From Burkholderia plantarii (GTDB taxonomy: Bacteria; Pseudomonadota; Gammaproteobacteria; Burkholderiales; Burkholderiaceae), in NCBI RefSeq assembly GCF_001411805.1, contig NZ_CP007212.1:558001-622000 (forward strand): 64,000 nucleotides of DNA. Direction: 5' to 3'. The position numbers and the translations under genes are program-made. The notes beneath the pieces were generated by a model. It searched no databases and was not told where the DNA came from. It was given only the letters and a program-made list of their open reading frames with translations. This document shows, one piece after another, positions 1 through 64,000 of the stretch (position 1 is its first letter; each line of letters begins with the position of its first letter).

Positions 1-431
1 ACCGCCTGGCCGTTTTCGACGAGGATTTCCTTGACGATGCCCGACTTGTCGGACTCGATCTCGTTGAGCAGCTTCATCGCCTCGATGATGCAGAGCGTCT
101 GGCCTTCCTTGACCGTGTCGCCGACCTGGATGAACGGATCGGCGCCCGGCGACGGCGCGCGGTAGAACGTGCCGACCATCGGCGAGGTGACCACGTGGCC
201 CTGCGGCGCGGCCGGTGCCGGCGCGGCGGCCGGTGCCGCGCCTTCGCCTGCGGGGCTCGTGGCGGGCGCGGCGGCGCTGACCTGCGGTGCGTAGCCGGCG
301 GCCGGCTGCATGTAGACGGGCGGCGCGTTCTTGACGATGCGCACCTTGCCTTCGCCCTCGGTCACTTCCAGCTCGGAGATGCCGGATTCGGAGACGAGAT
401 CGATCAGGGTTTTCAGCTTGCGAAGATCCAT
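1..431 (-). CDS. accB: Biotin carboxyl carrier protein of acetyl-CoA carboxylase (C-terminus cut by window edge)
   Basis: AccB carries biotin between the carboxylase (AccC) and carboxyltransferase (AccAD) halves of acetyl-CoA carboxylase, the first step of fatty acid synthesis, in the cytoplasm. The protein starts [17 protein letters not shown], has an Ala/Pro-rich linker at about residues 45-80, then the biotinyl domain with the biotinylation motif EAMK at about residue 119. The start at 431 gives the conserved AccB N-terminus. The gene runs off the left edge and lacks only its last codons. aroQ lies upstream on the same strand (69-bp gap), the usual betaproteobacterial arrangement; accC is expected outside the window. 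Confidence 0.96.
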
Positions 432-500
432 CGGGAGTTCCCCTTGTCTATACGTGAAGCGCCGGCCGGGCCGGCTGCGATTCATTGGTTCTGAAAAAGC

Positions 501-953
501 TCAGCCGCGCGGCGCGCCCTGCAGCTTGTCGAGTGCGTACTCGAGCGCGTGTAGATAGCCCTTCCAGCCGAGGCCGCAGATCACCCCTTCGGCCTGATCG
601 GAGAAATAAGAGTGGTGCCGGAACGGCTCGCGACGATGCACGTTCGACAGATGCACCTCGACGAACGGGATGCCGACGCCCGCGAGCGCGTCGCGAATCG
701 CGACGCTCGTATGCGTGTAGGCGGCCGGGTTGATCACGATGAAATCGGTTCCCTCGTCGCGGGCCGCATGGATGCGATCGACGAGCGCGCCTTCGTGGTT
801 GCTCTGGAACGCGGCCAGCTCGGCACCGGCCTCGTTCGCTCGCGCGGCCAGCGCCCGGTCGATCTCGGCCAGCGTCACGCGGCCGTACACCTCCGGTTCC
901 CGGGTGCCGAGAAGGTTCAGGTTCGGGCCGTGCAATACCAGCAAACGTGTCAT
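501..953 (-). CDS. aroQ: 3-dehydroquinate dehydratase, type II
   Basis: Converts 3-dehydroquinate to 3-dehydroshikimate in the shikimate pathway (cytoplasmic dodecamer). The 150-residue length is typical of type II enzymes. The N-terminal [18 protein letters not shown] block carries the catalytic loop Arg and Tyr; [14 protein letters not shown] and [12 protein letters not shown] (about residues 48-62 and 75-86) form the substrate pocket, and the C-terminal [17 protein letters not shown] contains the catalytic His region. It lies just upstream of accB on the same strand and is probably co-transcribed. Another shikimate gene, aroE, lies at 6.9 kb but in a separate unit. Confidence 0.97.
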
Positions 954-1146
954 GGTCGCTTCAAATTCTGCGGAGTTGCGCGCACTTTATCGCCGTTCCG
1001 AGAAATTTGTCCAGTTTTGCTGCATGACAAGGGCGCGCAAGTCGGCAGAAATTACAGGCGGTAGCGTGCAGATCGCGGTAATTTCAGCGAATCTGCCGCC
1101 AACCGGGGGCAAACCACCGGCAACGCGCGGTGCGAAAACTTGCAGG

Positions 1147-1692
1147 CTACAGCGTATCGAGCGTCTTTTTGAGCGCGTCGGGCTGGATTTGACCTAATTT
1201 TGTCATACGTACCTTGCCGTTTGCGTCGATCACGACCGTGAACGGCAGCGCGCCGGCGGTATTGCCGAAATTGCGGGCCAGGTCCGCGCCGGCGTAGCCG
1301 CTGACGACCACCGGGTAGTCGACTTTCACCTTCTGCAGGAACGCCTTCACGTTCTGGCCGGAATCGACGCCGACGCCGACGAAACGCACGCCCTTCTGCC
1401 GGTATTCGTGCGAAAGCGCGACGAGTTCGGGCATTTCCTTCACGCAGGGGCCGCACCACGAGGCCCAGAAGTTCACGACAACTTTCTGGCCCTTGAAGCT
1501 GGCGAGCGACTGCGGCTTGCCGTCCGGGTCGGTGACCGAGGCGGCCCACAGCGCGCTGACGGGGTCGTTGGCCGGCGCCGCCTCGGCACTGCTCTCGAAC
1601 ACGTCGCCACGCACCCAGTAGCCGGTGGCGAGGCCGCCGGCAATTGCGACCGCGGCCACCGCGGCAACGCTGACTAATCGTTTACTGTTCAT
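1147..1692 (-). CDS. TlpA-family membrane-anchored thioredoxin (thiol-disulfide oxidoreductase)
   Basis: A 181-residue protein with one N-terminal signal-anchor (about residues 5-27) and a periplasmic thioredoxin fold of the TlpA/ResA/AhpC-TSA type. The redox motif is WASWCGPC at about residues 79-86, and the cis-Pro loop is ALPFTVVID near residue 150. Such proteins reduce apocytochrome c or other periplasmic disulfides, but the substrate cannot be told from sequence. The ATG at 1692 was chosen because it starts directly at the signal anchor; a longer open frame upstream is an overlap with the preceding gene. The start overlaps the end of the upstream gene by 11 bp, which suggests translational coupling. 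Confidence 0.9.
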   Translation of the reverse strand: MNSKRLVSVAAVAAVAIAGGLATGYWVRGDVFESSAEAAPANDPVSALWAASVTDPDGKPQSLASFKGQKVVVNFWASWCGPCVKEMPELVALSHEYRQKGVRFVGVGVDSGQNVKAFLQKVKVDYPVVVSGYAGADLARNFGNTAGALPFTVVIDANGKVRMTKLGQIQPDALKKTLDTL

Positions 1693-2344
1693 CTTCGGAT
1701 CGAATCGAGGGGGGGGGAGCGGCCGGCGCGTCGAGCAGCGCGCGCAGGGCCGCGGCATCGGCGCGGGCGAGGCGTCCGCGCGCGTCGGCTCGCACCGCGC
1801 CGCGCAGATCGTCGCTGTCGTAGAGCGCGACGTGGATGCCGACCGCCTCTGCATCCCGGCGCGCGCGCCACAGGAAGCTGAGCGTCTCGACATCGCCGCG
1901 GCCCGCGAAATGGCGGGTTTCGGACACGTCGTACTGGATGTTCTGGTTCAGCAGGTAGATCGCGACTTCCTTCTGGCTGTCCGAGAAGGTCTGCAGATGG
2001 ATGTCGGAATGCGCGTTGGCGGTGCCGTTCAGCACGGCGCCCGCCAGATAGGGCGAGAACGGCGCGAGCCGTTCCATCCAGTCAAGGGCGATTTGTCGCA
2101 GCTGGCGCAGCTCGGCCGGCTGCGTTTCGCTCTGGAACAGCGCCAGGTATTCGTGCAGTTCGGCCTCGAGCATGTCGTTGTCGGGCAGCCATTCGCCGGA
2201 GATCCGGCTGTCGCCGAGCAACTGGCGCGCGGCCTTGCGTTTCGCGGAAGCGTAATCGAGCCCGTCCTCGGCGATGAGGCGGGCGGCGCTGAGCGCGATT
2301 TCCTCGCGGACTCGGCGCGGGTCGAGCAGGGGTTTTCGAGGCAT
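1682..2344 (-). CDS. Conserved protein of unknown function, possibly nucleotidyltransferase-like
   Basis: A 220-residue, mainly helical soluble protein I do not recognise as a characterised family. The first 60 residues (PRKPLLDPRRVREEIALSAA...) are helical and rich in Arg/Ala. The middle has LNGTANAHSDIHLQTFSD (about residues 108-125), which loosely recalls the Gly-x-x-Ser-Asp-hydrophobic acidic motif of nucleotidyltransferases, followed by a segment ending SFLWRARRD. The C-terminus is low-complexity Ala/Pro. The gene is divergent from mpl and overlaps the thioredoxin gene. It is clearly a real gene, judging from third-position bias and the tight spacing, but the function is open. Confidence 0.8.
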   Translation of the reverse strand: MPRKPLLDPRRVREEIALSAARLIAEDGLDYASAKRKAARQLLGDSRISGEWLPDNDMLEAELHEYLALFQSETQPAELRQLRQIALDWMERLAPFSPYLAGAVLNGTANAHSDIHLQTFSDSQKEVAIYLLNQNIQYDVSETRHFAGRGDVETLSFLWRARRDAEAVGIHVALYDSDDLRGAVRADARGRLARADAAALRALLDAPAAPPPSIRSEDEQ

Positions 2345-2635
2345 GATGCGGCAATCATACTCGATCGGCGCCGCCGCCCCGGGGCGACCGGCAGGCGGGG
2401 CCGGAAGCGCGAAGCGGGCAGGGCGCGCCTGAACGGCTCAGTTACAATAGCAGCCTTTCTCCGGCCGCCGGCCGGCCCGGTGCATGGCCGATTTGCGGCG
2501 ATCTCGCGCGCCCGGCGGCCGGAGCGGACGCGGCGCAAGCATGCGTGCGTGCGGCAACCGCGGCAGCGCCGCGGGCCGCCGGTTCCGGTTCGCGATTTCG
2601 AATGGCGCCCGCGCGGCGCGACACGACAGCTCTCT

Positions 2636-4060
2636 ATGCACATCCACATTCTCGGCATCTGCGGCACCTTCATGGGCGGTCTGGCCGTGCTCGCGCGCGA
2701 GGCCGGCCACACCGTGACCGGCTGCGACGCGGGCGTCTATCCGCCGATGAGCACGCAGCTCGAGGCGCAGGGTATACAACTGATCGAAGGCTACGGCGCC
2801 GAGCAGATCGACCTGGCGCCGGACCTGTTCGTGATCGGCAACGTGGTCTCGCGCGGCAATCCGCTGATGGAGGCGATCCTCGACCGTGGGCTGCCCTACG
2901 TGTCCGGACCGCAATGGCTCGGCGAGCACGTGCTGGCCGACAAATGGGTGCTGGCCGTGGCCGGCACGCACGGCAAGACCACCACCAGCTCGATGCTGGC
3001 CTGGCTGCTCGAGGATTCGGGGCTGAACCCGGGCTTCCTGATCGGCGGCGTGCCGCTGAACTTCGGCGTGTCGGCGCGGCTGACCGATTCGAGCTTCTTC
3101 GTGATCGAGGCCGACGAATACGACACGGCGTTCTTCGACAAGCGCTCGAAGTTCGTCCATTATCGGCCGCGCACCGCGGTGCTGAACAACCTCGAATTCG
3201 ATCACGCCGACATCTTCCCCGATCTCGCCGCGATCGAAACGCAATTTCATCACCTCGTGCGCACCGTGCCGGGCGTCGGCCGGATCGTCGCGAACGGTCG
3301 CGAGGCCGCGCTCGACCGCGTGCTCGCACGCGGCTGCTGGAGCGAGGTCGAGCGCTTCGGCGTGGAGGGTGGCTGGCAGGCGCTGCCGGCCGGGGACGGC
3401 GTGCCGGTGGACGAGCGCTTCGCGGTGTATTGGCAGGGCGCGCGGATGGGCGAGGTCGCCTGGAGCGTGCAGGGCGAGCACAACCGCCAGAACGCGCTGG
3501 CCGCGATCGCGGCGGCGCGCTCGGTCGGCGTGCCGCCGGCGCAGGCCGCGCGTTCGTTCGCGACGTTCCGCAACGTCAAGCGGCGCATGGAGATTCGCGG
3601 CAGCGTCGACGGCGTGATCGTCTACGACGACTTCGCGCATCATCCGACCGCGATCGAAACGACGATCGCCGGGCTTCGCGCCCGCATCGGCCGCGAAAAC
3701 GCCCGGATCCTCGCCGTACTCGAACCGCGCTCGAACACCATGAAGCTCGGCACCATGAAGGCGCAACTGCCGGCCAGCCTCGCCGACGCCGACCTCGTGT
3801 TCGGCTATGGCGCCGCGACGGGGCGCGACGCGCTGGGCTGGAGCCTGGCCGACGCGCTGCTGCCGCTCGGCGCGCGCGCGCGGGCATTTGACGACCTGCA
3901 CGCGCTGGTGAAGGCGGTGGCCGCCGCCGCGCGGCCCGGCGACCAGATCCTCGTGATGAGCAACGGCGGCTTCGGCGGGGTCCACCAGAAGCTGCTCGAT
4001 GCGCTGTCGGCGCGCGGCGCCGCCCATGGTGCGCAAGACGGCACGGGAGACGGCGCGTGA
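2636..4060 (+). CDS. mpl: UDP-N-acetylmuramate:L-alanyl-gamma-D-glutamyl-meso-diaminopimelate ligase
   Basis: Murein-recycling ligase that attaches recovered tripeptide to UDP-MurNAc. The 474-residue protein begins MHIHILGICGTFMGG (Rossmann N-domain), has the Mur-ligase P-loop GTHGKTTTSS at about residues 110-119, then EADEYDTAFFDKRSKF and NLEFDHADIF in the central domain, and YDDFAHHPTAI plus LEPRSNTMK in the C-terminal domain. This signature set separates Mpl from MurC. The start at 2636 begins exactly at the family N-terminus; the frame stays open far upstream but that part is not Mpl-like. The next gene starts inside its stop codon region (4-bp overlap). Confidence 0.96.
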   Translation: MHIHILGICGTFMGGLAVLAREAGHTVTGCDAGVYPPMSTQLEAQGIQLIEGYGAEQIDLAPDLFVIGNVVSRGNPLMEAILDRGLPYVSGPQWLGEHVLADKWVLAVAGTHGKTTTSSMLAWLLEDSGLNPGFLIGGVPLNFGVSARLTDSSFFVIEADEYDTAFFDKRSKFVHYRPRTAVLNNLEFDHADIFPDLAAIETQFHHLVRTVPGVGRIVANGREAALDRVLARGCWSEVERFGVEGGWQALPAGDGVPVDERFAVYWQGARMGEVAWSVQGEHNRQNALAAIAAARSVGVPPAQAARSFATFRNVKRRMEIRGSVDGVIVYDDFAHHPTAIETTIAGLRARIGRENARILAVLEPRSNTMKLGTMKAQLPASLADADLVFGYGAATGRDALGWSLADALLPLGARARAFDDLHALVKAVAAAARPGDQILVMSNGGFGGVHQKLLDALSARGAAHGAQDGTGDGA

Positions 4061-4635
4061 TCCTCTATCTGCACGGCTTCCGCTCGTCGCCGCGTTCCTA
4101 CAAGTCGCGCCTGCTTGCCGAGCGGCTCGCCGCGCTGGGCCGCGAGGCCGAATGGCGCTGCCCGATGCTGGCGGTCTCGCCGCTCGAGGCGGTCGCGCTG
4201 GCCGAGTCCGAAGTGGCGGGCGCCGCGCCGCACGAGGTGACGGTGATCGGCAGCTCGCTGGGCGGTTATTACGCGACCTGGCTCGCCGAGAAGCACGGCT
4301 GGCGCGCGGTGCTGCTGAATCCGGCCACCGTGCCGCAGCGTGACCTCGCGCAGTATCTGGGCGAGCAGCCGCTCTGGCACGGCGGCGGCAGCGTCGTCGT
4401 CGAGCCGCGCCATCTCGCCGAGCTCGACGCGCTGCGCGTGCCGGCGGTGACGCGCCCGGAACGCTACTATCTGATCGCCGCGACGGGCGACGAGGTGCTC
4501 GATTATCGAGAGATGCTCGCGCATTATCCGGGCGCGCGAACCCGCGTGATCGACGGCAGCGACCACGGCATCAGCGAGTTCGCCGACTACGTCGACGACG
4601 TGCTCGCGTTCTGCGATGCGGAGCCGGCGCGCTGA
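4057..4635 (+). CDS. YqiA-like alpha/beta-hydrolase (esterase)
   Basis: A 192-residue cytoplasmic alpha/beta-hydrolase of the UPF0227/YqiA esterase type. It opens with MILYLHGFRSSPRSYKS (oxyanion region), has the nucleophile elbow GSSLGG with Ser at about residue 67, the acidic residue in ATGDEVLDY, and the catalytic His in DGSDHGI near the C-terminus. The GTG start overlaps the mpl stop as GTGA, so it is translationally coupled to mpl. YqiA has esterase activity on short acyl esters; the physiological substrate is unknown. Linkage to mpl is common in this genus and may not imply a cell-wall role. Confidence 0.88.
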   Translation: MILYLHGFRSSPRSYKSRLLAERLAALGREAEWRCPMLAVSPLEAVALAESEVAGAAPHEVTVIGSSLGGYYATWLAEKHGWRAVLLNPATVPQRDLAQYLGEQPLWHGGGSVVVEPRHLAELDALRVPAVTRPERYYLIAATGDEVLDYREMLAHYPGARTRVIDGSDHGISEFADYVDDVLAFCDAEPAR

Positions 4636-4755
4636 CGAGCCGCCCGCCGGCCTGCCCGAGGGGCGCGGCCGGCAAGCGAACGAACGACGCAATTCAATCC
4701 AATCCGGACGGGGCGCCGCCAGGCGGCGCCGGACAGTCTCAACGAGAGTAACCGA

Positions 4756-6897
4756 GTGAACGTTTTTTTCGAGGAATCGGGCAGTTTCAAGGCGGGTAGC
4801 GTGCTGTCGCGCCAGGGCGACGCCTTTCAGGTCGAGTTGCCGGGCGGGCGGCGCGCCAAGGTGCGCGCCAAGGACGTGCTGATCGAGTTCGACAAGCCGG
4901 CTGCCGGCGAACTGATGCAGCAGGCCGACGCGGCCGCGCAGCAGATCGATCTCGATTTTCTGTGGGAATGCGCGCCGCAGGAGGAGTTCGCCTACGGCGC
5001 GCTCGCCGACGAGTATTTCGGCAGCGGCTACGGGCCGGTCGAGCGCGCGGCGCTGGTGCTGCGCATGCACGGCTCGCCCGTCTATTTCCGCCGCAAGGGG
5101 CGCGGCCAGTACCAGCGCGCGCCCGAGGAACAGCTCAAGATGGCGCTCGCCTCGCTCGAGCGCAAGCGCCAGCAGGCGCTGGTGCAGGCCGGCTACGAAG
5201 AGGAACTGAAGGCGCGCCGGCTGCCGGCCGCGTTCGAGGGCAAGGCGCTCGCGCTGCTGACCCGTCCGGACAAGAACTCGATCGAATACAAGGCGCTCGA
5301 CGCGGCCGCGCTCGCGCTCGGCGTGTCGCCGGCACGGCTGATGCTCGACTGCGGCGGCGTGGCCTCGGCGCGCGCGCTGCACGAGGCGCGCTTCCTCGCC
5401 GAGCACTTCCCGCACGGCACGGGCTTTCCGCCCGTGACGGTCGGCGCGCTGCCGGAGGATCTGCCGCGCGCCAACGTCGACGCGTTCTCGATTGACGACG
5501 TGACCACCACCGAGATCGACGACGCGTTCTCGGTCGAGCACCTGCCCGAGAACCGCGTGCGGATCGGCGTCCACATCGCGGCGCCGGCGCTCGGCATCAC
5601 GCGCGGCGACGAGATCGACGCGGTCGCGCGCGCGCGGCTGTCGACGGTCTACATGCCCGGCGACAAGATCACCATGCTGCCCGACGACGTGGTCGAGGTA
5701 TTCACGCTGAAGGAGGGCGGCTTCCGCCCGGCGTTGTCGCTCTATATCATCGTCGATCGCGAGACGCAGGACATCGTCGCGAACGAGACGCGCGCCGAGT
5801 ACGTGTTCGTGAAGAGCAACCTGCGCCACAACACGCTCGAGGAAGTGGTCACCGAGGACACGCTCGCGGCCGGCAGCGGCGACTATCCTCACAAGGACGA
5901 CATTGCGGTGCTGTGGCCGCTCGCGCAGGCGCTGTTCGAGAAGCGCCAGGTGGCGCGCGCCGGCTACGGCCTGAAGCGCGAGGTGCAGCGCAACACCGAC
6001 TACAACTTCTACGTCGAGGGCGAGCACATCTCGATCACGCCGCGCCGGCGCGGTTCGCCGCTCGACCTGATCGTCTCGGAGCTGGCGATCCTCGCGAACT
6101 CGACCTGGGGCGCGTTCCTGCACGACCACACGGTGCCGGGCATCTACCGCTCGCAGCGCGCGCTCGGCGTGCCGACCGGCCCGAAGCGCACGCGCATGCA
6201 GACCAGCGCCGCGCCGCACGAGGGCCTCGGCGTCGCGCAGTACGCCTGGAGCACCTCGCCGCTGCGCCGCTACGTCGACCTCGTCAACCAGTGGCAGCTG
6301 CTCGCCTGCGTACAGCACGGCGTGACGGCCAAGCTGGCCGCGCCGTTCAAGCCGAAGGACGCCGATCTCTACGCGGTGGTGCAGGGCTTCGACGACACCT
6401 ACACGGCCTACGCCGACCACCAGCGCCGCATGGAGTATTTCTGGTGCCTGCGCTGGCTGCGTCAGGAGAACCGCCGGCAGGTGGTCGCCGCGGTCGTGAA
6501 GGGCGACCTGGTGCGGCTCGAGGACGTGCCGCTGCTGCTGCACGTGCCGGGGCTCGGCGTCCACGCGCGCGGTACGCGCGTGCTGCTCGACGTCATGTCG
6601 ATCGACGAACTGACGATCGAGGCCTCGGTGCGCCTGCTGAACGTGCTCGACGCACCGAGCGTGTCGGGTGCCGAGACGGCCGACGAGGACGCCGAGGGCG
6701 ACGGCGACGACACGCTGGTGGACGCGCCCGACGATTCGGCCGAGAGCGAGGCGGAGGCGCTGGCCGAGGCGGACGCTGGCGACGCGGCCGAAGGCGAGTC
6801 CGCCGACGCGGGCGCCGGTGCCGACGCCGCCTCCGACGCGCCGGAGGCTTCCGGTTCGTCCGAGGCAGCGGGCAGCGGCGAGGACGACACGAAATGA
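4756..6897 (+). CDS. RNase II/RNB-family 3'-5' exoribonuclease with acidic Ala-rich tail
   Basis: A 713-residue RNB-domain protein. The catalytic core includes DDVTTTEIDDAFSVEHL at about residues 246-262 (metal-binding Asp residues) followed by IGVHIAAPALGI, and later the FLHDHTVPGIYRSQ and YAWSTSPLRRYVDLVNQ motifs of the RNB fold. It degrades single-stranded RNA from the 3' end. It starts with GTG at 4756, giving MNVFFEESGSFKAG, the usual N-terminus of the betaproteobacterial 'VacB/RNase II' group; neither RNase R nor E. coli Rnb fits the length and layout exactly. The last about 70 residues are an unusual Glu/Asp/Ala-rich low-complexity tail. aroE follows after 31 bp. Confidence 0.9.
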   Translation: MNVFFEESGSFKAGSVLSRQGDAFQVELPGGRRAKVRAKDVLIEFDKPAAGELMQQADAAAQQIDLDFLWECAPQEEFAYGALADEYFGSGYGPVERAALVLRMHGSPVYFRRKGRGQYQRAPEEQLKMALASLERKRQQALVQAGYEEELKARRLPAAFEGKALALLTRPDKNSIEYKALDAAALALGVSPARLMLDCGGVASARALHEARFLAEHFPHGTGFPPVTVGALPEDLPRANVDAFSIDDVTTTEIDDAFSVEHLPENRVRIGVHIAAPALGITRGDEIDAVARARLSTVYMPGDKITMLPDDVVEVFTLKEGGFRPALSLYIIVDRETQDIVANETRAEYVFVKSNLRHNTLEEVVTEDTLAAGSGDYPHKDDIAVLWPLAQALFEKRQVARAGYGLKREVQRNTDYNFYVEGEHISITPRRRGSPLDLIVSELAILANSTWGAFLHDHTVPGIYRSQRALGVPTGPKRTRMQTSAAPHEGLGVAQYAWSTSPLRRYVDLVNQWQLLACVQHGVTAKLAAPFKPKDADLYAVVQGFDDTYTAYADHQRRMEYFWCLRWLRQENRRQVVAAVVKGDLVRLEDVPLLLHVPGLGVHARGTRVLLDVMSIDELTIEASVRLLNVLDAPSVSGAETADEDAEGDGDDTLVDAPDDSAESEAEALAEADAGDAAEGESADAGAGADAASDAPEASGSSEAAGSGEDDTK

Positions 6898-6928
6898 ACC
6901 CAACCACGCCCTCGCGGGCAACGGCACG

Positions 6929-7798
6929 ATGAGCGAATCCATCCAGCATCCGGCCGCGCGCGACCGTTACGTCGTGATCGGCAATCCGGTCATGCACAGC
7001 AAGTCGCCGGCGATCCACGCGCGCTTCGCCGCGCAGACCGGCGAGGCGGTCGACTACGCACACCGGCTCGCGCCGCTCGACGGCTTCGCGGCGTCGGTGC
7101 GTGACTTCATCGCCGAGGGCGGGCGCGGTGCGAACGTGACCGTGCCGTTCAAGCTCGAGGCGCATGCGCTGGCCGACACCCTGTCGCCGCGCGCGGCGGC
7201 GGCCGGTGCCGTCAACACGCTGCGCTTCGACGCCGACGGCGCGATCCACGGCGACAACACCGACGGCGCGGGCCTCGTGCGCGACATCGAGCACAACCTC
7301 GGCGTGTCGCTGGCCGGCGCGCGGATCCTGCTGCTCGGCGCGGGCGGCGCCGCGCGCGGCGTGGTGCTGCCGATGCTCGATCGCGGCCCGCTCGCGATCA
7401 CGATCTCGAACCGCACCGCGAGCCGCGCCGAGGAGCTGGTCGGCCAGTTCACGCAGGCCGCGCACGACGCCGGCTGCGCGCTGGCGGGCGGCGGCGCGGC
7501 GATCGTCGAACGACGCGCCTACGACGTGATCGTCAACGCCACGGCGGGCAGCCTCGAAGCGGCGCTGCCCGAGTGCGACGCGGCCGCGTTCGGCGCCGGC
7601 ACGCTCGCCTACGACATGATGTACGGCGCCCGGCCGACCGTGTTCATGCAGCACGCTGCCTCGCTCGGCGCGCGCACGGCCGACGGGCTCGGCATGCTGG
7701 TCGAGCAGGCCGCCGAATCGTTCTGGCTGTGGCGCGGCGTGCGGCCCGACGGCGCGCCCGTGCTGGCGGCGCTGCGCGATGCGCTCGCCACGGCCTGA
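6929..7798 (+). CDS. aroE: Shikimate dehydrogenase
   Basis: NADP-dependent reduction of 3-dehydroshikimate to shikimate. The 289-residue protein has YVVIGNPVMHSKSPAIH (shikimate-binding Ser pair), NVTVPFKLEAH (catalytic Lys), DNTDGAGLVRD, and the dinucleotide loop LLLGAGGAARGVVLP at about residues 132-146. It starts at the ATG at 6929; a nearer ATG at 6894 is out of frame. It lies between the RNB exonuclease and mtgA with short gaps on both sides and is probably part of one transcript. Confidence 0.97.
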   Translation: MSESIQHPAARDRYVVIGNPVMHSKSPAIHARFAAQTGEAVDYAHRLAPLDGFAASVRDFIAEGGRGANVTVPFKLEAHALADTLSPRAAAAGAVNTLRFDADGAIHGDNTDGAGLVRDIEHNLGVSLAGARILLLGAGGAARGVVLPMLDRGPLAITISNRTASRAEELVGQFTQAAHDAGCALAGGGAAIVERRAYDVIVNATAGSLEAALPECDAAAFGAGTLAYDMMYGARPTVFMQHAASLGARTADGLGMLVEQAAESFWLWRGVRPDGAPVLAALRDALATA

Positions 7799-7828
7799 AG
7801 CCGGCGCCGGCACGGCCGGGCCACGCGC

Positions 7829-8587
7829 ATGGTGATCCCGTTCGGCACCGGCCGGGCGCGCGCCGGCGGGCGTGCCGCACGCAGGCGCGGCCTCGTGCGC
7901 TGGGCCGCCTACGCGGTCGCGGTGCTGCTCGGGGCGTGGCTCGTCACCCAGCTCTACTATTTCACGCAGATCGCGGCGTGGAACGTGATCGATCCCGGCT
8001 CGACCGCGTTCATGCGCGCCGACGCCTGGCGGCTGAAGGCCGAGACGCCGCCGGTGGCGATCCAGCACCAGTGGGTGCCTTACGAGCAGATCTCGCGCAA
8101 TCTGAAGCGCGCCGTGATCGCCTCGGAGGATGCCGATTTCGCGAACAACAACGGCTATGAAGTCGACGCGATCCTGCAGGCCTGGGAGAAGAACCGGGCG
8201 CGCGGGCGCATCGTTGCCGGCGGCTCGACGATCTCGCAGCAGCTCGCGCGCAACCTGTTCCTGTCGAGCGAGAAGAGCTACCTGCGCAAGGGGCAGGAGT
8301 TGATCATCACCTGGATGCTCGAAACGCTGCTCGACAAGGAGCGGATCTTCGAGATCTACCTGAATTCGGTCGAGTTCGGCCGCGGCGTGTACGGCGCCGA
8401 AGCGGCCGCGCGCTATTACTTCAAGGTGCCGGCCAGCCGGCTGACCGCAGGGCAGGCCGCGCGTCTGGCCGTGATGCTGCCGAATCCCAAATACTTCGAC
8501 CTGCATCGCAATTCGCCGTATCTGGCCCAGCGCACGCGCGTGATCGCGCGGCGCATGGGGGCCGCCGAGCTGCCCGCTTCGCAGTAG
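7829..8587 (+). CDS. mtgA: Monofunctional biosynthetic peptidoglycan transglycosylase
   Basis: A GT51 enzyme polymerising lipid II glycan strands at the inner-membrane outer face, without a transpeptidase domain. The 252 residues contain one membrane anchor (about residues 23-48), then the GT51 motifs in order: [13 protein letters not shown] (catalytic Glu), [25 protein letters not shown] and [17 protein letters not shown]. The length matches the family. It is the last gene of the mpl-aroE unit; about 490 bp without a gene follow. Confidence 0.96.
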
Positions 8588-9081
8588 CGGGCGACGACGC
8601 GCGCATTCATTTCGCCGGCCCGGCCGACGCGCGGACCGAGGCCGCCGCCCGCCGGACTTTCGCTCCGTTTTCCTGGTTACGCCGCCCGCCGCGAGCGGGC
8701 CGCCCGCCGTCGTTGCCGAGCGCCCCATCGCCGTCGCGAGCCGCCTCGGCCGCCCGCGCGTCGCCATTTCCGCCACCTGTTCCATCACGAAAAGAGCGTG
8801 CCCGCGCGGCCTCCCGGCCCCTTCCCGCGCGCCCGTCATTCCCGCAAAATCTCATTATTTGGTCGATGCATTCAAATATTGGATGCCGCGCGAACGGCCT
8901 CTACAATCGGCTCCATTCGATATGCGCCGGCGCGATCCGCAAACAGGAAGCCGCAGCCGGCCGCAACCAGGAGACAACGCGATGACGCCGATCCAGCAGT
9001 CCGCCGTTCGCCGTGCGTGCCGATGTTCGGGTGCCGCGTAGGCCACCGCTTCCCGATCGTCCATCCGCGACCCACTCCCTC
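8588..9081. other. Intergenic region between mtgA and the sugar operon
   Basis: This 494-bp stretch has no convincing gene. The first about 260 bp are GC-rich and featureless. From about 8850 the composition becomes AT-richer and holds a palindrome and a promoter (separate entry) that face the IclR-type gene. The expected transcript would have a leader of about 165 bases before the first start codon; I see no riboswitch-like fold in it. Confidence 0.6.
8856..8907 (+). promoter_or_regulatory. Sigma-70-like promoter with upstream inverted repeat
   Basis: The -35 box TTGGAT (8879-8884) and -10 box TACAAT (8902-8907) are separated by exactly 17 bp. Directly upstream is a perfect inverted repeat TATTTG/CAAATA (8856-8861 and 8873-8878) with an 11-bp spacer, which ends one base before the -35 box. 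The position suits an operator for the IclR-type regulator encoded just downstream, so the operon is probably autoregulated. The promoter is seen in the sequence; the regulator assignment is inference. Confidence 0.6.
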
Positions 9082-9999
9082 ATGAACAAGACCCCGATTT
9101 CCGTCGCACCGCCCAACGGCGCCCATCCGGCCGACGCGCCGGCGCCTGCGGCCCCTGCCGCGCTCGCCGACAGCATCAGCGTGACCGGCTCGCCGCTCGA
9201 CATCGCGGCGCAGCAGGCCGGCACCCAGACGCTGCTGCGCGGCCTCGCGATCCTCGAGGCGATCGCGGGCGGCGCGCGCGACATGCGCGCGATCGGCGCC
9301 GCGCTCGGCACGACGCGCAGCACCACGCACCGGCTCGTCAGCAGCCTGGTGCAGGCGCGCTACCTGCGCCAGGTGCAGGGCGGCTACCTGCTCGGCCCGA
9401 AGCTGATCGAGCTCGGCACCATCGCGCTCGAGCAGATGCCGCTGACGGCCGTGGCGCGTCCGCATCTGGAAGCGCTCGCCGAGGCGACGCTCGACACCAT
9501 CCACCTCGGCATGCGCGACGGCGACGACGTGCTCTACATCGACAAGATTCCCGGCACGCGCGGCCTCGAGATGCGCTCGCGGATCGGCCACCGGATGCCG
9601 CTCGCCTCGACCGGCATCGGCAAGGCGATGATGCTCGACCTCAAGCCCGACACCTGGGCCGCGCTGTTCGAGGCGTCGCGCCGCTCGCTGGCCGGCGTGA
9701 GCTTCAAGCCGGACCGCCGTCCCGATTCGCCGACCTTCCTGCAGCGCATGGCGCACTACGCGGCGGGCGGCTACACGTTCGACCTCGAGGAGAACGAAGC
9801 GTCGATCCGCTGCGTGGCGGCGCCGGTGCGCGACGCGTCGGGCGCGATCGTCGCGGCGGTGTCGGTGGCCAGCACGATTCCGTACATGCCGCTCGACCGG
9901 ATGGACGAACTGATTCCGATCGTGCAGCGCGAGGCGCGCGCGATCTCGGCGGAGCTCGGCTGGAGCGCGCCGCAAACGACCCGCAGGATCAAGCGATGA
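9082..9999 (+). CDS. IclR-family transcriptional regulator of the sugar operon
   Basis: A 305-residue IclR-type regulator. After a Pro/Ala-rich N-terminal 50 residues comes the winged HTH (LLRGLAILEAIAGGARDMRAIG... RSTTHRLVSSLVQARYLR, about residues 53-98) and the effector-binding domain with RSRIGHRMPLASTGIGKAMM and the C-terminal AAPVRDASGAIVAAVSVAS. It is the first gene of the operon and overlaps the next by ATGA. Its position before dgoK and dgoA suggests it senses galactonate, arabinonate or a keto-deoxy intermediate. The ATG at 9082 follows a Pro-rich leader; the N-terminus is the least certain part. Confidence 0.9.
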   Translation: MNKTPISVAPPNGAHPADAPAPAAPAALADSISVTGSPLDIAAQQAGTQTLLRGLAILEAIAGGARDMRAIGAALGTTRSTTHRLVSSLVQARYLRQVQGGYLLGPKLIELGTIALEQMPLTAVARPHLEALAEATLDTIHLGMRDGDDVLYIDKIPGTRGLEMRSRIGHRMPLASTGIGKAMMLDLKPDTWAALFEASRRSLAGVSFKPDRRPDSPTFLQRMAHYAAGGYTFDLEENEASIRCVAAPVRDASGAIVAAVSVASTIPYMPLDRMDELIPIVQREARAISAELGWSAPQTTRRIKR

Positions 10000-11003
10000 C
10001 GATGTCCCGACCGGCTCCGAGCCCCGCCGCCCCCGCCTTGATCGCGATCGACTGGGGCACCACCTCGATGCGCGCGTTCCTGTTCGCCGCCGACGGCAGC
10101 GTGCTCGAATCGAACGCCCATCCGGCCGGCGTGATGAACCTGCCGCGCGCGGGCGGCACGGCCGCCTTCGACGCGGCGTTCGAGTCGGCCTGCGGCGCCT
10201 GGCTCGACCGCGCGCCGGGGCTGCCGGTGCTGGCGGCCGGCATGGTCGGCAGCGCCCAGGGCTGGCGCGAGGCGCCCTACGTCAACACCCCGGTCGACGC
10301 CGACGCGCTGGTGGCCGGCCTGATCCGCGTCGAATCCTCGCGCGGCGTGGCGGTGGCGATCGTGCCCGGCGTGCTGGAGCCGGGCACGCTGCCCGACGTG
10401 ATGCGCGGCGAGGAAACCCAGATCGTCGGCGCGCTGGCCGGCGACGCCGCGTTCGCGAGCGGCGCCGCGGGCGCGCTGATCGGCCTGCCCGGCACGCACG
10501 CCAAGTGGGCCTGGGTGCGCGACGGGCGCATCGAGCGCTTCCGCACCTACATGACGGGCGAGCTGTTCGCGACGCTGCGCGACCACACCATCCTCGGCCG
10601 CACCATGCAGGCCGGCGAGGCCGACCTCGACGCGTTCCGGCGCGGCGTCGGCGTGGCGCGTGAGAGCCGCGATGCGGGCCTGCTCGCCACCATCTTCAGC
10701 ACCCGCACGCTGGGCTTGACCGGCCAGCTCGCGCCGCAGGCGCAGGGCGACTACCTGTCCGGGCTGCTGATCGGCCACGAACTGAACGCGCTGGTCGCGA
10801 TGCTGGCCGGGGTCGGCGCCACGCTGGCCGCGCAGCCGCCGAGCCTGATCGGCGACGTGGTGCTGTGCGAACGTTATCTGACGGCGCTGCGCGAGTTCGG
10901 CTGCGACGGCGCGCGCGTGGTCGAGCGCGCGACCGAGCGCGGGCTCTGGCGCATCGCCAGCCAGGCGGGCCTCGTCGGCGCCGCCGTCCGCGCGGCGAGC
11001 TGA
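9996..11003 (+). CDS. dgoK: 2-dehydro-3-deoxygalactonokinase
   Basis: Phosphorylates 2-keto-3-deoxygalactonate at O6 with ATP, a step of the De Ley-Doudoroff pathway. The 335-residue DgoK-family protein starts with an ASKHA-like phosphate loop, ALIAIDWGTTSMRAFLF at about residues 14-30, and carries GLPGTHAKWAWV (about residues 166-177) and FRTYMTGELFATLR characteristic of DgoK. The ATG overlaps the regulator stop by 4 bp; a second in-frame ATG lies 6 bases downstream. The partner aldolase dgoA follows. Confidence 0.94.
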   Translation: MTMSRPAPSPAAPALIAIDWGTTSMRAFLFAADGSVLESNAHPAGVMNLPRAGGTAAFDAAFESACGAWLDRAPGLPVLAAGMVGSAQGWREAPYVNTPVDADALVAGLIRVESSRGVAVAIVPGVLEPGTLPDVMRGEETQIVGALAGDAAFASGAAGALIGLPGTHAKWAWVRDGRIERFRTYMTGELFATLRDHTILGRTMQAGEADLDAFRRGVGVARESRDAGLLATIFSTRTLGLTGQLAPQAQGDYLSGLLIGHELNALVAMLAGVGATLAAQPPSLIGDVVLCERYLTALREFGCDGARVVERATERGLWRIASQAGLVGAAVRAAS

Positions 11004-11036
11004 GCGCCGCGCCACCGCATCCAGGAGATTGAACCG

Positions 11037-11717
11037 ATGTCATCCGAACTCACGCTGCCCGCCCCGTACACGCCGCACGAGGGGCTCGCTCGCGCGTTCG
11101 CCGCGTGTCCGCTGGTCGCGATCATGCGCGGCCTCACGCCGGCCGAGGCGGTCGGGCACGGCGAGGCGCTGGTCGAGGCCGGCTTCCGGCTGATCGAGGT
11201 GCCGCTCAACTCGCCCGATCCGTTCGCGAGCATCGCCGCGCTGCGCGCCGCGCTGCCCGCCGAGGTGCTGGTGGGCGCCGGCACCGTGCTGCGTCCCGAG
11301 TACGTCGACGAGGTCGCGCGCGCCGGCGGCGAACTGATCGTGATGCCGCACGCGGACGCCGACGTGATCCGCCGTGCCAAGGCGCTCGGCCTCGCCAGCG
11401 CGCCCGGCGTGGCCACGCCGAGCGAGGCGTTCGCCGCGTTGCGCGCCGGCGCCGACGTGCTGAAGATGTTCCCGGCCGAGCAGCTCGGCCCGGTGGCCGT
11501 GAAGGCGTGGCGCGCCGTGATCGACGCGCGTGTGCCGCTGGTGCCGGTGGGCGGCGTGACGCCCGACAACATGGGGCCGTACCTGAGCGCGGGCGCCGAC
11601 GGCTTCGGCCTCGGCTCGGCGCTCTACCGGCCGGGCCAGGGCGTGGCCACCACGGCGCTGCACGCGCGGGCCTATGTGAAGGGCCTCGCGATCGCGCGCG
11701 GCGGAGCCGCCAAATGA
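11037..11717 (+). CDS. dgoA: 2-dehydro-3-deoxy-6-phosphogalactonate aldolase
   Basis: Cleaves KDPGal to pyruvate and glyceraldehyde 3-phosphate. A 226-residue class I aldolase of the KDPG/KHG group: LVAIMRGLTPAEAVGHG at the N-terminus, LIEVPLNSPDPF (catalytic Glu region), VGAGTVLRPEYVD, and the Schiff-base Lys in ADVLKMFPAEQLG near residue 142. The sequence is distinct from the eda product at 51.2 kb, and the pairing with dgoK supports the galactonate assignment. A clear AGGAG precedes the ATG, and its stop overlaps the next start (ATGA). Confidence 0.94.
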   Translation: MSSELTLPAPYTPHEGLARAFAACPLVAIMRGLTPAEAVGHGEALVEAGFRLIEVPLNSPDPFASIAALRAALPAEVLVGAGTVLRPEYVDEVARAGGELIVMPHADADVIRRAKALGLASAPGVATPSEAFAALRAGADVLKMFPAEQLGPVAVKAWRAVIDARVPLVPVGGVTPDNMGPYLSAGADGFGLGSALYRPGQGVATTALHARAYVKGLAIARGGAAK

Positions 11718-12493
11718 ACCGGCTGGCCGGCAAGACCGCGCTGGTGACGGGCGCGGGCCGCGGCATCGGCGCCGCGATCGCGCTGGCGTTCGCGCGCGAG
11801 GGCGCGGCGGTGGTGATCGCCGAGCTCGACGAGGCGGCGGGCCGCGAGGCGGCCGCCTCGATCGCGCAGGCGGTGCCCGGCGCGCGCGTGCTCGCGCAGC
11901 GCACCGACGTGACCGATAGCGCCTCGGTGGCCGGCGCGGTGGCCGCGGCCGAGCGCGAGTTCGGCGCGCTCGACGTGCTGGTCAACAACGCCGGCGTGAA
12001 CGTGTTCTGCGATCCGCTGACGATGCGCGACGAGGACTGGCGGCGCTGCTTCGCGGTGGACCTCGACGGCGTCTGGAACGGTTGCCGCGCGGCGCTGCCG
12101 GGCATGGTCGAACGGCGTCGCGGCAGCATCGTCAACATCGCCTCGACGCACGCGAGCCAGATCATTCCCGGCTGCTTCCCGTACCCGGTCGCCAAGCACG
12201 GCGTGCTGGGCCTGACGCGCGCGCTCGGCATCGAATACGCGCCGCGCAACGTGCGCGTGAACGCGATCGCGCCGGGCTACATCGAGACGCAGCTGACGCA
12301 CGACTGGTGGAACGCTCAGCCCGATCCCCAGGCGGCGCGCGAGGCCACGCTCGCGCTGCCGCCGATGAAGCGCATCGGGCAGCCCGAAGAAGTGGCGATG
12401 ACCGCGGTGTTCCTCGCCTCGGACGAGGCGCCGTTCATCAACGCCACCTGCATCACGATCGACGGCGGGCGCACGGCGCTCTACCACGACTGA
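11714..12493 (+). CDS. Short-chain dehydrogenase/reductase, probable sugar 1-dehydrogenase (1st)
   Basis: A 259-residue classical SDR: cofactor motif TGAGRGIG (residues 12-19), NNAGV, the catalytic Ser in IASTHAS and the YPVAK active site near residues 156-160, then APGYIETQLT. An Asp or Glu-rich loop after beta-2 (AELDEAAG) suggests NAD preference. In this operon it may oxidise D-galactose or L-arabinose to the lactone, or act on a later intermediate; the sequence does not say which. Translationally coupled to dgoA. Confidence 0.85.
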   Translation: MNRLAGKTALVTGAGRGIGAAIALAFAREGAAVVIAELDEAAGREAAASIAQAVPGARVLAQRTDVTDSASVAGAVAAAEREFGALDVLVNNAGVNVFCDPLTMRDEDWRRCFAVDLDGVWNGCRAALPGMVERRRGSIVNIASTHASQIIPGCFPYPVAKHGVLGLTRALGIEYAPRNVRVNAIAPGYIETQLTHDWWNAQPDPQAAREATLALPPMKRIGQPEEVAMTAVFLASDEAPFINATCITIDGGRTALYHD

Positions 12494-12622
12494 CGGCGGC
12501 GGCCCGCGCGCCGGCGGCAGGCAGGATTGGAAAGACCGCAGCACGCGACGGCCGCGCGCGTGTTGCGTCACAGAACCAGGCGGCCGGAAACGAAAGAAGT
12601 GGCACAACAGGAGACGACCCAG

Positions 12623-13618
12623 ATGAAACGCAGAACCTTTGTCACGCTCGCCGCGGCGGCGGCCATCCTCGCCGGCGCGCCGGTGGTCCATGCAGCCGAC
12701 CCGGTGAAGATCGGCTTCCTCGTGAAGCAGCCGGAAGAGCCGTGGTTCCAGGACGAATGGAAGTTCGCCGAAATGGCCGCCAAGGCCAAGGGCTTCACGC
12801 TCGTGAAGATCGGCGCGCCGTCGGGCGAAAAGGTGATGAGCGCGATCGACAACCTTTCGGCGCAGCAGGCGCAGGGCTTCATCATCTGCACGCCGGACGT
12901 GAAGCTCGGGCCGGGCATCGTCGCCAAGGCCAAGTCGCACAACCTGAAGATGATGACGGTGGACGACCGCCTCGTGGACGGCAGCGGCAAGCCGATCGAA
13001 TCGGTGCCGCACATGGGCATTTCCGCCTACAACATCGGCAAGCAGGCCGGCGACGGGATCGCCGCCGAGATCAAGAAGCGCGGCTGGAACATGGCCGAAG
13101 TCGGCGCGATCGACATCACCTACGAGCAGCTGCCGACCGCGCATGACCGCACCTCGGGCGCGACCGACGCGCTGGTGGCGGCCGGCTTCCCGAAGGCGAA
13201 CGTGATCGCGGCGCCGCAGGCGAAGACCGACACCGAGAACGCGTTCAACGCGGCCAACATCGCGCTGACCAAGAACCCGCAGTTCAAGCACTGGGTGGCC
13301 TACGGCCTGAACGACGAAGCGGTGCTGGGCGCCGTGCGCGCCGCCGAAGGCCGCGGCTTCAAGGCCGACAACATGATCGGCATCGGCATCGGCGGTTCGG
13401 ATTCGGCGCTCAACGAGTTCAAGAAGCCGCAGCCGACGGGCTTCTACGGCACCGTCATCATCAGCCCGAAGCGTCACGGCGAGGAAACCTCGGACCTGAT
13501 GTACGCGTGGATCACGCAGAACAAGATGCCGCCGATGCTGACGCTGACGACCGGCATGCTGGCGACGCGCACCAACGTGAACATGGTGCGCACGGAGATG
13601 GGTCTCGCGTCGAACTGA
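12623..13618 (+). CDS. araF: Sugar ABC transporter periplasmic binding protein, AraF type
   Basis: A 331-residue periplasmic type I binding protein. It has a Sec signal peptide (residues 1 to about 24, cleavage after VVHA), then the stretch IGFLVKQPEEPWFQDEWKFA, which closely resembles E. coli AraF as I know it; QGFIICTPDVKLG and FKHWVAYGLNDEAVLGAVRA follow. AraF-type proteins bind L-arabinose and, in many species, also D-galactose or D-fucose. The ATG at 12623 gives the signal peptide; the frame is open upstream but not leader-like. It is followed by araG and araH. Confidence 0.93.
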   Translation: MKRRTFVTLAAAAAILAGAPVVHAADPVKIGFLVKQPEEPWFQDEWKFAEMAAKAKGFTLVKIGAPSGEKVMSAIDNLSAQQAQGFIICTPDVKLGPGIVAKAKSHNLKMMTVDDRLVDGSGKPIESVPHMGISAYNIGKQAGDGIAAEIKKRGWNMAEVGAIDITYEQLPTAHDRTSGATDALVAAGFPKANVIAAPQAKTDTENAFNAANIALTKNPQFKHWVAYGLNDEAVLGAVRAAEGRGFKADNMIGIGIGGSDSALNEFKKPQPTGFYGTVIISPKRHGEETSDLMYAWITQNKMPPMLTLTTGMLATRTNVNMVRTEMGLASN

Positions 13619-13708
13619 TGCGCGGCCGGCCTCGGGCCGGCGCGCATCCGGCGTGAAAGCGGGCCGCCGCGGCGTGCGGCGGCCCGGCAACAAGACAGTG
13701 GAGGCGAT

Positions 13709-15220
13709 GTGACTGCGGTTCTGCGTTTCGACAATATCGGCAAGGTCTTCCCCGGCGTGCGGGCGCTCGACGGCATTTCGTTCGACGTCCACGCGGGGCA
13801 GGTCCACGGCCTCATGGGCGAGAACGGCGCGGGCAAGTCGACGCTGCTGAAGATCCTCGGCGGCGAATATCAGCCCGATTCGGGCAGCGTGCTGGTGGAC
13901 GGCGAGCCGGTGCGCTTCACCAGCGCGGCGGCCTCGATCGGCGCCGGCATCGCGGTGATCCACCAGGAATTGCAGTACGTGCCCGACCTCACGGTGGCCG
14001 AGAACCTGATGCTCGGCCGGCTGCCGAACGCGCTCGGCTGGGTGCGCAAGGGCGATGCACGGCGCCACGTGCGCGAGCGCCTGGAAGCGATGGGCGTCGA
14101 CCTCGATCCGCAGGCCAAGCTGCGGCGCCTGTCGATCGCGCAGCGCCAGATGGTCGAGATCTGCAAGGCGCTGATGCGCAACGCGCGCGTGATCGCGCTC
14201 GACGAGCCCACCAGTTCGCTGTCGCACCGCGAGACCGAGGTGCTGTTCAAGCTGGTCGACGACCTGCGCGCGCAGGGCCGCGCGCTGATCTACATCTCGC
14301 ACCGGATGGACGAGATCTACCGGCTCTGCGACGCCTGCACGATCTTCCGCGACGGCCGCCGGATCGCCTCGCACCCGGAACTGGCCGAGGTGTCGCGCGA
14401 GCAGCTGGTGAGCCAGATGGTCGGCCGCGAGATCAACGATATCTATCATTACCGGCCGCGCGCGCTCGGCGAGCAGCGGCTCGAGGTGGATGGCCTGGCC
14501 GCCGACAAACTGCGCGCGCCGGCCAGCTTCACGGTGCGCGCCGGCGAGATCGTCGGCTTCTTCGGGCTGGTGGGCGCCGGGCGCAGCGAGCTGATGCGCG
14601 TGATCTACGGCGCCGACCGCAAGCGCGGCGGCACCGTCACGCTCGACGGCAAGCGCATCGACGTGCGCCGCACCGGCGACGCGATCCGCCACGGCATCGT
14701 GCTGTGTCCGGAAGACCGCAAGGAAGAGGGGATCGTCGCGATGGCGACGGTCGCCGAGAACATCAACATCAGCTGCCGCCGCCATTCGCTGCGCGCCGGG
14801 ATGTTCCTGAACGGCCGGCAGGAGGCGCAGACCGCCGAGCGCTTCATCAAGCTGCTGAAGATCAAGACGCCGAGCCGCCGCCAGAAGATCCGCTTCCTGT
14901 CGGGCGGCAACCAGCAGAAGGCGATCCTCTCGCGCTGGCTGGCCGAGCCCGACCTGAAGGTCGTGATCCTCGACGAGCCGACGCGCGGCATCGACGTGGG
15001 CGCCAAGAACGAGATCTACCAGGTGATCTACGAGCTGGCCGAACGCGGCTGCGCGATCGTGATGGTGTCCTCGGAGCTGCCGGAGGTGCTCGGCGTGTCC
15101 GACCGCATCGTGGTGATGCGCGAAGGCCGGATCGCGGGCGAGGTCGCGCGCGCCGAGGCGAACGAACAGGTGGTGCTGAATCTCGCGCTGCCGCAGGGGC
15201 CGGCCGGGCAGGCCGCCTGA
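13709..15220 (+). CDS. araG: Sugar ABC transporter ATP-binding protein, AraG type
   Basis: A 503-residue cytoplasmic protein with two ABC domains, as in AraG/RbsA/MglA. Domain 1 has Walker [14 protein letters not shown] (about residues 38-50), signature [11 protein letters not shown] and Walker [12 protein letters not shown]. Domain 2 has the degenerate P-loop [10 protein letters not shown], signature [11 protein letters not shown] and [15 protein letters not shown]. The GTG at 13709 was chosen because a purine-rich GTGGAGG lies just upstream and the product starts at the conserved N-terminus; an adjacent ATG runs straight into a stop. Powers AraFGH import. Confidence 0.95.
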
Positions 15221-15291
15221 GCGGCACGCACGGGCGAACCAATCAACATGGAGATGGCGCGGCCTCGCCGCGCGACGCAGGGAGCGACACG

Positions 15292-16308
15292 ATGCAAGCC
15301 AAGGAAAGTATCACGCAGGCAGCCGCCAAACGCGCGGCCGAAGCCTTGATTCCGCAGAGCAACGACCGGCAGAAGTGGTGGCAGCAGATCACCGACTACA
15401 GCCTGATCGTGATCTTCGCGGTGATGTTCATCACCATGTCGGTGACGGTCGATCACTTCTTCTCGATCGACAACATGCTCGGGCTCGCGCTGTCGATCTC
15501 GCAGATCGGCATGGTCGCCTGCACCATGATGTTCTGTCTCGCCTCGCGCGACTTCGACCTGTCGGTCGGCTCGACGGTGGCGTTCTCGGGCGTGCTCTGC
15601 GCGATGGTGCTGAACGCCACCGACAACACCTTCATCGCGATCGTCGCGGCGATCGCGGCCGGCGCCGCGATCGGCTTCGTCAACGGCGCGGTGATCGCCT
15701 ACCTGCGCATCAACGCGCTGATCACCACGCTCGCCACCATGGAGATCGTGCGCGGGCTCGGCTTCATCGTCTCGCACGGTCAGGCGGTGGGCGTCTCGTC
15801 GGAGACCTTCATCGCGCTGGGCGGCCTCGCGCTGTTCGGCGTGTCGCTGCCGATCTGGGTCACGCTGCTCTGTTTCATCGTGTTCGGCGTGATGCTGAAC
15901 CAGACCGTCTACGGCCGCAACACGCTCGCGATCGGCGGCAATCCGGAAGCCTCGCGCCTGGCCGGCATCAACGTCGAGCGCACGCGCGTCTGGATCTTCC
16001 TGGTCCAGGGCGCCGTGACCGCGCTGGCGGGCGTGATCCTCGCCTCGCGGATCACCTCGGGCCAGCCGAATGCGGCCGAGGGCTTCGAGCTCAACGTGAT
16101 CTCGGCCTGCGTGCTCGGCGGCGTGTCGCTGCTGGGCGGGCGCGCGACGATCTCGGGCGTGGTGATCGGCGTGCTGATCATGGGCACGGTCGAGAACGTG
16201 ATGAACCTGCTCAACATCGACGCGTTCTACCAGTACCTCGTGCGCGGCGCGATCCTGCTCGCCGCGGTGCTGCTCGACCAGTTGAAGAACCGCGGCACGC
16301 GCGACTGA
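15292..16308 (+). CDS. araH: Sugar ABC transporter permease, AraH type
   Basis: A 338-residue inner-membrane permease with about ten hydrophobic segments, beginning after a hydrophilic 35-residue N-terminus. It contains ASRDFDLSVGSTVAFSGV and NALITTLATMEIVRGLGFI, the conserved BPD_transp_2 features, and VYGRNTLAIGGNPEASRLAGI, the EAA-like loop that docks on AraG. AraH is the only permease, so it probably works as a homodimer. It starts at ATG 15292 with GGGAG upstream. Confidence 0.94.
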   Translation: MQAKESITQAAAKRAAEALIPQSNDRQKWWQQITDYSLIVIFAVMFITMSVTVDHFFSIDNMLGLALSISQIGMVACTMMFCLASRDFDLSVGSTVAFSGVLCAMVLNATDNTFIAIVAAIAAGAAIGFVNGAVIAYLRINALITTLATMEIVRGLGFIVSHGQAVGVSSETFIALGGLALFGVSLPIWVTLLCFIVFGVMLNQTVYGRNTLAIGGNPEASRLAGINVERTRVWIFLVQGAVTALAGVILASRITSGQPNAAEGFELNVISACVLGGVSLLGGRATISGVVIGVLIMGTVENVMNLLNIDAFYQYLVRGAILLAAVLLDQLKNRGTRD

Positions 16309-16330
16309 CGCGCGCCGGGAGGAACACCAG

Positions 16331-17119
16331 ATGAACCAGGCAATGACGGCCGACGCGGTGCGCGGCGCGCGCTACCCGAGCCTCGCCGATCGCGCGGTGC
16401 TGATCACGGGCGGCGCCACCGGCATCGGCGCGGCGTTCGTCGCGCACTTCGCGGCGCAGGGCGCGCGGGTCGGCTTCGTCGATCTCGACGCCGAGGCCGG
16501 CACCGCGCTCGCCGAGGCGCTGGCCGACGCGCGCCACGCGCCGGCCTTCGTCGCGGCCGACATCACCGACATCGACGCGCTGCGCCGCGCGATCGAGGAG
16601 CTGCGCGTGAAGACCGGCCCGATCGCGGTGCTCGTCAACAACGCGGCGAACGACAAACGCCACCGCATCGAGGACGTCACGCCCGAGTCGTTCGACGCGG
16701 CGATCGCGGTCAACCTGCGCCACCAGTTCTTCGCCGCGCAGGCCGTGGCCGACGACATGAAGGCGGCGGGCGGCGGCGCGATCATCAACCTCGGCTCGAT
16801 CGGCTGGATGCTGAAGAATGGCGGCTATCCCGTCTACGCGACCTCGAAGGCCGCGATCCAGGGGCTCACGCGCTCGCTCGCACGCGATCTCGGGCCGTTC
16901 GGGATTCGCGTCAACACGCTGGTGCCGGGCTGGGTGATGACCGACAAGCAGCGGCGGTTGTGGCTCGACGATGCGGGACGCGCGGCGATCCAGGCCGGCC
17001 AGTGCCTCGACGCCGAACTGCTGCCGGACGATCTGGCGCGCGCCGCGCTGTTTTTGGCCTCCGACGACAGTCGCATGATGACGGCGCAGGACGTCGTCAT
17101 CGACGGCGGATGGGCTTGA
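16331..17119 (+). CDS. Short-chain dehydrogenase/reductase, probable aldose 1-dehydrogenase (2nd)
   Basis: A 262-residue SDR with TGGATGIG (about residues 25-32), VGFVDLDAEAG (acidic residue after beta-2, favouring NAD), NNAANDKRH, LGSIGWMLKNGGYPVYATSK (catalytic Ser and Tyr-x-x-x-Lys) and PGWVMTDKQRRLW. The overall pattern resembles the L-arabinose/D-galactose 1-dehydrogenases of this family that feed oxidative pentose or galactose pathways. It sits immediately downstream of the importer with a GGAGGAA site, so it is the better of the two SDRs for the first oxidation step. Substrate is inference. Confidence 0.86.
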   Translation: MNQAMTADAVRGARYPSLADRAVLITGGATGIGAAFVAHFAAQGARVGFVDLDAEAGTALAEALADARHAPAFVAADITDIDALRRAIEELRVKTGPIAVLVNNAANDKRHRIEDVTPESFDAAIAVNLRHQFFAAQAVADDMKAAGGGAIINLGSIGWMLKNGGYPVYATSKAAIQGLTRSLARDLGPFGIRVNTLVPGWVMTDKQRRLWLDDAGRAAIQAGQCLDAELLPDDLARAALFLASDDSRMMTAQDVVIDGGWA

Positions 17120-17180
17120 TCCGGCACGCGCAGTAGCCAGGCGGCGGCCCGAGTGGCGCCGCCGCAGACAGGAGACGATC

Positions 17181-18242
17181 ATGACGACATCGACCATCGG
17201 CAATGTGCCTTCCGCGTCCGCCGCGCGCTCGCGGCGCGCCCGCCTCGCCGCGGCCGCGCAGCCGGTGAGCCCCGGGCCGCAGACCTCGAGCGTCGCGCAG
17301 GGCGTACACGAGGCGGCCGACGCGGCGGTCACGCTGGCCAGCGCGGAGTTGCGGCTCGACGTGGTGCCGCATCTGGGCGGCGGCATCGCGCGCTTCGACT
17401 GGCGCGGCGACGGCGCCTCCACGCCGATCTTCCGCGGCTGCGACCACGTCGATGCCGGCACCGATCCGAACGCGCTCGGCTGCTATCCGCTGCTGCCGTA
17501 TTCGAACCGGATCGGCGGCGGGCGCTTCGAGTGCGAGGGGCGCCCCGTCGAGGTGCCGAGGAACCGCCAGGTCGAGCCGCTGCCGATCCATGGCGACGGC
17601 TGGCTCGCGCGCTGGCACATCGACGACGTCTCGCCGACCGGGCTGCAGCTCTCGCTCGATCGTCGCGACGGCGCGCCCTACGCCTATCGCGCGACGCAGT
17701 CGTATGCGCTCGACGGCGCGACGCTGACGATCGCGCTGGCGATCGAGAACTGCGGCGCCGAGCGGCTGCCGTTCGGGCTCGGCGTGCATCCGTTCATCGT
17801 GCGCGACGCCGGCACCGAACTCGCGGCGGCCGCCAGCGGTCTCTGGCTGTCGGGCGCCGACTGGCTGCCGCGCCGCCACGTGACGGTGCCGCCCGCCTGG
17901 CAGTTCGGCATCGCCTATCCACTGCCCGGCACGCTCGTCAATCATGCGTTCACGGGCTGGGGCGGCCGCGCGACCGTCGCCTGGCCGTCGCGCGGGCTGA
18001 CCATGGACATCGAATCGGACGCCGACTGCTACGTGCTCTACACGCCGCCCGGCGAGTCGTTCTTCTGCTTCGAGCCGGTCGATCACCCGATCAACGCCGT
18101 GAACCTGCCCGGCGGCGCCGAGCTGCACGGCATGACGCTGCTCGGCCCCGGCGAGCGGCTCGCGCGGCGCTTCCGCTTCACGGTGGAACGCGCCGACCCG
18201 CGCGCGGCGTCGGCCGCCGCGCGAGGCGCCCCGGCGCGCTGA
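17181..18242 (+). CDS. Aldose 1-epimerase family protein
   Basis: A 353-residue galactose-mutarotase-like protein. The core begins near residue 50 (LASAELRLDVVPHLGGGIARFDW) and has NALGCYPLLPYSNRIGGGRF (substrate-binding Arg), LPIHGDGWLARW (catalytic His), GLGVHPFIV and the late Glu in FCFEPVDHPINAVN. It would interconvert the anomers of imported arabinose or galactose ahead of the dehydrogenase. The first about 45 residues are Ala/Arg/Ser-rich and not part of the fold; no better internal ATG was seen, so the start is kept. Last gene of the operon. Confidence 0.88.
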   Translation: MTTSTIGNVPSASAARSRRARLAAAAQPVSPGPQTSSVAQGVHEAADAAVTLASAELRLDVVPHLGGGIARFDWRGDGASTPIFRGCDHVDAGTDPNALGCYPLLPYSNRIGGGRFECEGRPVEVPRNRQVEPLPIHGDGWLARWHIDDVSPTGLQLSLDRRDGAPYAYRATQSYALDGATLTIALAIENCGAERLPFGLGVHPFIVRDAGTELAAAASGLWLSGADWLPRRHVTVPPAWQFGIAYPLPGTLVNHAFTGWGGRATVAWPSRGLTMDIESDADCYVLYTPPGESFFCFEPVDHPINAVNLPGGAELHGMTLLGPGERLARRFRFTVERADPRAASAAARGAPAR

Positions 18243-18353
18243 AGCGGCGCCTCGGTTCGACGCCGGGCCTCGACGCCAGGCGCGGTCCGGCCCGGCCCGC
18301 GCGATGGCTGCGGGTAAAATACGCGGCATTTCCTCAACGATCCGCCGCGAAAC

Positions 18354-19181
18354 ATGTCCGCTCCGCTGACCTTCATCGACACGCTGCGCGCCGCCTGGCA
18401 GCGCACGAACTCCCTGCTCTGCGTCGGACTCGACCCCGAACCGACGCGGTTTCCCGCGCAGTTCGCGAACCGCCCCGACGCGATTTTCGATTTCTGCCGC
18501 GAGATCGTCGATGCGACCGCGCCCTACGCGAGCGCGTTCAAGCCGCAGATCGCCTACTTCGCCGCGCACCGCGCCGAGGATCAGCTCGAACGGCTGATCG
18601 CGCACATCCACCTGCAGCATCCGGGCCTGCCGGTCGTGCTCGACGCGAAGCGCGGCGACATCGGCAGCACCGCCGAGCAGTACGCGCGCGAGGCGTTCGA
18701 GCGCTATCGCGCCGACGCCGTGACCGTCAACCCGTACATGGGCTACGACTCGATCGAGCCGTATCTCGCCTACGAGGACAAGGGCGTGGTGGTGCTGTGC
18801 CGGACCTCGAACCCGGGCGGCTCCGACCTGCAGTTCCTCGAGACGGGCGGCCGGCCGCTCTATCAGGTGGTGGCCGAGCTGGCCGCGACGCGCTGGAACG
18901 CGAAGACCGGGCAGCTCGCGCTGGTGGTCGGCGCGACCTTCCCGAAGGAGATCGAGATCGTGCGCGGGATCGTCGGCGAGATGCCGCTGCTGATCCCGGG
19001 CATCGGCGCGCAGGGCGGCGACGTGCAGGCGACCGTGGCGGCCGGCCGTACCGCCGACGGCGGCGGCATGATGATCAACTCGTCGCGCGCGATCCTCTAC
19101 GCGAGCAACGACGAGGATTTCGCCGAGGCCGCCGCGCGCGTCGCGCAGGCCACGCGCGACACGATCAACGCGCATCGCTGA
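18354..19181 (+). CDS. pyrF: Orotidine 5'-phosphate decarboxylase (type 2)
   Basis: Last step of UMP synthesis. The 275-residue protein is of the longer PyrF type: [19 protein letters not shown] at the N-terminus, [11 protein letters not shown], the catalytic [16 protein letters not shown] near residues 98-113, and [10 protein letters not shown] late. It is preceded by a TAAAAT-like -10 element at about 18315 and followed by a stem-loop terminator, so it is probably monocistronic and not part of the sugar operon. Confidence 0.96.
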
Positions 19182-19223
19182 TCGCCGATGCCCGAGCCGC
19201 CGCGCGCGGTTCGAGCCGACGAA

Positions 19224-19250
19224 AAAGGGCGCCTCGCGGGGCGCCCTTTC
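19224..19250 (+). terminator. Rho-independent-like terminator after pyrF
   Basis: A 10-bp perfect stem (AAAGGGCGCC with GGCGCCCTTT) and a 6-base loop follow pyrF by about 40 bp. The A-rich left side and T-rich right side let it work in both directions, ending both pyrF and the converging pncC transcript. Confidence 0.75.
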
Positions 19251-19293
19251 TGCTGGCGTGTACGGCCGGCGGAGCCTGGCCCGCCGTGCGGGA

Positions 19294-19794
19294 TCAGCGC
19301 TCGCGTTCGTCGAGCAGCTTCAGCAGCCCGCGCAGCGCGTGCGCGGCTGCCTGCACGCGGATCTGCTCGCGGTCGCCCTTGAACACGAGCGTCTCGACCT
19401 CGGTGTGGAGCCGGTTGCTCCAGCCGAACGAGACGGTGCCGACCGGCTTGTGCTCGGAGCCGCCGCCGGGGCCGGCGATGCCCGTCACCGACAGCGCGAC
19501 CTGCGCGCGGCTGTTGCGCAGCGCGCCCTCGACCATCGCGCGCGCGACCGGCTCGCTGACGGCGCCGTGCTTCTCGATCAGCTCGTGCGGCACGCCGATC
19601 ATCTCGGTCTTGGCCTGGTTCGAGTAGGTGACGAAGCCGCGCTCGAACCAGGCGCTGCTGCCGGAGATGTCGGTGATCGCGGTCGCGATCATGCCGCCCG
19701 TGCAGGATTCGGCGGTCGCGAGCGCCAGGTGTTCGTCGCGCAGCTTGTTGCCGGCGCGGATCGCGAGCTGGTGGACGACGGAATCGGTCGGCAT
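19294..19794 (-). CDS. pncC: CinA C-terminal domain protein, nicotinamide-nucleotide amidohydrolase
   Basis: Deamidates NMN to NaMN in pyridine nucleotide recycling. A 166-residue stand-alone CinA_C protein with ALATAESCTGGMIATAI (catalytic Ser region, about residues 24-40), VTYSNQAKTEMIGV, and SVTGIAGPGGGSEHKPVGTVSFGW. The length fits PncC rather than full CinA. It lies 10 bp downstream of pgpA on the same strand and forms a thiL-pgpA-pncC unit. Confidence 0.92.
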   Translation of the reverse strand: MPTDSVVHQLAIRAGNKLRDEHLALATAESCTGGMIATAITDISGSSAWFERGFVTYSNQAKTEMIGVPHELIEKHGAVSEPVARAMVEGALRNSRAQVALSVTGIAGPGGGSEHKPVGTVSFGWSNRLHTEVETLVFKGDREQIRVQAAAHALRGLLKLLDERER

Positions 19795-19804
19795 GCGTGC
19801 GGAC

Positions 19805-20461
19805 TCAGCGAAGAGTGGGAAACAGGGCGCGCCACGTCGCGATGACGAGCAGCGTCAGGAACGCGGCGACGAGATCGTCGACCATGATGCCAAAACCACC
19901 TTTCAAACGGCGATCGAGATCGCGCACCGGCGGCGGTTTGCCGCCGTCGAACAGGCGGAACAGCACGAACGCGACCAACTGCTGCGAGAACGTGGCCGGC
20001 GTGACCAGCAGCATCACGAGCCAGATCGCCACCACGTGGTCCCAGACGATCGCGCGCGGCCGGCCGCCGCCGAGCGCGCGCGCCGTGCGGCCGGTGGCGA
20101 TCACGCCGAACACGAAGCCGAGCGCGATCAGCGCGAGCGTGGCGGCCGCCGGCAGGCGCGGCGCGAACGCGACGAAGCTGAGCCAGCCGAACAGCGAGCC
20201 GGTGAAGCCTGGCGCGAACGGCGCGAGGCCGGTGCCGAAGCCGAGCGAGAGCAGGTGCAGCGGGTGCGAGCGCATGAACGGCGCGCTCGCGCGGCGCGGC
20301 AGCGGCTGCGCGTCGTCGACGTCGTGGATGTCGCCGGCATCGCCTGCGTGGTCACGGCGGGCGGTTCGGCCCGACGCGCCGCCGTGGCCGCGCACCGTCA
20401 CGAGGGCCGTGCCGGGGCGGGGCGTGTCGGCGCGCGGCGCCGGATCGTCATTGACCGGCAT
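19805..20461 (-). CDS. pgpA: Phosphatidylglycerophosphatase A
   Basis: Dephosphorylates phosphatidylglycerol phosphate in the inner membrane. The 218-residue protein has its PgpA core from about residue 63 (MRSHPLHLLSLGFGTGLAPFAPG), then hydrophobic segments, VWDHVVAIWLVM, FRLFDGGKPPPVRDLDRRLKGGFGIMVDDLVA (the conserved acidic/Gly region) and a last membrane segment. The first about 60 residues are hydrophilic and poorly conserved-looking; an internal ATG at residue 63 could be used instead. The long start overlaps thiL by 14 bp, which supports it. Confidence 0.92.
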   Translation of the reverse strand: MPVNDDPAPRADTPRPGTALVTVRGHGGASGRTARRDHAGDAGDIHDVDDAQPLPRRASAPFMRSHPLHLLSLGFGTGLAPFAPGFTGSLFGWLSFVAFAPRLPAAATLALIALGFVFGVIATGRTARALGGGRPRAIVWDHVVAIWLVMLLVTPATFSQQLVAFVLFRLFDGGKPPPVRDLDRRLKGGFGIMVDDLVAAFLTLLVIATWRALFPTLR

Positions 20462-21452
20462 GGAAATGATCGAAGCCGCGCAGCGTCAGCGCGAGCGGCG
20501 CGCCGTCGCCGTCGAGCCAGCGGATGGCGGGCACCTCGTCGGGCGCGGCGAGCTCGCGGATCGTGCCGATCCGCGTGACCGCCACGCCGGCCGTCACGCC
20601 GGCGGCCAGCACGGCTGCGTGCGCGGCGGCCGGCGCCGTGAAGCAGAGTTCGTAGTCGTCGCCGCCCGCCAGCGTGCAGGTGCGCTGCAGCTCGGGCGCG
20701 AGCGTGGCGAGCGCGGCCGAGCGCGGCACCGCGTCCACCTCGATGTCGGCGGCCACGCGCGAGCGTTCGAGGATGTGCCGCAGGTCGCCCGCGAGGCCGT
20801 CGGAGATGTCCAGCGCCGCGTGCGCGATGCCGGCCAGCGCGAGGCCCAGCGCGACGCGCGGCTCCGGCCATTCGAGTGCGCGGCGAAATACCGCATCTTC
20901 GGCGGCGCCGGCCGCCCATTCGCCGCGCGCCACGCCGAGCCCGGCGCGCGCGTCGCCGAGCGTGCCCGACACCCAGACCTCGTCGCCGGGGCGCGCCGCG
21001 TCGCGGCGCAGCGCGCGATCGGGGCCGACGTCGCCGAACACGGTCACGCACAGGTTGAGCGGCCCGCTCGTCGTATCGCCGCCGACCAGCTCGCAGCCGT
21101 AGCGGTCGGCAATCGTAAACAAACCGTCGGAAAACGCGTCGAGCCAGTCGGCGTCGGCGCGCGGCAGCGCGAACGCGAGCGTGAACGCGCGCGGCTGGGC
21201 GCCCATCGCGGCCAGATCGGACAGGTTCACGGCCAGCGTCTTGTGGCCGAGCGCGCGCGGCGCCACGTCGGCGAAGAAGTGACGGCCCTCCACCAGCATG
21301 TCCGTCGAAATCGCCAGCATCGTATCCGGATGCGGCGCCAACAGCGCGCAATCGTCGCCGATGCCGAGCGCGGCGCGCGCTTCCGGCCGCCGCGCGCGGC
21401 GCGCGAAATAGCGGTCGATCAACGAGAATTCGGACAGTGGGGAGGTGACCAC
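20448..21452 (-). CDS. thiL: Thiamine-monophosphate kinase
   Basis: Phosphorylates thiamine monophosphate to thiamine diphosphate. The 334-residue protein starts at GTG (VTSPLSEFSLIDRYF) and has GIGDDCALLAPHP and STDMLVEGRHFF (ATP/Mg binding), NLSDLAAMGAQPRAF, VGGDTTSGPLNL, and ALDISDGLAGDLRHIL, all diagnostic of ThiL. It is divergent from maeB and is the first gene of the thiL-pgpA-pncC unit. No TPP riboswitch was seen upstream. Confidence 0.95.
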   Translation of the reverse strand: MVTSPLSEFSLIDRYFARRARRPEARAALGIGDDCALLAPHPDTMLAISTDMLVEGRHFFADVAPRALGHKTLAVNLSDLAAMGAQPRAFTLAFALPRADADWLDAFSDGLFTIADRYGCELVGGDTTSGPLNLCVTVFGDVGPDRALRRDAARPGDEVWVSGTLGDARAGLGVARGEWAAGAAEDAVFRRALEWPEPRVALGLALAGIAHAALDISDGLAGDLRHILERSRVAADIEVDAVPRSAALATLAPELQRTCTLAGGDDYELCFTAPAAAHAAVLAAGVTAGVAVTRIGTIRELAAPDEVPAIRWLDGDGAPLALTLRGFDHFHAGQ

Positions 21453-21616
21453 GGCGAGCCTTTCCGGCGGCAGGATGAGGGGCGGCCATTGTAAGGCGGC
21501 GGCCCGCCGTTACGTGCATTCCGGCCGGGCCGTGGTGGCCGGAACGAAAAATTTCGAATAAGGATTGGCGCTACAATGTGGGCCGAACAGGTATTCTAAT
21601 CCCGCCCCCTCGACTC

Positions 21617-23917
21617 ATGTCCACCAAGTCCTCCCCGAAAGCCGATCTGCGCGCAGCCGCCCTCGATTACCACGAATTTCCGACGCCGGGCAAAATCGCC
21701 GTCCAGCCGACCAAGCAGATGATCAACCAGCGCGACCTCGCGCTGGCGTACTCGCCGGGCGTCGCGTTCGCCTGCGAGGAGATCGTCGAGAATCCGCTGA
21801 ATGCCGCGCGCTTCACCTCGCGCAGCAACCTGGTGGGCGTCGTCACCAACGGCACCGCGGTGCTCGGCCTCGGCAACATCGGCCCGCTCGCGTCGAAGCC
21901 GGTGATGGAGGGCAAGGCCGCCCTGTTCAAGAAGTTCGCCGGCATCGACGTGTTCGACATCGAGCTGAACGAATCGGACCCGCACAAGCTGGTGGACGTG
22001 ATCACCGCGCTCGAGCCGACCTTCGGCGGCATCAACCTCGAGGACATCAAGGCGCCGGACTGCTTCATCGTCGAGCGCGAGTGCCGCAAACGCATGAAGA
22101 TCCCGGTGTTCCACGATGACCAGCACGGCACCGCGATCGTGGTGGCCGCCGCGGTCACCAACGGCCTGAAGGTGGTGAACAAGGACATCAAGCAGGTCAA
22201 GCTGGTCGCCTCGGGCGCGGGCGCCGCGGCGCTCGCCTGCCTGGACCTGCTGGTCGACATCGGCCTGCCGCTCGAGAACATCTTCGTCACGGACCTGGCC
22301 GGCGTCGTCTACCAGGGCCGCACCGAGCTGATGGACCCGGACAAGGAGCGTTTCGCGCGCGAGACCGACGCGCGCACGCTGGCCGAGGTGATCGACGGCG
22401 CGGACATCTTCCTCGGCCTGTCGGCCGCCGGCGTGCTCAAGCAGGAGATGGTCAAGGGCATGGCCGAGCGCCCGCTGATCCTCGCGCTCGCCAACCCGAC
22501 GCCGGAAATCCTGCCGGAAGTCGCGCACGAAGTGCGCCCCGACGCGATCCTCGCGACCGGCCGCACCGACTACCCGAACCAGGTCAACAACGTTCTCTGC
22601 TTCCCGTTCATCTTTCGCGGCGCGCTCGACGTCGGCGCCACCACGATCACGCGTGAGATGGAGATCGCCGCCGTCAACGCGATCGCCGAACTCGCGCAGC
22701 AGGAGCAGAGCGACATCGTCGCCACCGCCTACGCGATCGAGGATCTCTCGTTCGGGCCGGAATACCTGATCCCGAAGCCGTTCGACCCGCGCCTGATCGT
22801 CAAGATCGCGCCGGCCGTCGCGAAGGCCGCGATGGAAGGCGGCGTGGCGACGCGTCCGATCGAGGACATGGACGCCTACGTCCAGCACCTGCAGCAGTTC
22901 GTCTATCACAGCGGCAACACCATGAAGCCGGTGTTCCAGGCCGCGCGCAGCGCCCCGCAGGAGAAGAAGCGCGTGGTGTTCGCCGAGGGCGAGGAAGAGC
23001 GCGTGCTGCGCGCCGTGCAGATCCTCGTCGACGAGCACGTCGCCAAGCCGATCCTGATTGGCCGTCCGCACGTGATCGAGAACCGGATCAAGCGCTTCGG
23101 CCTGCGCATCACGCCGGGCGTCGATTTCACGATCGTCAACACCGAGCACGACGAGCGCTACCGCGATTTCTGGCAGACCTACTACCAGTTGATGGTGCGC
23201 AAGGGCATGGGCCAGCAGCTCGCCAAGCTCGAAATGCGCCGCCGCACCACGCTGATCGGCGCGATGCTGGTGAAGAAGGGCGAAGCCGACGGCATGATCT
23301 GCGGCACCATCAGCACCACGCACCGCCACCTGCACTTCGTCGATCAGGTGATCGGCAAGCGCGAGGGCTGCAGCGTCTACGCCGCGATGAACGGCCTGGT
23401 GTTGCCGGGCCGCCAGATCTTCATCGTCGACACGCACGTCAACGTCGATCCGACCCCGGAGCAACTGGCCGAGATCACGATGATGGCGGCCGAGGAAGTG
23501 CGCCGCTTCGGCATCGAGCCGAAGGTCGCGCTGCTCTCGCACTCGAATTTCGGCACCAGCAACGCGCCGACCGCGCAGAAGATGCGCGACACGCTCGCGC
23601 TGCTCAAGGAGCGCGCGCCGGGCCTCGAGGTGGATGGCGAGATGCACGGCGACGTCGCGCTCGACCCGCTGCTGCGCAAGGAAATCCTGCCGGACTCGAC
23701 GCTCGAGGGCGAGGCGAACCTGCTGGTGCTGCCGAACATCGATTCGGCCAACATCGCCTACAACCTGCTCAAGACCGCGGCCGGCAACAACATCGCGATC
23801 GGGCCGATCCTGCTCGGCGCCGCCCAGCCGGTGCATGTTCTGACCGAGTCGGCCACGGTGCGCCGGATCGTCAACATGGCGGCGCTGCTGGTCGCCGACG
23901 TGAACGCGACGCGCTGA
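21617..23917 (+). CDS. maeB: NADP-dependent malic enzyme with phosphotransacetylase-like C-terminus
   Basis: Oxidative decarboxylation of malate to pyruvate with NADPH. The 766-residue protein has the malic domain first (LALAYSPGVAFACEEI, GTAVLGLGNIGPLASKPVMEGKA), the NAD(P)-binding domain (VFHDDQHGTAIVVAAA, LVASGAGAAALACLD), and from about residue 430 a phosphotransacetylase-like domain (RVVFAEGEEERVLRAVQI...). This three-part layout is typical of MaeB, where the C-terminal domain is regulatory (acetyl-CoA sensitive). ATG 21617 gives the usual start. Confidence 0.96.
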   Translation: MSTKSSPKADLRAAALDYHEFPTPGKIAVQPTKQMINQRDLALAYSPGVAFACEEIVENPLNAARFTSRSNLVGVVTNGTAVLGLGNIGPLASKPVMEGKAALFKKFAGIDVFDIELNESDPHKLVDVITALEPTFGGINLEDIKAPDCFIVERECRKRMKIPVFHDDQHGTAIVVAAAVTNGLKVVNKDIKQVKLVASGAGAAALACLDLLVDIGLPLENIFVTDLAGVVYQGRTELMDPDKERFARETDARTLAEVIDGADIFLGLSAAGVLKQEMVKGMAERPLILALANPTPEILPEVAHEVRPDAILATGRTDYPNQVNNVLCFPFIFRGALDVGATTITREMEIAAVNAIAELAQQEQSDIVATAYAIEDLSFGPEYLIPKPFDPRLIVKIAPAVAKAAMEGGVATRPIEDMDAYVQHLQQFVYHSGNTMKPVFQAARSAPQEKKRVVFAEGEEERVLRAVQILVDEHVAKPILIGRPHVIENRIKRFGLRITPGVDFTIVNTEHDERYRDFWQTYYQLMVRKGMGQQLAKLEMRRRTTLIGAMLVKKGEADGMICGTISTTHRHLHFVDQVIGKREGCSVYAAMNGLVLPGRQIFIVDTHVNVDPTPEQLAEITMMAAEEVRRFGIEPKVALLSHSNFGTSNAPTAQKMRDTLALLKERAPGLEVDGEMHGDVALDPLLRKEILPDSTLEGEANLLVLPNIDSANIAYNLLKTAAGNNIAIGPILLGAAQPVHVLTESATVRRIVNMAALLVADVNATR

Positions 23918-24066
23918 ACTCGGGCGGCGCGCTCGGCGCCGCCTTCTTCGGCCTTCCCTTGCCGGCGACCGGACGCGGTTCGGGCCGCCGTCGGCGCTGC
24001 CCGCCTGCTTTTCCCGGGTCTGGTCTTCGATCGGAAGCGCGAAAAAACGCGCAAATACGGGAAAAG

Positions 24067-24093
24067 CGGCGTGCCCCGTTGCAGGGCACGCCG
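24067..24093 (-). terminator. GC-rich stem-loop, possible terminator
   Basis: A perfect 10-bp stem, CGGCGTGCCC with GGGCACGCCG, closes a 7-base loop. On the plus strand it has no T-run, whereas on the minus strand the stem is followed by CTTTTCCC. Both flanking genes are on the plus strand, so its direction is odd; it may simply end maeB transcripts through stem strength. Confidence 0.4.
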
Positions 24094-24198
24094 TCGGGTA
24101 TGGCCAGGCCTTCCCAAGGGTCGAACAACAGCATCCACCGGGGCCGCCGGGTGATGACGAGGAGGCAAAAAACCCGCCATCCGATGCTGTCGCCGTGA

Positions 24199-24220
24199 TT
24201 TTATCTTGATCAGGATAAAA
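24199..24220. promoter_or_regulatory. AT-rich inverted repeat, possible operator
   Basis: TTTTATC and GATAAAA form perfect 7-bp arms separated by 8 bp (TTGATCAG, itself nearly palindromic), in a region otherwise rich in G and C. The site lies about 160 bp before the RNase start codon. The symmetry suggests a dimeric repressor or activator site, but no regulator gene is next to it. Confidence 0.4.
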
Positions 24221-24378
24221 AGTGCGTATGCAGGCGGCGAAATCGGGCTTTTTGTGTCAAATAGCCGCAAGCGGCGCTTTCATTTCCCCGGCGAACATTG
24301 ATTCCGCCCGCCATTAGCGCTACGCTTACGCCTTTCCTGGTCGTCAACTTGTTGATTTAACAGCGGGAACCCCGGTCC

Positions 24379-24801
24379 ATGGCACGCAAGTGGCTCCGCA
24401 ACGGCGCGCTCGCGTCCGTTTTCGCGCTCGTCGCACTGGGTAGCGCCGGCTTGCCGGCAGGCAGTCCGATTTCCTCGGCTTACGCCCGGGAAGCCGCCGC
24501 CGGCATGGCGTCGGTCGGCACGATCCCCACTTCCCGGTTGCCGCGCGAAGCCGTGACGACGCTGGGCCTGATTGCCGCCGGCGGCCCTTATCCGTATCCG
24601 AAAGACGGGGTCGTGTTCGGCAATTTCGAGCGCATTCTGCCGAAGATGCGGCGCGGCTATTACCACGAGTACACGGTGCCGACGCCGCGCGCGCGCAATC
24701 GCGGCGCGAAGCGCATCGTCTGCGGCGGCCCGCTGCAACGGATCGACAACTGTTATTACACCGACGACCACTACGCCAGTTTTAAACGTATTGTTGAATG
24801 A
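24379..24801 (+). CDS. Secreted barnase-type guanyl-specific ribonuclease
   Basis: A 140-residue protein of the ribonuclease N1/T1/barnase group with an N-terminal signal peptide (about residues 1-37, ending SSAYA). The mature part has YPKDGVVFGNFERILP, then YYHEYTVPTPRARNRGAKRI and DDHYASFKRIVE. The Glu in HEYTV, Arg in GAKRI and His in DDHYA fit the catalytic Glu73, Arg87 and His102 of barnase. Two Cys (in IVCGG and DNCYY) could form a disulfide outside the cytoplasm. The barstar-type inhibitor gene follows after 16 bp. Confidence 0.9.
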   Translation: MARKWLRNGALASVFALVALGSAGLPAGSPISSAYAREAAAGMASVGTIPTSRLPREAVTTLGLIAAGGPYPYPKDGVVFGNFERILPKMRRGYYHEYTVPTPRARNRGAKRIVCGGPLQRIDNCYYTDDHYASFKRIVE

Positions 24802-24817
24802 CTTCGGGATGATCGGC

Positions 24818-25384
24818 ATGAGCGACACTACCTACGCGCACGAAATGTCGGCTGCGGCGGATCTGTTCGCGGTCGGAGACGGCAACCTGTTCCAGCGCGT
24901 GATGCGCCTGCGCGCGCTCGCCCAGGCGGGCGACGCCGCGGAGCCGCCGGCGATTTGCCCCGGAGACTCATCGACCGAGGAGCCTATGAGTCTGTTCGCG
25001 ACCGTGCGACCCAATCTCGTGCAGTCGATCCGCGCATTTCGCGTCCACGACCTCGCGGAGGAGGCTGCCCGGCTTGGCCAGCATTTCCTGTTCGCGTATT
25101 GCGGCGCCGCGCAGTCGAAGCAGGAAGTGCTCGAAACGATCGCAACGTCGTTCCTGCTCCCGAAGCACTTCGGGAAGAACTACGACGCGCTGTATGACAG
25201 CCTCACCGACCTGATCCACAAGGCGGGCGAGCAGCCCGGCTTCGTGATCGTGCTGGAGGCGCTGCCGATCGCGCAGAAGTTCGACAAGGAAGGGCGCGAG
25301 ACGCTGCTCGACGTGTTCCGCGAGGCCGCCGAGTTCTGGGCCGAACGCAAGATCGCGTTTCGCGTGTTCTACTCGTTCGCCTGA
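24818..25384 (+). CDS. Barstar-family ribonuclease inhibitor (start uncertain)
   Basis: The C-terminal about 90 residues are a barstar fold: QHFLFAYCGAAQSKQEVLETIA, then LPKHFGKNYDALYDSLTDL with the Asp and Tyr that plug barnase-type active sites, and FWAERKIAFRVFYSF at the end. It protects the cytoplasm from the preceding secreted RNase. Two starts are possible. ATG 24818 gives 188 residues and includes a segment with strong G/C third-position bias. ATG 24986, just after a strong GAGGAG, gives a 132-residue protein closer to barstar length. A third ATG lies at 24809. I keep the longer form because the upstream part looks coding. Confidence 0.85.
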   Translation: MSDTTYAHEMSAAADLFAVGDGNLFQRVMRLRALAQAGDAAEPPAICPGDSSTEEPMSLFATVRPNLVQSIRAFRVHDLAEEAARLGQHFLFAYCGAAQSKQEVLETIATSFLLPKHFGKNYDALYDSLTDLIHKAGEQPGFVIVLEALPIAQKFDKEGRETLLDVFREAAEFWAERKIAFRVFYSFA

Positions 25385-25445
25385 GGCCCGGCCCGGGGCG
25401 CGCGCCGCCTCACGTCACCCGCCCGCCTGCCGTCCGTCGGCAATG

Positions 25446-25474
25446 AAAAGGCCCGCTCGAGAGCGGGCCTTTTT
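25446..25474 (+). terminator. Bidirectional terminator between barstar and rsmE
   Basis: A 13-bp perfect palindrome (AAAAGGCCCGCTC with GAGCGGGCCTTTT) with T-run on each strand lies between converging genes. It is a textbook bidirectional intrinsic terminator. Confidence 0.88.
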
Positions 25475-25555
25475 GCATGCGTCTTCGGCTCAACGTGGTG
25501 GGTGCGCGGCGGCGAGACTTGCTGCCCGGGCCGCGCGCCGTCGTTCATTCCCGCG

Positions 25556-26317
25556 TCATTCCCAGCCGCCCCAGCGCGCGGCCAGCGCCGCCAGCATGGC
25601 CATGCCGGCCGTCTCGGTGCGCAGCACGCGCGCGCCGAGCACGATCGCCTGGAAGCCATACTCGCGCGCCGCGTCTTCCTCGGTCGGCGACAGTCCGCCC
25701 TCCGGGCCGATCAGCAGCGTGACCGGGCCGGCCGGCGCCGCGGCCGGCAGCGCCGCGAACGCGATGCTCGCGCGCGGCGACAGCATCAGACGCAGCTCCG
25801 CGTTGGCCGCGGGCGGCAGCGCGTCGAGCCAGGCCGAAAGGTCCGCGACCGGCGCGACCGCCGGCACGCGATTGCGCCCGCACTGCTCGCAGGCGGCGCG
25901 CACCACGCCCTGCCAGTGCGCGACGCGCTTGTCCGCGCGCTCGCCGGACAGCCGCACGACGCCGCGCGTGGTCGAGAGCGGCGCGAGCGCGGCGACGCCG
26001 AGTTCGACGGCCTTCTCGATCAGCCAGTCCATCTTGTCGCCGCCGGCGATGCCCTGGGCGAGCGTGACGCGGTACGGCGTCTCCAGCTCGCGCGCGTCGA
26101 AGCCGACGGTGCGCGCCACGGCGGTGCGCTTGCCGAGCTCGACGAGTTCAGCGCGGTACTGGCCGCCCGTGCCGTCGAACAGCGTCAGCGCATCGCCGGG
26201 TTCGAGGCGCAGCACCTGCGCGTGGCGGGCGACCTCGGCGGGCAGCATCACCTCGCTGTCGGCGCGCAGCGCGAGATCGACGAAGAAGCGCGGGACCGCG
26301 GACGTGCTGCCGCTCAT
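25556..26317 (-). CDS. rsmE: 16S rRNA m3U1498 methyltransferase
   Basis: SPOUT-class methyltransferase acting on 16S rRNA U1498. The 253-residue protein has an N-terminal PUA-like part (HAQVLRLEPGDALTLFDGTGGQY) and the SPOUT knot near the C-terminus: LLIGPEGGLSPTEED and LGARVLRTETAGMAML, both diagnostic of RsmE. ATG 26317 gives MSGSTSAVPRFFVDL, the normal start, and it overlaps the upstream VOC gene by 4 bp; the frame stays open well beyond it. Confidence 0.95.
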   Translation of the reverse strand: MSGSTSAVPRFFVDLALRADSEVMLPAEVARHAQVLRLEPGDALTLFDGTGGQYRAELVELGKRTAVARTVGFDARELETPYRVTLAQGIAGGDKMDWLIEKAVELGVAALAPLSTTRGVVRLSGERADKRVAHWQGVVRAACEQCGRNRVPAVAPVADLSAWLDALPPAANAELRLMLSPRASIAFAALPAAAPAGPVTLLIGPEGGLSPTEEDAAREYGFQAIVLGARVLRTETAGMAMLAALAARWGGWE

Positions 26318-26730
26318 CGTGCGATGCGCCGCGCGAGCGCCCAGCGGTAGCCGTCGAGATCCTCGACCTGCGCGAAGCGGTCGCCCCAGAACTGGTCGCG
26401 CGGCTCGCTCAGCGATTTCGCGCCGGCGTCCAGCGCGCGCCCGTACACGGCATCGACGTCGTCGACGTACAGGTAGAACGACTGCGGCGCCATCAGGCCG
26501 GCGCTGCGCGGCGTGCGCGCGGCGGAGCCGAACGCGCCCTCGGGCGCGAACATCAGGATCAGCTGGCCGTGGTAGGACATCTCGACGTGCATGATCGCGC
26601 CGTCTTCGTCGATCAACTCGCGTTTTTCGAATCCGAACGCACTGCCGTAGAACGTAATCGAGGCGGCCGCGCTGCGAACGGCCAGATAGGGGGTCAACCA
26701 AGGCACGTCGGCCGGACGTGGATCGGTCAT
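26314..26730 (-). CDS. VOC-superfamily (glyoxalase-like) protein
   Basis: A 138-residue single-domain vicinal-oxygen-chelate protein. It has the paired beta-alpha-beta-beta-beta units: WLTPYLAVRSAAASITFYGSAFGFEKR in the first half with MHVEMSYHGQLILMF, then QSFYLYVDDVDAVYGRALDAGA and WGDRFAQVEDLDGYRW in the second. The PhnB/glyoxalase-like pattern suggests a metal-dependent enzyme or resistance protein, but the substrate is unknown. An AGGAG precedes the ATG. It is the middle gene of a speE-VOC-rsmE unit. Confidence 0.85.
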   Translation of the reverse strand: MTDPRPADVPWLTPYLAVRSAAASITFYGSAFGFEKRELIDEDGAIMHVEMSYHGQLILMFAPEGAFGSAARTPRSAGLMAPQSFYLYVDDVDAVYGRALDAGAKSLSEPRDQFWGDRFAQVEDLDGYRWALARRIAR

Positions 26731-26777
26731 TGGACGATCTCCTGCGGGATGGTGGGGGCGGGGGCGCCGCGTCGGCG

Positions 26778-27647
26778 TCAGCGGCGCAGGCCGAGTGTAT
26801 CGCGCAGTGCGCGGCGCAGGGTGAACAGCGCCGGATGCAGTTCGGCGTCGTAGAACCGCAGATCGGCGATGCCGCGCGCGGCGAGCCGCTCCTCGACGTC
26901 GTGCGCAAACAGCGCGCCCGCGTCGAGCGTGTCGCTCGCCACCGCCATCAGCCATTCGCCGCCGTAGAGCGGCACCGGCGCGGCGAGCGGCGCAACCACC
27001 GCGAACGAGGCGCGCAGTTCGTCGACCAGCGCGGCGAGGCGCGGCGCGTGGAAGGCCGGCGCGCCCAGATGCATCGAGAGCGCCGCGCAGGGCGTGAGGA
27101 TCCGCTTGAGACGCGCGAGGAACGCGCGCGTGTAGAGGCCGGCGGCCGGCGAATCGGGCGGCGTGAGGTCGAACACGACCAGATCGAAGTGGATTGGCGC
27201 CTGCTCGACGTAACGGGCCGCGTCGCCGATCACGAGTTCGACGCGCGGATCGTCGAACGCGCCGCGATGCACGGCCTCGAGGTGGCGCCGTGCCATCTCG
27301 ACCACGGCGGCGTCGAGTTCGGCGATCACGATGCGTTCGATCGACGGATGCTTCAGCAGCTGGCGCGCGGCGCCGCCGTCGCCGCCGCCGAGCACCAGCG
27401 CGCGGCGCGGATGCGGATGCGCGAGCGCGGCCGGATGCGTCATGCACTCGTGGTAGATGGCCTCGTCGCCGACCGAGGTCATCGGTCGGCCGTCGAGCGT
27501 GAACAGGCGGCCGAGCTGCGGCGTGTCCCAGACCTCGATGTGCTGGTAGGGCGAGGCGAACGAGGCGAGGCGGCTGGCATTCGGAAAGCCGTAGATCGCG
27601 TCGGCGCAGGGCTGGAAACAGAGCGTGGTGTTCACGGCGGCGGGCAA
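26778..27647 (-). CDS. speE: Polyamine aminopropyltransferase (spermidine synthase)
   Basis: Transfers an aminopropyl group from decarboxylated SAM to putrescine. The 289-residue protein has YQHIEVWDTPQLGRLFTLDG, the SAM-type glycine loop ALVLGGGDGGAARQLLKH (about residues 83-100), VIAELDAAVVEMAR and LVVFDLTPPDSPAAGLYT, matching SpeE. The longest start is TTG at 27647; a GTG at 27635, four codons in, is equally plausible and no Shine-Dalgarno decides between them. It is the first gene of the speE-VOC-rsmE unit. Confidence 0.92.
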   Translation of the reverse strand: MPAAVNTTLCFQPCADAIYGFPNASRLASFASPYQHIEVWDTPQLGRLFTLDGRPMTSVGDEAIYHECMTHPAALAHPHPRRALVLGGGDGGAARQLLKHPSIERIVIAELDAAVVEMARRHLEAVHRGAFDDPRVELVIGDAARYVEQAPIHFDLVVFDLTPPDSPAAGLYTRAFLARLKRILTPCAALSMHLGAPAFHAPRLAALVDELRASFAVVAPLAAPVPLYGGEWLMAVASDTLDAGALFAHDVEERLAARGIADLRFYDAELHPALFTLRRALRDTLGLRR

Positions 27648-28098
27648 GGAAGTGGCGGACGGCCGGGCGGCAGCACGGCGGGCGGGTGCGGATGCCTCGA
27701 ATTATAGAAGGCGCGCGCGGGGCCGGCGATGCAGGCCGGGGCCGCCCGATCGATGCGGCAGGTGCAGCAAATCCGGCCCGGCGCCGCGCCGGGCGCATGG
27801 CGCTTCATAACGTTTGCGACGCGATGCGGCGCAGCATGAGAAGATGCGGCGGCGCGGCATCAATGCGCGATGCACCGCCAGACGGTGCGCGCGGGAGGCG
27901 CCGCGATCCGCTTCCCAGGCCTTTTTCGCCGGGGCGCGCGCCGGGGCATCTGTTAAAATGTCCGGCTTTGCTGCCTGCCGTCTGATTGCTCGTCCGCTTC
28001 GCGTCCCCATGGCGCCGCATCGCGCGCCGGGGGCGGCCGGCCCGCGAGCTTCCGGACCAGCCGTGCCCCGTTTTCTCGACTCGTTCTCCGGACTCGAC
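27648..28098. other. Divergent intergenic region speE/tkt with an extended -10 promoter
   Basis: A 451-bp region without a gene. An extended -10 element TGt-TAAAAT at 27951-27959 points to tkt and would give a leader of about 130 bases. I see no good -35 box. Most of the rest is GC-rich with no clear repeats. Confidence 0.5.
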
Positions 28099-30120
28099 AT
28101 GACGACTTCGTCTACCGCCAGCACTTCCCTGATGGCCAACGCGATTCGCGCCCTCGCGATGGATGCCGTCCAGCAAGCCAACTCCGGCCACCCCGGCATG
28201 CCGATGGGCATGGCCGAGATCGGCGTGGCCCTGTGGTCGCGCCACCTCAAGCACAACCCGGCGAACCCGCACTGGGCCGATCGCGACCGCTTCGTGCTGT
28301 CGAACGGCCATGGCTCGATGCTGCTGTACTCGCTGCTGCACCTGACCGGCTACGACCTGCCGATCGAGGAGCTGAAGAACTTCCGCCAGCTGCACTCGAA
28401 GACGCCGGGCCATCCGGAATACGGCATCACGGCCGGCGTCGAGACCACCACCGGCCCGCTCGGCCAGGGGCTCGCGAACGCGGTCGGCATGGCGCTGGCC
28501 GAAGCGCTGCTCGCGGCCGAGTTCAACAAGGACGGCACGAAGCTCGTCGATCACCACACTTACGTGTTCCTCGGCGACGGCTGCCTGATGGAAGGGATCT
28601 CGCACGAGGCCTGCTCGTTTGCCGGCACGCTGAAGCTGAACAAGCTGATCGCGCTGTACGACGACAACGGCATCTCGATCGACGGCGAGGTGGTGAACTG
28701 GTTCCACGACGACACCCCGAAGCGCTTCGAAGCCTACGGCTGGAACGTGATCCCGGGCGTGGACGGCCATGACGTCGACGCCGTCGACGCGGCAATTGCC
28801 AAGGCGAAGCTGTCGGACAAGCCGACGCTGATCTGCTGCAAGACGGTGATCGGCAAGGGCGCGGCGACCAAGGCCGGCGGCCACGACGTCCACGGCGCGG
28901 CGCTCGGCGCCGAGGAAATCGCCAAAACGCGCGCGGCGCTCGGCTGGAACTGGGAGCCGTTCGTGATCCCGCAGGAAGTCTACGCGGCGTGGGACGGCAA
29001 GGCTGCCGGCGCGAAGCGCGAAGGCGACTGGAACGCGGTGTTCGAGGCCTACCGCGCGAAGTTCCCGGCCGAAGCCGACGAATTCGTGCGCCGCATGGCG
29101 GGCAAGCTACCGGCCGACTGGGCGCAGAAGGCCGCCGCGATCGTGGCCGCCGCGAACGAGCGCGGCGAGACGGTTGCCACGCGCAAGGCTTCGCAGCAGA
29201 CCATCGAGGGCCTGGCCGCCGCGCTGCCCGAACTGGTGGGCGGCTCGGCTGACCTGACCGGCTCGAACCTGACGAACTGGAAGGCGTCGAAGCCGGTTCG
29301 CGCAGGCGAAAAAGGTATTCATTGGGGGAACCATATCAACTACGGCGTGCGCGAATTTGGCATGAGCGCCGCGATTAACGGTATGGTTCTTCATGGCGGC
29401 TACAAGCCGTTCGGCGGTACCTTCCTGACGTTCTCCGACTACAGCCGCAACGCGTTGCGCGTGGCCGCGCTGATGAAGGCGCCCTCGCTGTTCGTTTTCA
29501 CGCACGACTCGATCGGTCTCGGCGAGGACGGCCCGACGCACCAGTCGATCGAGCACGTTTCGAGCCTGCGGCTGATTCCGCACCTCGACGTCTGGCGTCC
29601 GGCCGATACGGTCGAGACGGCCGTGGCCTGGACCGAGGCCGTGGCCGCGCAACGCCCGTCGTGCCTGATCTTCAGCCGCCAGAACCTGGCGTTCAACGTG
29701 CGCAGCGATGCGCAGCTGGCGAACGTCGCGAAGGGCGGCTACGTGCTGCGCGACTGGGACGAGGAAGTCGTTGCCCGCAAGATCATCCTGATCGCGACGG
29801 GCTCCGAGATCGAACTGGCGATGAAGGCCGTCGAGCCGCTCGCGCAGCAGGGCATCGCCGCGCGCGTCGTGTCGATGCCGGCCACCACCGTGTTCGACCG
29901 CCAGGATGCCGAGTACCGCGAGCGCGTGCTGCCGGCCGGCGTGCGCCGCGTTGCCATCGAAGCGGGCGTGACCGACTTCTGGCGCAAGTACGTCGGCCTC
30001 GAAGGCGGCGTGGTCGGGATCGATTCGTTCGGCGAGTCGGCCCCGGCCGGCGTACTCTTCAAGTATTTCGGCTTCACCGTCGAGAACGTGGTCGAGACGG
30101 CGAAGAAAGTGCTCGCCTGA
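28099..30120 (+). CDS. tkt: Transketolase
   Basis: Thiamine-diphosphate enzyme of the pentose phosphate and Calvin-type sugar rearrangements. The 673-residue length is typical. Domains: N-terminal TPP-binding part with [21 protein letters not shown], the motif [19 protein letters not shown] (GDG...), then a middle pyrimidine-binding domain with [16 protein letters not shown] (catalytic Glu) and [16 protein letters not shown], and a C-terminal domain ([15 protein letters not shown]). ATG 28099 gives the conserved start; the frame is open upstream but lacks homology-like content. gapA follows, a usual tkt-gapA pairing in this group. Confidence 0.96.
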
Positions 30121-30211
30121 GTGTGATCCAGCGCGCGGGCTCCGCCTGACCGGCGGGCCGGCGCCGTCGTGAAGCCGACGAACCGTTTTTTTCAGCCATC
30201 AGGAGATAATC

Positions 30212-31222
30212 ATGACGATTCGCGTTGCAATCAACGGTTACGGCCGCATCGGCCGCAACACGCTGCGCGCTTTCTATGAAAACGGCAAGAAGCACGACAT
30301 CGAGATCGTCGCGATCAACGACCTCGGCGATGCGAAGACGAACGCGCACCTGACGCAATACGACACCGCGCACGGCAAGTTCCCGGGCGAAGTGTCGGTG
30401 GACGGTGACTACCTGATCGTCAACGGCGACCGCATCCGCGTGCTGGCCAACCGCAACCCGGCCGAACTGCCGTGGGGCGAGCTCGGCGTCGATGTCGTGT
30501 TCGAATGCACGGGCTTCTTCACCACCAAGGAAAAGGCCAGCGCGCACCTGAAGGGCGGCGCGAAGAAGGTGATCATCTCGGCGCCGGGCGGCAAGGACGT
30601 CGACGCGACGATCGTCTACGGCGTCAACCACGACGTGCTGAAGGCCGAGCACACCGTGATCTCGAACGCCTCGTGTACGACCAACTGCCTCGCGCCGCTG
30701 GTCAAGCCGCTGCACGACAAGATCGGCCTCGAGACCGGCCTGATGACGACGGTCCACGCCTACACGAACGACCAGGTGCTGACCGACGTCTATCACGAGG
30801 ACCTGCGCCGCGCGCGTTCGGCCACGCACAGCCAGATCCCGACCAAGACGGGCGCGGCGGCCGCCGTCGGCCTCGTGCTGCCGGAACTGAACGGCAAGCT
30901 CGACGGCTACGCGATCCGCGTGCCGACCATCAACGTGTCGATCGTCGACCTGTCGTTCATCGCCAAGCGCGACACGACGGTCGAAGAGGTCAACGCGATC
31001 ATGAAGGAAGCGTCGGAAGGCTCGCTGAAGGGCATCCTCGCCTACAACGACCAGCCGCTCGTGTCGATCGACTTCAACCACAACCCGGCGTCGTCGTCGT
31101 TCGATTCGACGCTGACGAAGGTGTCGGGCCGTCTCGTCAAGGTGTCGAGCTGGTACGACAACGAGTGGGGCTTCTCGAACCGGATGCTCGACACGGCAGT
31201 CGCCTTCGCGAACGCGAAGTAA
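30212..31222 (+). CDS. gapA: Glyceraldehyde-3-phosphate dehydrogenase
   Basis: A 336-residue type I GAPDH. It starts [19 protein letters not shown] (NAD loop), has AINDLGD, the active-site [13 protein letters not shown] with the catalytic Cys near residue 156, [21 protein letters not shown] and the C-terminal [17 protein letters not shown] strong AGGAGAT precedes the ATG. A large stem-loop terminator lies downstream. Confidence 0.97.
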
Positions 31223-31275
31223 ACGCGCCGTGGGTGGTGCCGGCAGCAGCCGGCAAACCGCCCGCCGGCGAACTC

Positions 31276-31322
31276 ACGGCCCGCCGTCGCGCCTCGTGCG
31301 CGGCGGCGGGCCGTGTCTTTTC
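31276..31322 (+). terminator. Intrinsic terminator after gapA
   Basis: A 17-bp stem (31276-31292 with 31298-31314, one G-U pair) closed by a 5-base loop and followed by GTCTTTTC lies 54 bp after the gapA stop. It is also in position to serve the converging GntR-type gene. Confidence 0.75.
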
Positions 31323-31379
31323 AGGTTCCGGAAACGGCCGGGCCGACGAGGCTGTTGGAATTCCGGGGCTTCAAGGGTT

Positions 31380-32072
31380 TCAGCCGCGCGGCGTCGGGAA
31401 AAACACGCCGGCGCGCTGCGCGGCGCCCTCGATATGCGTCTCGATCGCGCGGCCCGCTGCGGCCGAGTCGCGCGCGATCAGCGCGTCGAGGATCACGCGG
31501 TGCTCGTGGAACGTCGAGAGCATCAGCTCGCGCCGGTAGAACGGCATGCGCTGGCTTTCCTTCATGATGTCCGCGCTGTCGCGCAGGATCGATTCGATCG
31601 CCGCGTTGCCGGCCAGCCCGACGATGCGCATGTGGAACTCGAAATCGAGCTGCGAGGCGTCGTCGAGCGCGTTATCGACGAGCGCGACGTGCAGCGCGGC
31701 GAGATTCTCCTCGAACCAGGCCAGGTCGGCGTCGCTGACGGCGAGCGCGGCCATCCGCGCGGTGAAGCCTTCCAGCGCGTAGCGCATCTGGTAGGTGTCG
31801 GGCGGCGACGAGCGCCCGGCGAATCGCCACGGATGATCGGTGCCCGCCTGCGCGCGCTCGACGTAGACGCCCTTGCCGGGCCGGATCGTCAGCATGCCGA
31901 GCGCCTCGAGCGTCGAGAGCGCCTCGCGCAGCGACGCACGGCTGATCTCGAGTTCCTCGGACAGCTGGCGTTGGGCCGGCAGCAGGCTGCCGACGGGATA
32001 GGCGCCGGTTTCGATCCGGTTCTGGATCGTCGCGATGGCGGCGTCGGTGACGGTGTGGGGAACGTTCTTCAT
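31380..32072 (-). CDS. GntR/FadR-family transcriptional regulator
   Basis: A 230-residue regulator: N-terminal winged HTH (LLPAQRQLSEELEISRASLREALSTLEALGMLTIRPGKGVYV, about residues 29-71) and a helical FCD domain with DFEFHMRIVGLAGN, FHEHRVILDALIARD and IETHIEGA, whose His residues usually bind a metal and thus a carboxylate ligand. It is divergent from the dctA-like gene, with a FadR-type palindrome in the shared 217-bp gap. It probably controls the carrier and the allantoin genes; the effector may be a purine-derived ureido acid or dicarboxylate. Confidence 0.9.
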   Translation of the reverse strand: MKNVPHTVTDAAIATIQNRIETGAYPVGSLLPAQRQLSEELEISRASLREALSTLEALGMLTIRPGKGVYVERAQAGTDHPWRFAGRSSPPDTYQMRYALEGFTARMAALAVSDADLAWFEENLAALHVALVDNALDDASQLDFEFHMRIVGLAGNAAIESILRDSADIMKESQRMPFYRRELMLSTFHEHRVILDALIARDSAAAGRAIETHIEGAAQRAGVFFPTPRG

Positions 32073-32214
32073 GGCTGCGAGGGGCGGTCAGACCGGCATT
32101 GTAATCCCCCAAAATGACGCGCGGTGCCGCTGCCCGGCCGTCCGGGCCAATCGGGTAATCCCGGTTTTTGACACGGTTGACGCGACTATATCGGCTTCCT
32201 ACACTCCGCCATAT

Positions 32215-32246
32215 GTTCACTGGTATGACCAGTCGGAGCAGTGAAC
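32215..32246. promoter_or_regulatory. Nested palindromes, probable FadR-type operator
   Basis: The core is CTGGT-ATG-ACCAG (32220-32232), a perfect inverted repeat with a 3-bp spacer of the TGGTnnnACCA type used by FadR-subfamily regulators. It overlaps a second perfect repeat, GTTCACTG (32215-32222) with CAGTGAAC (32239-32246). The site lies between the divergent regulator and dctA-like genes, 44 bp before the latter's ATG, so a bound regulator could control both. Confidence 0.65.
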
Positions 32247-32289
32247 GTCCCCTCGGCAAACAGCGATACCGGCGGTAACGGAGGATCGG

Positions 32290-33612
32290 ATGGCGAAATT
32301 TCTGAACTCGTTGTTCGGGCGCGTGATGATCGCGCTCGTGATCGGCGTCGCGCTCGGCGCGGCGTTTCCGCATGCCGCGCAGTCGCTGCGGCCGCTCGGC
32401 GACGGCTTCCTGAAGCTGATCAAGATGGTGATCGGGCCGATCGTGTTCTGCGTGGTGGTGAGCGGCATCGCGAATGCCGGCGACCTGCGCAAGGTCGGCC
32501 GCGTCGGCCTGCGCGCGGTAGTCTATTTCGAGCTGATGACGACGCTCGCGCTCGCGATCGGCCTCGTGCTCGCGGTGCTCACGCGCCCCGGCGCCGGCAT
32601 GAACGTCGACTTGCGCACGCTCGATCCGGCCTCGCTCGCCGACTACGCGAAAAACGCGCAGAGCCTGAAGGACACCGCCGGCTACCTGTTGAAGATCATT
32701 CCCGACACCGCGTTCGACGCGTTCGCGAAGGGCGACATCCTGCAGATCCTCGTGTTCGCGGTGCCGTTCGGCGCGGCGCTGTCGATGCTCGGCGAACGCG
32801 CGCGCGTGCTCAACGGCCTGGTCGACGAGTTCGCGCAGGTCTGCTTTCGCGTGATGGGTTTCATCATCCGGCTCGCACCGCTCGGTGTGCTCGGCGCGAT
32901 CGCGTTCACCACCGGCAAGTACGGCGTGGCCTCGCTCGAACAGATGGGCCTGCTGGTGGCGGTGTTCTACCTGGCCTGCGCGTTGTTCGTGGCGGGGGTG
33001 CTCGGCGCGGTGATGCGGCTCGCCGGCTTCAGCGTGTTCAAGCTGATCCGCTACTTGCGCGAGGAACTGATGATCGTGCTCGGCACCGCCTCGTCGGACG
33101 CGGTGCTGCCGCAGGTGATGCGCAAGCTCGAGTGGATGGGCGTGAAGGATTCGACGGTCGGCCTCGTGATCCCGACCGGCTACTCGTTCAACCTTGACGG
33201 CTTCTCGATTTACCTGACGCTCGCGGTGCTGTTCATCGCGCAGGCCACCAACACGCCGCTGTCGGCGCACGACCTGATCGTGGTGCTGCTGGTCTCGCTC
33301 GTCACCTCGAAAGGCGCGCACGGCATTCCCGGCTCGGCGATCGTGATCCTCGCCGCGACGCTCTCGGCGATCCCGGCGCTGCCCGTGCTCGGCCTCGTGC
33401 TGATCCTGCCGGTGGACTGGTTCGTCGGAATCGCGCGCGCCGTGACGAACCTGATCGGCAACTGCGTCGCGACGGTGGTGGTGGCGGTGTGGGAGCACGA
33501 CATCGACGCGGCCCGCGCGCGCCGCGTGCTGAACCGCGAATTGCGCTACGTGCCGGCCGACGACGCCTCGACCGGCGAGCGCGCCGGCGACCAACCCGCC
33601 CCCGCGCTCTGA
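32290..33612 (+). CDS. DctA-family dicarboxylate:cation symporter
   Basis: A 440-residue inner-membrane carrier of the DAACS (DctA/GltP) family. It opens MAKFLNSLFGRVMIALVIG, has LGTASSDAVLPQVMRKLEWMG (the Ser-rich re-entrant loop, about residues 265-285), PTGYSFNLDGFSIYLTLAVLF and TSKGAHGIPGSAIVIL, all diagnostic. DctA imports succinate, fumarate, malate and aspartate. Here it is followed by allantoicase and ureidoglycolate lyase, so it may take up a ureide-related carboxylate instead. The gene is preceded by GGAGGATCGG and the palindromic operator. Confidence 0.9.
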   Translation: MAKFLNSLFGRVMIALVIGVALGAAFPHAAQSLRPLGDGFLKLIKMVIGPIVFCVVVSGIANAGDLRKVGRVGLRAVVYFELMTTLALAIGLVLAVLTRPGAGMNVDLRTLDPASLADYAKNAQSLKDTAGYLLKIIPDTAFDAFAKGDILQILVFAVPFGAALSMLGERARVLNGLVDEFAQVCFRVMGFIIRLAPLGVLGAIAFTTGKYGVASLEQMGLLVAVFYLACALFVAGVLGAVMRLAGFSVFKLIRYLREELMIVLGTASSDAVLPQVMRKLEWMGVKDSTVGLVIPTGYSFNLDGFSIYLTLAVLFIAQATNTPLSAHDLIVVLLVSLVTSKGAHGIPGSAIVILAATLSAIPALPVLGLVLILPVDWFVGIARAVTNLIGNCVATVVVAVWEHDIDAARARRVLNRELRYVPADDASTGERAGDQPAPAL

Positions 33613-33726
33613 TGCGCGCGTAACCGATTCGAGCCGATCCGGCGCGAGGCGGGCAGGCCGCGCGTGCGGATCGTCCGACCTACGATTCCCGACTTTCGAT
33701 TCCCGATTACCGGCAGGAGCCCGACC

Positions 33727-34737
33727 ATGGCAGCACCGATCCTCGATCCCGACGCCCCCGCGTTCACGCGACGTTACCCGAACCTCGCCGACCCGCGCCT
33801 GGGCGCCCGCGCGCTGGTCGCGAGCGACGAGTTCTTCGCGCCGAAGGAGCGCATGCTCGACCCGGAGCCGGCGGTGTTCATCGCCGGCAAGTACGACGAT
33901 CACGGCAAGTGGATGGACGGCTGGGAGACGCGCCGCAAGCGCACGGCGGGGCACGACTGGTGCATCGTCAAGCTGGCGCGGCCCGGCGTCGTGCGGGGTG
34001 TCGATCTCGACACCAGCCACTTCACCGGCAACTTTCCGCCGGCCGCCGCGATCGACGCCTGCCATGCCGAGGGCGAGCTGCCGCCCGACGACGCCGACTG
34101 GCAGACGCTGCTGGCGGCCACCACGTTGCAGGGCAACCGCCATCACTACGTCGAGGTGCGGGAGCCGCGCGTCGTCACCCACCTGCGCGTGAACCTCTAT
34201 CCCGACGGCGGGCTCGCGCGGCTGCGCGTATATGGCCAGCCGCAGCTCGACTGGGCCGCCGTGCCGGCGGGCGAGCTCGTCGACCTGGCCGCGACCGGGA
34301 ACGGCGCGTATCTGGTGGCCGCCAACAACGAGCACTTCGGCGCGGCCTCGCGGCTGCTGATGCCGGGCCGCGGCCTGAACATGGGCGACGGCTGGGAGAC
34401 GCGGCGGCGCCGCGAGCCCGGCAACGACTGGGCGATCGTCGCGCTGGCGCGGCCGGGCATCATCCGCCGCATCGAGGTCGACACCGCGCACTTCAAGGGC
34501 AACTATCCGGACCGCTGCTCGCTGCAGGCCGCGCGCGTGACGGGCGGCACCGACGGCTCGCTCGTCACGCAGGCGATGTTCTGGCCGGAACTGCTCGGCG
34601 AGCAGGCGCTGTCGATGGACAGCCTGCATGTGTTCGAGCCCGGCGGCGCGGCGCCCGGCGTCGTCACGCACGTGCGCTTCAACATCTTCCCGGACGGCGG
34701 CGTATCGCGGCTGCGGCTGTGGGGCGAGCCGGCATGA
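33727..34737 (+). CDS. alc: Allantoicase
   Basis: Hydrolyses allantoate to ureidoglycolate and urea. The 336-residue protein consists of two repeats of a jelly-roll domain; each carries the motif GWETRR (about residues 63-68 and 223-228) and an HFxGN-type motif (SHFTGNFPP and AHFKGNYPD), followed by [13 protein letters not shown] ends ([15 protein letters not shown] and [15 protein letters not shown]). This two-fold symmetry is characteristic of allantoicase. ATG 33727 has CAGGAG upstream. ureidoglycolate lyase follows after 16 bp. Confidence 0.95.
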
Positions 34738-34753
34738 CGGCCGGAGCTCGACG

Positions 34754-35311
34754 ATGAACGATTCGCGTTCCGCCGCTTCGTCGCTGCGGCCGCCACCGCC
34801 TGAATCGTTGCCGCTCGAACCGCTCACGCGCGCCGCGTTCGCGCCATTCGGCGACGTGATCGAACTGGCGGGCGCGCGGCATTTCCCGATCAACGGCGGC
34901 ACCACCGAGCGCTTTCACGATCTCGCCGCGATCGACGTCGGCGCGGCGGGCGGGCGGGTGCTCGTCAACCTGTTTCGCGGCCAGCCGCGCGACTGGCCGA
35001 TCGAGATCGCGATGATGGAGCGCCATCCGCTCGGCAGCCAGGCGTTCGTGCCGCTCGCGGTACACGGGCGCTACGCGATCGTGGTCGCGCCGGCGGGCGA
35101 GTTCGACGCACGGCGGCTGCGTGCATTCCTGGCCGAGGGCTGGCAGGGCGTCAATTACGCGAAGGGCGTCTGGCACCATCCGCTGCTCGCGCTCGATCGC
35201 GTCAGCGATTTCGTCGTGATCGATCGCGGCGGCGGCGAGCCGAATTGCGACGAGGTCGAACTCGACACGCCGCGCCTGCTACTGCCGCCGACCGGCACCA
35301 CGGCGGCCTGA
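34754..35311 (+). CDS. allA: Ureidoglycolate lyase
   Basis: Converts ureidoglycolate to glyoxylate and urea, the step after allantoicase. The 185-residue protein has [50 protein letters not shown] and [18 protein letters not shown], the conserved cupin core of AllA. The first 20 residues are Ser/Pro-rich. It ends the allantoin unit; urea would then need urease, which is not in this window. Confidence 0.94.
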
Positions 35312-35440
35312 GCGCGCGACGGCAATGGTGTGAGGATTGTGCGTGGGAGGCTTTCGACGCGCGGCCGATCCGTCAGGAAAGCGAAAGATCGGCGCGAGGT
35401 CCGACCTGGCATGCGCCGCGGTGACGGCGCGCCCGAAAAC

Positions 35441-35481
35441 GATCCGGCCCGGCCGGGCTTGCGCCCGCCGGGCCGGATCGC
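35441..35481. terminator. Large GC stem-loop between allA and fur
   Basis: A perfect 14-bp inverted repeat (35441-35454 with 35468-35481) with a 13-base loop sits between the converging allA and fur genes. There is no T-run on either strand, so it may be a terminator working through a strong hairpin or a dispersed palindromic element. Confidence 0.5.
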
Positions 35482-35521
35482 TGCGCGGCCGGCCATGGCG
35501 GGCCGGCCTCGCGGAAAGCCG

Positions 35522-35950
35522 TCAGTGCTTGCGGTGCGGGCAGTTCTCGGTGGTACACGAGCCATACATCGCGAGCGAATGCTCCTGCAGCTTGAAGCCG
35601 CGCGTCTTCGCGATCGCCTGCTGGCGGTTCTCGATCTCGGCGTCGAAGAATTCCTCGACGCGGCCGCAATCGAGACAGACCAGGTGGTCATGGTGCGAGC
35701 CTTCGTTGAGCTCGAACACCGCCTTGCCCGATTCGAAGTTGCTGCGCGTGAGCAGGCCGGCCTGCTCGAACTGCGTCAGCACGCGATAGACCGTGGCCAG
35801 CCCGATGTCGAGCTGTTCGTGCAGCAGGTTGCGATAGACGTCTTCGGCCGTCAAATGCCGGACTTCGCTTTGCTGGAAGATTTCCAGAATCTTGAGGCGC
35901 GGTAGGGTGGCCTTGAGCCCGATATTCTTCAGCTCGGTCGGATTGGTCAT
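35522..35950 (-). CDS. fur: Ferric uptake regulator
   Basis: Iron-responsive repressor. The 142-residue protein has the winged HTH ([29 protein letters not shown]... [19 protein letters not shown]), then the metal site [16 protein letters not shown] (about residues 86-101) and the C-terminal Cys-rich [11 protein letters not shown]. All key His and Cys residues are present. It is divergent from bamE with 153 bp between; I found no obvious Fur box there. Confidence 0.97.
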
Positions 35951-36103
35951 GGCTAGGCGTCCCTAGAGTACAATGCAGGGCTCCAATAGTACCGGCTTTT
36001 CGCCCTGTCAGTCATCTGTGAGCCGAGTCGCGCGGCCTGCCCGACGGTTCGACCCGATGAAGGACAAGTTTCCCGTATCCGTTCGCAACTTCAGAGGACC
36101 CGC

Positions 36104-37018
36104 ATGCGGAGTGCCATCACTGCTGCCGTCGCTGTCGCCGTCGTCACGCTGGCAGGCTGTTCGTCATATGACAGCGTCACGCAACGAATCGCGCAGAGTA
36201 TTACGCCGTACCGCATCACGGTCGTCCAGGGCAATTTCGTTTCCCAGGAAAAAGCTTCACAGCTGCAAGCCGGCATGACGCGCGATCAGGTTCGCGCACT
36301 GCTCGGCACGCCGCTGCTCGCCGATCTGTTCCACGCGGATCGCTGGGACTATCTGTTCTATTTCAAGCGCGGCTCGACCTCGGTGGTCCAGCAGCGCGAC
36401 CTCGTGCTGAATTTCCAGAACGATCGCCTCGCGAGCTGGAGCGGCGCCGACAACCTGCCGTCCGAACTCGATCTGCTCGCCGACATCGACGGCGATCGTC
36501 GCGGCAAGCGCGCCGCCAAGGCCGCCGCCGCGAGGGCGGCCGCCGAGAAGGCCGCGGCGGCTTCGGCCGCTTCCGCGGCGTCGGCCGCCTCGCCGGCTTC
36601 GGCCGCGGCGGCTGCCGCGCCGGCCCCGAGCCTCTCGCCCGATATGGCGGCGGCCAGCCCGGCGCCGGGCGCTTCTGGCGCAGTGGCGCCGTCGTCGGCG
36701 AGCGCGGTCGGCCAGACCGACGCGAACGCCGAGGCCGCGCGCGCGGCGAACCGCGCGACCGCGCAGGTCTCGGGCCAGGGCACGCAGCGCCGCTTCAAGC
36801 CGTCGGCGCAGACCGCGCCGTCCGCCCCGACCCCGGGCGGCCTGCCGCCCGGCGCGAGCCCGGCGATCCAGCCGCAGTTCCAGTTCCAGCGTCCGCCGCA
36901 GCCGCCGGCGCCGAGCGACGCGACGCCGCCGGTCGGCCCGCAGGGTTCCGACGTGCTGCCGAACCAGCCGCTCACCGCGCCGCCCGCCGACATCTCGGCG
37001 CCGCCGAACTCGAACTGA
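36104..37018 (+). CDS. bamE: Outer-membrane assembly lipoprotein BamE with a long Ala/Pro-rich extension
   Basis: BamE (SmpA/OmlA) is a subunit of the beta-barrel assembly machine on the inner face of the outer membrane. The lipobox LAGC (about residues 17-20) marks a lipoprotein. The BamE core has [49 protein letters not shown] and [14 protein letters not shown], up to about residue 120. The remaining about 185 residues are Ala/Ser/Pro/Gln-rich low-complexity, far beyond the about 113-residue E. coli protein. The gene shares the bamE-fur divergent layout known from many proteobacteria. Confidence 0.93.
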
Positions 37019-37106
37019 CGCGCAGGTGGCATCCAACGGGCGGCTTCGGCCGCCCGGTTCGTTTTCCGAATCCCGTTCCTCTTTGTTCATCGACGCGAAC
37101 ACGACC

Positions 37107-37904
37107 ATGAAGATTGCCATTGCCGGAGCATCGGGCCGTATGGGCCGGATGCTGATCGAAGCGGTACTCGACGATCCCGACGCGACGCTCGTCGGCGCAC
37201 TCGGCCGCCCGGGTTCCGCGCACCTCGGCCAGGACGCCGGCGCGTTCCTCGGCAAGCCCACCGGCGTCATCGTCACCGATGACGTCGAGCGCGTGTTCGC
37301 CGACGCCGACTACCTGATCGACTTCACGCGCCCCGACACCACGCTCGGCTATCTCGACGCCGCCCGGCGCCACGGCGTGAAGCTCGTGATCGGCACCACC
37401 GGTTTCTCCGAGCCGCAGAAGGCGCAGCTGCGCGAGGCGGCGGCGCGGATCGGCATCGTGTTCTCGGCGAACATGAGCGTGGGCGTGAACGTCACGCTCA
37501 AGCTGCTCGAGTTCGCGGCGAAGCAGTTCGCGCAGGGCTACGACATCGAGATCATCGAGGCGCACCACCGCCACAAGGTCGATGCGCCGTCCGGCACCGC
37601 GCTGATGATGGGCGAGACCGTGGCTGCGTCGATCGGCCGCAATCTCGAGGACTGCGCCGTCTACGACCGCCATGGCGAGACGGGGCCGCGCGATCCGTCG
37701 ACGATCGGCTTCACGGCGATCCGCGGCGGCGACATCGTGGGTGACCACACCGTGCTGTTCGCCGGCATCGGCGAGCGCATCGAGATCACCCACAAGTCGT
37801 CGAGCCGCGTGTCCTACGCGCAGGGCTCGATGCGCGCGGTGCGCTTCCTCGCCGACAAGCCGGCGGGCTGGTTCGACATGCAGGACGTGCTCGGGCTGCG
37901 CTGA
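37107..37904 (+). CDS. dapB: 4-hydroxy-tetrahydrodipicolinate reductase
   Basis: Lysine/diaminopimelate pathway reductase. The 265-residue protein begins [19 protein letters not shown] (NAD(P) loop), has [27 protein letters not shown], and [23 protein letters not shown] with the catalytic His and Lys. ATG 37107 was chosen because it starts at the Rossmann strand. exbB follows 30 bp downstream. Confidence 0.97.
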
Positions 37905-37934
37905 GCAGGCCGGCCGATCGATCCGGACACGCGC

Positions 37935-38624
37935 ATGGCGACCGATACCGGGGTGATCCACTATCTCGCGAGCGGCGATGCCGTCACGCATGCCGTCGCG
38001 TACCTGCTGCTCGCGATGTCGGTGGCGAGCTGGTGCTGCCTGCTGCTGAAGGCCTGGACGCTGGTGCGCGCGAAGCGGGCCGGCGCCGGCGCGATCGCCG
38101 CGTTCTGGCGGGCCGGTTCGTTCGACGAGGGGCTCGCCGCGCTGCGCGCCGCCGACCGCGAGCGCGTATTCGTGCCGCTCGCGGCCGCCGCCGACGCGGC
38201 GGTGCGGGAGGCCGCGGCCGGCATCGCGATGCTGGGCGCGCGCGTCGAACGCGACGAACGCGTGCTGCGGGCGGTGCGCGGGGCGATGCGCGGCTCGCAG
38301 CGGCGGCTCGAATTCGGGCTCGTGCTGCTCGCCTCGATCGCCAGCACGGCGCCGTTCGTCGGACTGCTCGGCACGGTCTGGGGCATCTACCACGCGCTCG
38401 GCAGCATCGCCGCGAGCGGCCAGGCGCAGATCGGCAGCGTGGCCGGCCCGGTCGGCGAGGCGCTGATCATGACCGCCTTCGGGCTGGTGGTCGCGATTCC
38501 GGCGGTGCTCGCCTACAACATGCTCGGCCGTCTCGTGCGGCAGCTCGTCGAGGATCTCGACGGCTTCGCGCGCGACCTGCACGCGTTCGCCGGCGGCGCG
38601 CCCGGGCGCGCCGAGCGGACCTGA
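37935..38624 (+). CDS. exbB: MotA/TolQ/ExbB proton-channel protein
   Basis: A 229-residue inner-membrane protein with three hydrophobic segments (about residues 18-38, 130-155, 175-200). The pattern TAPFVGLLGTVWGIYHALG and GPVGEALIMTAFGLVVAIPAVLAYN is the conserved MotA_TolQ_ExbB signature. It would use proton motive force with ExbD to energise a TonB- or TolA-like partner. No tonB is next to it; ExbB is preferred over TolQ because of the ExbD partner and absence of tolA/tolB. Confidence 0.87.
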   Translation: MATDTGVIHYLASGDAVTHAVAYLLLAMSVASWCCLLLKAWTLVRAKRAGAGAIAAFWRAGSFDEGLAALRAADRERVFVPLAAAADAAVREAAAGIAMLGARVERDERVLRAVRGAMRGSQRRLEFGLVLLASIASTAPFVGLLGTVWGIYHALGSIAASGQAQIGSVAGPVGEALIMTAFGLVVAIPAVLAYNMLGRLVRQLVEDLDGFARDLHAFAGGAPGRAERT

Positions 38625-38634
38625 GGCGCGCGCG

Positions 38635-39159
38635 ATGGCATTCGGCGGACTCGATCCTCGCGAACCGGCCGCGCCGATGGCCGAGATCAACATGACGCCG
38701 TTGATCGACGTGATGCTGGTGCTGCTGGTGATCTTCATCATCACCGCGCCGCTGCTCACGCACGCGATCCGGCTCGACCTGCCGAAGGCCGCCGCGGCCC
38801 CCGCGCGCGAGCTGCCCGACACGATCACGCTGTCGATCGACGCCGACGGCCGGCTGTTCTGGGACGCCGCGCCCGTCAGCGAGGCGGCGCTGGCCGCACG
38901 GTTTCGCGCCGCGGCCGCGCGCGGCGGCGCGCCCGAGCTGCATCTGCGCGCGGCCGCCTCGGCGCGCTACGACACGATCGCGCGCGTGATGAGCGCCGCG
39001 CAGACGGCCGGGCTGACGCGGATCGGCTTCGTGACCGAGCCGGACGCGGGCGCGGCTGAAACGTCGCCCGCGCCGGGCGCCGGCGTCGCGCCGCCGCGGC
39101 CGGCGCAGGCGGCACCTCCCGGTTCCCAGGCGCCCGTGCCGATCGCGCCGGGCCGGTGA
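38635..39159 (+). CDS. exbD: ExbD/TolR biopolymer transport protein
   Basis: A 174-residue protein with one transmembrane helix, INMTPLIDVMLVLLVIFIIT (about residues 18-37), containing the essential membrane Asp. A periplasmic domain follows (PDTITLSIDADGRLFWD...) and a Pro/Ala-rich C-terminal tail. It partners with the preceding ExbB in proton-driven transport across the envelope. Confidence 0.87.
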   Translation: MAFGGLDPREPAAPMAEINMTPLIDVMLVLLVIFIITAPLLTHAIRLDLPKAAAAPARELPDTITLSIDADGRLFWDAAPVSEAALAARFRAAAARGGAPELHLRAAASARYDTIARVMSAAQTAGLTRIGFVTEPDAGAAETSPAPGAGVAPPRPAQAAPPGSQAPVPIAPGR

Positions 39160-42072
<2,913 letters not shown>

Positions 42073-42100
42073 CGCGCAGTAGAACCAGCAAGGAGCCAAG

Positions 42101-42652
42101 GTGATCCGCAGATCGTTCGTAATGGTGATGGGCAGCGCGCTGCTGCTGTCCGCGTGCGGTTTCCAGCTGCGCGGCACGCAGGACTATGCGTTCAAGCATC
42201 TGCTGATCGCGGGCGCGCCGCCGTTCGTCGAGGCGCGTCTGAAGCGCCTCGTCGAGGGCGGCAGCGACACCAAGATCGTCAAGACGCTCGACGAGGCCGA
42301 CGCGGTGCTGCGCGTGGGCGAGTCGCGCGGCTCGAGCACGCTGACGCTCGACCAGTTCGGCACGGTCGAGGAGTACCAGCTCAACTACACGCTGAACTAC
42401 ACGCTGACGACCAGGGACGGCGCGCTGCTGATCGCGCCGAGCGTGATCTCGCTGAACCGCGCGATGACCTACAACGCGCAGTTCGTCCAGGCGAAGGCGC
42501 AGGAGTCCGACATCCTCTACGCGGACATGCAGAACGACGCGGTCGACCAACTCACGCGCCGGCTGTCGATCGTGCATACGCTGACGCCGGGGCCGAACGA
42601 CGTGGCGCCGGGCGTCGCGCCGCGCGCGCCGCTGCCGCCGCCGCCGCTGTGA
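42101..42652 (+). CDS. lptE: LPS-assembly lipoprotein LptE
   Basis: LptE (RlpB) plugs the LptD barrel and helps deliver lipopolysaccharide to the cell surface. The 183-residue protein has a lipoprotein signal ending LLLSACGFQLRG (lipobox Cys about residue 19) and a beta-rich domain with the LDQFGTVEEYQLNYTLNYTL stretch. It starts at GTG 42101 with AAGGAG upstream. The C-terminus is Pro-rich. Lies in the conserved leuS-lptE-holA cluster. Confidence 0.95.
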   Translation: MIRRSFVMVMGSALLLSACGFQLRGTQDYAFKHLLIAGAPPFVEARLKRLVEGGSDTKIVKTLDEADAVLRVGESRGSSTLTLDQFGTVEEYQLNYTLNYTLTTRDGALLIAPSVISLNRAMTYNAQFVQAKAQESDILYADMQNDAVDQLTRRLSIVHTLTPGPNDVAPGVAPRAPLPPPPL

Positions 42653-42702
42653 GCGCGCGGTTTCGGGCGCCGTCTTTCTTCGACTGCTGAGCATGCGAAC
42701 CG

Positions 42703-43866
42703 ATGCAATTGCGACTTGACGCGCTGGAGGCGCACCTCGCGAAGACGCTCGCGGGCCTCTACACCGTGTACGGCGACGAGCCGCTGCTCGCGCAGGAGGC
42801 GTGCGACCGGATTCGCGCCGCCGCGCGTGCGGGCGGTTTCACCGAGCGTTCGGTGTTCACCGTCGAGCGCAGCTTCGACTGGAGTTCGCTGCTCGGCGCG
42901 AGCCAGGCGATGTCGCTGTTCGGCGAGCGCCAACTGATCGAGCTGCGGATCCCGTCGGGCAAGCCCGGCAAGGACGGCGCCGACGCGCTGAAGACGCTGG
43001 CCGGCGCGGGCAACCCCGACGTGCTGATGCTCGTCACGCTGCCGCGGCTCGACGCGGCCACGCAGAAGTCGGCGTGGTTCACGGCGCTCGCCAACGGCGG
43101 CGTGGCGCTGAAGATCGATCCCGTCGATCGCGCCCAGCTGCCGAACTGGATCGGCCAGCGGCTCGCCGCGCAGGGCCAGCGCGTGGCCGCCGGCGAGGAC
43201 GGCCGGCGCGCGCTGCAATTCATCGCCGAGCGCGTCGAGGGCAACCTGCTGGCCGCGCACCAGGAGATCCAGAAGCTCGGGCTGCTCTATCCGTCCGGCA
43301 CGCTCGCGCTCGACCAGGTGCAGGACGCCGTGCTGAACGTCGCGCGCTACGACGTGTTCAAGCTCAACGAGGCGATGCTGGCGGGCGACGCGGGCCGGCT
43401 CGCGCGCATGATCGACGGCCTGAAGGGCGAGGGCGAGGCGCTCGTGCTGGTGCTGTGGGCCGTGGTCGAGGAACTGCGCACGCTGTTGCGCATCAAGCGC
43501 GGCGTCGCGGCCGGCAAGCCGCTCGCGGTGCTGGTCCGCGAAAATCGGGTCTGGGGGCCGCGCGAGCGGCTGATCGGTCCGGCGCTGTCGCGCGTCTCGG
43601 AGACTGTGCTCGAGACGGCGCTCGCGCTGGCCGCGAAGCTCGACCGCCAGGTGAAGGGGCTGTCCGGCATCGCGCCCGGGCTGCCGCGCGCCGACGAGCC
43701 GCCGCCCGACCCGTGGGACGGGCTGTTCCAGCTTGCCATGACGGTCGCCGGCGCGCAGGGCTCGCCGGCCGGCCAGCGAGCCGCGCCGGCTTCCGGCGCC
43801 GGCTCGCGCGGCGCCGCGGGAGCGCGTGCCGCCGCTGCCGCCGCTCCACCGCGCCGCCCGGCCTGA
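42703..43866 (+). CDS. holA: DNA polymerase III delta subunit
   Basis: HolA opens the beta clamp within the clamp loader. The 387-residue protein has GLYTVYGDEPLLAQEACDRIR near the N-terminus, LIELRIPSGKPGKDGADALK, then the AAA-like lid region (ALQFIAERVEGNLLAAHQEIQKL) and the C-terminal collar, with a low-complexity Ala/Arg tail. Gene order with leuS and lptE agrees. Confidence 0.95.
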   Translation: MQLRLDALEAHLAKTLAGLYTVYGDEPLLAQEACDRIRAAARAGGFTERSVFTVERSFDWSSLLGASQAMSLFGERQLIELRIPSGKPGKDGADALKTLAGAGNPDVLMLVTLPRLDAATQKSAWFTALANGGVALKIDPVDRAQLPNWIGQRLAAQGQRVAAGEDGRRALQFIAERVEGNLLAAHQEIQKLGLLYPSGTLALDQVQDAVLNVARYDVFKLNEAMLAGDAGRLARMIDGLKGEGEALVLVLWAVVEELRTLLRIKRGVAAGKPLAVLVRENRVWGPRERLIGPALSRVSETVLETALALAAKLDRQVKGLSGIAPGLPRADEPPPDPWDGLFQLAMTVAGAQGSPAGQRAAPASGAGSRGAAGARAAAAAAPPRRPA

Positions 43867-44061
43867 GCGCCGCGCGAGCGGCGCGGCCCATGCGGCCTGC
43901 GCGGCTCGCATGGCTTGTGCGGTGCTTGCCGCCGGCGTCAGCGGCCGCGGCACGGCGCGCATACAATCGATCACTCGCCGGCGCCCCGACCGGGCGCGGG
44001 CGGCAATTGCCAACGGCATCTGGCCGCGCCACGCGGCCGCCATTCCGGATTCGGGTTCACG

Positions 44062-45333
44062 ATGGATATCGACCAGTACATGACCGACGTCGGCCGCCGC
44101 GCGCGGCAGGCCTCGCGCGCGATCGCGCGGGCCGACACGGCGGCGAAGAACGCCGCGCTCGCCGCGATCGCCACCGCGATCGAACGCGAGGCCGACGCGC
44201 TCAAGGCCGCTAACGCGCGCGACGTCGAGCGAGCGCGCGCGAAGGGCCAGGACGCCGCGTTCGTCGACCGCCTGACGCTGTCCGACAAGGCGCTGAAGAC
44301 GATGGTGGACGGCCTGCGGCAGGTCGCGGCGCTGGCCGATCCGATCGGCGAGATCTCGAACCTGAAGTTCCGCCCGAGCGGCATCCAGGTCGGCCAGATG
44401 CGCGTGCCGCTCGGCGTGATCGGCATCATCTACGAATCGCGGCCGAACGTGACGATCGACGCGGCGGCGCTGTGCCTGAAGTCCGGCAACGCGACGATCC
44501 TGCGCGGCGGCTCCGAGGCGCTTGAATCGAACACCGCGCTGGCGCGGCTGATCGGCGAGGGGCTCGCGGCGGCGGGGCTGCCGGCCGACGCCGTGCAGGT
44601 GGTCGGGACCGCCGATCGCGCGGCCGTCGGCAAGCTGATCACGATGACCGAATACGTCGACGTGATCGTGCCGCGCGGCGGCAAGAGCCTGATCGCGCGG
44701 CTGATCGAGGAGGCGCGCGTGCCGATGATCAAGCATCTCGACGGGATCTGCCACGTGTACGTCGACGATCGCGCCGACCTGGCGAAGGCGCTGACCGTCT
44801 GCGACAACGCCAAGACCCATCGCTACGGCACCTGCAACACGATGGAAACGCTGCTCGTCGCGCGCGGCATCGCGCCGGCGGTGCTGCCGCAGCTGGGGCG
44901 CCTCTATCGCGACAAGTCGGTCGAGCTGCGCGTGGACGCGGCCGCGAAGGCCGTGCTGGCGGCGGCCGGGGTCGGCCCGCTGGTGGACGCGACCGAGGAG
45001 GACTGGCGCACCGAATATCTGGCGCCGGTGCTCGCGATCAAGCTGGTGGACGGGCTCGACGCCGCGATCGAGCACATCAACACGTATGGCTCGGCGCACA
45101 CCGACGCGATCGTCACCGAGGACCACGACCGCGCCATGCGCTTCCTGCGCGAGGTCGATTCGGCCAGCGTGATGGTGAACGCCTCGACGCGCTTCGCGGA
45201 CGGTTTCGAATACGGCCTCGGCGCCGAGATCGGCATCTCGAACGACAAGCTGCACGCGCGCGGGCCGGTCGGGCTCGAGGGGCTGACCTCGCTGAAGTAC
45301 GTCGTGCTCGGGCATGGCGAAGGGCGGCAGTAA
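44062..45333 (+). CDS. proA: Gamma-glutamyl phosphate reductase
   Basis: Reduces gamma-glutamyl phosphate to glutamate semialdehyde in proline synthesis. The 423-residue aldehyde-dehydrogenase-fold protein has [40 protein letters not shown], and the catalytic-Cys stretch [13 protein letters not shown] near residue 260, and ends in GRQ. A possible -10 box TACAAT lies at 43962-43967. The following gene starts only 22 bp after the stop. Confidence 0.96.
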
Positions 45334-45355
45334 CACGACATCAAAGGGAACCGGA

Positions 45356-46759
45356 ATGCTGACGAAACTGCGTGTGAAGGGGTTCAAGAGCCTCAACGAC
45401 ATCTCGGTCGATTTCGGGCCCTTCACCTGTATCGCCGGCGCGAACGGGGCGGGCAAGTCGAACCTGTTCGACGCGATCATGTTCCTGCGGGATCTGGCGG
45501 ACATGCCGATCATCGCGGCGGCGCATCAGGTGCGCGACCGTGGCGGCAGGCGTTCCGGCTCGGTCGGCTCGATCTTCACGCGGCACAAGGGCGGGGCCGC
45601 CTCGCGGATGGAGTTGGAGGCCGAGTTTCTCGTCTCAAGCGAGGTCATCGACGACTTCAATCGACGTGGTGAGCCGCACGCCACGCACCTGCGGTATCGC
45701 CTCGTGCTCGAATACCTGCTCGACGAGCGCTCGGGCAGCGAGCGCATTGGTCTGTGCGAGGAGTCGCTGACCTACATCCCCAAAAGCGAGTTCAGAAAGA
45801 GCCTGTTCCCGCACAGCCTCTGGTTCTGGGAGTCGGTCAAGGGTGGGGTGAAGACGAGTCCGTTCATCTCCACCACGATCGAGCCTCATGACGGCAGCAC
45901 CACGATCAATATCCACCAGGACAGCGGCAATTCGCGCGGGCGTCCGGAAAGCATTCCCGCGAGCGGCATGGAGCGAAGCGCATTGAGCAGCGTGAACACC
46001 ATCGACCGGCCGACCGCGTTGGCGGCGCGCCGTGAAATGCAGTCGTGGGCGCTGCTGCAGCTCGAACCGTCGGCATTGCGGCAGCCCGACGATTTCTCGA
46101 CGCCCTCCGATATTCATGTGGCACCGTCGGGTGCGCATATGCCGGCGACGCTGCGCCGCCTGAATCGCGATGCCGAGGTGGCCAACCGGCTGGCCGAGCT
46201 GATCCCCGACGTGGCGGAACTGGGTGTCGAAGTCGACGAGGCACGGCAGTTGAAAACCCTGCATCTGACCAATCGCGATGGCATTCGCTACCCGGCCAAG
46301 GCCCTTTCGGACGGGACGCTGCGGTTTCTCGCATTGGCGATCATCCATGCGGACTTCGAGTCCGGCGGCGTGATCTGTCTGGAGGAGCCTGAGAACGGCA
46401 TTCACCCGTCACGGATCGAGGCGATGGCGAAGCTGCTGCGCGACATGGCGGTCGATCCGAAATGGCGTGTCGATGAAGGTAATCCACTGCGACAGGTCAT
46501 TATCAACACGCATTCGCCGTCGCTGGTGAGGAAGCTGAAACCGGAGGATCTGGTGGTGTGCCGTCAGCGGCGTCAGGGCGGAGCCCCCTTCAGCGCGTTC
46601 GAGTTTCTCGCCGATACGTGGCGCAGCCGCATTTCCAGCGAACCTCCGACCTCGCTTGGGGCGCTAATGGCCTATCTCGACAAGGATGAAGCCATGAAGG
46701 ACGAGCAGGAGCCGACCATGGGCGTCTTGTTGGAAAAGCAATACGAATTGTTCAACTGA
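45356..46759 (+). CDS. ABC/OLD-type AAA ATPase of a putative two-gene defence cassette
   Basis: A 467-residue predicted ATPase of the AAA_21/OLD/SMC-like group. It begins LTKLRVKGFKSLNDISVDFG and has Walker A GANGAGKSN (about residues 28-36). An ABC-type signature, ALSDGTLRFLALAI (about residue 313), is followed by Walker B VICLEEPENGIHPSR (about residue 338) and the His-switch NTHSPSLVRKL (about residue 383). There is no fused TOPRIM domain. The next gene, 14 bp away, encodes a TOPRIM-like protein. Such ATPase plus separate nuclease-like pairs are often anti-phage systems (PARIS, AbiL and related), so this is a plausible defence sensor. Base composition is lower in GC by eye than neighbouring core genes. 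Confidence 0.8.
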   Translation: MLTKLRVKGFKSLNDISVDFGPFTCIAGANGAGKSNLFDAIMFLRDLADMPIIAAAHQVRDRGGRRSGSVGSIFTRHKGGAASRMELEAEFLVSSEVIDDFNRRGEPHATHLRYRLVLEYLLDERSGSERIGLCEESLTYIPKSEFRKSLFPHSLWFWESVKGGVKTSPFISTTIEPHDGSTTINIHQDSGNSRGRPESIPASGMERSALSSVNTIDRPTALAARREMQSWALLQLEPSALRQPDDFSTPSDIHVAPSGAHMPATLRRLNRDAEVANRLAELIPDVAELGVEVDEARQLKTLHLTNRDGIRYPAKALSDGTLRFLALAIIHADFESGGVICLEEPENGIHPSRIEAMAKLLRDMAVDPKWRVDEGNPLRQVIINTHSPSLVRKLKPEDLVVCRQRRQGGAPFSAFEFLADTWRSRISSEPPTSLGALMAYLDKDEAMKDEQEPTMGVLLEKQYELFN

Positions 46760-46773
46760 ACGGTGCCGCCGAC

Positions 46774-47391
46774 ATGTTCATCCGGTACACCTTGCTTGCC
46801 GATGGTACGTCCGATGGCGTCCTGCTGCCCATCATCCGTTGGACGGTCGAATCGAATTTCCCCGACCTCGAACTGGCTGGCGAATGGGCCGGCGACGGCA
46901 TTCCGGCGGCGAGAAGCGGCTTGCTCAAGCGCGTGAGCGCCGCTGTGGAACTCTACACATGCGATGTCCTGTTCGTCCATCGCGACGCGGAGCGGGACGG
47001 CTACGCGCTACGCCGCCAGCAGCTCGAAGGTGAACTGGCGGGGATCGCGCAGACCTGGATTCCCGTGATCCCGGTGCGCATGAGCGAAGCGTGGCTGCTC
47101 GGCAACCCGCGGGCGATCCGGAGCGCCGCAGGCAATCCCAACGGCGACGCGAAATTGGAGTTGCCGGCGAAGCGCCAGTGGGAGAGCCGTCCCGATCCGA
47201 AAGCGGACCTGTTCGCGTCGCTGCACGCTGCCGCCAACCTGCCGAAGCGGCGGACCATCAACAAAGGTCGATGCCGACTGCGCGTGGCCGAACTCACCAC
47301 CGATTATTCTCACCTGCGCGGCCTGCCGTCGTTCGATGCCTTCGAGGCCGACGTCGTCCGCGTGTTCAACGACATCAAGGCCAAGGCATGA
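46774..47391 (+). CDS. Small TOPRIM-like protein, partner of the ATPase
   Basis: A 205-residue protein with a TOPRIM-like arrangement: an acidic loop near the N-terminus, LLADGTSD (residues 7-14), and a central strand FVHRDAERDG (about residues 68-77) that fits the D-x-D motif of TOPRIM folds. PVRMSEAWLLGNPRAIRSAAG and a Lys/Arg-rich C-terminal half follow. I cannot name the family; it is similar in size and logic to DUF4276/DUF4435-type partners of OLD/AAA ATPases. It may be the nuclease effector of the pair. The first acidic residue is Asp rather than the usual Glu. Its stop overlaps the hemJ ATG by 4 bp. Confidence 0.72.
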   Translation: MFIRYTLLADGTSDGVLLPIIRWTVESNFPDLELAGEWAGDGIPAARSGLLKRVSAAVELYTCDVLFVHRDAERDGYALRRQQLEGELAGIAQTWIPVIPVRMSEAWLLGNPRAIRSAAGNPNGDAKLELPAKRQWESRPDPKADLFASLHAAANLPKRRTINKGRCRLRVAELTTDYSHLRGLPSFDAFEADVVRVFNDIKAKA

Positions 47392-47810
47392 CGTATCTCT
47401 GGGTCAAGACTTTCCACATCGTGCTGATCGCCGCGTGGTTCGCGGGGCTGTTCTACCTGCCGCGCATCTACGTGAACCTCGCGATGGAGAGCGATCCCGG
47501 CGCGGTGCGCCGGCTGCTCGCGATGGCGCGCAAGCTGTTCCGCTTCATGAGCTTCATCGCCGTGCCGGCGCTCGCCTGCGGGCTCTGGCTCTGGCTCGTC
47601 GCCGGCGTCGGGCGGGGGCAGGGGTGGATTCACGCGAAGCTGACGATCGTCGTGCTGCTGATCGTCTATCACGTCTACTGCGGGCATCTGCTGCGCGTGT
47701 TCGAGCGCGGCGAGAACCGCCGCTCCGATCGCTGGTATCGCTTCTTCAACGAACTGCCGGTGCTCGGCATGCTCGGCGCCGTCGCGCTGGCCGTGATCAA
47801 GCCGTTCTGA
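47388..47810 (+). CDS. hemJ: Protoporphyrinogen oxidase HemJ (CopD-family membrane protein)
   Basis: HemJ oxidises protoporphyrinogen IX to protoporphyrin IX in haem synthesis. The 140-residue inner-membrane protein has four hydrophobic segments and the family block WVKTFHIVLIAAWFAGLFYLPRI at the N-terminus, in which the His is the haem or catalytic ligand. WIHAKLTIVVLLIVYH and GHLLRVFERGENRRS carry the conserved Lys and Arg. In related genomes it normally lies directly after proA, as far as I know; here the ATPase/TOPRIM pair separates them and its start overlaps the preceding gene (ATGA). Confidence 0.9.
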   Translation: MTYLWVKTFHIVLIAAWFAGLFYLPRIYVNLAMESDPGAVRRLLAMARKLFRFMSFIAVPALACGLWLWLVAGVGRGQGWIHAKLTIVVLLIVYHVYCGHLLRVFERGENRRSDRWYRFFNELPVLGMLGAVALAVIKPF

Positions 47811-48035
47811 GGTAGGTTTCGCGCCGCTGCGCGGCATCGCCGATTGGTTGACTTGTTGATTCGAGGTTCGCGCCGGGGGCTGCCGGCGCGAACCGGCCTC
47901 CGCATGGGCCGGCGAGCCTTGCACGCGCTTTGCGCCGATTCACGGCGTCGACCCGGGCCACGATGGCCGCGCCATCCTCAACGCCACCGCTCCACCTCCT
48001 CATCACGCATCGCGGCCATCATTGTCGCCGGCCGC

Positions 48036-48932
48036 TCACGTCTGCGTTTCCGCTCCCTTCTCGTCGCGCGCGCCCTTGCGCTCGGCGCCCTTGCCGTCCG
48101 GCTCGATGCGCCGCCGCGTGATCGCGGCCTTCGCGCGGCCGAGCCGGTCGACGAGTTCCGGCCCGCGCTGCAGCGCGACGCCGACCGCGAGGATGTCGCC
48201 GATCGCCAGATGCGACATGCGCGAGGTCATCGGCGAGAACACGTCGGTCTCCTCGGCGATGTTCGAGGCGAGGTTGACGGAGGCCAGCTGCGCGAGCGGC
48301 GAGTGGCTGTGCGTGATCGACACCACCTTCGCGCCGCAGGCGAGCGCCGATTTCGCGGCATCGACGATGTCGCGCGTGCGCCCCGTGTTCGAGATCGCCA
48401 CCACCACGTCCTGCGCGCCGAGCAGCGCGGCCGACATGCTGAACGTGTGCGGGTCGGAGTAGGCCACGCTCGGCACGCCGAGCCGGAAGAACTTGTGCTG
48501 GATGTCCTGCGCGGCGATGCCGGAGCCGCCCGCGCCGTAGAACTCGATGCGCGAGGCGCGCGCGAGCAGCGCGATGGCCTCGGCCACGCTGCCGGCCGAC
48601 AGGCTGTTGCGCACCTCGATCAGCGCGCCGATGGTGCGGTCGAACACCTTGCCGATGATGCCGGGCGCGGGCTCGTCGGGCTCGACGTCGCGATAGACCG
48701 ACGGCACGCCCGGCGCCACGCTCTGCGCGAGCCGGATCTTGAACTCGCGAAAGCCGCTGCAGCCGAGCGCGTGGCAGAACCGCGCGATGGTGGGCTGGCT
48801 CACGCCGGCGCGCGCGGCGAGATCGGTCATCGACAGGTCGAGGATCTCGCGCGGCGCGGCCAGCACGTGGTCGGCGAGCTTGCGCTCGGAAGGGCGTAGC
48901 TGCGCGCGCAGCGCTTCGATTCGGGGCAGCAT
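48036..48932 (-). CDS. hexR: HexR-type RpiR-family regulator of Entner-Doudoroff genes
   Basis: A 298-residue RpiR-family protein: N-terminal HTH (RPSERKLADHVLAAPREILDLSMTDLAARAGVSQPTIARFCHALGCSGFREFK, about residues 14-66) and a SIS sugar-phosphate domain (RIEFYGAGGSGIAAQDIQHKFFRLG... VVVAISNTGRTRDIVDAAK). It is divergent from edd and the sequence matches HexR, which binds KDPG and represses edd, eda and zwf. The C-terminus is Glu/Lys/Arg-rich. ATG 48932 was chosen because homology starts there; the frame is open upstream. Confidence 0.92.
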   Translation of the reverse strand: MLPRIEALRAQLRPSERKLADHVLAAPREILDLSMTDLAARAGVSQPTIARFCHALGCSGFREFKIRLAQSVAPGVPSVYRDVEPDEPAPGIIGKVFDRTIGALIEVRNSLSAGSVAEAIALLARASRIEFYGAGGSGIAAQDIQHKFFRLGVPSVAYSDPHTFSMSAALLGAQDVVVAISNTGRTRDIVDAAKSALACGAKVVSITHSHSPLAQLASVNLASNIAEETDVFSPMTSRMSHLAIGDILAVGVALQRGPELVDRLGRAKAAITRRRIEPDGKGAERKGARDEKGAETQT

Positions 48933-48977
48933 CGGCGGCTCGTTTCGGAAATGACGGATTGTAGTCTTGCGGAAGTA

Positions 48978-48994
48978 TTGTAGAAAAACTACAA
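48978..48994. promoter_or_regulatory. HexR-type palindromic operator, site 1
   Basis: TTGTAG-AAAAA-CTACAA is a perfect inverted repeat with a 5-bp A-tract spacer and closely fits the known HexR motif (TGTAGT/ACTACA-like arms). It lies 46 bp upstream of the hexR start, in the hexR-edd gap. Half-sites (GTAG at about 48960, CTACA at 48999) flank it. Confidence 0.75.
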
Positions 48995-49121
48995 GAAATC
49001 TACAGGAGAAATACTCATTCGAATTGTCTGATATCAGGGTTTTTACTGATCGCATCGCCAGATGCAGCAAGCTTTATGTGAATGTTGCCCTTGGGGATGC
49101 TGCAACGCAGGATTGCGAATA

Positions 49122-49136
49122 TGTAGTTTTTCTACT
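49122..49136. promoter_or_regulatory. HexR-type palindromic operator, site 2
   Basis: TGTAG-TTTTT-CTACT is the same motif with one outer mismatch, about 85 bp before the edd start. Two sites about 140 bp apart would allow HexR to control edd and its own gene together, perhaps through looping. Confidence 0.65.
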
Positions 49137-49221
49137 AGACTTTGCCGCGTTTGGTCGGCAAGCCGACCAGCCCCGTGATTCCAGCCGCCGGCACCGCCCG
49201 GCATCAGAGGAGCCGCCCAGC

Positions 49222-51105
49222 ATGGCCTCGCCGCATCCCACTCTCGTGAAGGTGACCGAGCGCGTGATCGCGCGCAGCCGTCCGACCCGCACCGCCTATC
49301 TCGACCGTATCGCCGCCGCGCAGGGCCGCTTCCCGGCGCGCGGCGCGCTGTCGTGCGCGAACCTCGCGCACGGTTTCGCCGGCCTCGAAGGCAACGACAA
49401 GTTCGTGATCAAGTCGATCCGCGAGCCGAACATCGGCATCGTCTCGTCGTACAACGAGATGCTGTCGGCGCACGCGCCCTACGTCTCGTATCCCGACATC
49501 ATCAAGGCGGCCGCGCGCGAGAACGGCGGCGTGGCGCAATTCGCGGGCGGCGTGCCGGCGATGTGCGACGGCGTCACGCAGGGCAACCCGGGCATGGAAC
49601 TGTCGCTGTTCTCGCGCGAGACGATCGCGATGAGCACGGCGATCGCGCTGACCCACAACATGTTCGACGCCGCGCTCTGCCTCGGCATATGCGACAAGAT
49701 CGTGCCGGGCCTCTTGATCGGCGCGCTGCAGTTCGGCCACCTGCCGACCATCTTCGTGCCGGCCGGCCCGATGACGAGCGGCCTGTCGAACGACGACAAG
49801 GCGAAGATCCGCCAGCAGTTCGCCACCGGCCAGGTCGGCCGCGACGCGCTGCTCGAGGCCGAATCGGCCGCCTATCACGGCCACGGCACCTGCACGTTCT
49901 ACGGCACCGCGAACAGCAACCAGATGCTGATGGAAGTGATGGGCCTGCACCTGCCCGGCTCGGCGTTCGTGCATCCGCACACGCCGCTGCGCGACGCGCT
50001 GACGGCCGCCGCGGCACGCCGCGTGCTCGACCTGACGGTCGAGCGCGGCAGCTACACGCCGATCGGCCACGTGGTGGACGAGAAAGCCGTGATCAACGGC
50101 ATCGTCGCGCTGCTCGCCACCGGCGGCTCGACCAACCACACCATGCACCTCGTCGCGATCGCGCGCGCGGCCGGCATCCTGATCGACTGGGACGATTTCG
50201 ACGCGCTGTCGGCGATCGTGCCGCTGCTCGCGAAGATCTATCCGAACGGCAAGGCCGACGTGAACCACTTCCACGCGGCGGGCGGCGTGGCGTTCCTGGT
50301 GCGCAACCTGCTGGAAGGCGGCCTGCTGCACGAGGATGTGACGACGGTGGCGGGCCGCGGCCTGTCGCACTACACGCACGAGCCGAAGCTGATCGACGGC
50401 AAGCTCGAATGGGTGCCGGGCGTGGCCGCCAGCCAGGACCCGAAGGTGCTGCGCCCGATCGCCGAGCCGTTCGCGCCGGACGGCGGCCTGCGTCTGATGC
50501 AGGGGCGCCTCGGCCGCGGCGTGATCAAGATCTCGGCGGTCGCGCCGGAGCACCGCAAGGTGGTGGCGCCGGCCATCGTGTTCGATTCGCAGGAGGCCGT
50601 GCAGGCTGCGTTCGACGCGGGCGAACTGAAGCGCGACTTCGTCGCCGTGGTGCGGTTCCAGGGCGCGCGCGCCAACGGCATGCCCGAGCTGCACCGTTTG
50701 ACGCCGCTGCTCGGCGTGCTGCAGGATCAGGGTTTCCATGTCGCGCTGGTCACCGACGGCCGCATGTCGGGCGCGTCGGGCAAGGTGCCGGCGGTGATCC
50801 ACGTCTCGCCGGAAGCGCTGCTCGACGGGCCGCTCGCGAAGGTGCGCAGCGGCGACACGATCGTGATCGACGCTCAGGCCGGCGTGCTCGACGTCGAGGT
50901 CGACGCGAACGAATGGGCCGCGCGCGAGCTGGCGCGCCCCACGCATCAGGCCGACAACGAGGTCGGCTTCGGCCGTGAACTGTTCGGCGTGTTCCGCGCG
51001 GCGGCGATGCCGGCCGAGGCGGGCGCCTCGGTGTTCGGCGCGCTGGTCGGCGAGACCATGGAGAGTGCGCAGGTCGCGCAGGCCGGCGCGACGATCGCGC
51101 ACTGA
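49222..51105 (+). CDS. edd: 6-phosphogluconate dehydratase
   Basis: First dedicated Entner-Doudoroff enzyme, making KDPG from 6-phosphogluconate with a [4Fe-4S] cluster. The 627-residue IlvD/Edd protein has [63 protein letters not shown] (Fe-S Cys residues), [13 protein letters not shown] and [23 protein letters not shown] 49222 has GAGGAG upstream; the frame is open further but that part overlaps the regulatory region. eda follows. Confidence 0.96.
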
Positions 51106-51212
51106 GCCGCCTCAGGCTGAATGGCATTGAACCGAATCGGGTCGAGCGCGCCGCGCGGCGAATCCGCCGGGGCCGGCCCGGCCCACGCATCGAATCACAG
51201 GAGAAGCAGCAG

Positions 51213-51839
51213 ATGAAGACGATCCACGACATCGTGAAACTCGGCCCGGTGATTCCGGTGCTGGCGTTCGAGACGGTCGAGCAGGGCGAGCATGTGTCGC
51301 GCGCGCTGCACGCGGGCGGCGTGAAGGTGCTGGAAATCACGCTGCGCACCGAGGCGGGCCTGAAGGCGATCGAGCGCGCGAGCCAGCTCGCCGACGACAT
51401 CGTGGTCGGCGTCGGCACGATCACGAAGCCCGAGCACTGCGCGCTCGCGAAGAAGGCCGGCGCGCAGTTCGGCGTGTCGCCGGGCCTCACGAAGGCCATG
51501 CATCAGGCATCGCTCGACGCCGGCCTGCCGCTGCTGCCCGGCGTGATGACGCCGACCGACATCATCACGGCGCTCGAACTCGGCTACGAGGTGGTGAAGT
51601 TCTTCCCGGCGCAGCAGGCGGGCGGCATCCCGATGCTGCAGGCGTTCCACGGCCCGTTCCCGACGCTGAAGTTCTGCCCGACGGGCGGGATCAGCGCGCA
51701 GACGGCGCCCGATTTCCTGAAGCAGCCGAACGTGGTCTGCGTGGGCGGTTCGTGGCTGACGCCGAAGGCCGCGCTCGCGGCGCAGGACTGGGCCGAGGTC
51801 ACGCGGCTCGCGCAGGCCGCGAGCCAACTGGTTCGCTGA
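51213..51839 (+). CDS. eda: KDPG/KHG aldolase
   Basis: Cleaves 2-keto-3-deoxy-6-phosphogluconate to pyruvate and glyceraldehyde 3-phosphate. The 208-residue protein has VIPVLAFETVEQGEHVSRAL, LEITLRTEAGLKAIE (catalytic Glu), VGVGTITKPEH, and the Schiff-base Lys in GYEVVKFFPAQQAGG. Strong CAGGAGAAGC site. Immediately after edd, giving the normal edd-eda module. Confidence 0.96.
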   Translation: MKTIHDIVKLGPVIPVLAFETVEQGEHVSRALHAGGVKVLEITLRTEAGLKAIERASQLADDIVVGVGTITKPEHCALAKKAGAQFGVSPGLTKAMHQASLDAGLPLLPGVMTPTDIITALELGYEVVKFFPAQQAGGIPMLQAFHGPFPTLKFCPTGGISAQTAPDFLKQPNVVCVGGSWLTPKAALAAQDWAEVTRLAQAASQLVR

Positions 51840-52436
51840 ATGGATTCGCCGGGTTGGCTTGCCGAATTGGCTCCCATCGGCGCCGGGTCGGCACGCTGAA
51901 TCGCTTCATGGGGTGGTGTGCCCGCCGGCGCGCGGCTTGCCGGCCGTCGATCGGCAGATGTCGACGCTAATTCTCGTGCCGATGCCGGCCGGCGGGATCG
52001 ATGGTTGCATCCGCATCCGCCGGCGCCACGCGTGCCACGCTCGCCAGGCCGTCGCAGCCTGCATCCCGCATCGGGCCGACCTGCCTCGGCTGCCGCTGCC
52101 ACCACCGGCTCCGCGTCCATCCGCGTGCCGCCGCACCTCCGTGACGCAGCCGCGCGCCCACCGTGCCGCTGACGTCGCTCGCGGCGAATTTTCCCCGTCT
52201 CCCCTATAGTGACCAGCGCGCATGCGGGCCGGCCGGCCGGCATGCCCGATTCGTCAGACTTGTCGCCGATTGCTAGGGGTTTGTGCGAATGGAACCGGTT
52301 CTATCGCGCATGGCTAAACGAAAGTAGAATTCAGCGTCCCGCCGGGCGCGCTTCGCGGCGCCGCGCGGGCATCAGAGAATACCGGGCGCCGCAGGCTCGC
52401 CGGCCCGGTTCCAACAATCGAAGGAGGAGAAGTTCC
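51840..52436. other. Intergenic region eda-gntT
   Basis: A 597-bp region without a gene. The first about 350 bp are GC-rich with no clear open frame of good coding bias. A GntR/LacI-type palindrome (separate entry) lies 133 bp before the permease start, and a weak TATAGT at 52205-52210 could be a -10 box without a good -35. Confidence 0.55.
52289..52304. promoter_or_regulatory. LacI/GntR-type palindrome upstream of the gluconate permease
   Basis: ATGGAACCGGTTCTAT is a 16-bp palindrome with 7 of 8 pairs matched and a central CG, the layout of LacI-family operators. Its ACCGGT core recalls the sites of the gluconate repressor GntR. The regulator gene itself is not in the window. Confidence 0.5.
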
Positions 52437-53801
52437 ATGGGGGCAGTACAGGGCAGCATGCTGCTGGTGTGCGCGCTGATCGCGATCGTGTTGCTGATCG
52501 TGCTGATCGCGCGCTACAAGATTTATCCGTTCCTCGTGCTGATCATCGTCTCGCTCGGCCTTGGCCTGGTGGTCGGCATGCCGATGGACAAGATCGTCAA
52601 GTCGTTCGAGACCGGCAACGGCAACACGCTCGGCCACATCGCGATCGTGGTCGGCCTCGGTACGATGCTAGGCAAGATGATGGCCGAGTCGGGCGGCGCG
52701 GAACGCATCGCCACCACCATGATCGGCTGGTTCGGCGAGAAGAACATCCATTGGGCGATGCTGTTCGTCGCGATGATCATCGGCCTGCCGGTGTTCTTCG
52801 AGGTCGGCTTCGTGCTGCTGATCCCGATCGCGTTCAACGTCGCCAAGCGCACCGGCAAGTCGCTGCTGCTGATCGGCTTGCCGATGGTGGCGGGCCTGTC
52901 CGTCGTGCATGGCCTGATTCCGCCGCACCCGGCCGCGCTGCTGGCCGTGCAGGCGTTCGGCGCCGACATCGGCAAGACGATCGCCTACGGCCTGATCGTC
53001 GGCATTCCGACCGCTATCATCGCCGGGCCGCTGTTCGCGCTGGTGATCCACAAGTACGTGAAGCTGCCGGAGAACAACCCGCTCGCCTCGCAGTTCGTCG
53101 ATTCGGGCGACCAGGCGCGCCATGACCGCGAGTTGCCGGGCTTCGGCATCACGCTGTTCACGATCCTGCTGCCGGTGGTGCTGATGCTGATCGGCAGCTG
53201 GGCCGACCTGCTGTTCGCGCCGAAGACGCTGCCGAACAACCTGCTGCGCTTCGCCGGCACCTCCGACGTCGCGCTGCTGATCGCGGTGCTGGTCAGCTTC
53301 TGGACCTTCGGCGCGAAGCAGGGCTTCAACCGCGAGCAGATCCAGAAGTTCTGCGGCGAGTGTCTCGCGCCGATCGCCGGCATCACGCTGATCGTCGGCG
53401 CGGGCGGCGGCTTCGGCGGCGTGCTGCGCGACAGCGGGATCTCGCAGCAGATCGTGGCCACGGCCACCCAGGCGCACCTGTCGCCGCTGCTGCTCGGCTG
53501 GTTCGCCGCCGCGCTGATCCGGCTCGCGACGGGCTCGGCGACGGTCGCCATGACCACCGCCTGCGGCATCGTCGCGCCGATCGCGGCCGCGGCCGGCGGC
53601 TCGGTCAAGCCCGAGCTGCTGGTGCTCGCCACCGGCTCCGGCTCGCTGATCTTTTCGCACGTGAACGACGGCGGATTCTGGCTGATCAAGGAATACTTCG
53701 GGATGACGGTCGGCCAGACTTTCAAGACCTGGACGGCGCTCGAGACGCTGATCTCGCTGCTCGGGCTCGCGTTCACGATGGTGCTCGCCACCGTTCTGTA
53801 A
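52437..53801 (+). CDS. gntT: Gluconate:H+ symporter, GntP family
   Basis: A 454-residue inner-membrane permease with about twelve hydrophobic segments. The GntP signature blocks are present: YPFLVLIIVSLGLGLVVGMP, GLGTMLGKMMAESGGAERIA, GLPVFFEVGFVLLIPIAF, VHGLIPPHPAALLAVQAFGAD and LIFSHVNDGGFWLIKEYFG. AAGGAGGAGA precedes the ATG. Together with the following gluconokinase it feeds 6-phosphogluconate into edd-eda. The exact member name (GntT/GntP/GntU) is a guess. Confidence 0.9.
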   Translation: MGAVQGSMLLVCALIAIVLLIVLIARYKIYPFLVLIIVSLGLGLVVGMPMDKIVKSFETGNGNTLGHIAIVVGLGTMLGKMMAESGGAERIATTMIGWFGEKNIHWAMLFVAMIIGLPVFFEVGFVLLIPIAFNVAKRTGKSLLLIGLPMVAGLSVVHGLIPPHPAALLAVQAFGADIGKTIAYGLIVGIPTAIIAGPLFALVIHKYVKLPENNPLASQFVDSGDQARHDRELPGFGITLFTILLPVVLMLIGSWADLLFAPKTLPNNLLRFAGTSDVALLIAVLVSFWTFGAKQGFNREQIQKFCGECLAPIAGITLIVGAGGGFGGVLRDSGISQQIVATATQAHLSPLLLGWFAAALIRLATGSATVAMTTACGIVAPIAAAAGGSVKPELLVLATGSGSLIFSHVNDGGFWLIKEYFGMTVGQTFKTWTALETLISLLGLAFTMVLATVL

Positions 53802-53818
53802 GAAGCAAGGGGTAGTCA

Positions 53819-54322
53819 ATGATTTTGATCGCAATGGGCGTCTCGGGCGCCGGCAAGACGCGCATCGGCGAACTGCTGGCGGAGCGCCTCGGATGCACGT
53901 TCACCGATGGCGACGCGTTCCACAGCGCCGGCAACAAGGAAAAGATGCATCACGGCATTCCGCTCACCGACGACGACCGCTGGCCGTGGCTGAAGGCGAT
54001 CCGCGCGGCGATCGAGGCGAAGCAGCGCGCGGGCGAGACGGCGGTGTTCACCTGCTCGTCGCTGAAGCGCTCGTATCGCGACGTGCTGCGCGGCGGCGAC
54101 GCCGACGTGCGCTTCGTCTACCTGCAGGGCACGATGGAAGTGCTGAGCGAGCGGCTCAAGACGCGCACCGGCCACTTCTTCGATCCGTCGCTGCTGCAGA
54201 GCCAGCTCGACACGCTCGAGGTGCCGGGCGACGACGAGGCGGTCGAGGTCAGCATCGAGCAGACGCCCGAGCAGATGGTCGACGAGGTGCTGAAGAAGCT
54301 CGGCCTCGCCTCGAAGGCCTGA
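53819..54322 (+). CDS. gntK: Gluconokinase
   Basis: Phosphorylates gluconate to 6-phosphogluconate. The 167-residue P-loop kinase has MGVSGAGKTRIGELLAERLG at the N-terminus, FTDGDAFHSAGNKEKMHHGIPLTDDDRWPW, CSSLKRSYRDVLR and LKTRTGHFFDPSLLQSQLDTLE, all typical of GntK. It is 17 bp after the permease. A terminator follows. Confidence 0.95.
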   Translation: MILIAMGVSGAGKTRIGELLAERLGCTFTDGDAFHSAGNKEKMHHGIPLTDDDRWPWLKAIRAAIEAKQRAGETAVFTCSSLKRSYRDVLRGGDADVRFVYLQGTMEVLSERLKTRTGHFFDPSLLQSQLDTLEVPGDDEAVEVSIEQTPEQMVDEVLKKLGLASKA

Positions 54323-54379
54323 CGGCCGCATTGCGATCACGCGGGCCGGCGCTGCCGGCGCCCGGCTCGCGCCATGAAA

Positions 54380-54418
54380 AAGGCGCCCGGCGGCGAATGC
54401 CCCGGGCGCCTTCGTTTT
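54380..54418 (+). terminator. Terminator between gntK and purB
   Basis: An 11-bp stem (54380-54390 with 54402-54412) with A-rich left flank and TTCGTTTT after it lies between the converging gntK and purB genes. It can act in both directions. Confidence 0.75.
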
Positions 54419-54452
54419 GCGTGCCGCGCGGCGGCACGCCGTCATGCATGCG

Positions 54453-56992
<2,540 letters not shown>

Positions 56993-57334
56993 GATACCGT
57001 CGGCGCGGATAGCGGGATAGCCGACACGCGGGCGGGGTCAATCGGCATGCTGCGGCGTGCCTCCCAGCTTGGCGCAGCCCGCCCGCCAGCCTTGTCGGGC
57101 AAGGCGCGGCACCCCTTGGCGCCGCACCGACGCTGGCTGGTATCGCATTTCACGGCGCGTCCGACGCCGCTTCCCGAAGGCATGGGGATTGCCGCCGTTC
57201 AGGGACGGAACCCGCCGGTTGCCCGGTAATAGCGCGATCATGCAAGAAACGCATAATCGAATAAACAAACGGCATTGGATTTCGAAAACCTGATTTTCGA
57301 CAATGTGCGTCATTCGCTGACCGTTGGAGAATCC
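56993..57334. other. Intergenic region LysR-gdhA
   Basis: A 342-bp region with no credible gene. Composition turns AT-rich after about 57240 (ATAATC, AATAAAC), probably the gdhA promoter, followed by a palindrome at 57273-57305 (separate entry). Confidence 0.5.
57273..57305. promoter_or_regulatory. Inverted repeat in the gdhA leader
   Basis: TCGAAAA (57282-57288) and TTTTCGA (57294-57300) form perfect 7-bp arms with a 5-bp spacer, flanked by CATTG and CAATG at nearly symmetric positions. It ends 30 bp before the gdhA start and could be a regulator site or a leader hairpin. Confidence 0.45.
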
Positions 57335-58639
57335 ATGTCTTCGCAACCGCAGTCCTCGCTCGTCGCGCAGTCCATTCCGTCCTACCTGAACGCGGAAGCG
57401 TTGGGCCCGTGGGGCAACTACCTGCAGCAGGTCGACCGCGTCGCGCCGTATCTCGGCTCGCTGTCGCGCTGGCTCGAAACGCTGAAGCGCCCGAAGCGCA
57501 TCCTCGTGGTCGACGTGCCGATCGAGCTCGATAACGGCACCGTGGCCCACTTCGAGGGCTATCGCGTGCAGCACAACGTCTCGCGCGGCCCCGGCAAGGG
57601 TGGCGTGCGCTACCACCAGGACGTCACGCTCTCGGAAGTGATGGCGCTGTCGGCCTGGATGTCGGTCAAGAACGCGGCCGTCAACGTGCCGTATGGCGGC
57701 GCGAAGGGCGGCATCCGCGTCGATCCGCGCAAGCTCTCGCGCGGCGAACTCGAGCGCATGACGCGCCGCTACACGAGCGAGATCGGCATCATCATCGGGC
57801 CGAACACCGATATCCCGGCGCCGGACGTCAACACCAACGAACAGGTGATGGCGTGGATGATGGACACCTACTCGATGAACCAGGGCCAGACGGCCACCGG
57901 CGTCGTGACCGGCAAGCCGATCACGCTCGGCGGCTCGCTCGGCCGCCGCGAGGCGACCGGCCGCGGCGTGTTCGTGGTGGGCTGCGAGGCGGCCCAGAAG
58001 AAGGGTGTCGAGATCCAGGGCGCGCGCATCGCGGTGCAGGGCTTCGGCAACGTCGGCGGGATCGCCGGCAAGCTGTTCCAGGAAGCGGGCGCGAAGGTCG
58101 TCGCCGTGCAGGATCACACCGGCACGATCTACCAGCCGGCCGGCGTGGACGCCGTGAAGCTGCTCGACCACGTCGCGCGCACCGGCGGCGTGGCGGGCTT
58201 CGAGGGCGCCGAGCCGATGGCGAACGACGAGTTCTGGACCGTCGAGACCGAGATCCTGATCCCGGCCGCGCTCGAGAACCAGATCACCGAGAAGAACGCC
58301 GGCAAGATCCGCACGAAGATCGTCGTCGAAGGCGCGAACGGCCCGACCACCACGGCGGCCGACGACATCCTCGCGGCCAACGGCGTGCTGGTGATCCCCG
58401 ACGTGATCGCCAACGCGGGCGGCGTGACCGTCTCGTATTTCGAATGGGTGCAGGATTTCTCGAGCTTTTTCTGGACCGAGGACGAGATCAACCAGCGGCT
58501 CGAGCGCATCATGCGCGAGGCGTTCGCCGGCGTCTGGTCGGTCGCGCAGGAGCACAATGTGTCGGTGCGCACGGCGGCGTTCATCGTGGCCTGCAAGCGG
58601 ATCCTGATGGCGCGCGAAATGCGCGGCCTCTATCCCTGA
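57335..58639 (+). CDS. gdhA: Glutamate dehydrogenase
   Basis: Interconverts glutamate and 2-oxoglutarate plus ammonia. The 434-residue protein has [38 protein letters not shown] (catalytic Lys), [18 protein letters not shown], and the NAD-binding loop [16 protein letters not shown]. The length and loop suggest an NAD-type Glu/Leu dehydrogenase family member. A classic terminator follows and then the glutamate importer. Confidence 0.95.
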
Positions 58640-58713
58640 TCACCCCCTGGACCGGCGGCTTGCCGCCGGTCGACCCGGCGGCGCGGCTCCCCCCGCCGCG
58701 CCGCCACCCGTTG

Positions 58714-58746
58714 CGGGCGATACCGGATCCGGTATCGCCCGTTTTT
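58714..58746 (+). terminator. Intrinsic terminator after gdhA
   Basis: A 28-bp perfect palindrome (58714-58741) forms a long GC-rich hairpin followed directly by TTTTT. It separates gdhA from gltI and is the clearest terminator in the window. Confidence 0.9.
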
Positions 58747-58886
58747 CACATCTGGACCCGTTTGAGATGGCACGTCAGGCGTGACACATGAACTGTGAAC
58801 AATCAAAACAAAATGCGCCCGACAACAATTTCTTTCATTAGAGTTACTTTGTTAGACTGCCTGACGTTAGCCCAAGGAGATGCCAG

Positions 58887-59780
58887 ATGAAAATCAAACA
58901 AGCGCTGCTGCTCACCGCCGCCCTCGCCACCTTCGCCGGCGGTGCCATCGCGCAGGAGACGGGGACCCTCAAGAAGATCAAGGACACCGGCGTGATCGCG
59001 CTCGGTCACCGCGAGTCGTCGATTCCGTTTTCGTACTATGACCAGAACCAGCAGGTGATCGGCTACGCGCGCGACTTCCAGATGCGCATCGTCGACGCCG
59101 TGAAGAAGAAGCTGAACCTGCCGAACCTGCAGACCAAGAACATCCCGGTCACGTCGCAGAACCGGATTCCGCTGGTGCAGAACGGCACCGTGGACATCGA
59201 GTGCGGCTCGACCACCAATAACCTTGACCGCCAGAAGCAGGCCGCCTTCTCGACCACCTATTTCGTGATCGGCACGCGCCTGATGACCTCGAAGGACTCG
59301 GGCATCAAGGATTTCGCCGACCTCAAGGGCAAGACCGTCGTGACGACGGCGGGCACCACCTCCGAACGCCTGCTGCGCGCGATGAACAACGACAAGCAGA
59401 TGGGCATGAGCATCATCAGCGCGAAGGACCACGGCGAGTCGTTCCAGACGCTCGAGACGGGCCGCGCGGTCGCGTTCATGATGGACGACGCGCTGCTGGC
59501 CGGCGAGCGCGCCAAGGCGAAGAAGCCCGACAACTGGGTGATCGTCGGGACGCCGCAATCGGAAGAGGCCTACGGCTGCATGATGCGCAAGGACGATCCG
59601 GCCTTCAAGAAGGTGGTCGACGATGCGATCATCGAGACCGAGAAGTCGGGCGAGGCAGCCAAGCTCTATACGAAGTGGTTCGAGAACCCGATCCCGCCGA
59701 AGGGGCTGAACCTGAACTTCCCGCTGTCGGACGCGATGAAGAAGCTCTACGCGAGCCCGAACGACAAGGCGCTCGACTGA
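58887..59780 (+). CDS. gltI: Glutamate/aspartate ABC transporter binding protein
   Basis: A 297-residue periplasmic amino-acid-binding protein (SBP_bac_3). Signal peptide residues 1-22 (ending GAIA), then GTLKKIKDTGVIALGHRESSIPFSYYD, IVDAVKKKLN, VDIECGSTTNNLDRQKQAAFS and GKTVVTTAGTTSERLLR, matching GltI. AAGGAGA precedes the ATG. A stem-loop attenuator separates it from the permease genes, so it may be made in excess. Confidence 0.95.
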   Translation: MKIKQALLLTAALATFAGGAIAQETGTLKKIKDTGVIALGHRESSIPFSYYDQNQQVIGYARDFQMRIVDAVKKKLNLPNLQTKNIPVTSQNRIPLVQNGTVDIECGSTTNNLDRQKQAAFSTTYFVIGTRLMTSKDSGIKDFADLKGKTVVTTAGTTSERLLRAMNNDKQMGMSIISAKDHGESFQTLETGRAVAFMMDDALLAGERAKAKKPDNWVIVGTPQSEEAYGCMMRKDDPAFKKVVDDAIIETEKSGEAAKLYTKWFENPIPPKGLNLNFPLSDAMKKLYASPNDKALD

Positions 59781-59813
59781 ATCGCCCGGCGTTCCATTTG
59801 ACGCTCTGATGCA

Positions 59814-59848
59814 ACGGAAGAGGCTTCGCGCTTCTTCCGTTTCTTTTT
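59814..59848 (+). terminator. Intra-operon stem-loop (attenuator) between gltI and gltJ
   Basis: An 11-bp stem (59814-59824 with 59830-59840, one G-U pair) with a 5-base loop is followed by TTCTTTTT. It lies in the 93-bp gap between gltI and gltJ and would end part of the transcripts or protect the gltI mRNA 3' end, giving more binding protein than permease. Confidence 0.75.
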
Positions 59849-59873
59849 GCCGGATGCTGGAGTCCTGTCCATC

Positions 59874-60614
59874 ATGTCTTACCACTGGAACTGGGGAATC
59901 TTCCTGAGCCCCGTTTCGACGGGCGAGCCGACCACCTACCTCGGCTGGCTGCTGTCGGGCTTCTGGGTGACCATCAAGGTCTCGCTCGTGGCCTGGGTGA
60001 TCGCGCTCATTGTCGGCTCGCTGTTCGGCGTGCTGCGCACCGTCCCCAACCGCTGGCTGTCCGCGCTCGGCACGCTCTACGTGTCGATTTTCCGCAATGT
60101 CCCGCTGATCGTGCAGTTCTTCATCTGGTATCTGGTGGTGCCCGAGCTGCTGCCGAGCGCGATCGGCACCTGGATCAAGCAGCTGCCGCCGGGCACGCAG
60201 TTCTTCACCGCCTCGGTGGTGTGCCTGGGCCTGTTCACCGGCGCGCGCGTCTGCGAGCAGGTGCGCTCGGGCATCGCCGCGCTGCCGAAGGGCCAGCGCG
60301 CGGCCGGGCTCGCGGTGGGCTTCACCGAATGGCAGACCTACCGCTTCGTGCTGCTGCCGGTGGCGTACCGGATCATCGTGCCGCCGCTCACCTCCGAGTT
60401 CCTGAACATTTTCAAGAACTCGGCGGTGGCCTCGACCATCGGCCTGCTCGACCTGTCGGCGCAGGCGCGCCAACTGGTCGACTACACCGCGCAGACCTAT
60501 GAATCGTTCATCGCCGTCACGCTGGCCTACGTCATCATCAACCTCGTCGTGATGGCCCTGATGCGCTGGATCGAGTCCAGGACGCGGCTGCCCGGCTACA
60601 TCGGAGGCAAGTGA
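59874..60614 (+). CDS. gltJ: Glutamate/aspartate ABC transporter permease GltJ
   Basis: A 246-residue inner-membrane permease of the HisMQ type. It has four or five hydrophobic segments and [19 protein letters not shown] and [28 protein letters not shown], the EAA-type loop that contacts GltL. ATG 59874 was taken over the upstream in-frame ATG because it lies closer to the family N-terminus. Its stop overlaps gltK. Confidence 0.93.
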
Positions 60615-61287
60615 TGCACGACTTCGACTGGAGTGGAATTCCCGGCGCGTTGCCGGCGCTGTGGACGGGCGCGATCGTCACGCTCGAGATCACCGTGCTG
60701 GCGATCGTGGTCGGCATCGTGTGGGGCACGCTGCTCGCGCTGATGCGGCTGTCGGGCGTCACCGGGCTGCAATGGTTCGCGCGGCTCTACGTGACCGTGT
60801 TCCGTTCGATCCCGCTGGTGATGGTGCTGCTGTGGTTCTTCCTGATCGTGCCGCAGCTGCTGCAGGGCGTGCTCGGGCTGTCGCCGACCATCGACATCCG
60901 GCTCGCCTCGGCGATGATCGCGTTCTCGCTGTTCGAGGCCGCGTATTATTCTGAGATCATTCGCGCGGGGATCCAGGCGGTGCCGCGCGGGCAGGTCAAC
61001 GCGGCGTTCGCGCTCGGCATGGGCTACGGCCAGGCGATGCGCCTCGTGATCCTGCCGCAGGCGTTTCGCGCGATGGTGCCGCTGCTGCTCACGCAGGCGA
61101 TCGTGCTGTTCCAGGACACCTCGCTCGTCTACGTGATCAGCCTCGCGGACTTCTTCCGCACGGCCACCAACATCGGCGACCGCGACGGCACCAACGTCGA
61201 GATGATCCTGTTCGCGGGCGCCTGCTATTTCGTCGTGTGCGTGCTGGCATCCGCGCTCGTCAAAGGTCTTCAGAAAAAGGTTACAAG

Positions 61288-61291
<4 letters not shown>
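60614..61291 (+). CDS. gltK: Glutamate/aspartate ABC transporter permease GltK
   Basis: A 225-residue second permease of the GltJK pair. Hydrophobic segments and [19 protein letters not shown] plus [28 protein letters not shown] (EAA loop) are conserved. Start taken at ATG 60614 (TGATG overlap with gltJ); a GTG one codon upstream is also possible. Its stop overlaps the gltL start (ATGA). Confidence 0.93.
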
Positions 61292-62013
<722 letters not shown>

Positions 62014-62040
62014 GGACGCGCGCGTTCGCGGCTGCCGCAT

Positions 62041-62071
62041 GAAAAACGCCCGGCGCTGCCGGGCGTTTTTC
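62041..62071 (+). terminator. Bidirectional terminator after gltL
   Basis: A perfect 14-bp stem (GAAAAACGCCCGGC with its complement) with a 3-base loop has T-runs on both strands. It separates the converging gltL and glutamine amidotransferase genes. Confidence 0.9.
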
Positions 62072-62107
62072 ATGGATGGCGCGAAAGGCGCGAAGGGCGG
62101 GGGCCGC

Positions 62108-63055
62108 TCAGAAATCGACCGGATCGTCGCCGTGCGCGGCGGCCGTGGCGGCGGCTTCGAGCGTGACGTCCGTGCCGGCGGATGCATTCGCCACCGCCGC
62201 GCGCCGGCAGTTGACCGACGCCGACGGATCGAGCGCCGGATTGCGCAGCTTCTCAAGCACGATCTCGGGCACCGCCACGCGCGTCTTCGCGGCGACGTCG
62301 CCGCACTGGAACATCAGCAGCTCGCCCGGTTCGAACGCGGTCCAGACCTCATCGTCGGTCAGCGGCTGCGTGGCGATCACGGCGACGCGATCCTCGGGCG
62401 TGGTGTACTTCGCGAAGTCGATCGAGAGATCCTCGTCGATCAGATGCGCGGTCGAGAACGGCCAGCGCCGCACCAGGTAGTGCAGCCGCGTCGAGCAGTG
62501 CGCGAACAGCGCCTGGCCGTTCGACAGCAGGAAGTTGAACACGCCGTGCGCGGTGATCTGCCCGGTCAGCTCGGCGAGCCGCTCGAACAGTTCAGGCAGC
62601 GGCGGCTGCGCGCCCGGGAAGGTGTCGCGCAGGCCCTGCATCAGCAGGCAGAACGCGCGCTCGCTGTCGGTGGTGCCGACCGGCTGGTAGACGCCGTCGT
62701 CGAGGCCGGGCGCGAAGCCGGGCAGGTCGCCGTTGTGCGCGAAGATCCAGTGGCGCCCCCACAGCTCGCGCATGAACGGATGGCTGTTTTCCAGCAGGAT
62801 CGCGCCCTGGGTGGCCTTGCGGATGTGCGCGATGGTGTTCTTCGACTTGATCGGATAGCGCTTGACCATCTCGGCGAGCGGCGAGGTGGCCGACGACTGG
62901 TGGTCGAGAAACAGCCGGCAGGCCTTGTCCTCGAAAAACGCGATGCCCCAGCCGTCCGCGTGATGATCGGTGAGCCCGCCGCGGGCCGCGAAACCCGTGA
63001 ACGAGAAGGTCACGTCGGTCGGCTCGGCGCAGTTCATTCCGAAGAGTTGGCACAT
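62108..63055 (-). CDS. Class II glutamine amidotransferase (YafJ-like)
   Basis: A 315-residue stand-alone Ntn glutamine amidotransferase. Cys2 in MCQLFGMNC is the nucleophile. It also has [48 protein letters not shown] and [13 protein letters not shown], the GATase_4 features that bind glutamine. The acceptor of the released ammonia is unknown. The C-terminal 50 residues are Ala-rich. It is divergent from pyrC. Confidence 0.88.
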
Positions 63056-63101
63056 AGGACGTTACGGCAGACGAGGCAGGGGGGACACCGGGAGGAACCG
63101 G

Positions 63102-63107
63102 TACAAT
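63102..63107 (+). promoter_or_regulatory. Putative -10 box of pyrC
   Basis: A TACAAT hexamer lies about 160 bp before the pyrC ATG in the 208-bp gap between it and the divergent amidotransferase gene. No good -35 is visible, so it is a weak call. Confidence 0.4.
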
Positions 63108-63263
63108 GGCGGTTTCAAGCATATCACCGAGCCCCGGGCGGCCAAAAGTGGAACCCGCGTGTCCGCGGTCCCCTGTTGCGGTTTTCCGTCACTCGCGACG
63201 GGCCGCGGGGCGCGAACGCGGCGGCCCGCGCGCGCTGCCGCCCGCCATCCCCGACGACGCCCC

Positions 63264-64000
63264 ATGACCGCTCCGAACGCCTCTCCCGACGCTTCCGTCA
63301 CCTCGCTGACCCTCGCCCGTCCCGACGACTGGCACCTGCACGTGCGCGACGGCGCGATGCTGGCCGCCGTGCTGCCGCATACGGCGCGCCAGTTCGGCCG
63401 CGCCATCATCATGCCGAACCTGAAGCCGCCCGTGACCACCACGGCGCAGGCCGAGGCGTACCGCGCGCGGATTCTCGCCGCGCTGCCGGCCGGCATGGCG
63501 TTCGAGCCGCTGATGACGCTCTACCTGACCGACAACACGCCGGCCGACGAGATCCGCCGCGCGCGTGAGAGCGGCTTCGTGCATGGCGTGAAGCTCTATC
63601 CGGCCGGCGCCACGACCAACTCCGACGCGGGCGTGACGGACCTGCGCAAATGCGCGGGCGCGCTCGAGGCGATGCAGGAAACGGGCATGCCGCTGCTGGT
63701 CCACGGCGAGGTCACCAATGCCGAGATCGATCTGTTCGATCGCGAGAGGGTGTTCATCGATCGGGTGATGACGCCGCTGCGCCGCGATTTCCCGGCGCTC
63801 AAGGTGGTGTTCGAGCACATCACGACCAAGGACGCGGCCGACTACGTGCGCGACGCCGACGCGGCACCCGGCACGCTCGGCGCGACCATCACGGCCCATC
63901 ACCTGCTCTACAACCGCAACGCGATCTTCACGGGCGGGATCCGGCCGCATTACTACTGCCTGCCGGTGCTCAAGCGCGAGACGCACCGCGTCGCGCTGGT
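63264..64000 (+). CDS. pyrC: Dihydroorotase (C-terminus beyond window)
   Basis: Cyclises carbamoyl aspartate in pyrimidine synthesis. The visible 245 residues are the first two thirds of a PyrC-type (type II) dihydroorotase: [15 protein letters not shown] with the first metal His pair, [33 protein letters not shown] with the carboxylated Lys, [17 protein letters not shown] and [15 protein letters not shown]. The gene runs off the right edge. Confidence 0.96.

What the first reader, a model, noticed from the sequence alone, without database searches (positions are those of the whole stretch)
45356..47391. Candidate two-gene defence cassette (OLD-type ATPase plus small TOPRIM-like protein) between proA and hemJ
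The first gene encodes an ATPase with Walker A GANGAGKSN, signature ALSDGTLRFLAL, Walker B VICLEEPENG and switch NTHSPS, without a fused TOPRIM. Fourteen bases on, the second gene encodes a 205-residue protein with TOPRIM-like acidic loops (LLADGTSD, FVHRDAERD). Established knowledge: separate ATPase plus TOPRIM/nuclease pairs include PARIS (AriA/AriB) and AbiL. The pair sits inside a core gene order and uses less GC-biased codons; in two sampled lines I counted 37/60 G+C inside and 41/60 in proA. The partner does not clearly match a named family to my eye.
Basis: partly seen in the sequence, partly recalled or inferred. Interest (0 to 1): 0.75.

Follow-up and report, generated by a model that had tools for sequence, protein, structure and literature searches.

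The report
Site-locked ATPase–nuclease gene pair
A two-gene module, an ATPase plus a small TOPRIM-like probable nuclease that resembles a predicted anti-phage system, sits at one fixed chromosomal spot in a few scattered bacteria of two families, and its predicted active site shows a strict two-residue acid swap that makes its chemistry testable.

Summary
Gene A (45356-46759, 467 aa) is an ABC/OLD-type ATPase without TOPRIM. Gene B (46774-47391, 205 aa) starts 14 bases later; its stop overlaps hemJ's start codon. The pair matches PADLOC's candidate system HEC-01 (A E=2e-97, B E=2e-20). B is a divergent DUF4276-type protein, and DUF4276 aligns to OLD TOPRIM motifs, so the TOPRIM guess holds, by a two-step argument. 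No experiment in hand shows defence.

Two things go beyond the label. (1) The pair lies between proA and hemJ in 3 of 65 Burkholderia-genus genomes, and at that site in the 11 carriers among 294 genomes of a second family (10 seen on both sides, one cut by a contig end). The 19 site-located pairs among 85 form one clade. (2) In B, residues 10 and 73 hold D/E in 249, E/D in 53, D/D and E/E in none of 317 proteins, with 12 switches by parsimony: the top covarying pair of 12,053, suggesting a shared metal site.

Best model: PARIS-like, ATPase sensor plus nuclease effector. Rarity on plasmids and phages weakens the defence reading.

The parts
44062..45333 (+). proA (gamma-glutamyl phosphate reductase), upstream core gene
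45356..46759 (+). Gene A, HEC-01A: ABC/OLD-type ATPase of 467 aa, proposed sensor/scaffold
   Evidence: AAA_21 E=2.4e-28; PADLOC HEC-01A E=2.3e-97; best solved relative by sequence OLD 6p74, N-terminal 41 residues only
45437..45463 (+). Walker A, residues 28-36
   Evidence: sequence; G28, N30, G33, K34, S35, N36 each 84 of 85, one gap
46301..46336 (+). ABC signature ALSDGTLRFLAL
   Evidence: S318 and G320 85 of 85, D319 84 of 85
46370..46399 (+). Walker B VICLEEPENG
   Evidence: E343 and E344 85 of 85
46505..46522 (+). switch/His loop NTHSPS
   Evidence: H386 85 of 85, S387 83 of 85
46774..47391 (+). Gene B, HEC-01B/DUF4276-like TOPRIM-type protein of 205 aa, proposed nuclease effector
   Evidence: PADLOC HEC-01B E=2e-20; hhalign to DUF4276 score 63.8 against at most 23.9 in 59 valid column shuffles; Pfam's own DUF4276 model alone is below cut-off, E=0.012
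46801..46815 (+). first acidic motif DGTSD; D10 is half of the swap pair
   Evidence: D10/E73 249, E10/D73 53 of 317
46978..46992 (+). second acidic motif HRDAE; D71 invariant, E73 the other half of the swap pair
   Evidence: H69, R70, D71 317 of 317; pair 10-73 ranks first of 12,053
47086..47094 (+). E105-A-W107 motif, resembling ExEAW in DUF4276
   Evidence: E105 316 of 317, W107 317 of 317; aligned with DUF4276
47388..47391 (+). ATGA overlap of the stop of B with the start of hemJ
   Evidence: sequence; B-hemJ spacing -4
47388..47810 (+). hemJ (UPF0093), downstream core gene

Best explanation
The pair is a HEC-01-type two-component module that most likely works like PARIS. ATPase A binds and restrains B, senses an infection-related or DNA-damage-like trigger, and then releases or activates B. 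B is a metal-dependent TOPRIM-type nuclease whose acids D10, D71 and E73 (probably also E105) hold the metal, and it cuts a nucleic acid that is essential to host or phage. The module is carried as an optional two-gene insert between proA and hemJ, with no promoter-like or terminator-like site of its own in a simple scan, and is gained, swapped and lost there. Shown: genes, motifs, family relation, adjacency, fixed site, single site clade, acid covariation. Inferred: complex formation, nuclease activity, trigger, target, defence role, co-transcription.
For: PADLOC HEC-01A/B hits. A directly upstream of B in 77 of 80 loci of many phyla. B is a DUF4276 relative (63.8; 59 valid shuffles at most 23.9), and DUF4276 aligns to the OLD TOPRIM at EG...E and D.D with 0 of 60 column shuffles reaching the score. 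Residues 10 and 73: 302 of 317 hold one Asp and one Glu, none D/D or E/E, 12 switches by parsimony on the B tree, 6 on the tree of the partner ATPase alone; this is what a shared, functioning metal site predicts. Patchy occupancy, 3 of 65 Burkholderia and 11 of 294 of family f8, and silent divergence at least 1.2 times higher in both cassette genes than in both flanks in 12 of 14 pairs that I picked, fit gain, swap and loss. Precedent: AriA ABC-ATPase hexamer holds AriB, a TOPRIM tRNase, until triggered (PMC12409363, passages read).
Against: No activity data. The B profile alone does not align with RloB above chance (17.8; 3 of 60 shuffles reach it). With the OLD TOPRIM it scores 21.3, just above 60 shuffles (20.9, 18.0), but the stretch aligned pairs the second motif of B with the first of OLD, so it is no support; the TOPRIM step goes through DUF4276. 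With B and DUF4276 combined the score to OLD is 19.1, probability 1.4%, above all 57 valid shuffles. No structure could be predicted. Twelve of 317 B proteins have N or V at position 10, always with E73. Plasmid records with a relative: 3 of 72,556 for A at E<=1e-30, 1 for B, besides one hit labelled plasmid in Burkholderia sp. FERM BP-3421 (P0248); phage records 1 of 50,697 for B at 26% identity; no relative confirmed in viral contigs. Among 117 neighbours of non-site copies each of 96 PADLOC families matched one protein at E<=1e-10; around site copies 0 of 40 matched.
Confidence: 0.5

Rival explanations
1. Genome-maintenance or stress module: a RecF/SMC-like ATPase with a nuclease that serves the host's own DNA or RNA and not defence, optional under some conditions.
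For: An archaeal OLD-family protein, Cran1, is reported not to be antiviral but to act in the cell cycle (PMC12796447, start of abstract, passages). Here: rarity on plasmids and phages; neighbours of non-site copies include SspB, IMP dehydrogenase, TGT and RNase HII (25 of 138 Pfam families shown; two PD-(D/E)XK and two PIN proteins are also among them); tight fit into a core gene order.
Against: Absent from 62 of 65 Burkholderia genomes at this site and without a match in 283 of 294 of f8; a maintenance function would be expected to be more regular.
Confidence: 0.2
2. Addiction-type toxin-antitoxin pair: B is a toxic nuclease held by A; the module persists by post-segregational killing and any phage effect is secondary.
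For: Two-gene order with 1-21 bases between A and B at the site, a probable nuclease partner, no further gene between proA and hemJ.
Against: Addiction modules usually ride on mobile elements (recalled); this family is rare there. The small gene comes second and the large ATPase is no typical labile antitoxin (recalled).
Confidence: 0.15
3. The fixed site reflects simple vertical inheritance from the ancestor of both families with very many losses, and no transfer at all.
For: One site clade; the deep split of the cassette tree follows the two families, and the Massilia-like subclade is nearly the same as in the proA+hemJ tree. For one pair (Massilia pinisoli/Root335) cassette and flank silent divergence are similar: A 58/208, B 20/93, proA 48/246, hemJ 15/71. 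No foreign tract was seen in the flanks.
Against: Each data set rejects the other's tree (AU p<1e-50): Duganella 1411 and Rugamonas A1-17 share a divergent A, and the P. saeva cassette groups with those of G026 and B. guangdongensis rather than outside Burkholderia (support 96). Silent divergence is higher in the cassette than in the flanks in 12 of 14 picked pairs, e.g. G026 against B. guangdongensis A 139/195, B 45/76, proA 44/242, hemJ 20/75; rpoB 92/700. GC3 of A and B is 0.54-0.60 in three hosts whose flanks have 0.82-0.94. Codon-usage differences may explain part of this.
Confidence: 0.2
4. The 10-73 acid swap is a phylogenetic artefact or an alignment error and does not mark an active site.
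For: Trees of a 200-residue protein are weakly supported at many nodes, so switch counts are uncertain; the second sample was drawn with nine swapped members as query and is enriched for them.
Against: Motif search without alignment: D/E 246, E/D 53, N/E 11, V/E 1, no motif found in 5 and one misread, P0081, where an earlier HRD was caught. 6 switches on the tree of the partner ATPase; no D/D or E/E in 317; rank 1 of 12,053 pairs; the DUF4276 outgroup mostly shows the E...DxD form.
Confidence: 0.07

Closest known systems
HEC-01 (PADLOC-DB 2.0.0 candidate; HEC = Hma-embedded candidate of Payne et al. 2024, preprint not held)
   Same: Both genes match its A and B models in the same order; six of six tested relatives, swapped and unswapped, match HEC-01B best.
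   Different: Fixed proA-hemJ site with no PADLOC match among 40 flanking proteins. A later paper says several HECs, HEC-06 named, were active in assays (PMC12988326, passages); whether HEC-01 was could not be read here. The only other mention of HEC-01 found is a prediction in Desulfovibrio piger (PMC12724379, passage).
PARIS (AriA/AriB; proposed OLD class 4)
   Same: Separate ABC ATPase and small TOPRIM-type gene; A also matches PADLOC AriA models (E=1.5e-28).
   Different: B is DUF4276-like, with no hit to AriB models; rare on phages and plasmids; single site in two families.
AbiL (AbiLi/AbiLii, RloA/RloB type)
   Same: ATPase plus small partner; A matches AbiLi (E=5e-22); DUF4276 as a whole aligns with RloB (30.6, 0 of 60 shuffles), so a distant kinship is likely.
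   Different: B itself: no Pfam RloB or PADLOC AbiL match and a direct profile score within shuffles (3 of 60), apart from a shared E-x-WLL stretch.
OLD nucleases and Gabija GajA
   Same: ATPase core; DUF4276 profile aligns to the OLD TOPRIM motifs (29.3, 0 of 60 shuffles).
   Different: There ATPase and TOPRIM are fused; here they are separate genes and no helicase gene lies between proA and hemJ.
MADS Mad3
   Same: Best NCBIfam hit of A (E=2.5e-41).
   Different: 142 bits, far below the 420-bit cut-off; only A and B lie at the site.

Membership tests
HEC-01 (PADLOC) | gene A matches HEC-01A | tested here: met
   E=2.3e-97 over residues 1-398
HEC-01 (PADLOC) | gene B matches HEC-01B | tested here: met
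   E=2e-20, residues 60-201
HEC-01 (PADLOC) | A and B adjacent | tested here: met
   14 bases apart; A directly upstream in 77 of 80 related loci
HEC-01 (PADLOC) | anti-phage activity | not testable with these tools
   no experiment; preprint not held
DUF4276 (PF14103) | score over the Pfam gathering cut-off | tested here: not met
   16.3 bits, cut-off 30.2; some homologues carry PF14103
DUF4276 (PF14103) | profile-profile relation over most of the length | tested here: met
   score 63.8, 178 columns; best of 59 valid shuffles 23.9
TOPRIM fold | E...DxD acidic triad in the right order | tested here: inconclusive
   the window's B has D10...D71xE73; the E10...D71xD73 form is in 53 of 317 relatives
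TOPRIM fold | profile match to a known TOPRIM family | tested here: inconclusive
   B alone to OLD 21.3, just above shuffles but out of register; through DUF4276 above all shuffles and in register
TOPRIM fold | three-dimensional fold | not testable with these tools
   structure prediction switched off
PARIS | AriB-type (DUF4435) partner | tested here: inconclusive
   no PADLOC AriB and no Pfam DUF4435 hit for B; only 2 DUF4435 loci were found, so no profile was compared
AbiL | RloB-type partner | tested here: not met
   no RloB match in Pfam or AbiL match in PADLOC; hhalign 17.8, reached by 3 of 60 shuffles; DUF4276 as a whole is a distant match

The most novel reading that the evidence does not exclude
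A chromosomal immune-like module that is locked to one intergenic site (proA-hemJ) across two bacterial families and is exchanged there as alleles or lost, with no integrase gene between the flanks, and whose effector is a TOPRIM enzyme in which the two outer acids of the metal site repeatedly trade places (Asp/Glu to Glu/Asp), with no D/D or E/E intermediate in 317 sequences.
Probability: 0.5. Interest if true: 0.68.

Novelty: new member of a known kind. Interest (0 to 1): 0.5.

Why it matters
The label is known (a PADLOC candidate), but the pair gives two handles. First, a clean natural case of an optional two-gene insert that recurs at the same core-gene junction, useful to test how such genes spread by recombination in flanking core genes, as Oliveira et al. 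2017 proposed for hotspots without integrases (PMC5635113, abstract and passages). Second, a strict reciprocal acid swap that points to active-site residues before any structure exists and raises a direct question: how does an enzyme change both acids when neither single intermediate (D/D or E/E) is seen?

Tried and rejected
Rejected: a universal Burkholderia gene (3 of 65); a housekeeping partner (B is DUF4276/HEC-01B); direct RloB membership of B; a general integration hotspot at this site in Burkholderia (62 of 65 gaps are only 19-76 bases, counted from the last sense codon of proA, so no other gene sits there); a visible donor tract in the flanks (next to the cassette, 300-column bins: G026 against empty G039 95% and 97%, G000 against G015 96% and 98%, G016 against G040 93% and 87%; farther bins vary, some much lower where gaps fall); a GC3 anomaly in the window copy (69th percentile of an uncleaned ORF set). 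The first genome-contig scan with the single protein confirmed nothing; the alignment query did (best 80 of 158 relatives kept). Paper searches: HEC-01 with PADLOC and DUF4276 found nothing; HEC-01 alone listed 5 papers, one relevant; DUF4276 had no occurrence in the 20 listed of 363; one on swapped TOPRIM acids listed 10 of 12 papers, none on the point by title and start of abstract. I claim absence from print no further than these. In the first shuffle control some runs failed with printed errors and may have repeated the score before; I redid it with stale output removed, and those counts are the ones quoted unless one search is named.

Limits: genomes are one per species, drawn evenly; the 85-pair tree holds the loci most like the query, 85 of 90 being complete enough. 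The 317 B proteins are the 240 listed hits of two searches (120 each) plus 85 loci, duplicates removed. The 117 neighbours scanned are 117 of 235 picked ORFs, the site control 40 of 62; how many of the 117 matched PADLOC is not shown (25 of 96 families listed). The 14 pairs were my choice.

Full report
What is there. Gene A runs from 45356 to 46759 (467 aa) and gene B from 46774 to 47391 (205 aa), both on the + strand, 14 bases apart; the stop of B overlaps the start of hemJ by four bases, and A starts 22 bases after proA. A simple scan found no promoter-like or terminator-like site in 44000-48000, where shuffles gave 0.4 and 2.2 on average, so co-transcription from proA is likely but only inferred.

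What the proteins are. A is an ABC/OLD-type ATPase: AAA_21 E=2.4e-28, no TOPRIM; PADLOC HEC-01A E=2.3e-97, with weaker AriA, AbiLi, Mad3, OLD and GajA matches. NCBIfam's best is MADS Mad3 at 142 bits, cut-off 420. B matches PADLOC HEC-01B at 2e-20 and Pfam DUF4276 only at E=0.012. A profile of 40 B relatives aligned to 12 DUF4276 proteins over 178 columns with score 63.8; 59 valid column shuffles reached at most 23.9. Against RloB the B profile scores 17.8, reached by 3 of 60 shuffles. Against the OLD TOPRIM it scores 21.3, just above the shuffles (20.9, 18.0), but the stretch aligned sets the second motif of B on the first of OLD, so I do not count it. DUF4276 itself aligns to the OLD TOPRIM with 29.3 (none of 60 shuffles above 15.8) at the E-G and D-x-D motifs, and to RloB with 30.6 (none of 60 above 16.8). 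No solved structure matches the B profile. So B is TOPRIM-like by a two-step argument.

The acid swap. In 85 loci, position 10 is D in 74, E in 10 and missing in 1, and position 73 is E in 75 and D in 10; the ten are the same proteins. In 317 distinct proteins: D10/E73 249, E10/D73 53, N10/E73 11, V10/E73 1, position 10 missing 3, D/D none, E/E none. On the B tree, with the two columns left out, parsimony needs 12 switches, and each site alone also needs 12. On the tree of the partner ATPase it needs 6 among 85, where 500 random labelings gave mean 9.6, minimum 7, so the states are partly inherited but have switched repeatedly. Pair 10-73 ranks first of 12,053 column pairs by corrected mutual information. 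A motif search without alignment gave D/E 246, E/D 53, N/E 11, V/E 1 and one D/T, with no motif found in five; the D/T is protein P0081, where the search caught an earlier HRD. The search that supplied most swapped members used nine swapped proteins as query, so 53 of 317 is not a natural frequency. One Asp plus one Glu, in either order, is what two ligands of one metal would need; this is inference.

Where it sits. In 65 Burkholderia-genus genomes proA and hemJ are neighbours in every one; the gap is 2057 bases in 3 (the window, G026, G016) and 19-76 bases in 62. G015, G048 and G052 carry distant relatives elsewhere. In 398 genomes of the family, which include that genus, 10 had a match, 4 of them the close type, and these 4 sit at proA-hemJ. 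In 399 genomes of the order 5 had a match. In 294 of family f8 (Oxalobacteraceae-like, inferred from named relatives) 11 had a match; 10 have proA and hemJ on both sides and one has hemJ beside B with the contig ending before A. In named records the site holds the pair in Burkholderia guangdongensis, Paraburkholderia saeva, Herbaspirillum, Undibacterium, Rugamonas, Duganella, Massilia, Telluria and others. Of 85 A/B pairs, the 19 at proA-hemJ form one clade with support 0.99 (A+B), 0.98 (A) and 0.94 (B). Spacings at the site are 9-25 bases proA-A, 1-21 A-B and -23 to +9 B-hemJ.

How it got there. The cassette tree and the proA+hemJ tree agree in the family split and in much of the Massilia-like subclade, but each data set rejects the other's tree: Duganella 1411 with Rugamonas A1-17 carries a divergent A, and the P. 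saeva cassette groups with those of G026 and B. guangdongensis. In 12 of 14 species pairs that I picked, fourfold-site differences in both A and B are at least 1.2 times those in both proA and hemJ, e.g. M. mucilaginosa against G979: A 127/217 and B 53/96, proA 40/230 and hemJ 15/71; in M. pinisoli/Root335 they are similar, and in Undibacterium/G895 all four are high. rpoB for the genomes of two such pairs (G957/G979 and G026/G016) gives 0.11 and 0.13. Flanks up to the junction look like the host's own in three comparisons. I read this as repeated exchange and loss of cassette alleles at one site, by recombination in the flanking core genes or as an old polymorphism shared across species; the data do not separate the two, and codon-usage differences may inflate the silent distances. 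Several protein hits are named after species such as B. gladioli, B. multivorans and B. pseudomallei, while only 3 of the 65 species genomes carry the pair at the site; if those species are among the 65, it is polymorphic within them (inference).

Is it defence? For: PADLOC's candidate system, PARIS-like architecture, patchy presence. Against: plasmids 3 of 72,556 records for A at E<=1e-30 and 1 for B, with one more hit labelled plasmid among the protein hits (P0248); phages 1 of 50,697 for B at 26% identity (A was not searched there); viral contigs none confirmed. Among 117 neighbours of non-site copies, each of 96 PADLOC families matched one protein at E<=1e-10 (the 25 shown are HmaB, GajA, PD-T4-6 and Mad6; the number of proteins is not shown), and the Pfam families shown (25 of 138) are largely metabolic and informational, with two PD-(D/E)XK and two PIN proteins. 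Around the site copies 0 of 40 matched PADLOC. An OLD-family protein that is not antiviral is known (PMC12796447). PARIS is described from PMC12409363 and the OLD classes from PMC10568477, passages read in both.

Verdict. A genuine, conserved two-gene module, a member of a known candidate kind; its fixed site and its swapped acids are the parts worth following.

Noticed in passing
L164:3467-5935 and L165:3286-5756: In two other Burkholderia-genus genomes (G015, G048) a different HEC-01-type pair is 95.7% identical over 2,471 bases, but nothing outside that block matched between the two loci at E<=1e-5: a compact 2.47-kb unit at two different places; I did not search for a recombinase.
   Followed up: partly
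L025 and L030: Duganella sp. 1411 and Rugamonas sp. A1-17 carry a strongly divergent A at the same proA-hemJ site (long branch), while their proA and hemJ are close to those of relatives: probable allele replacement.
   Followed up: partly
L153 against L155 (A gene): A is 97% identical in protein but differs at 127 of 217 fourfold sites, while proA differs at 40 of 230: strong constraint on what looks like an old allele pair.
   Followed up: no
P0273, P0283, P0289 and eight more B proteins: Eleven B proteins have Asn at position 10, always with Glu73; possibly altered or inactive metal sites.
   Followed up: no
G000:C2:2815722-2815922: The window's own genome also holds one OLD-like TOPRIM match (PF20469) on its second contig, unrelated in position.
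   Followed up: no
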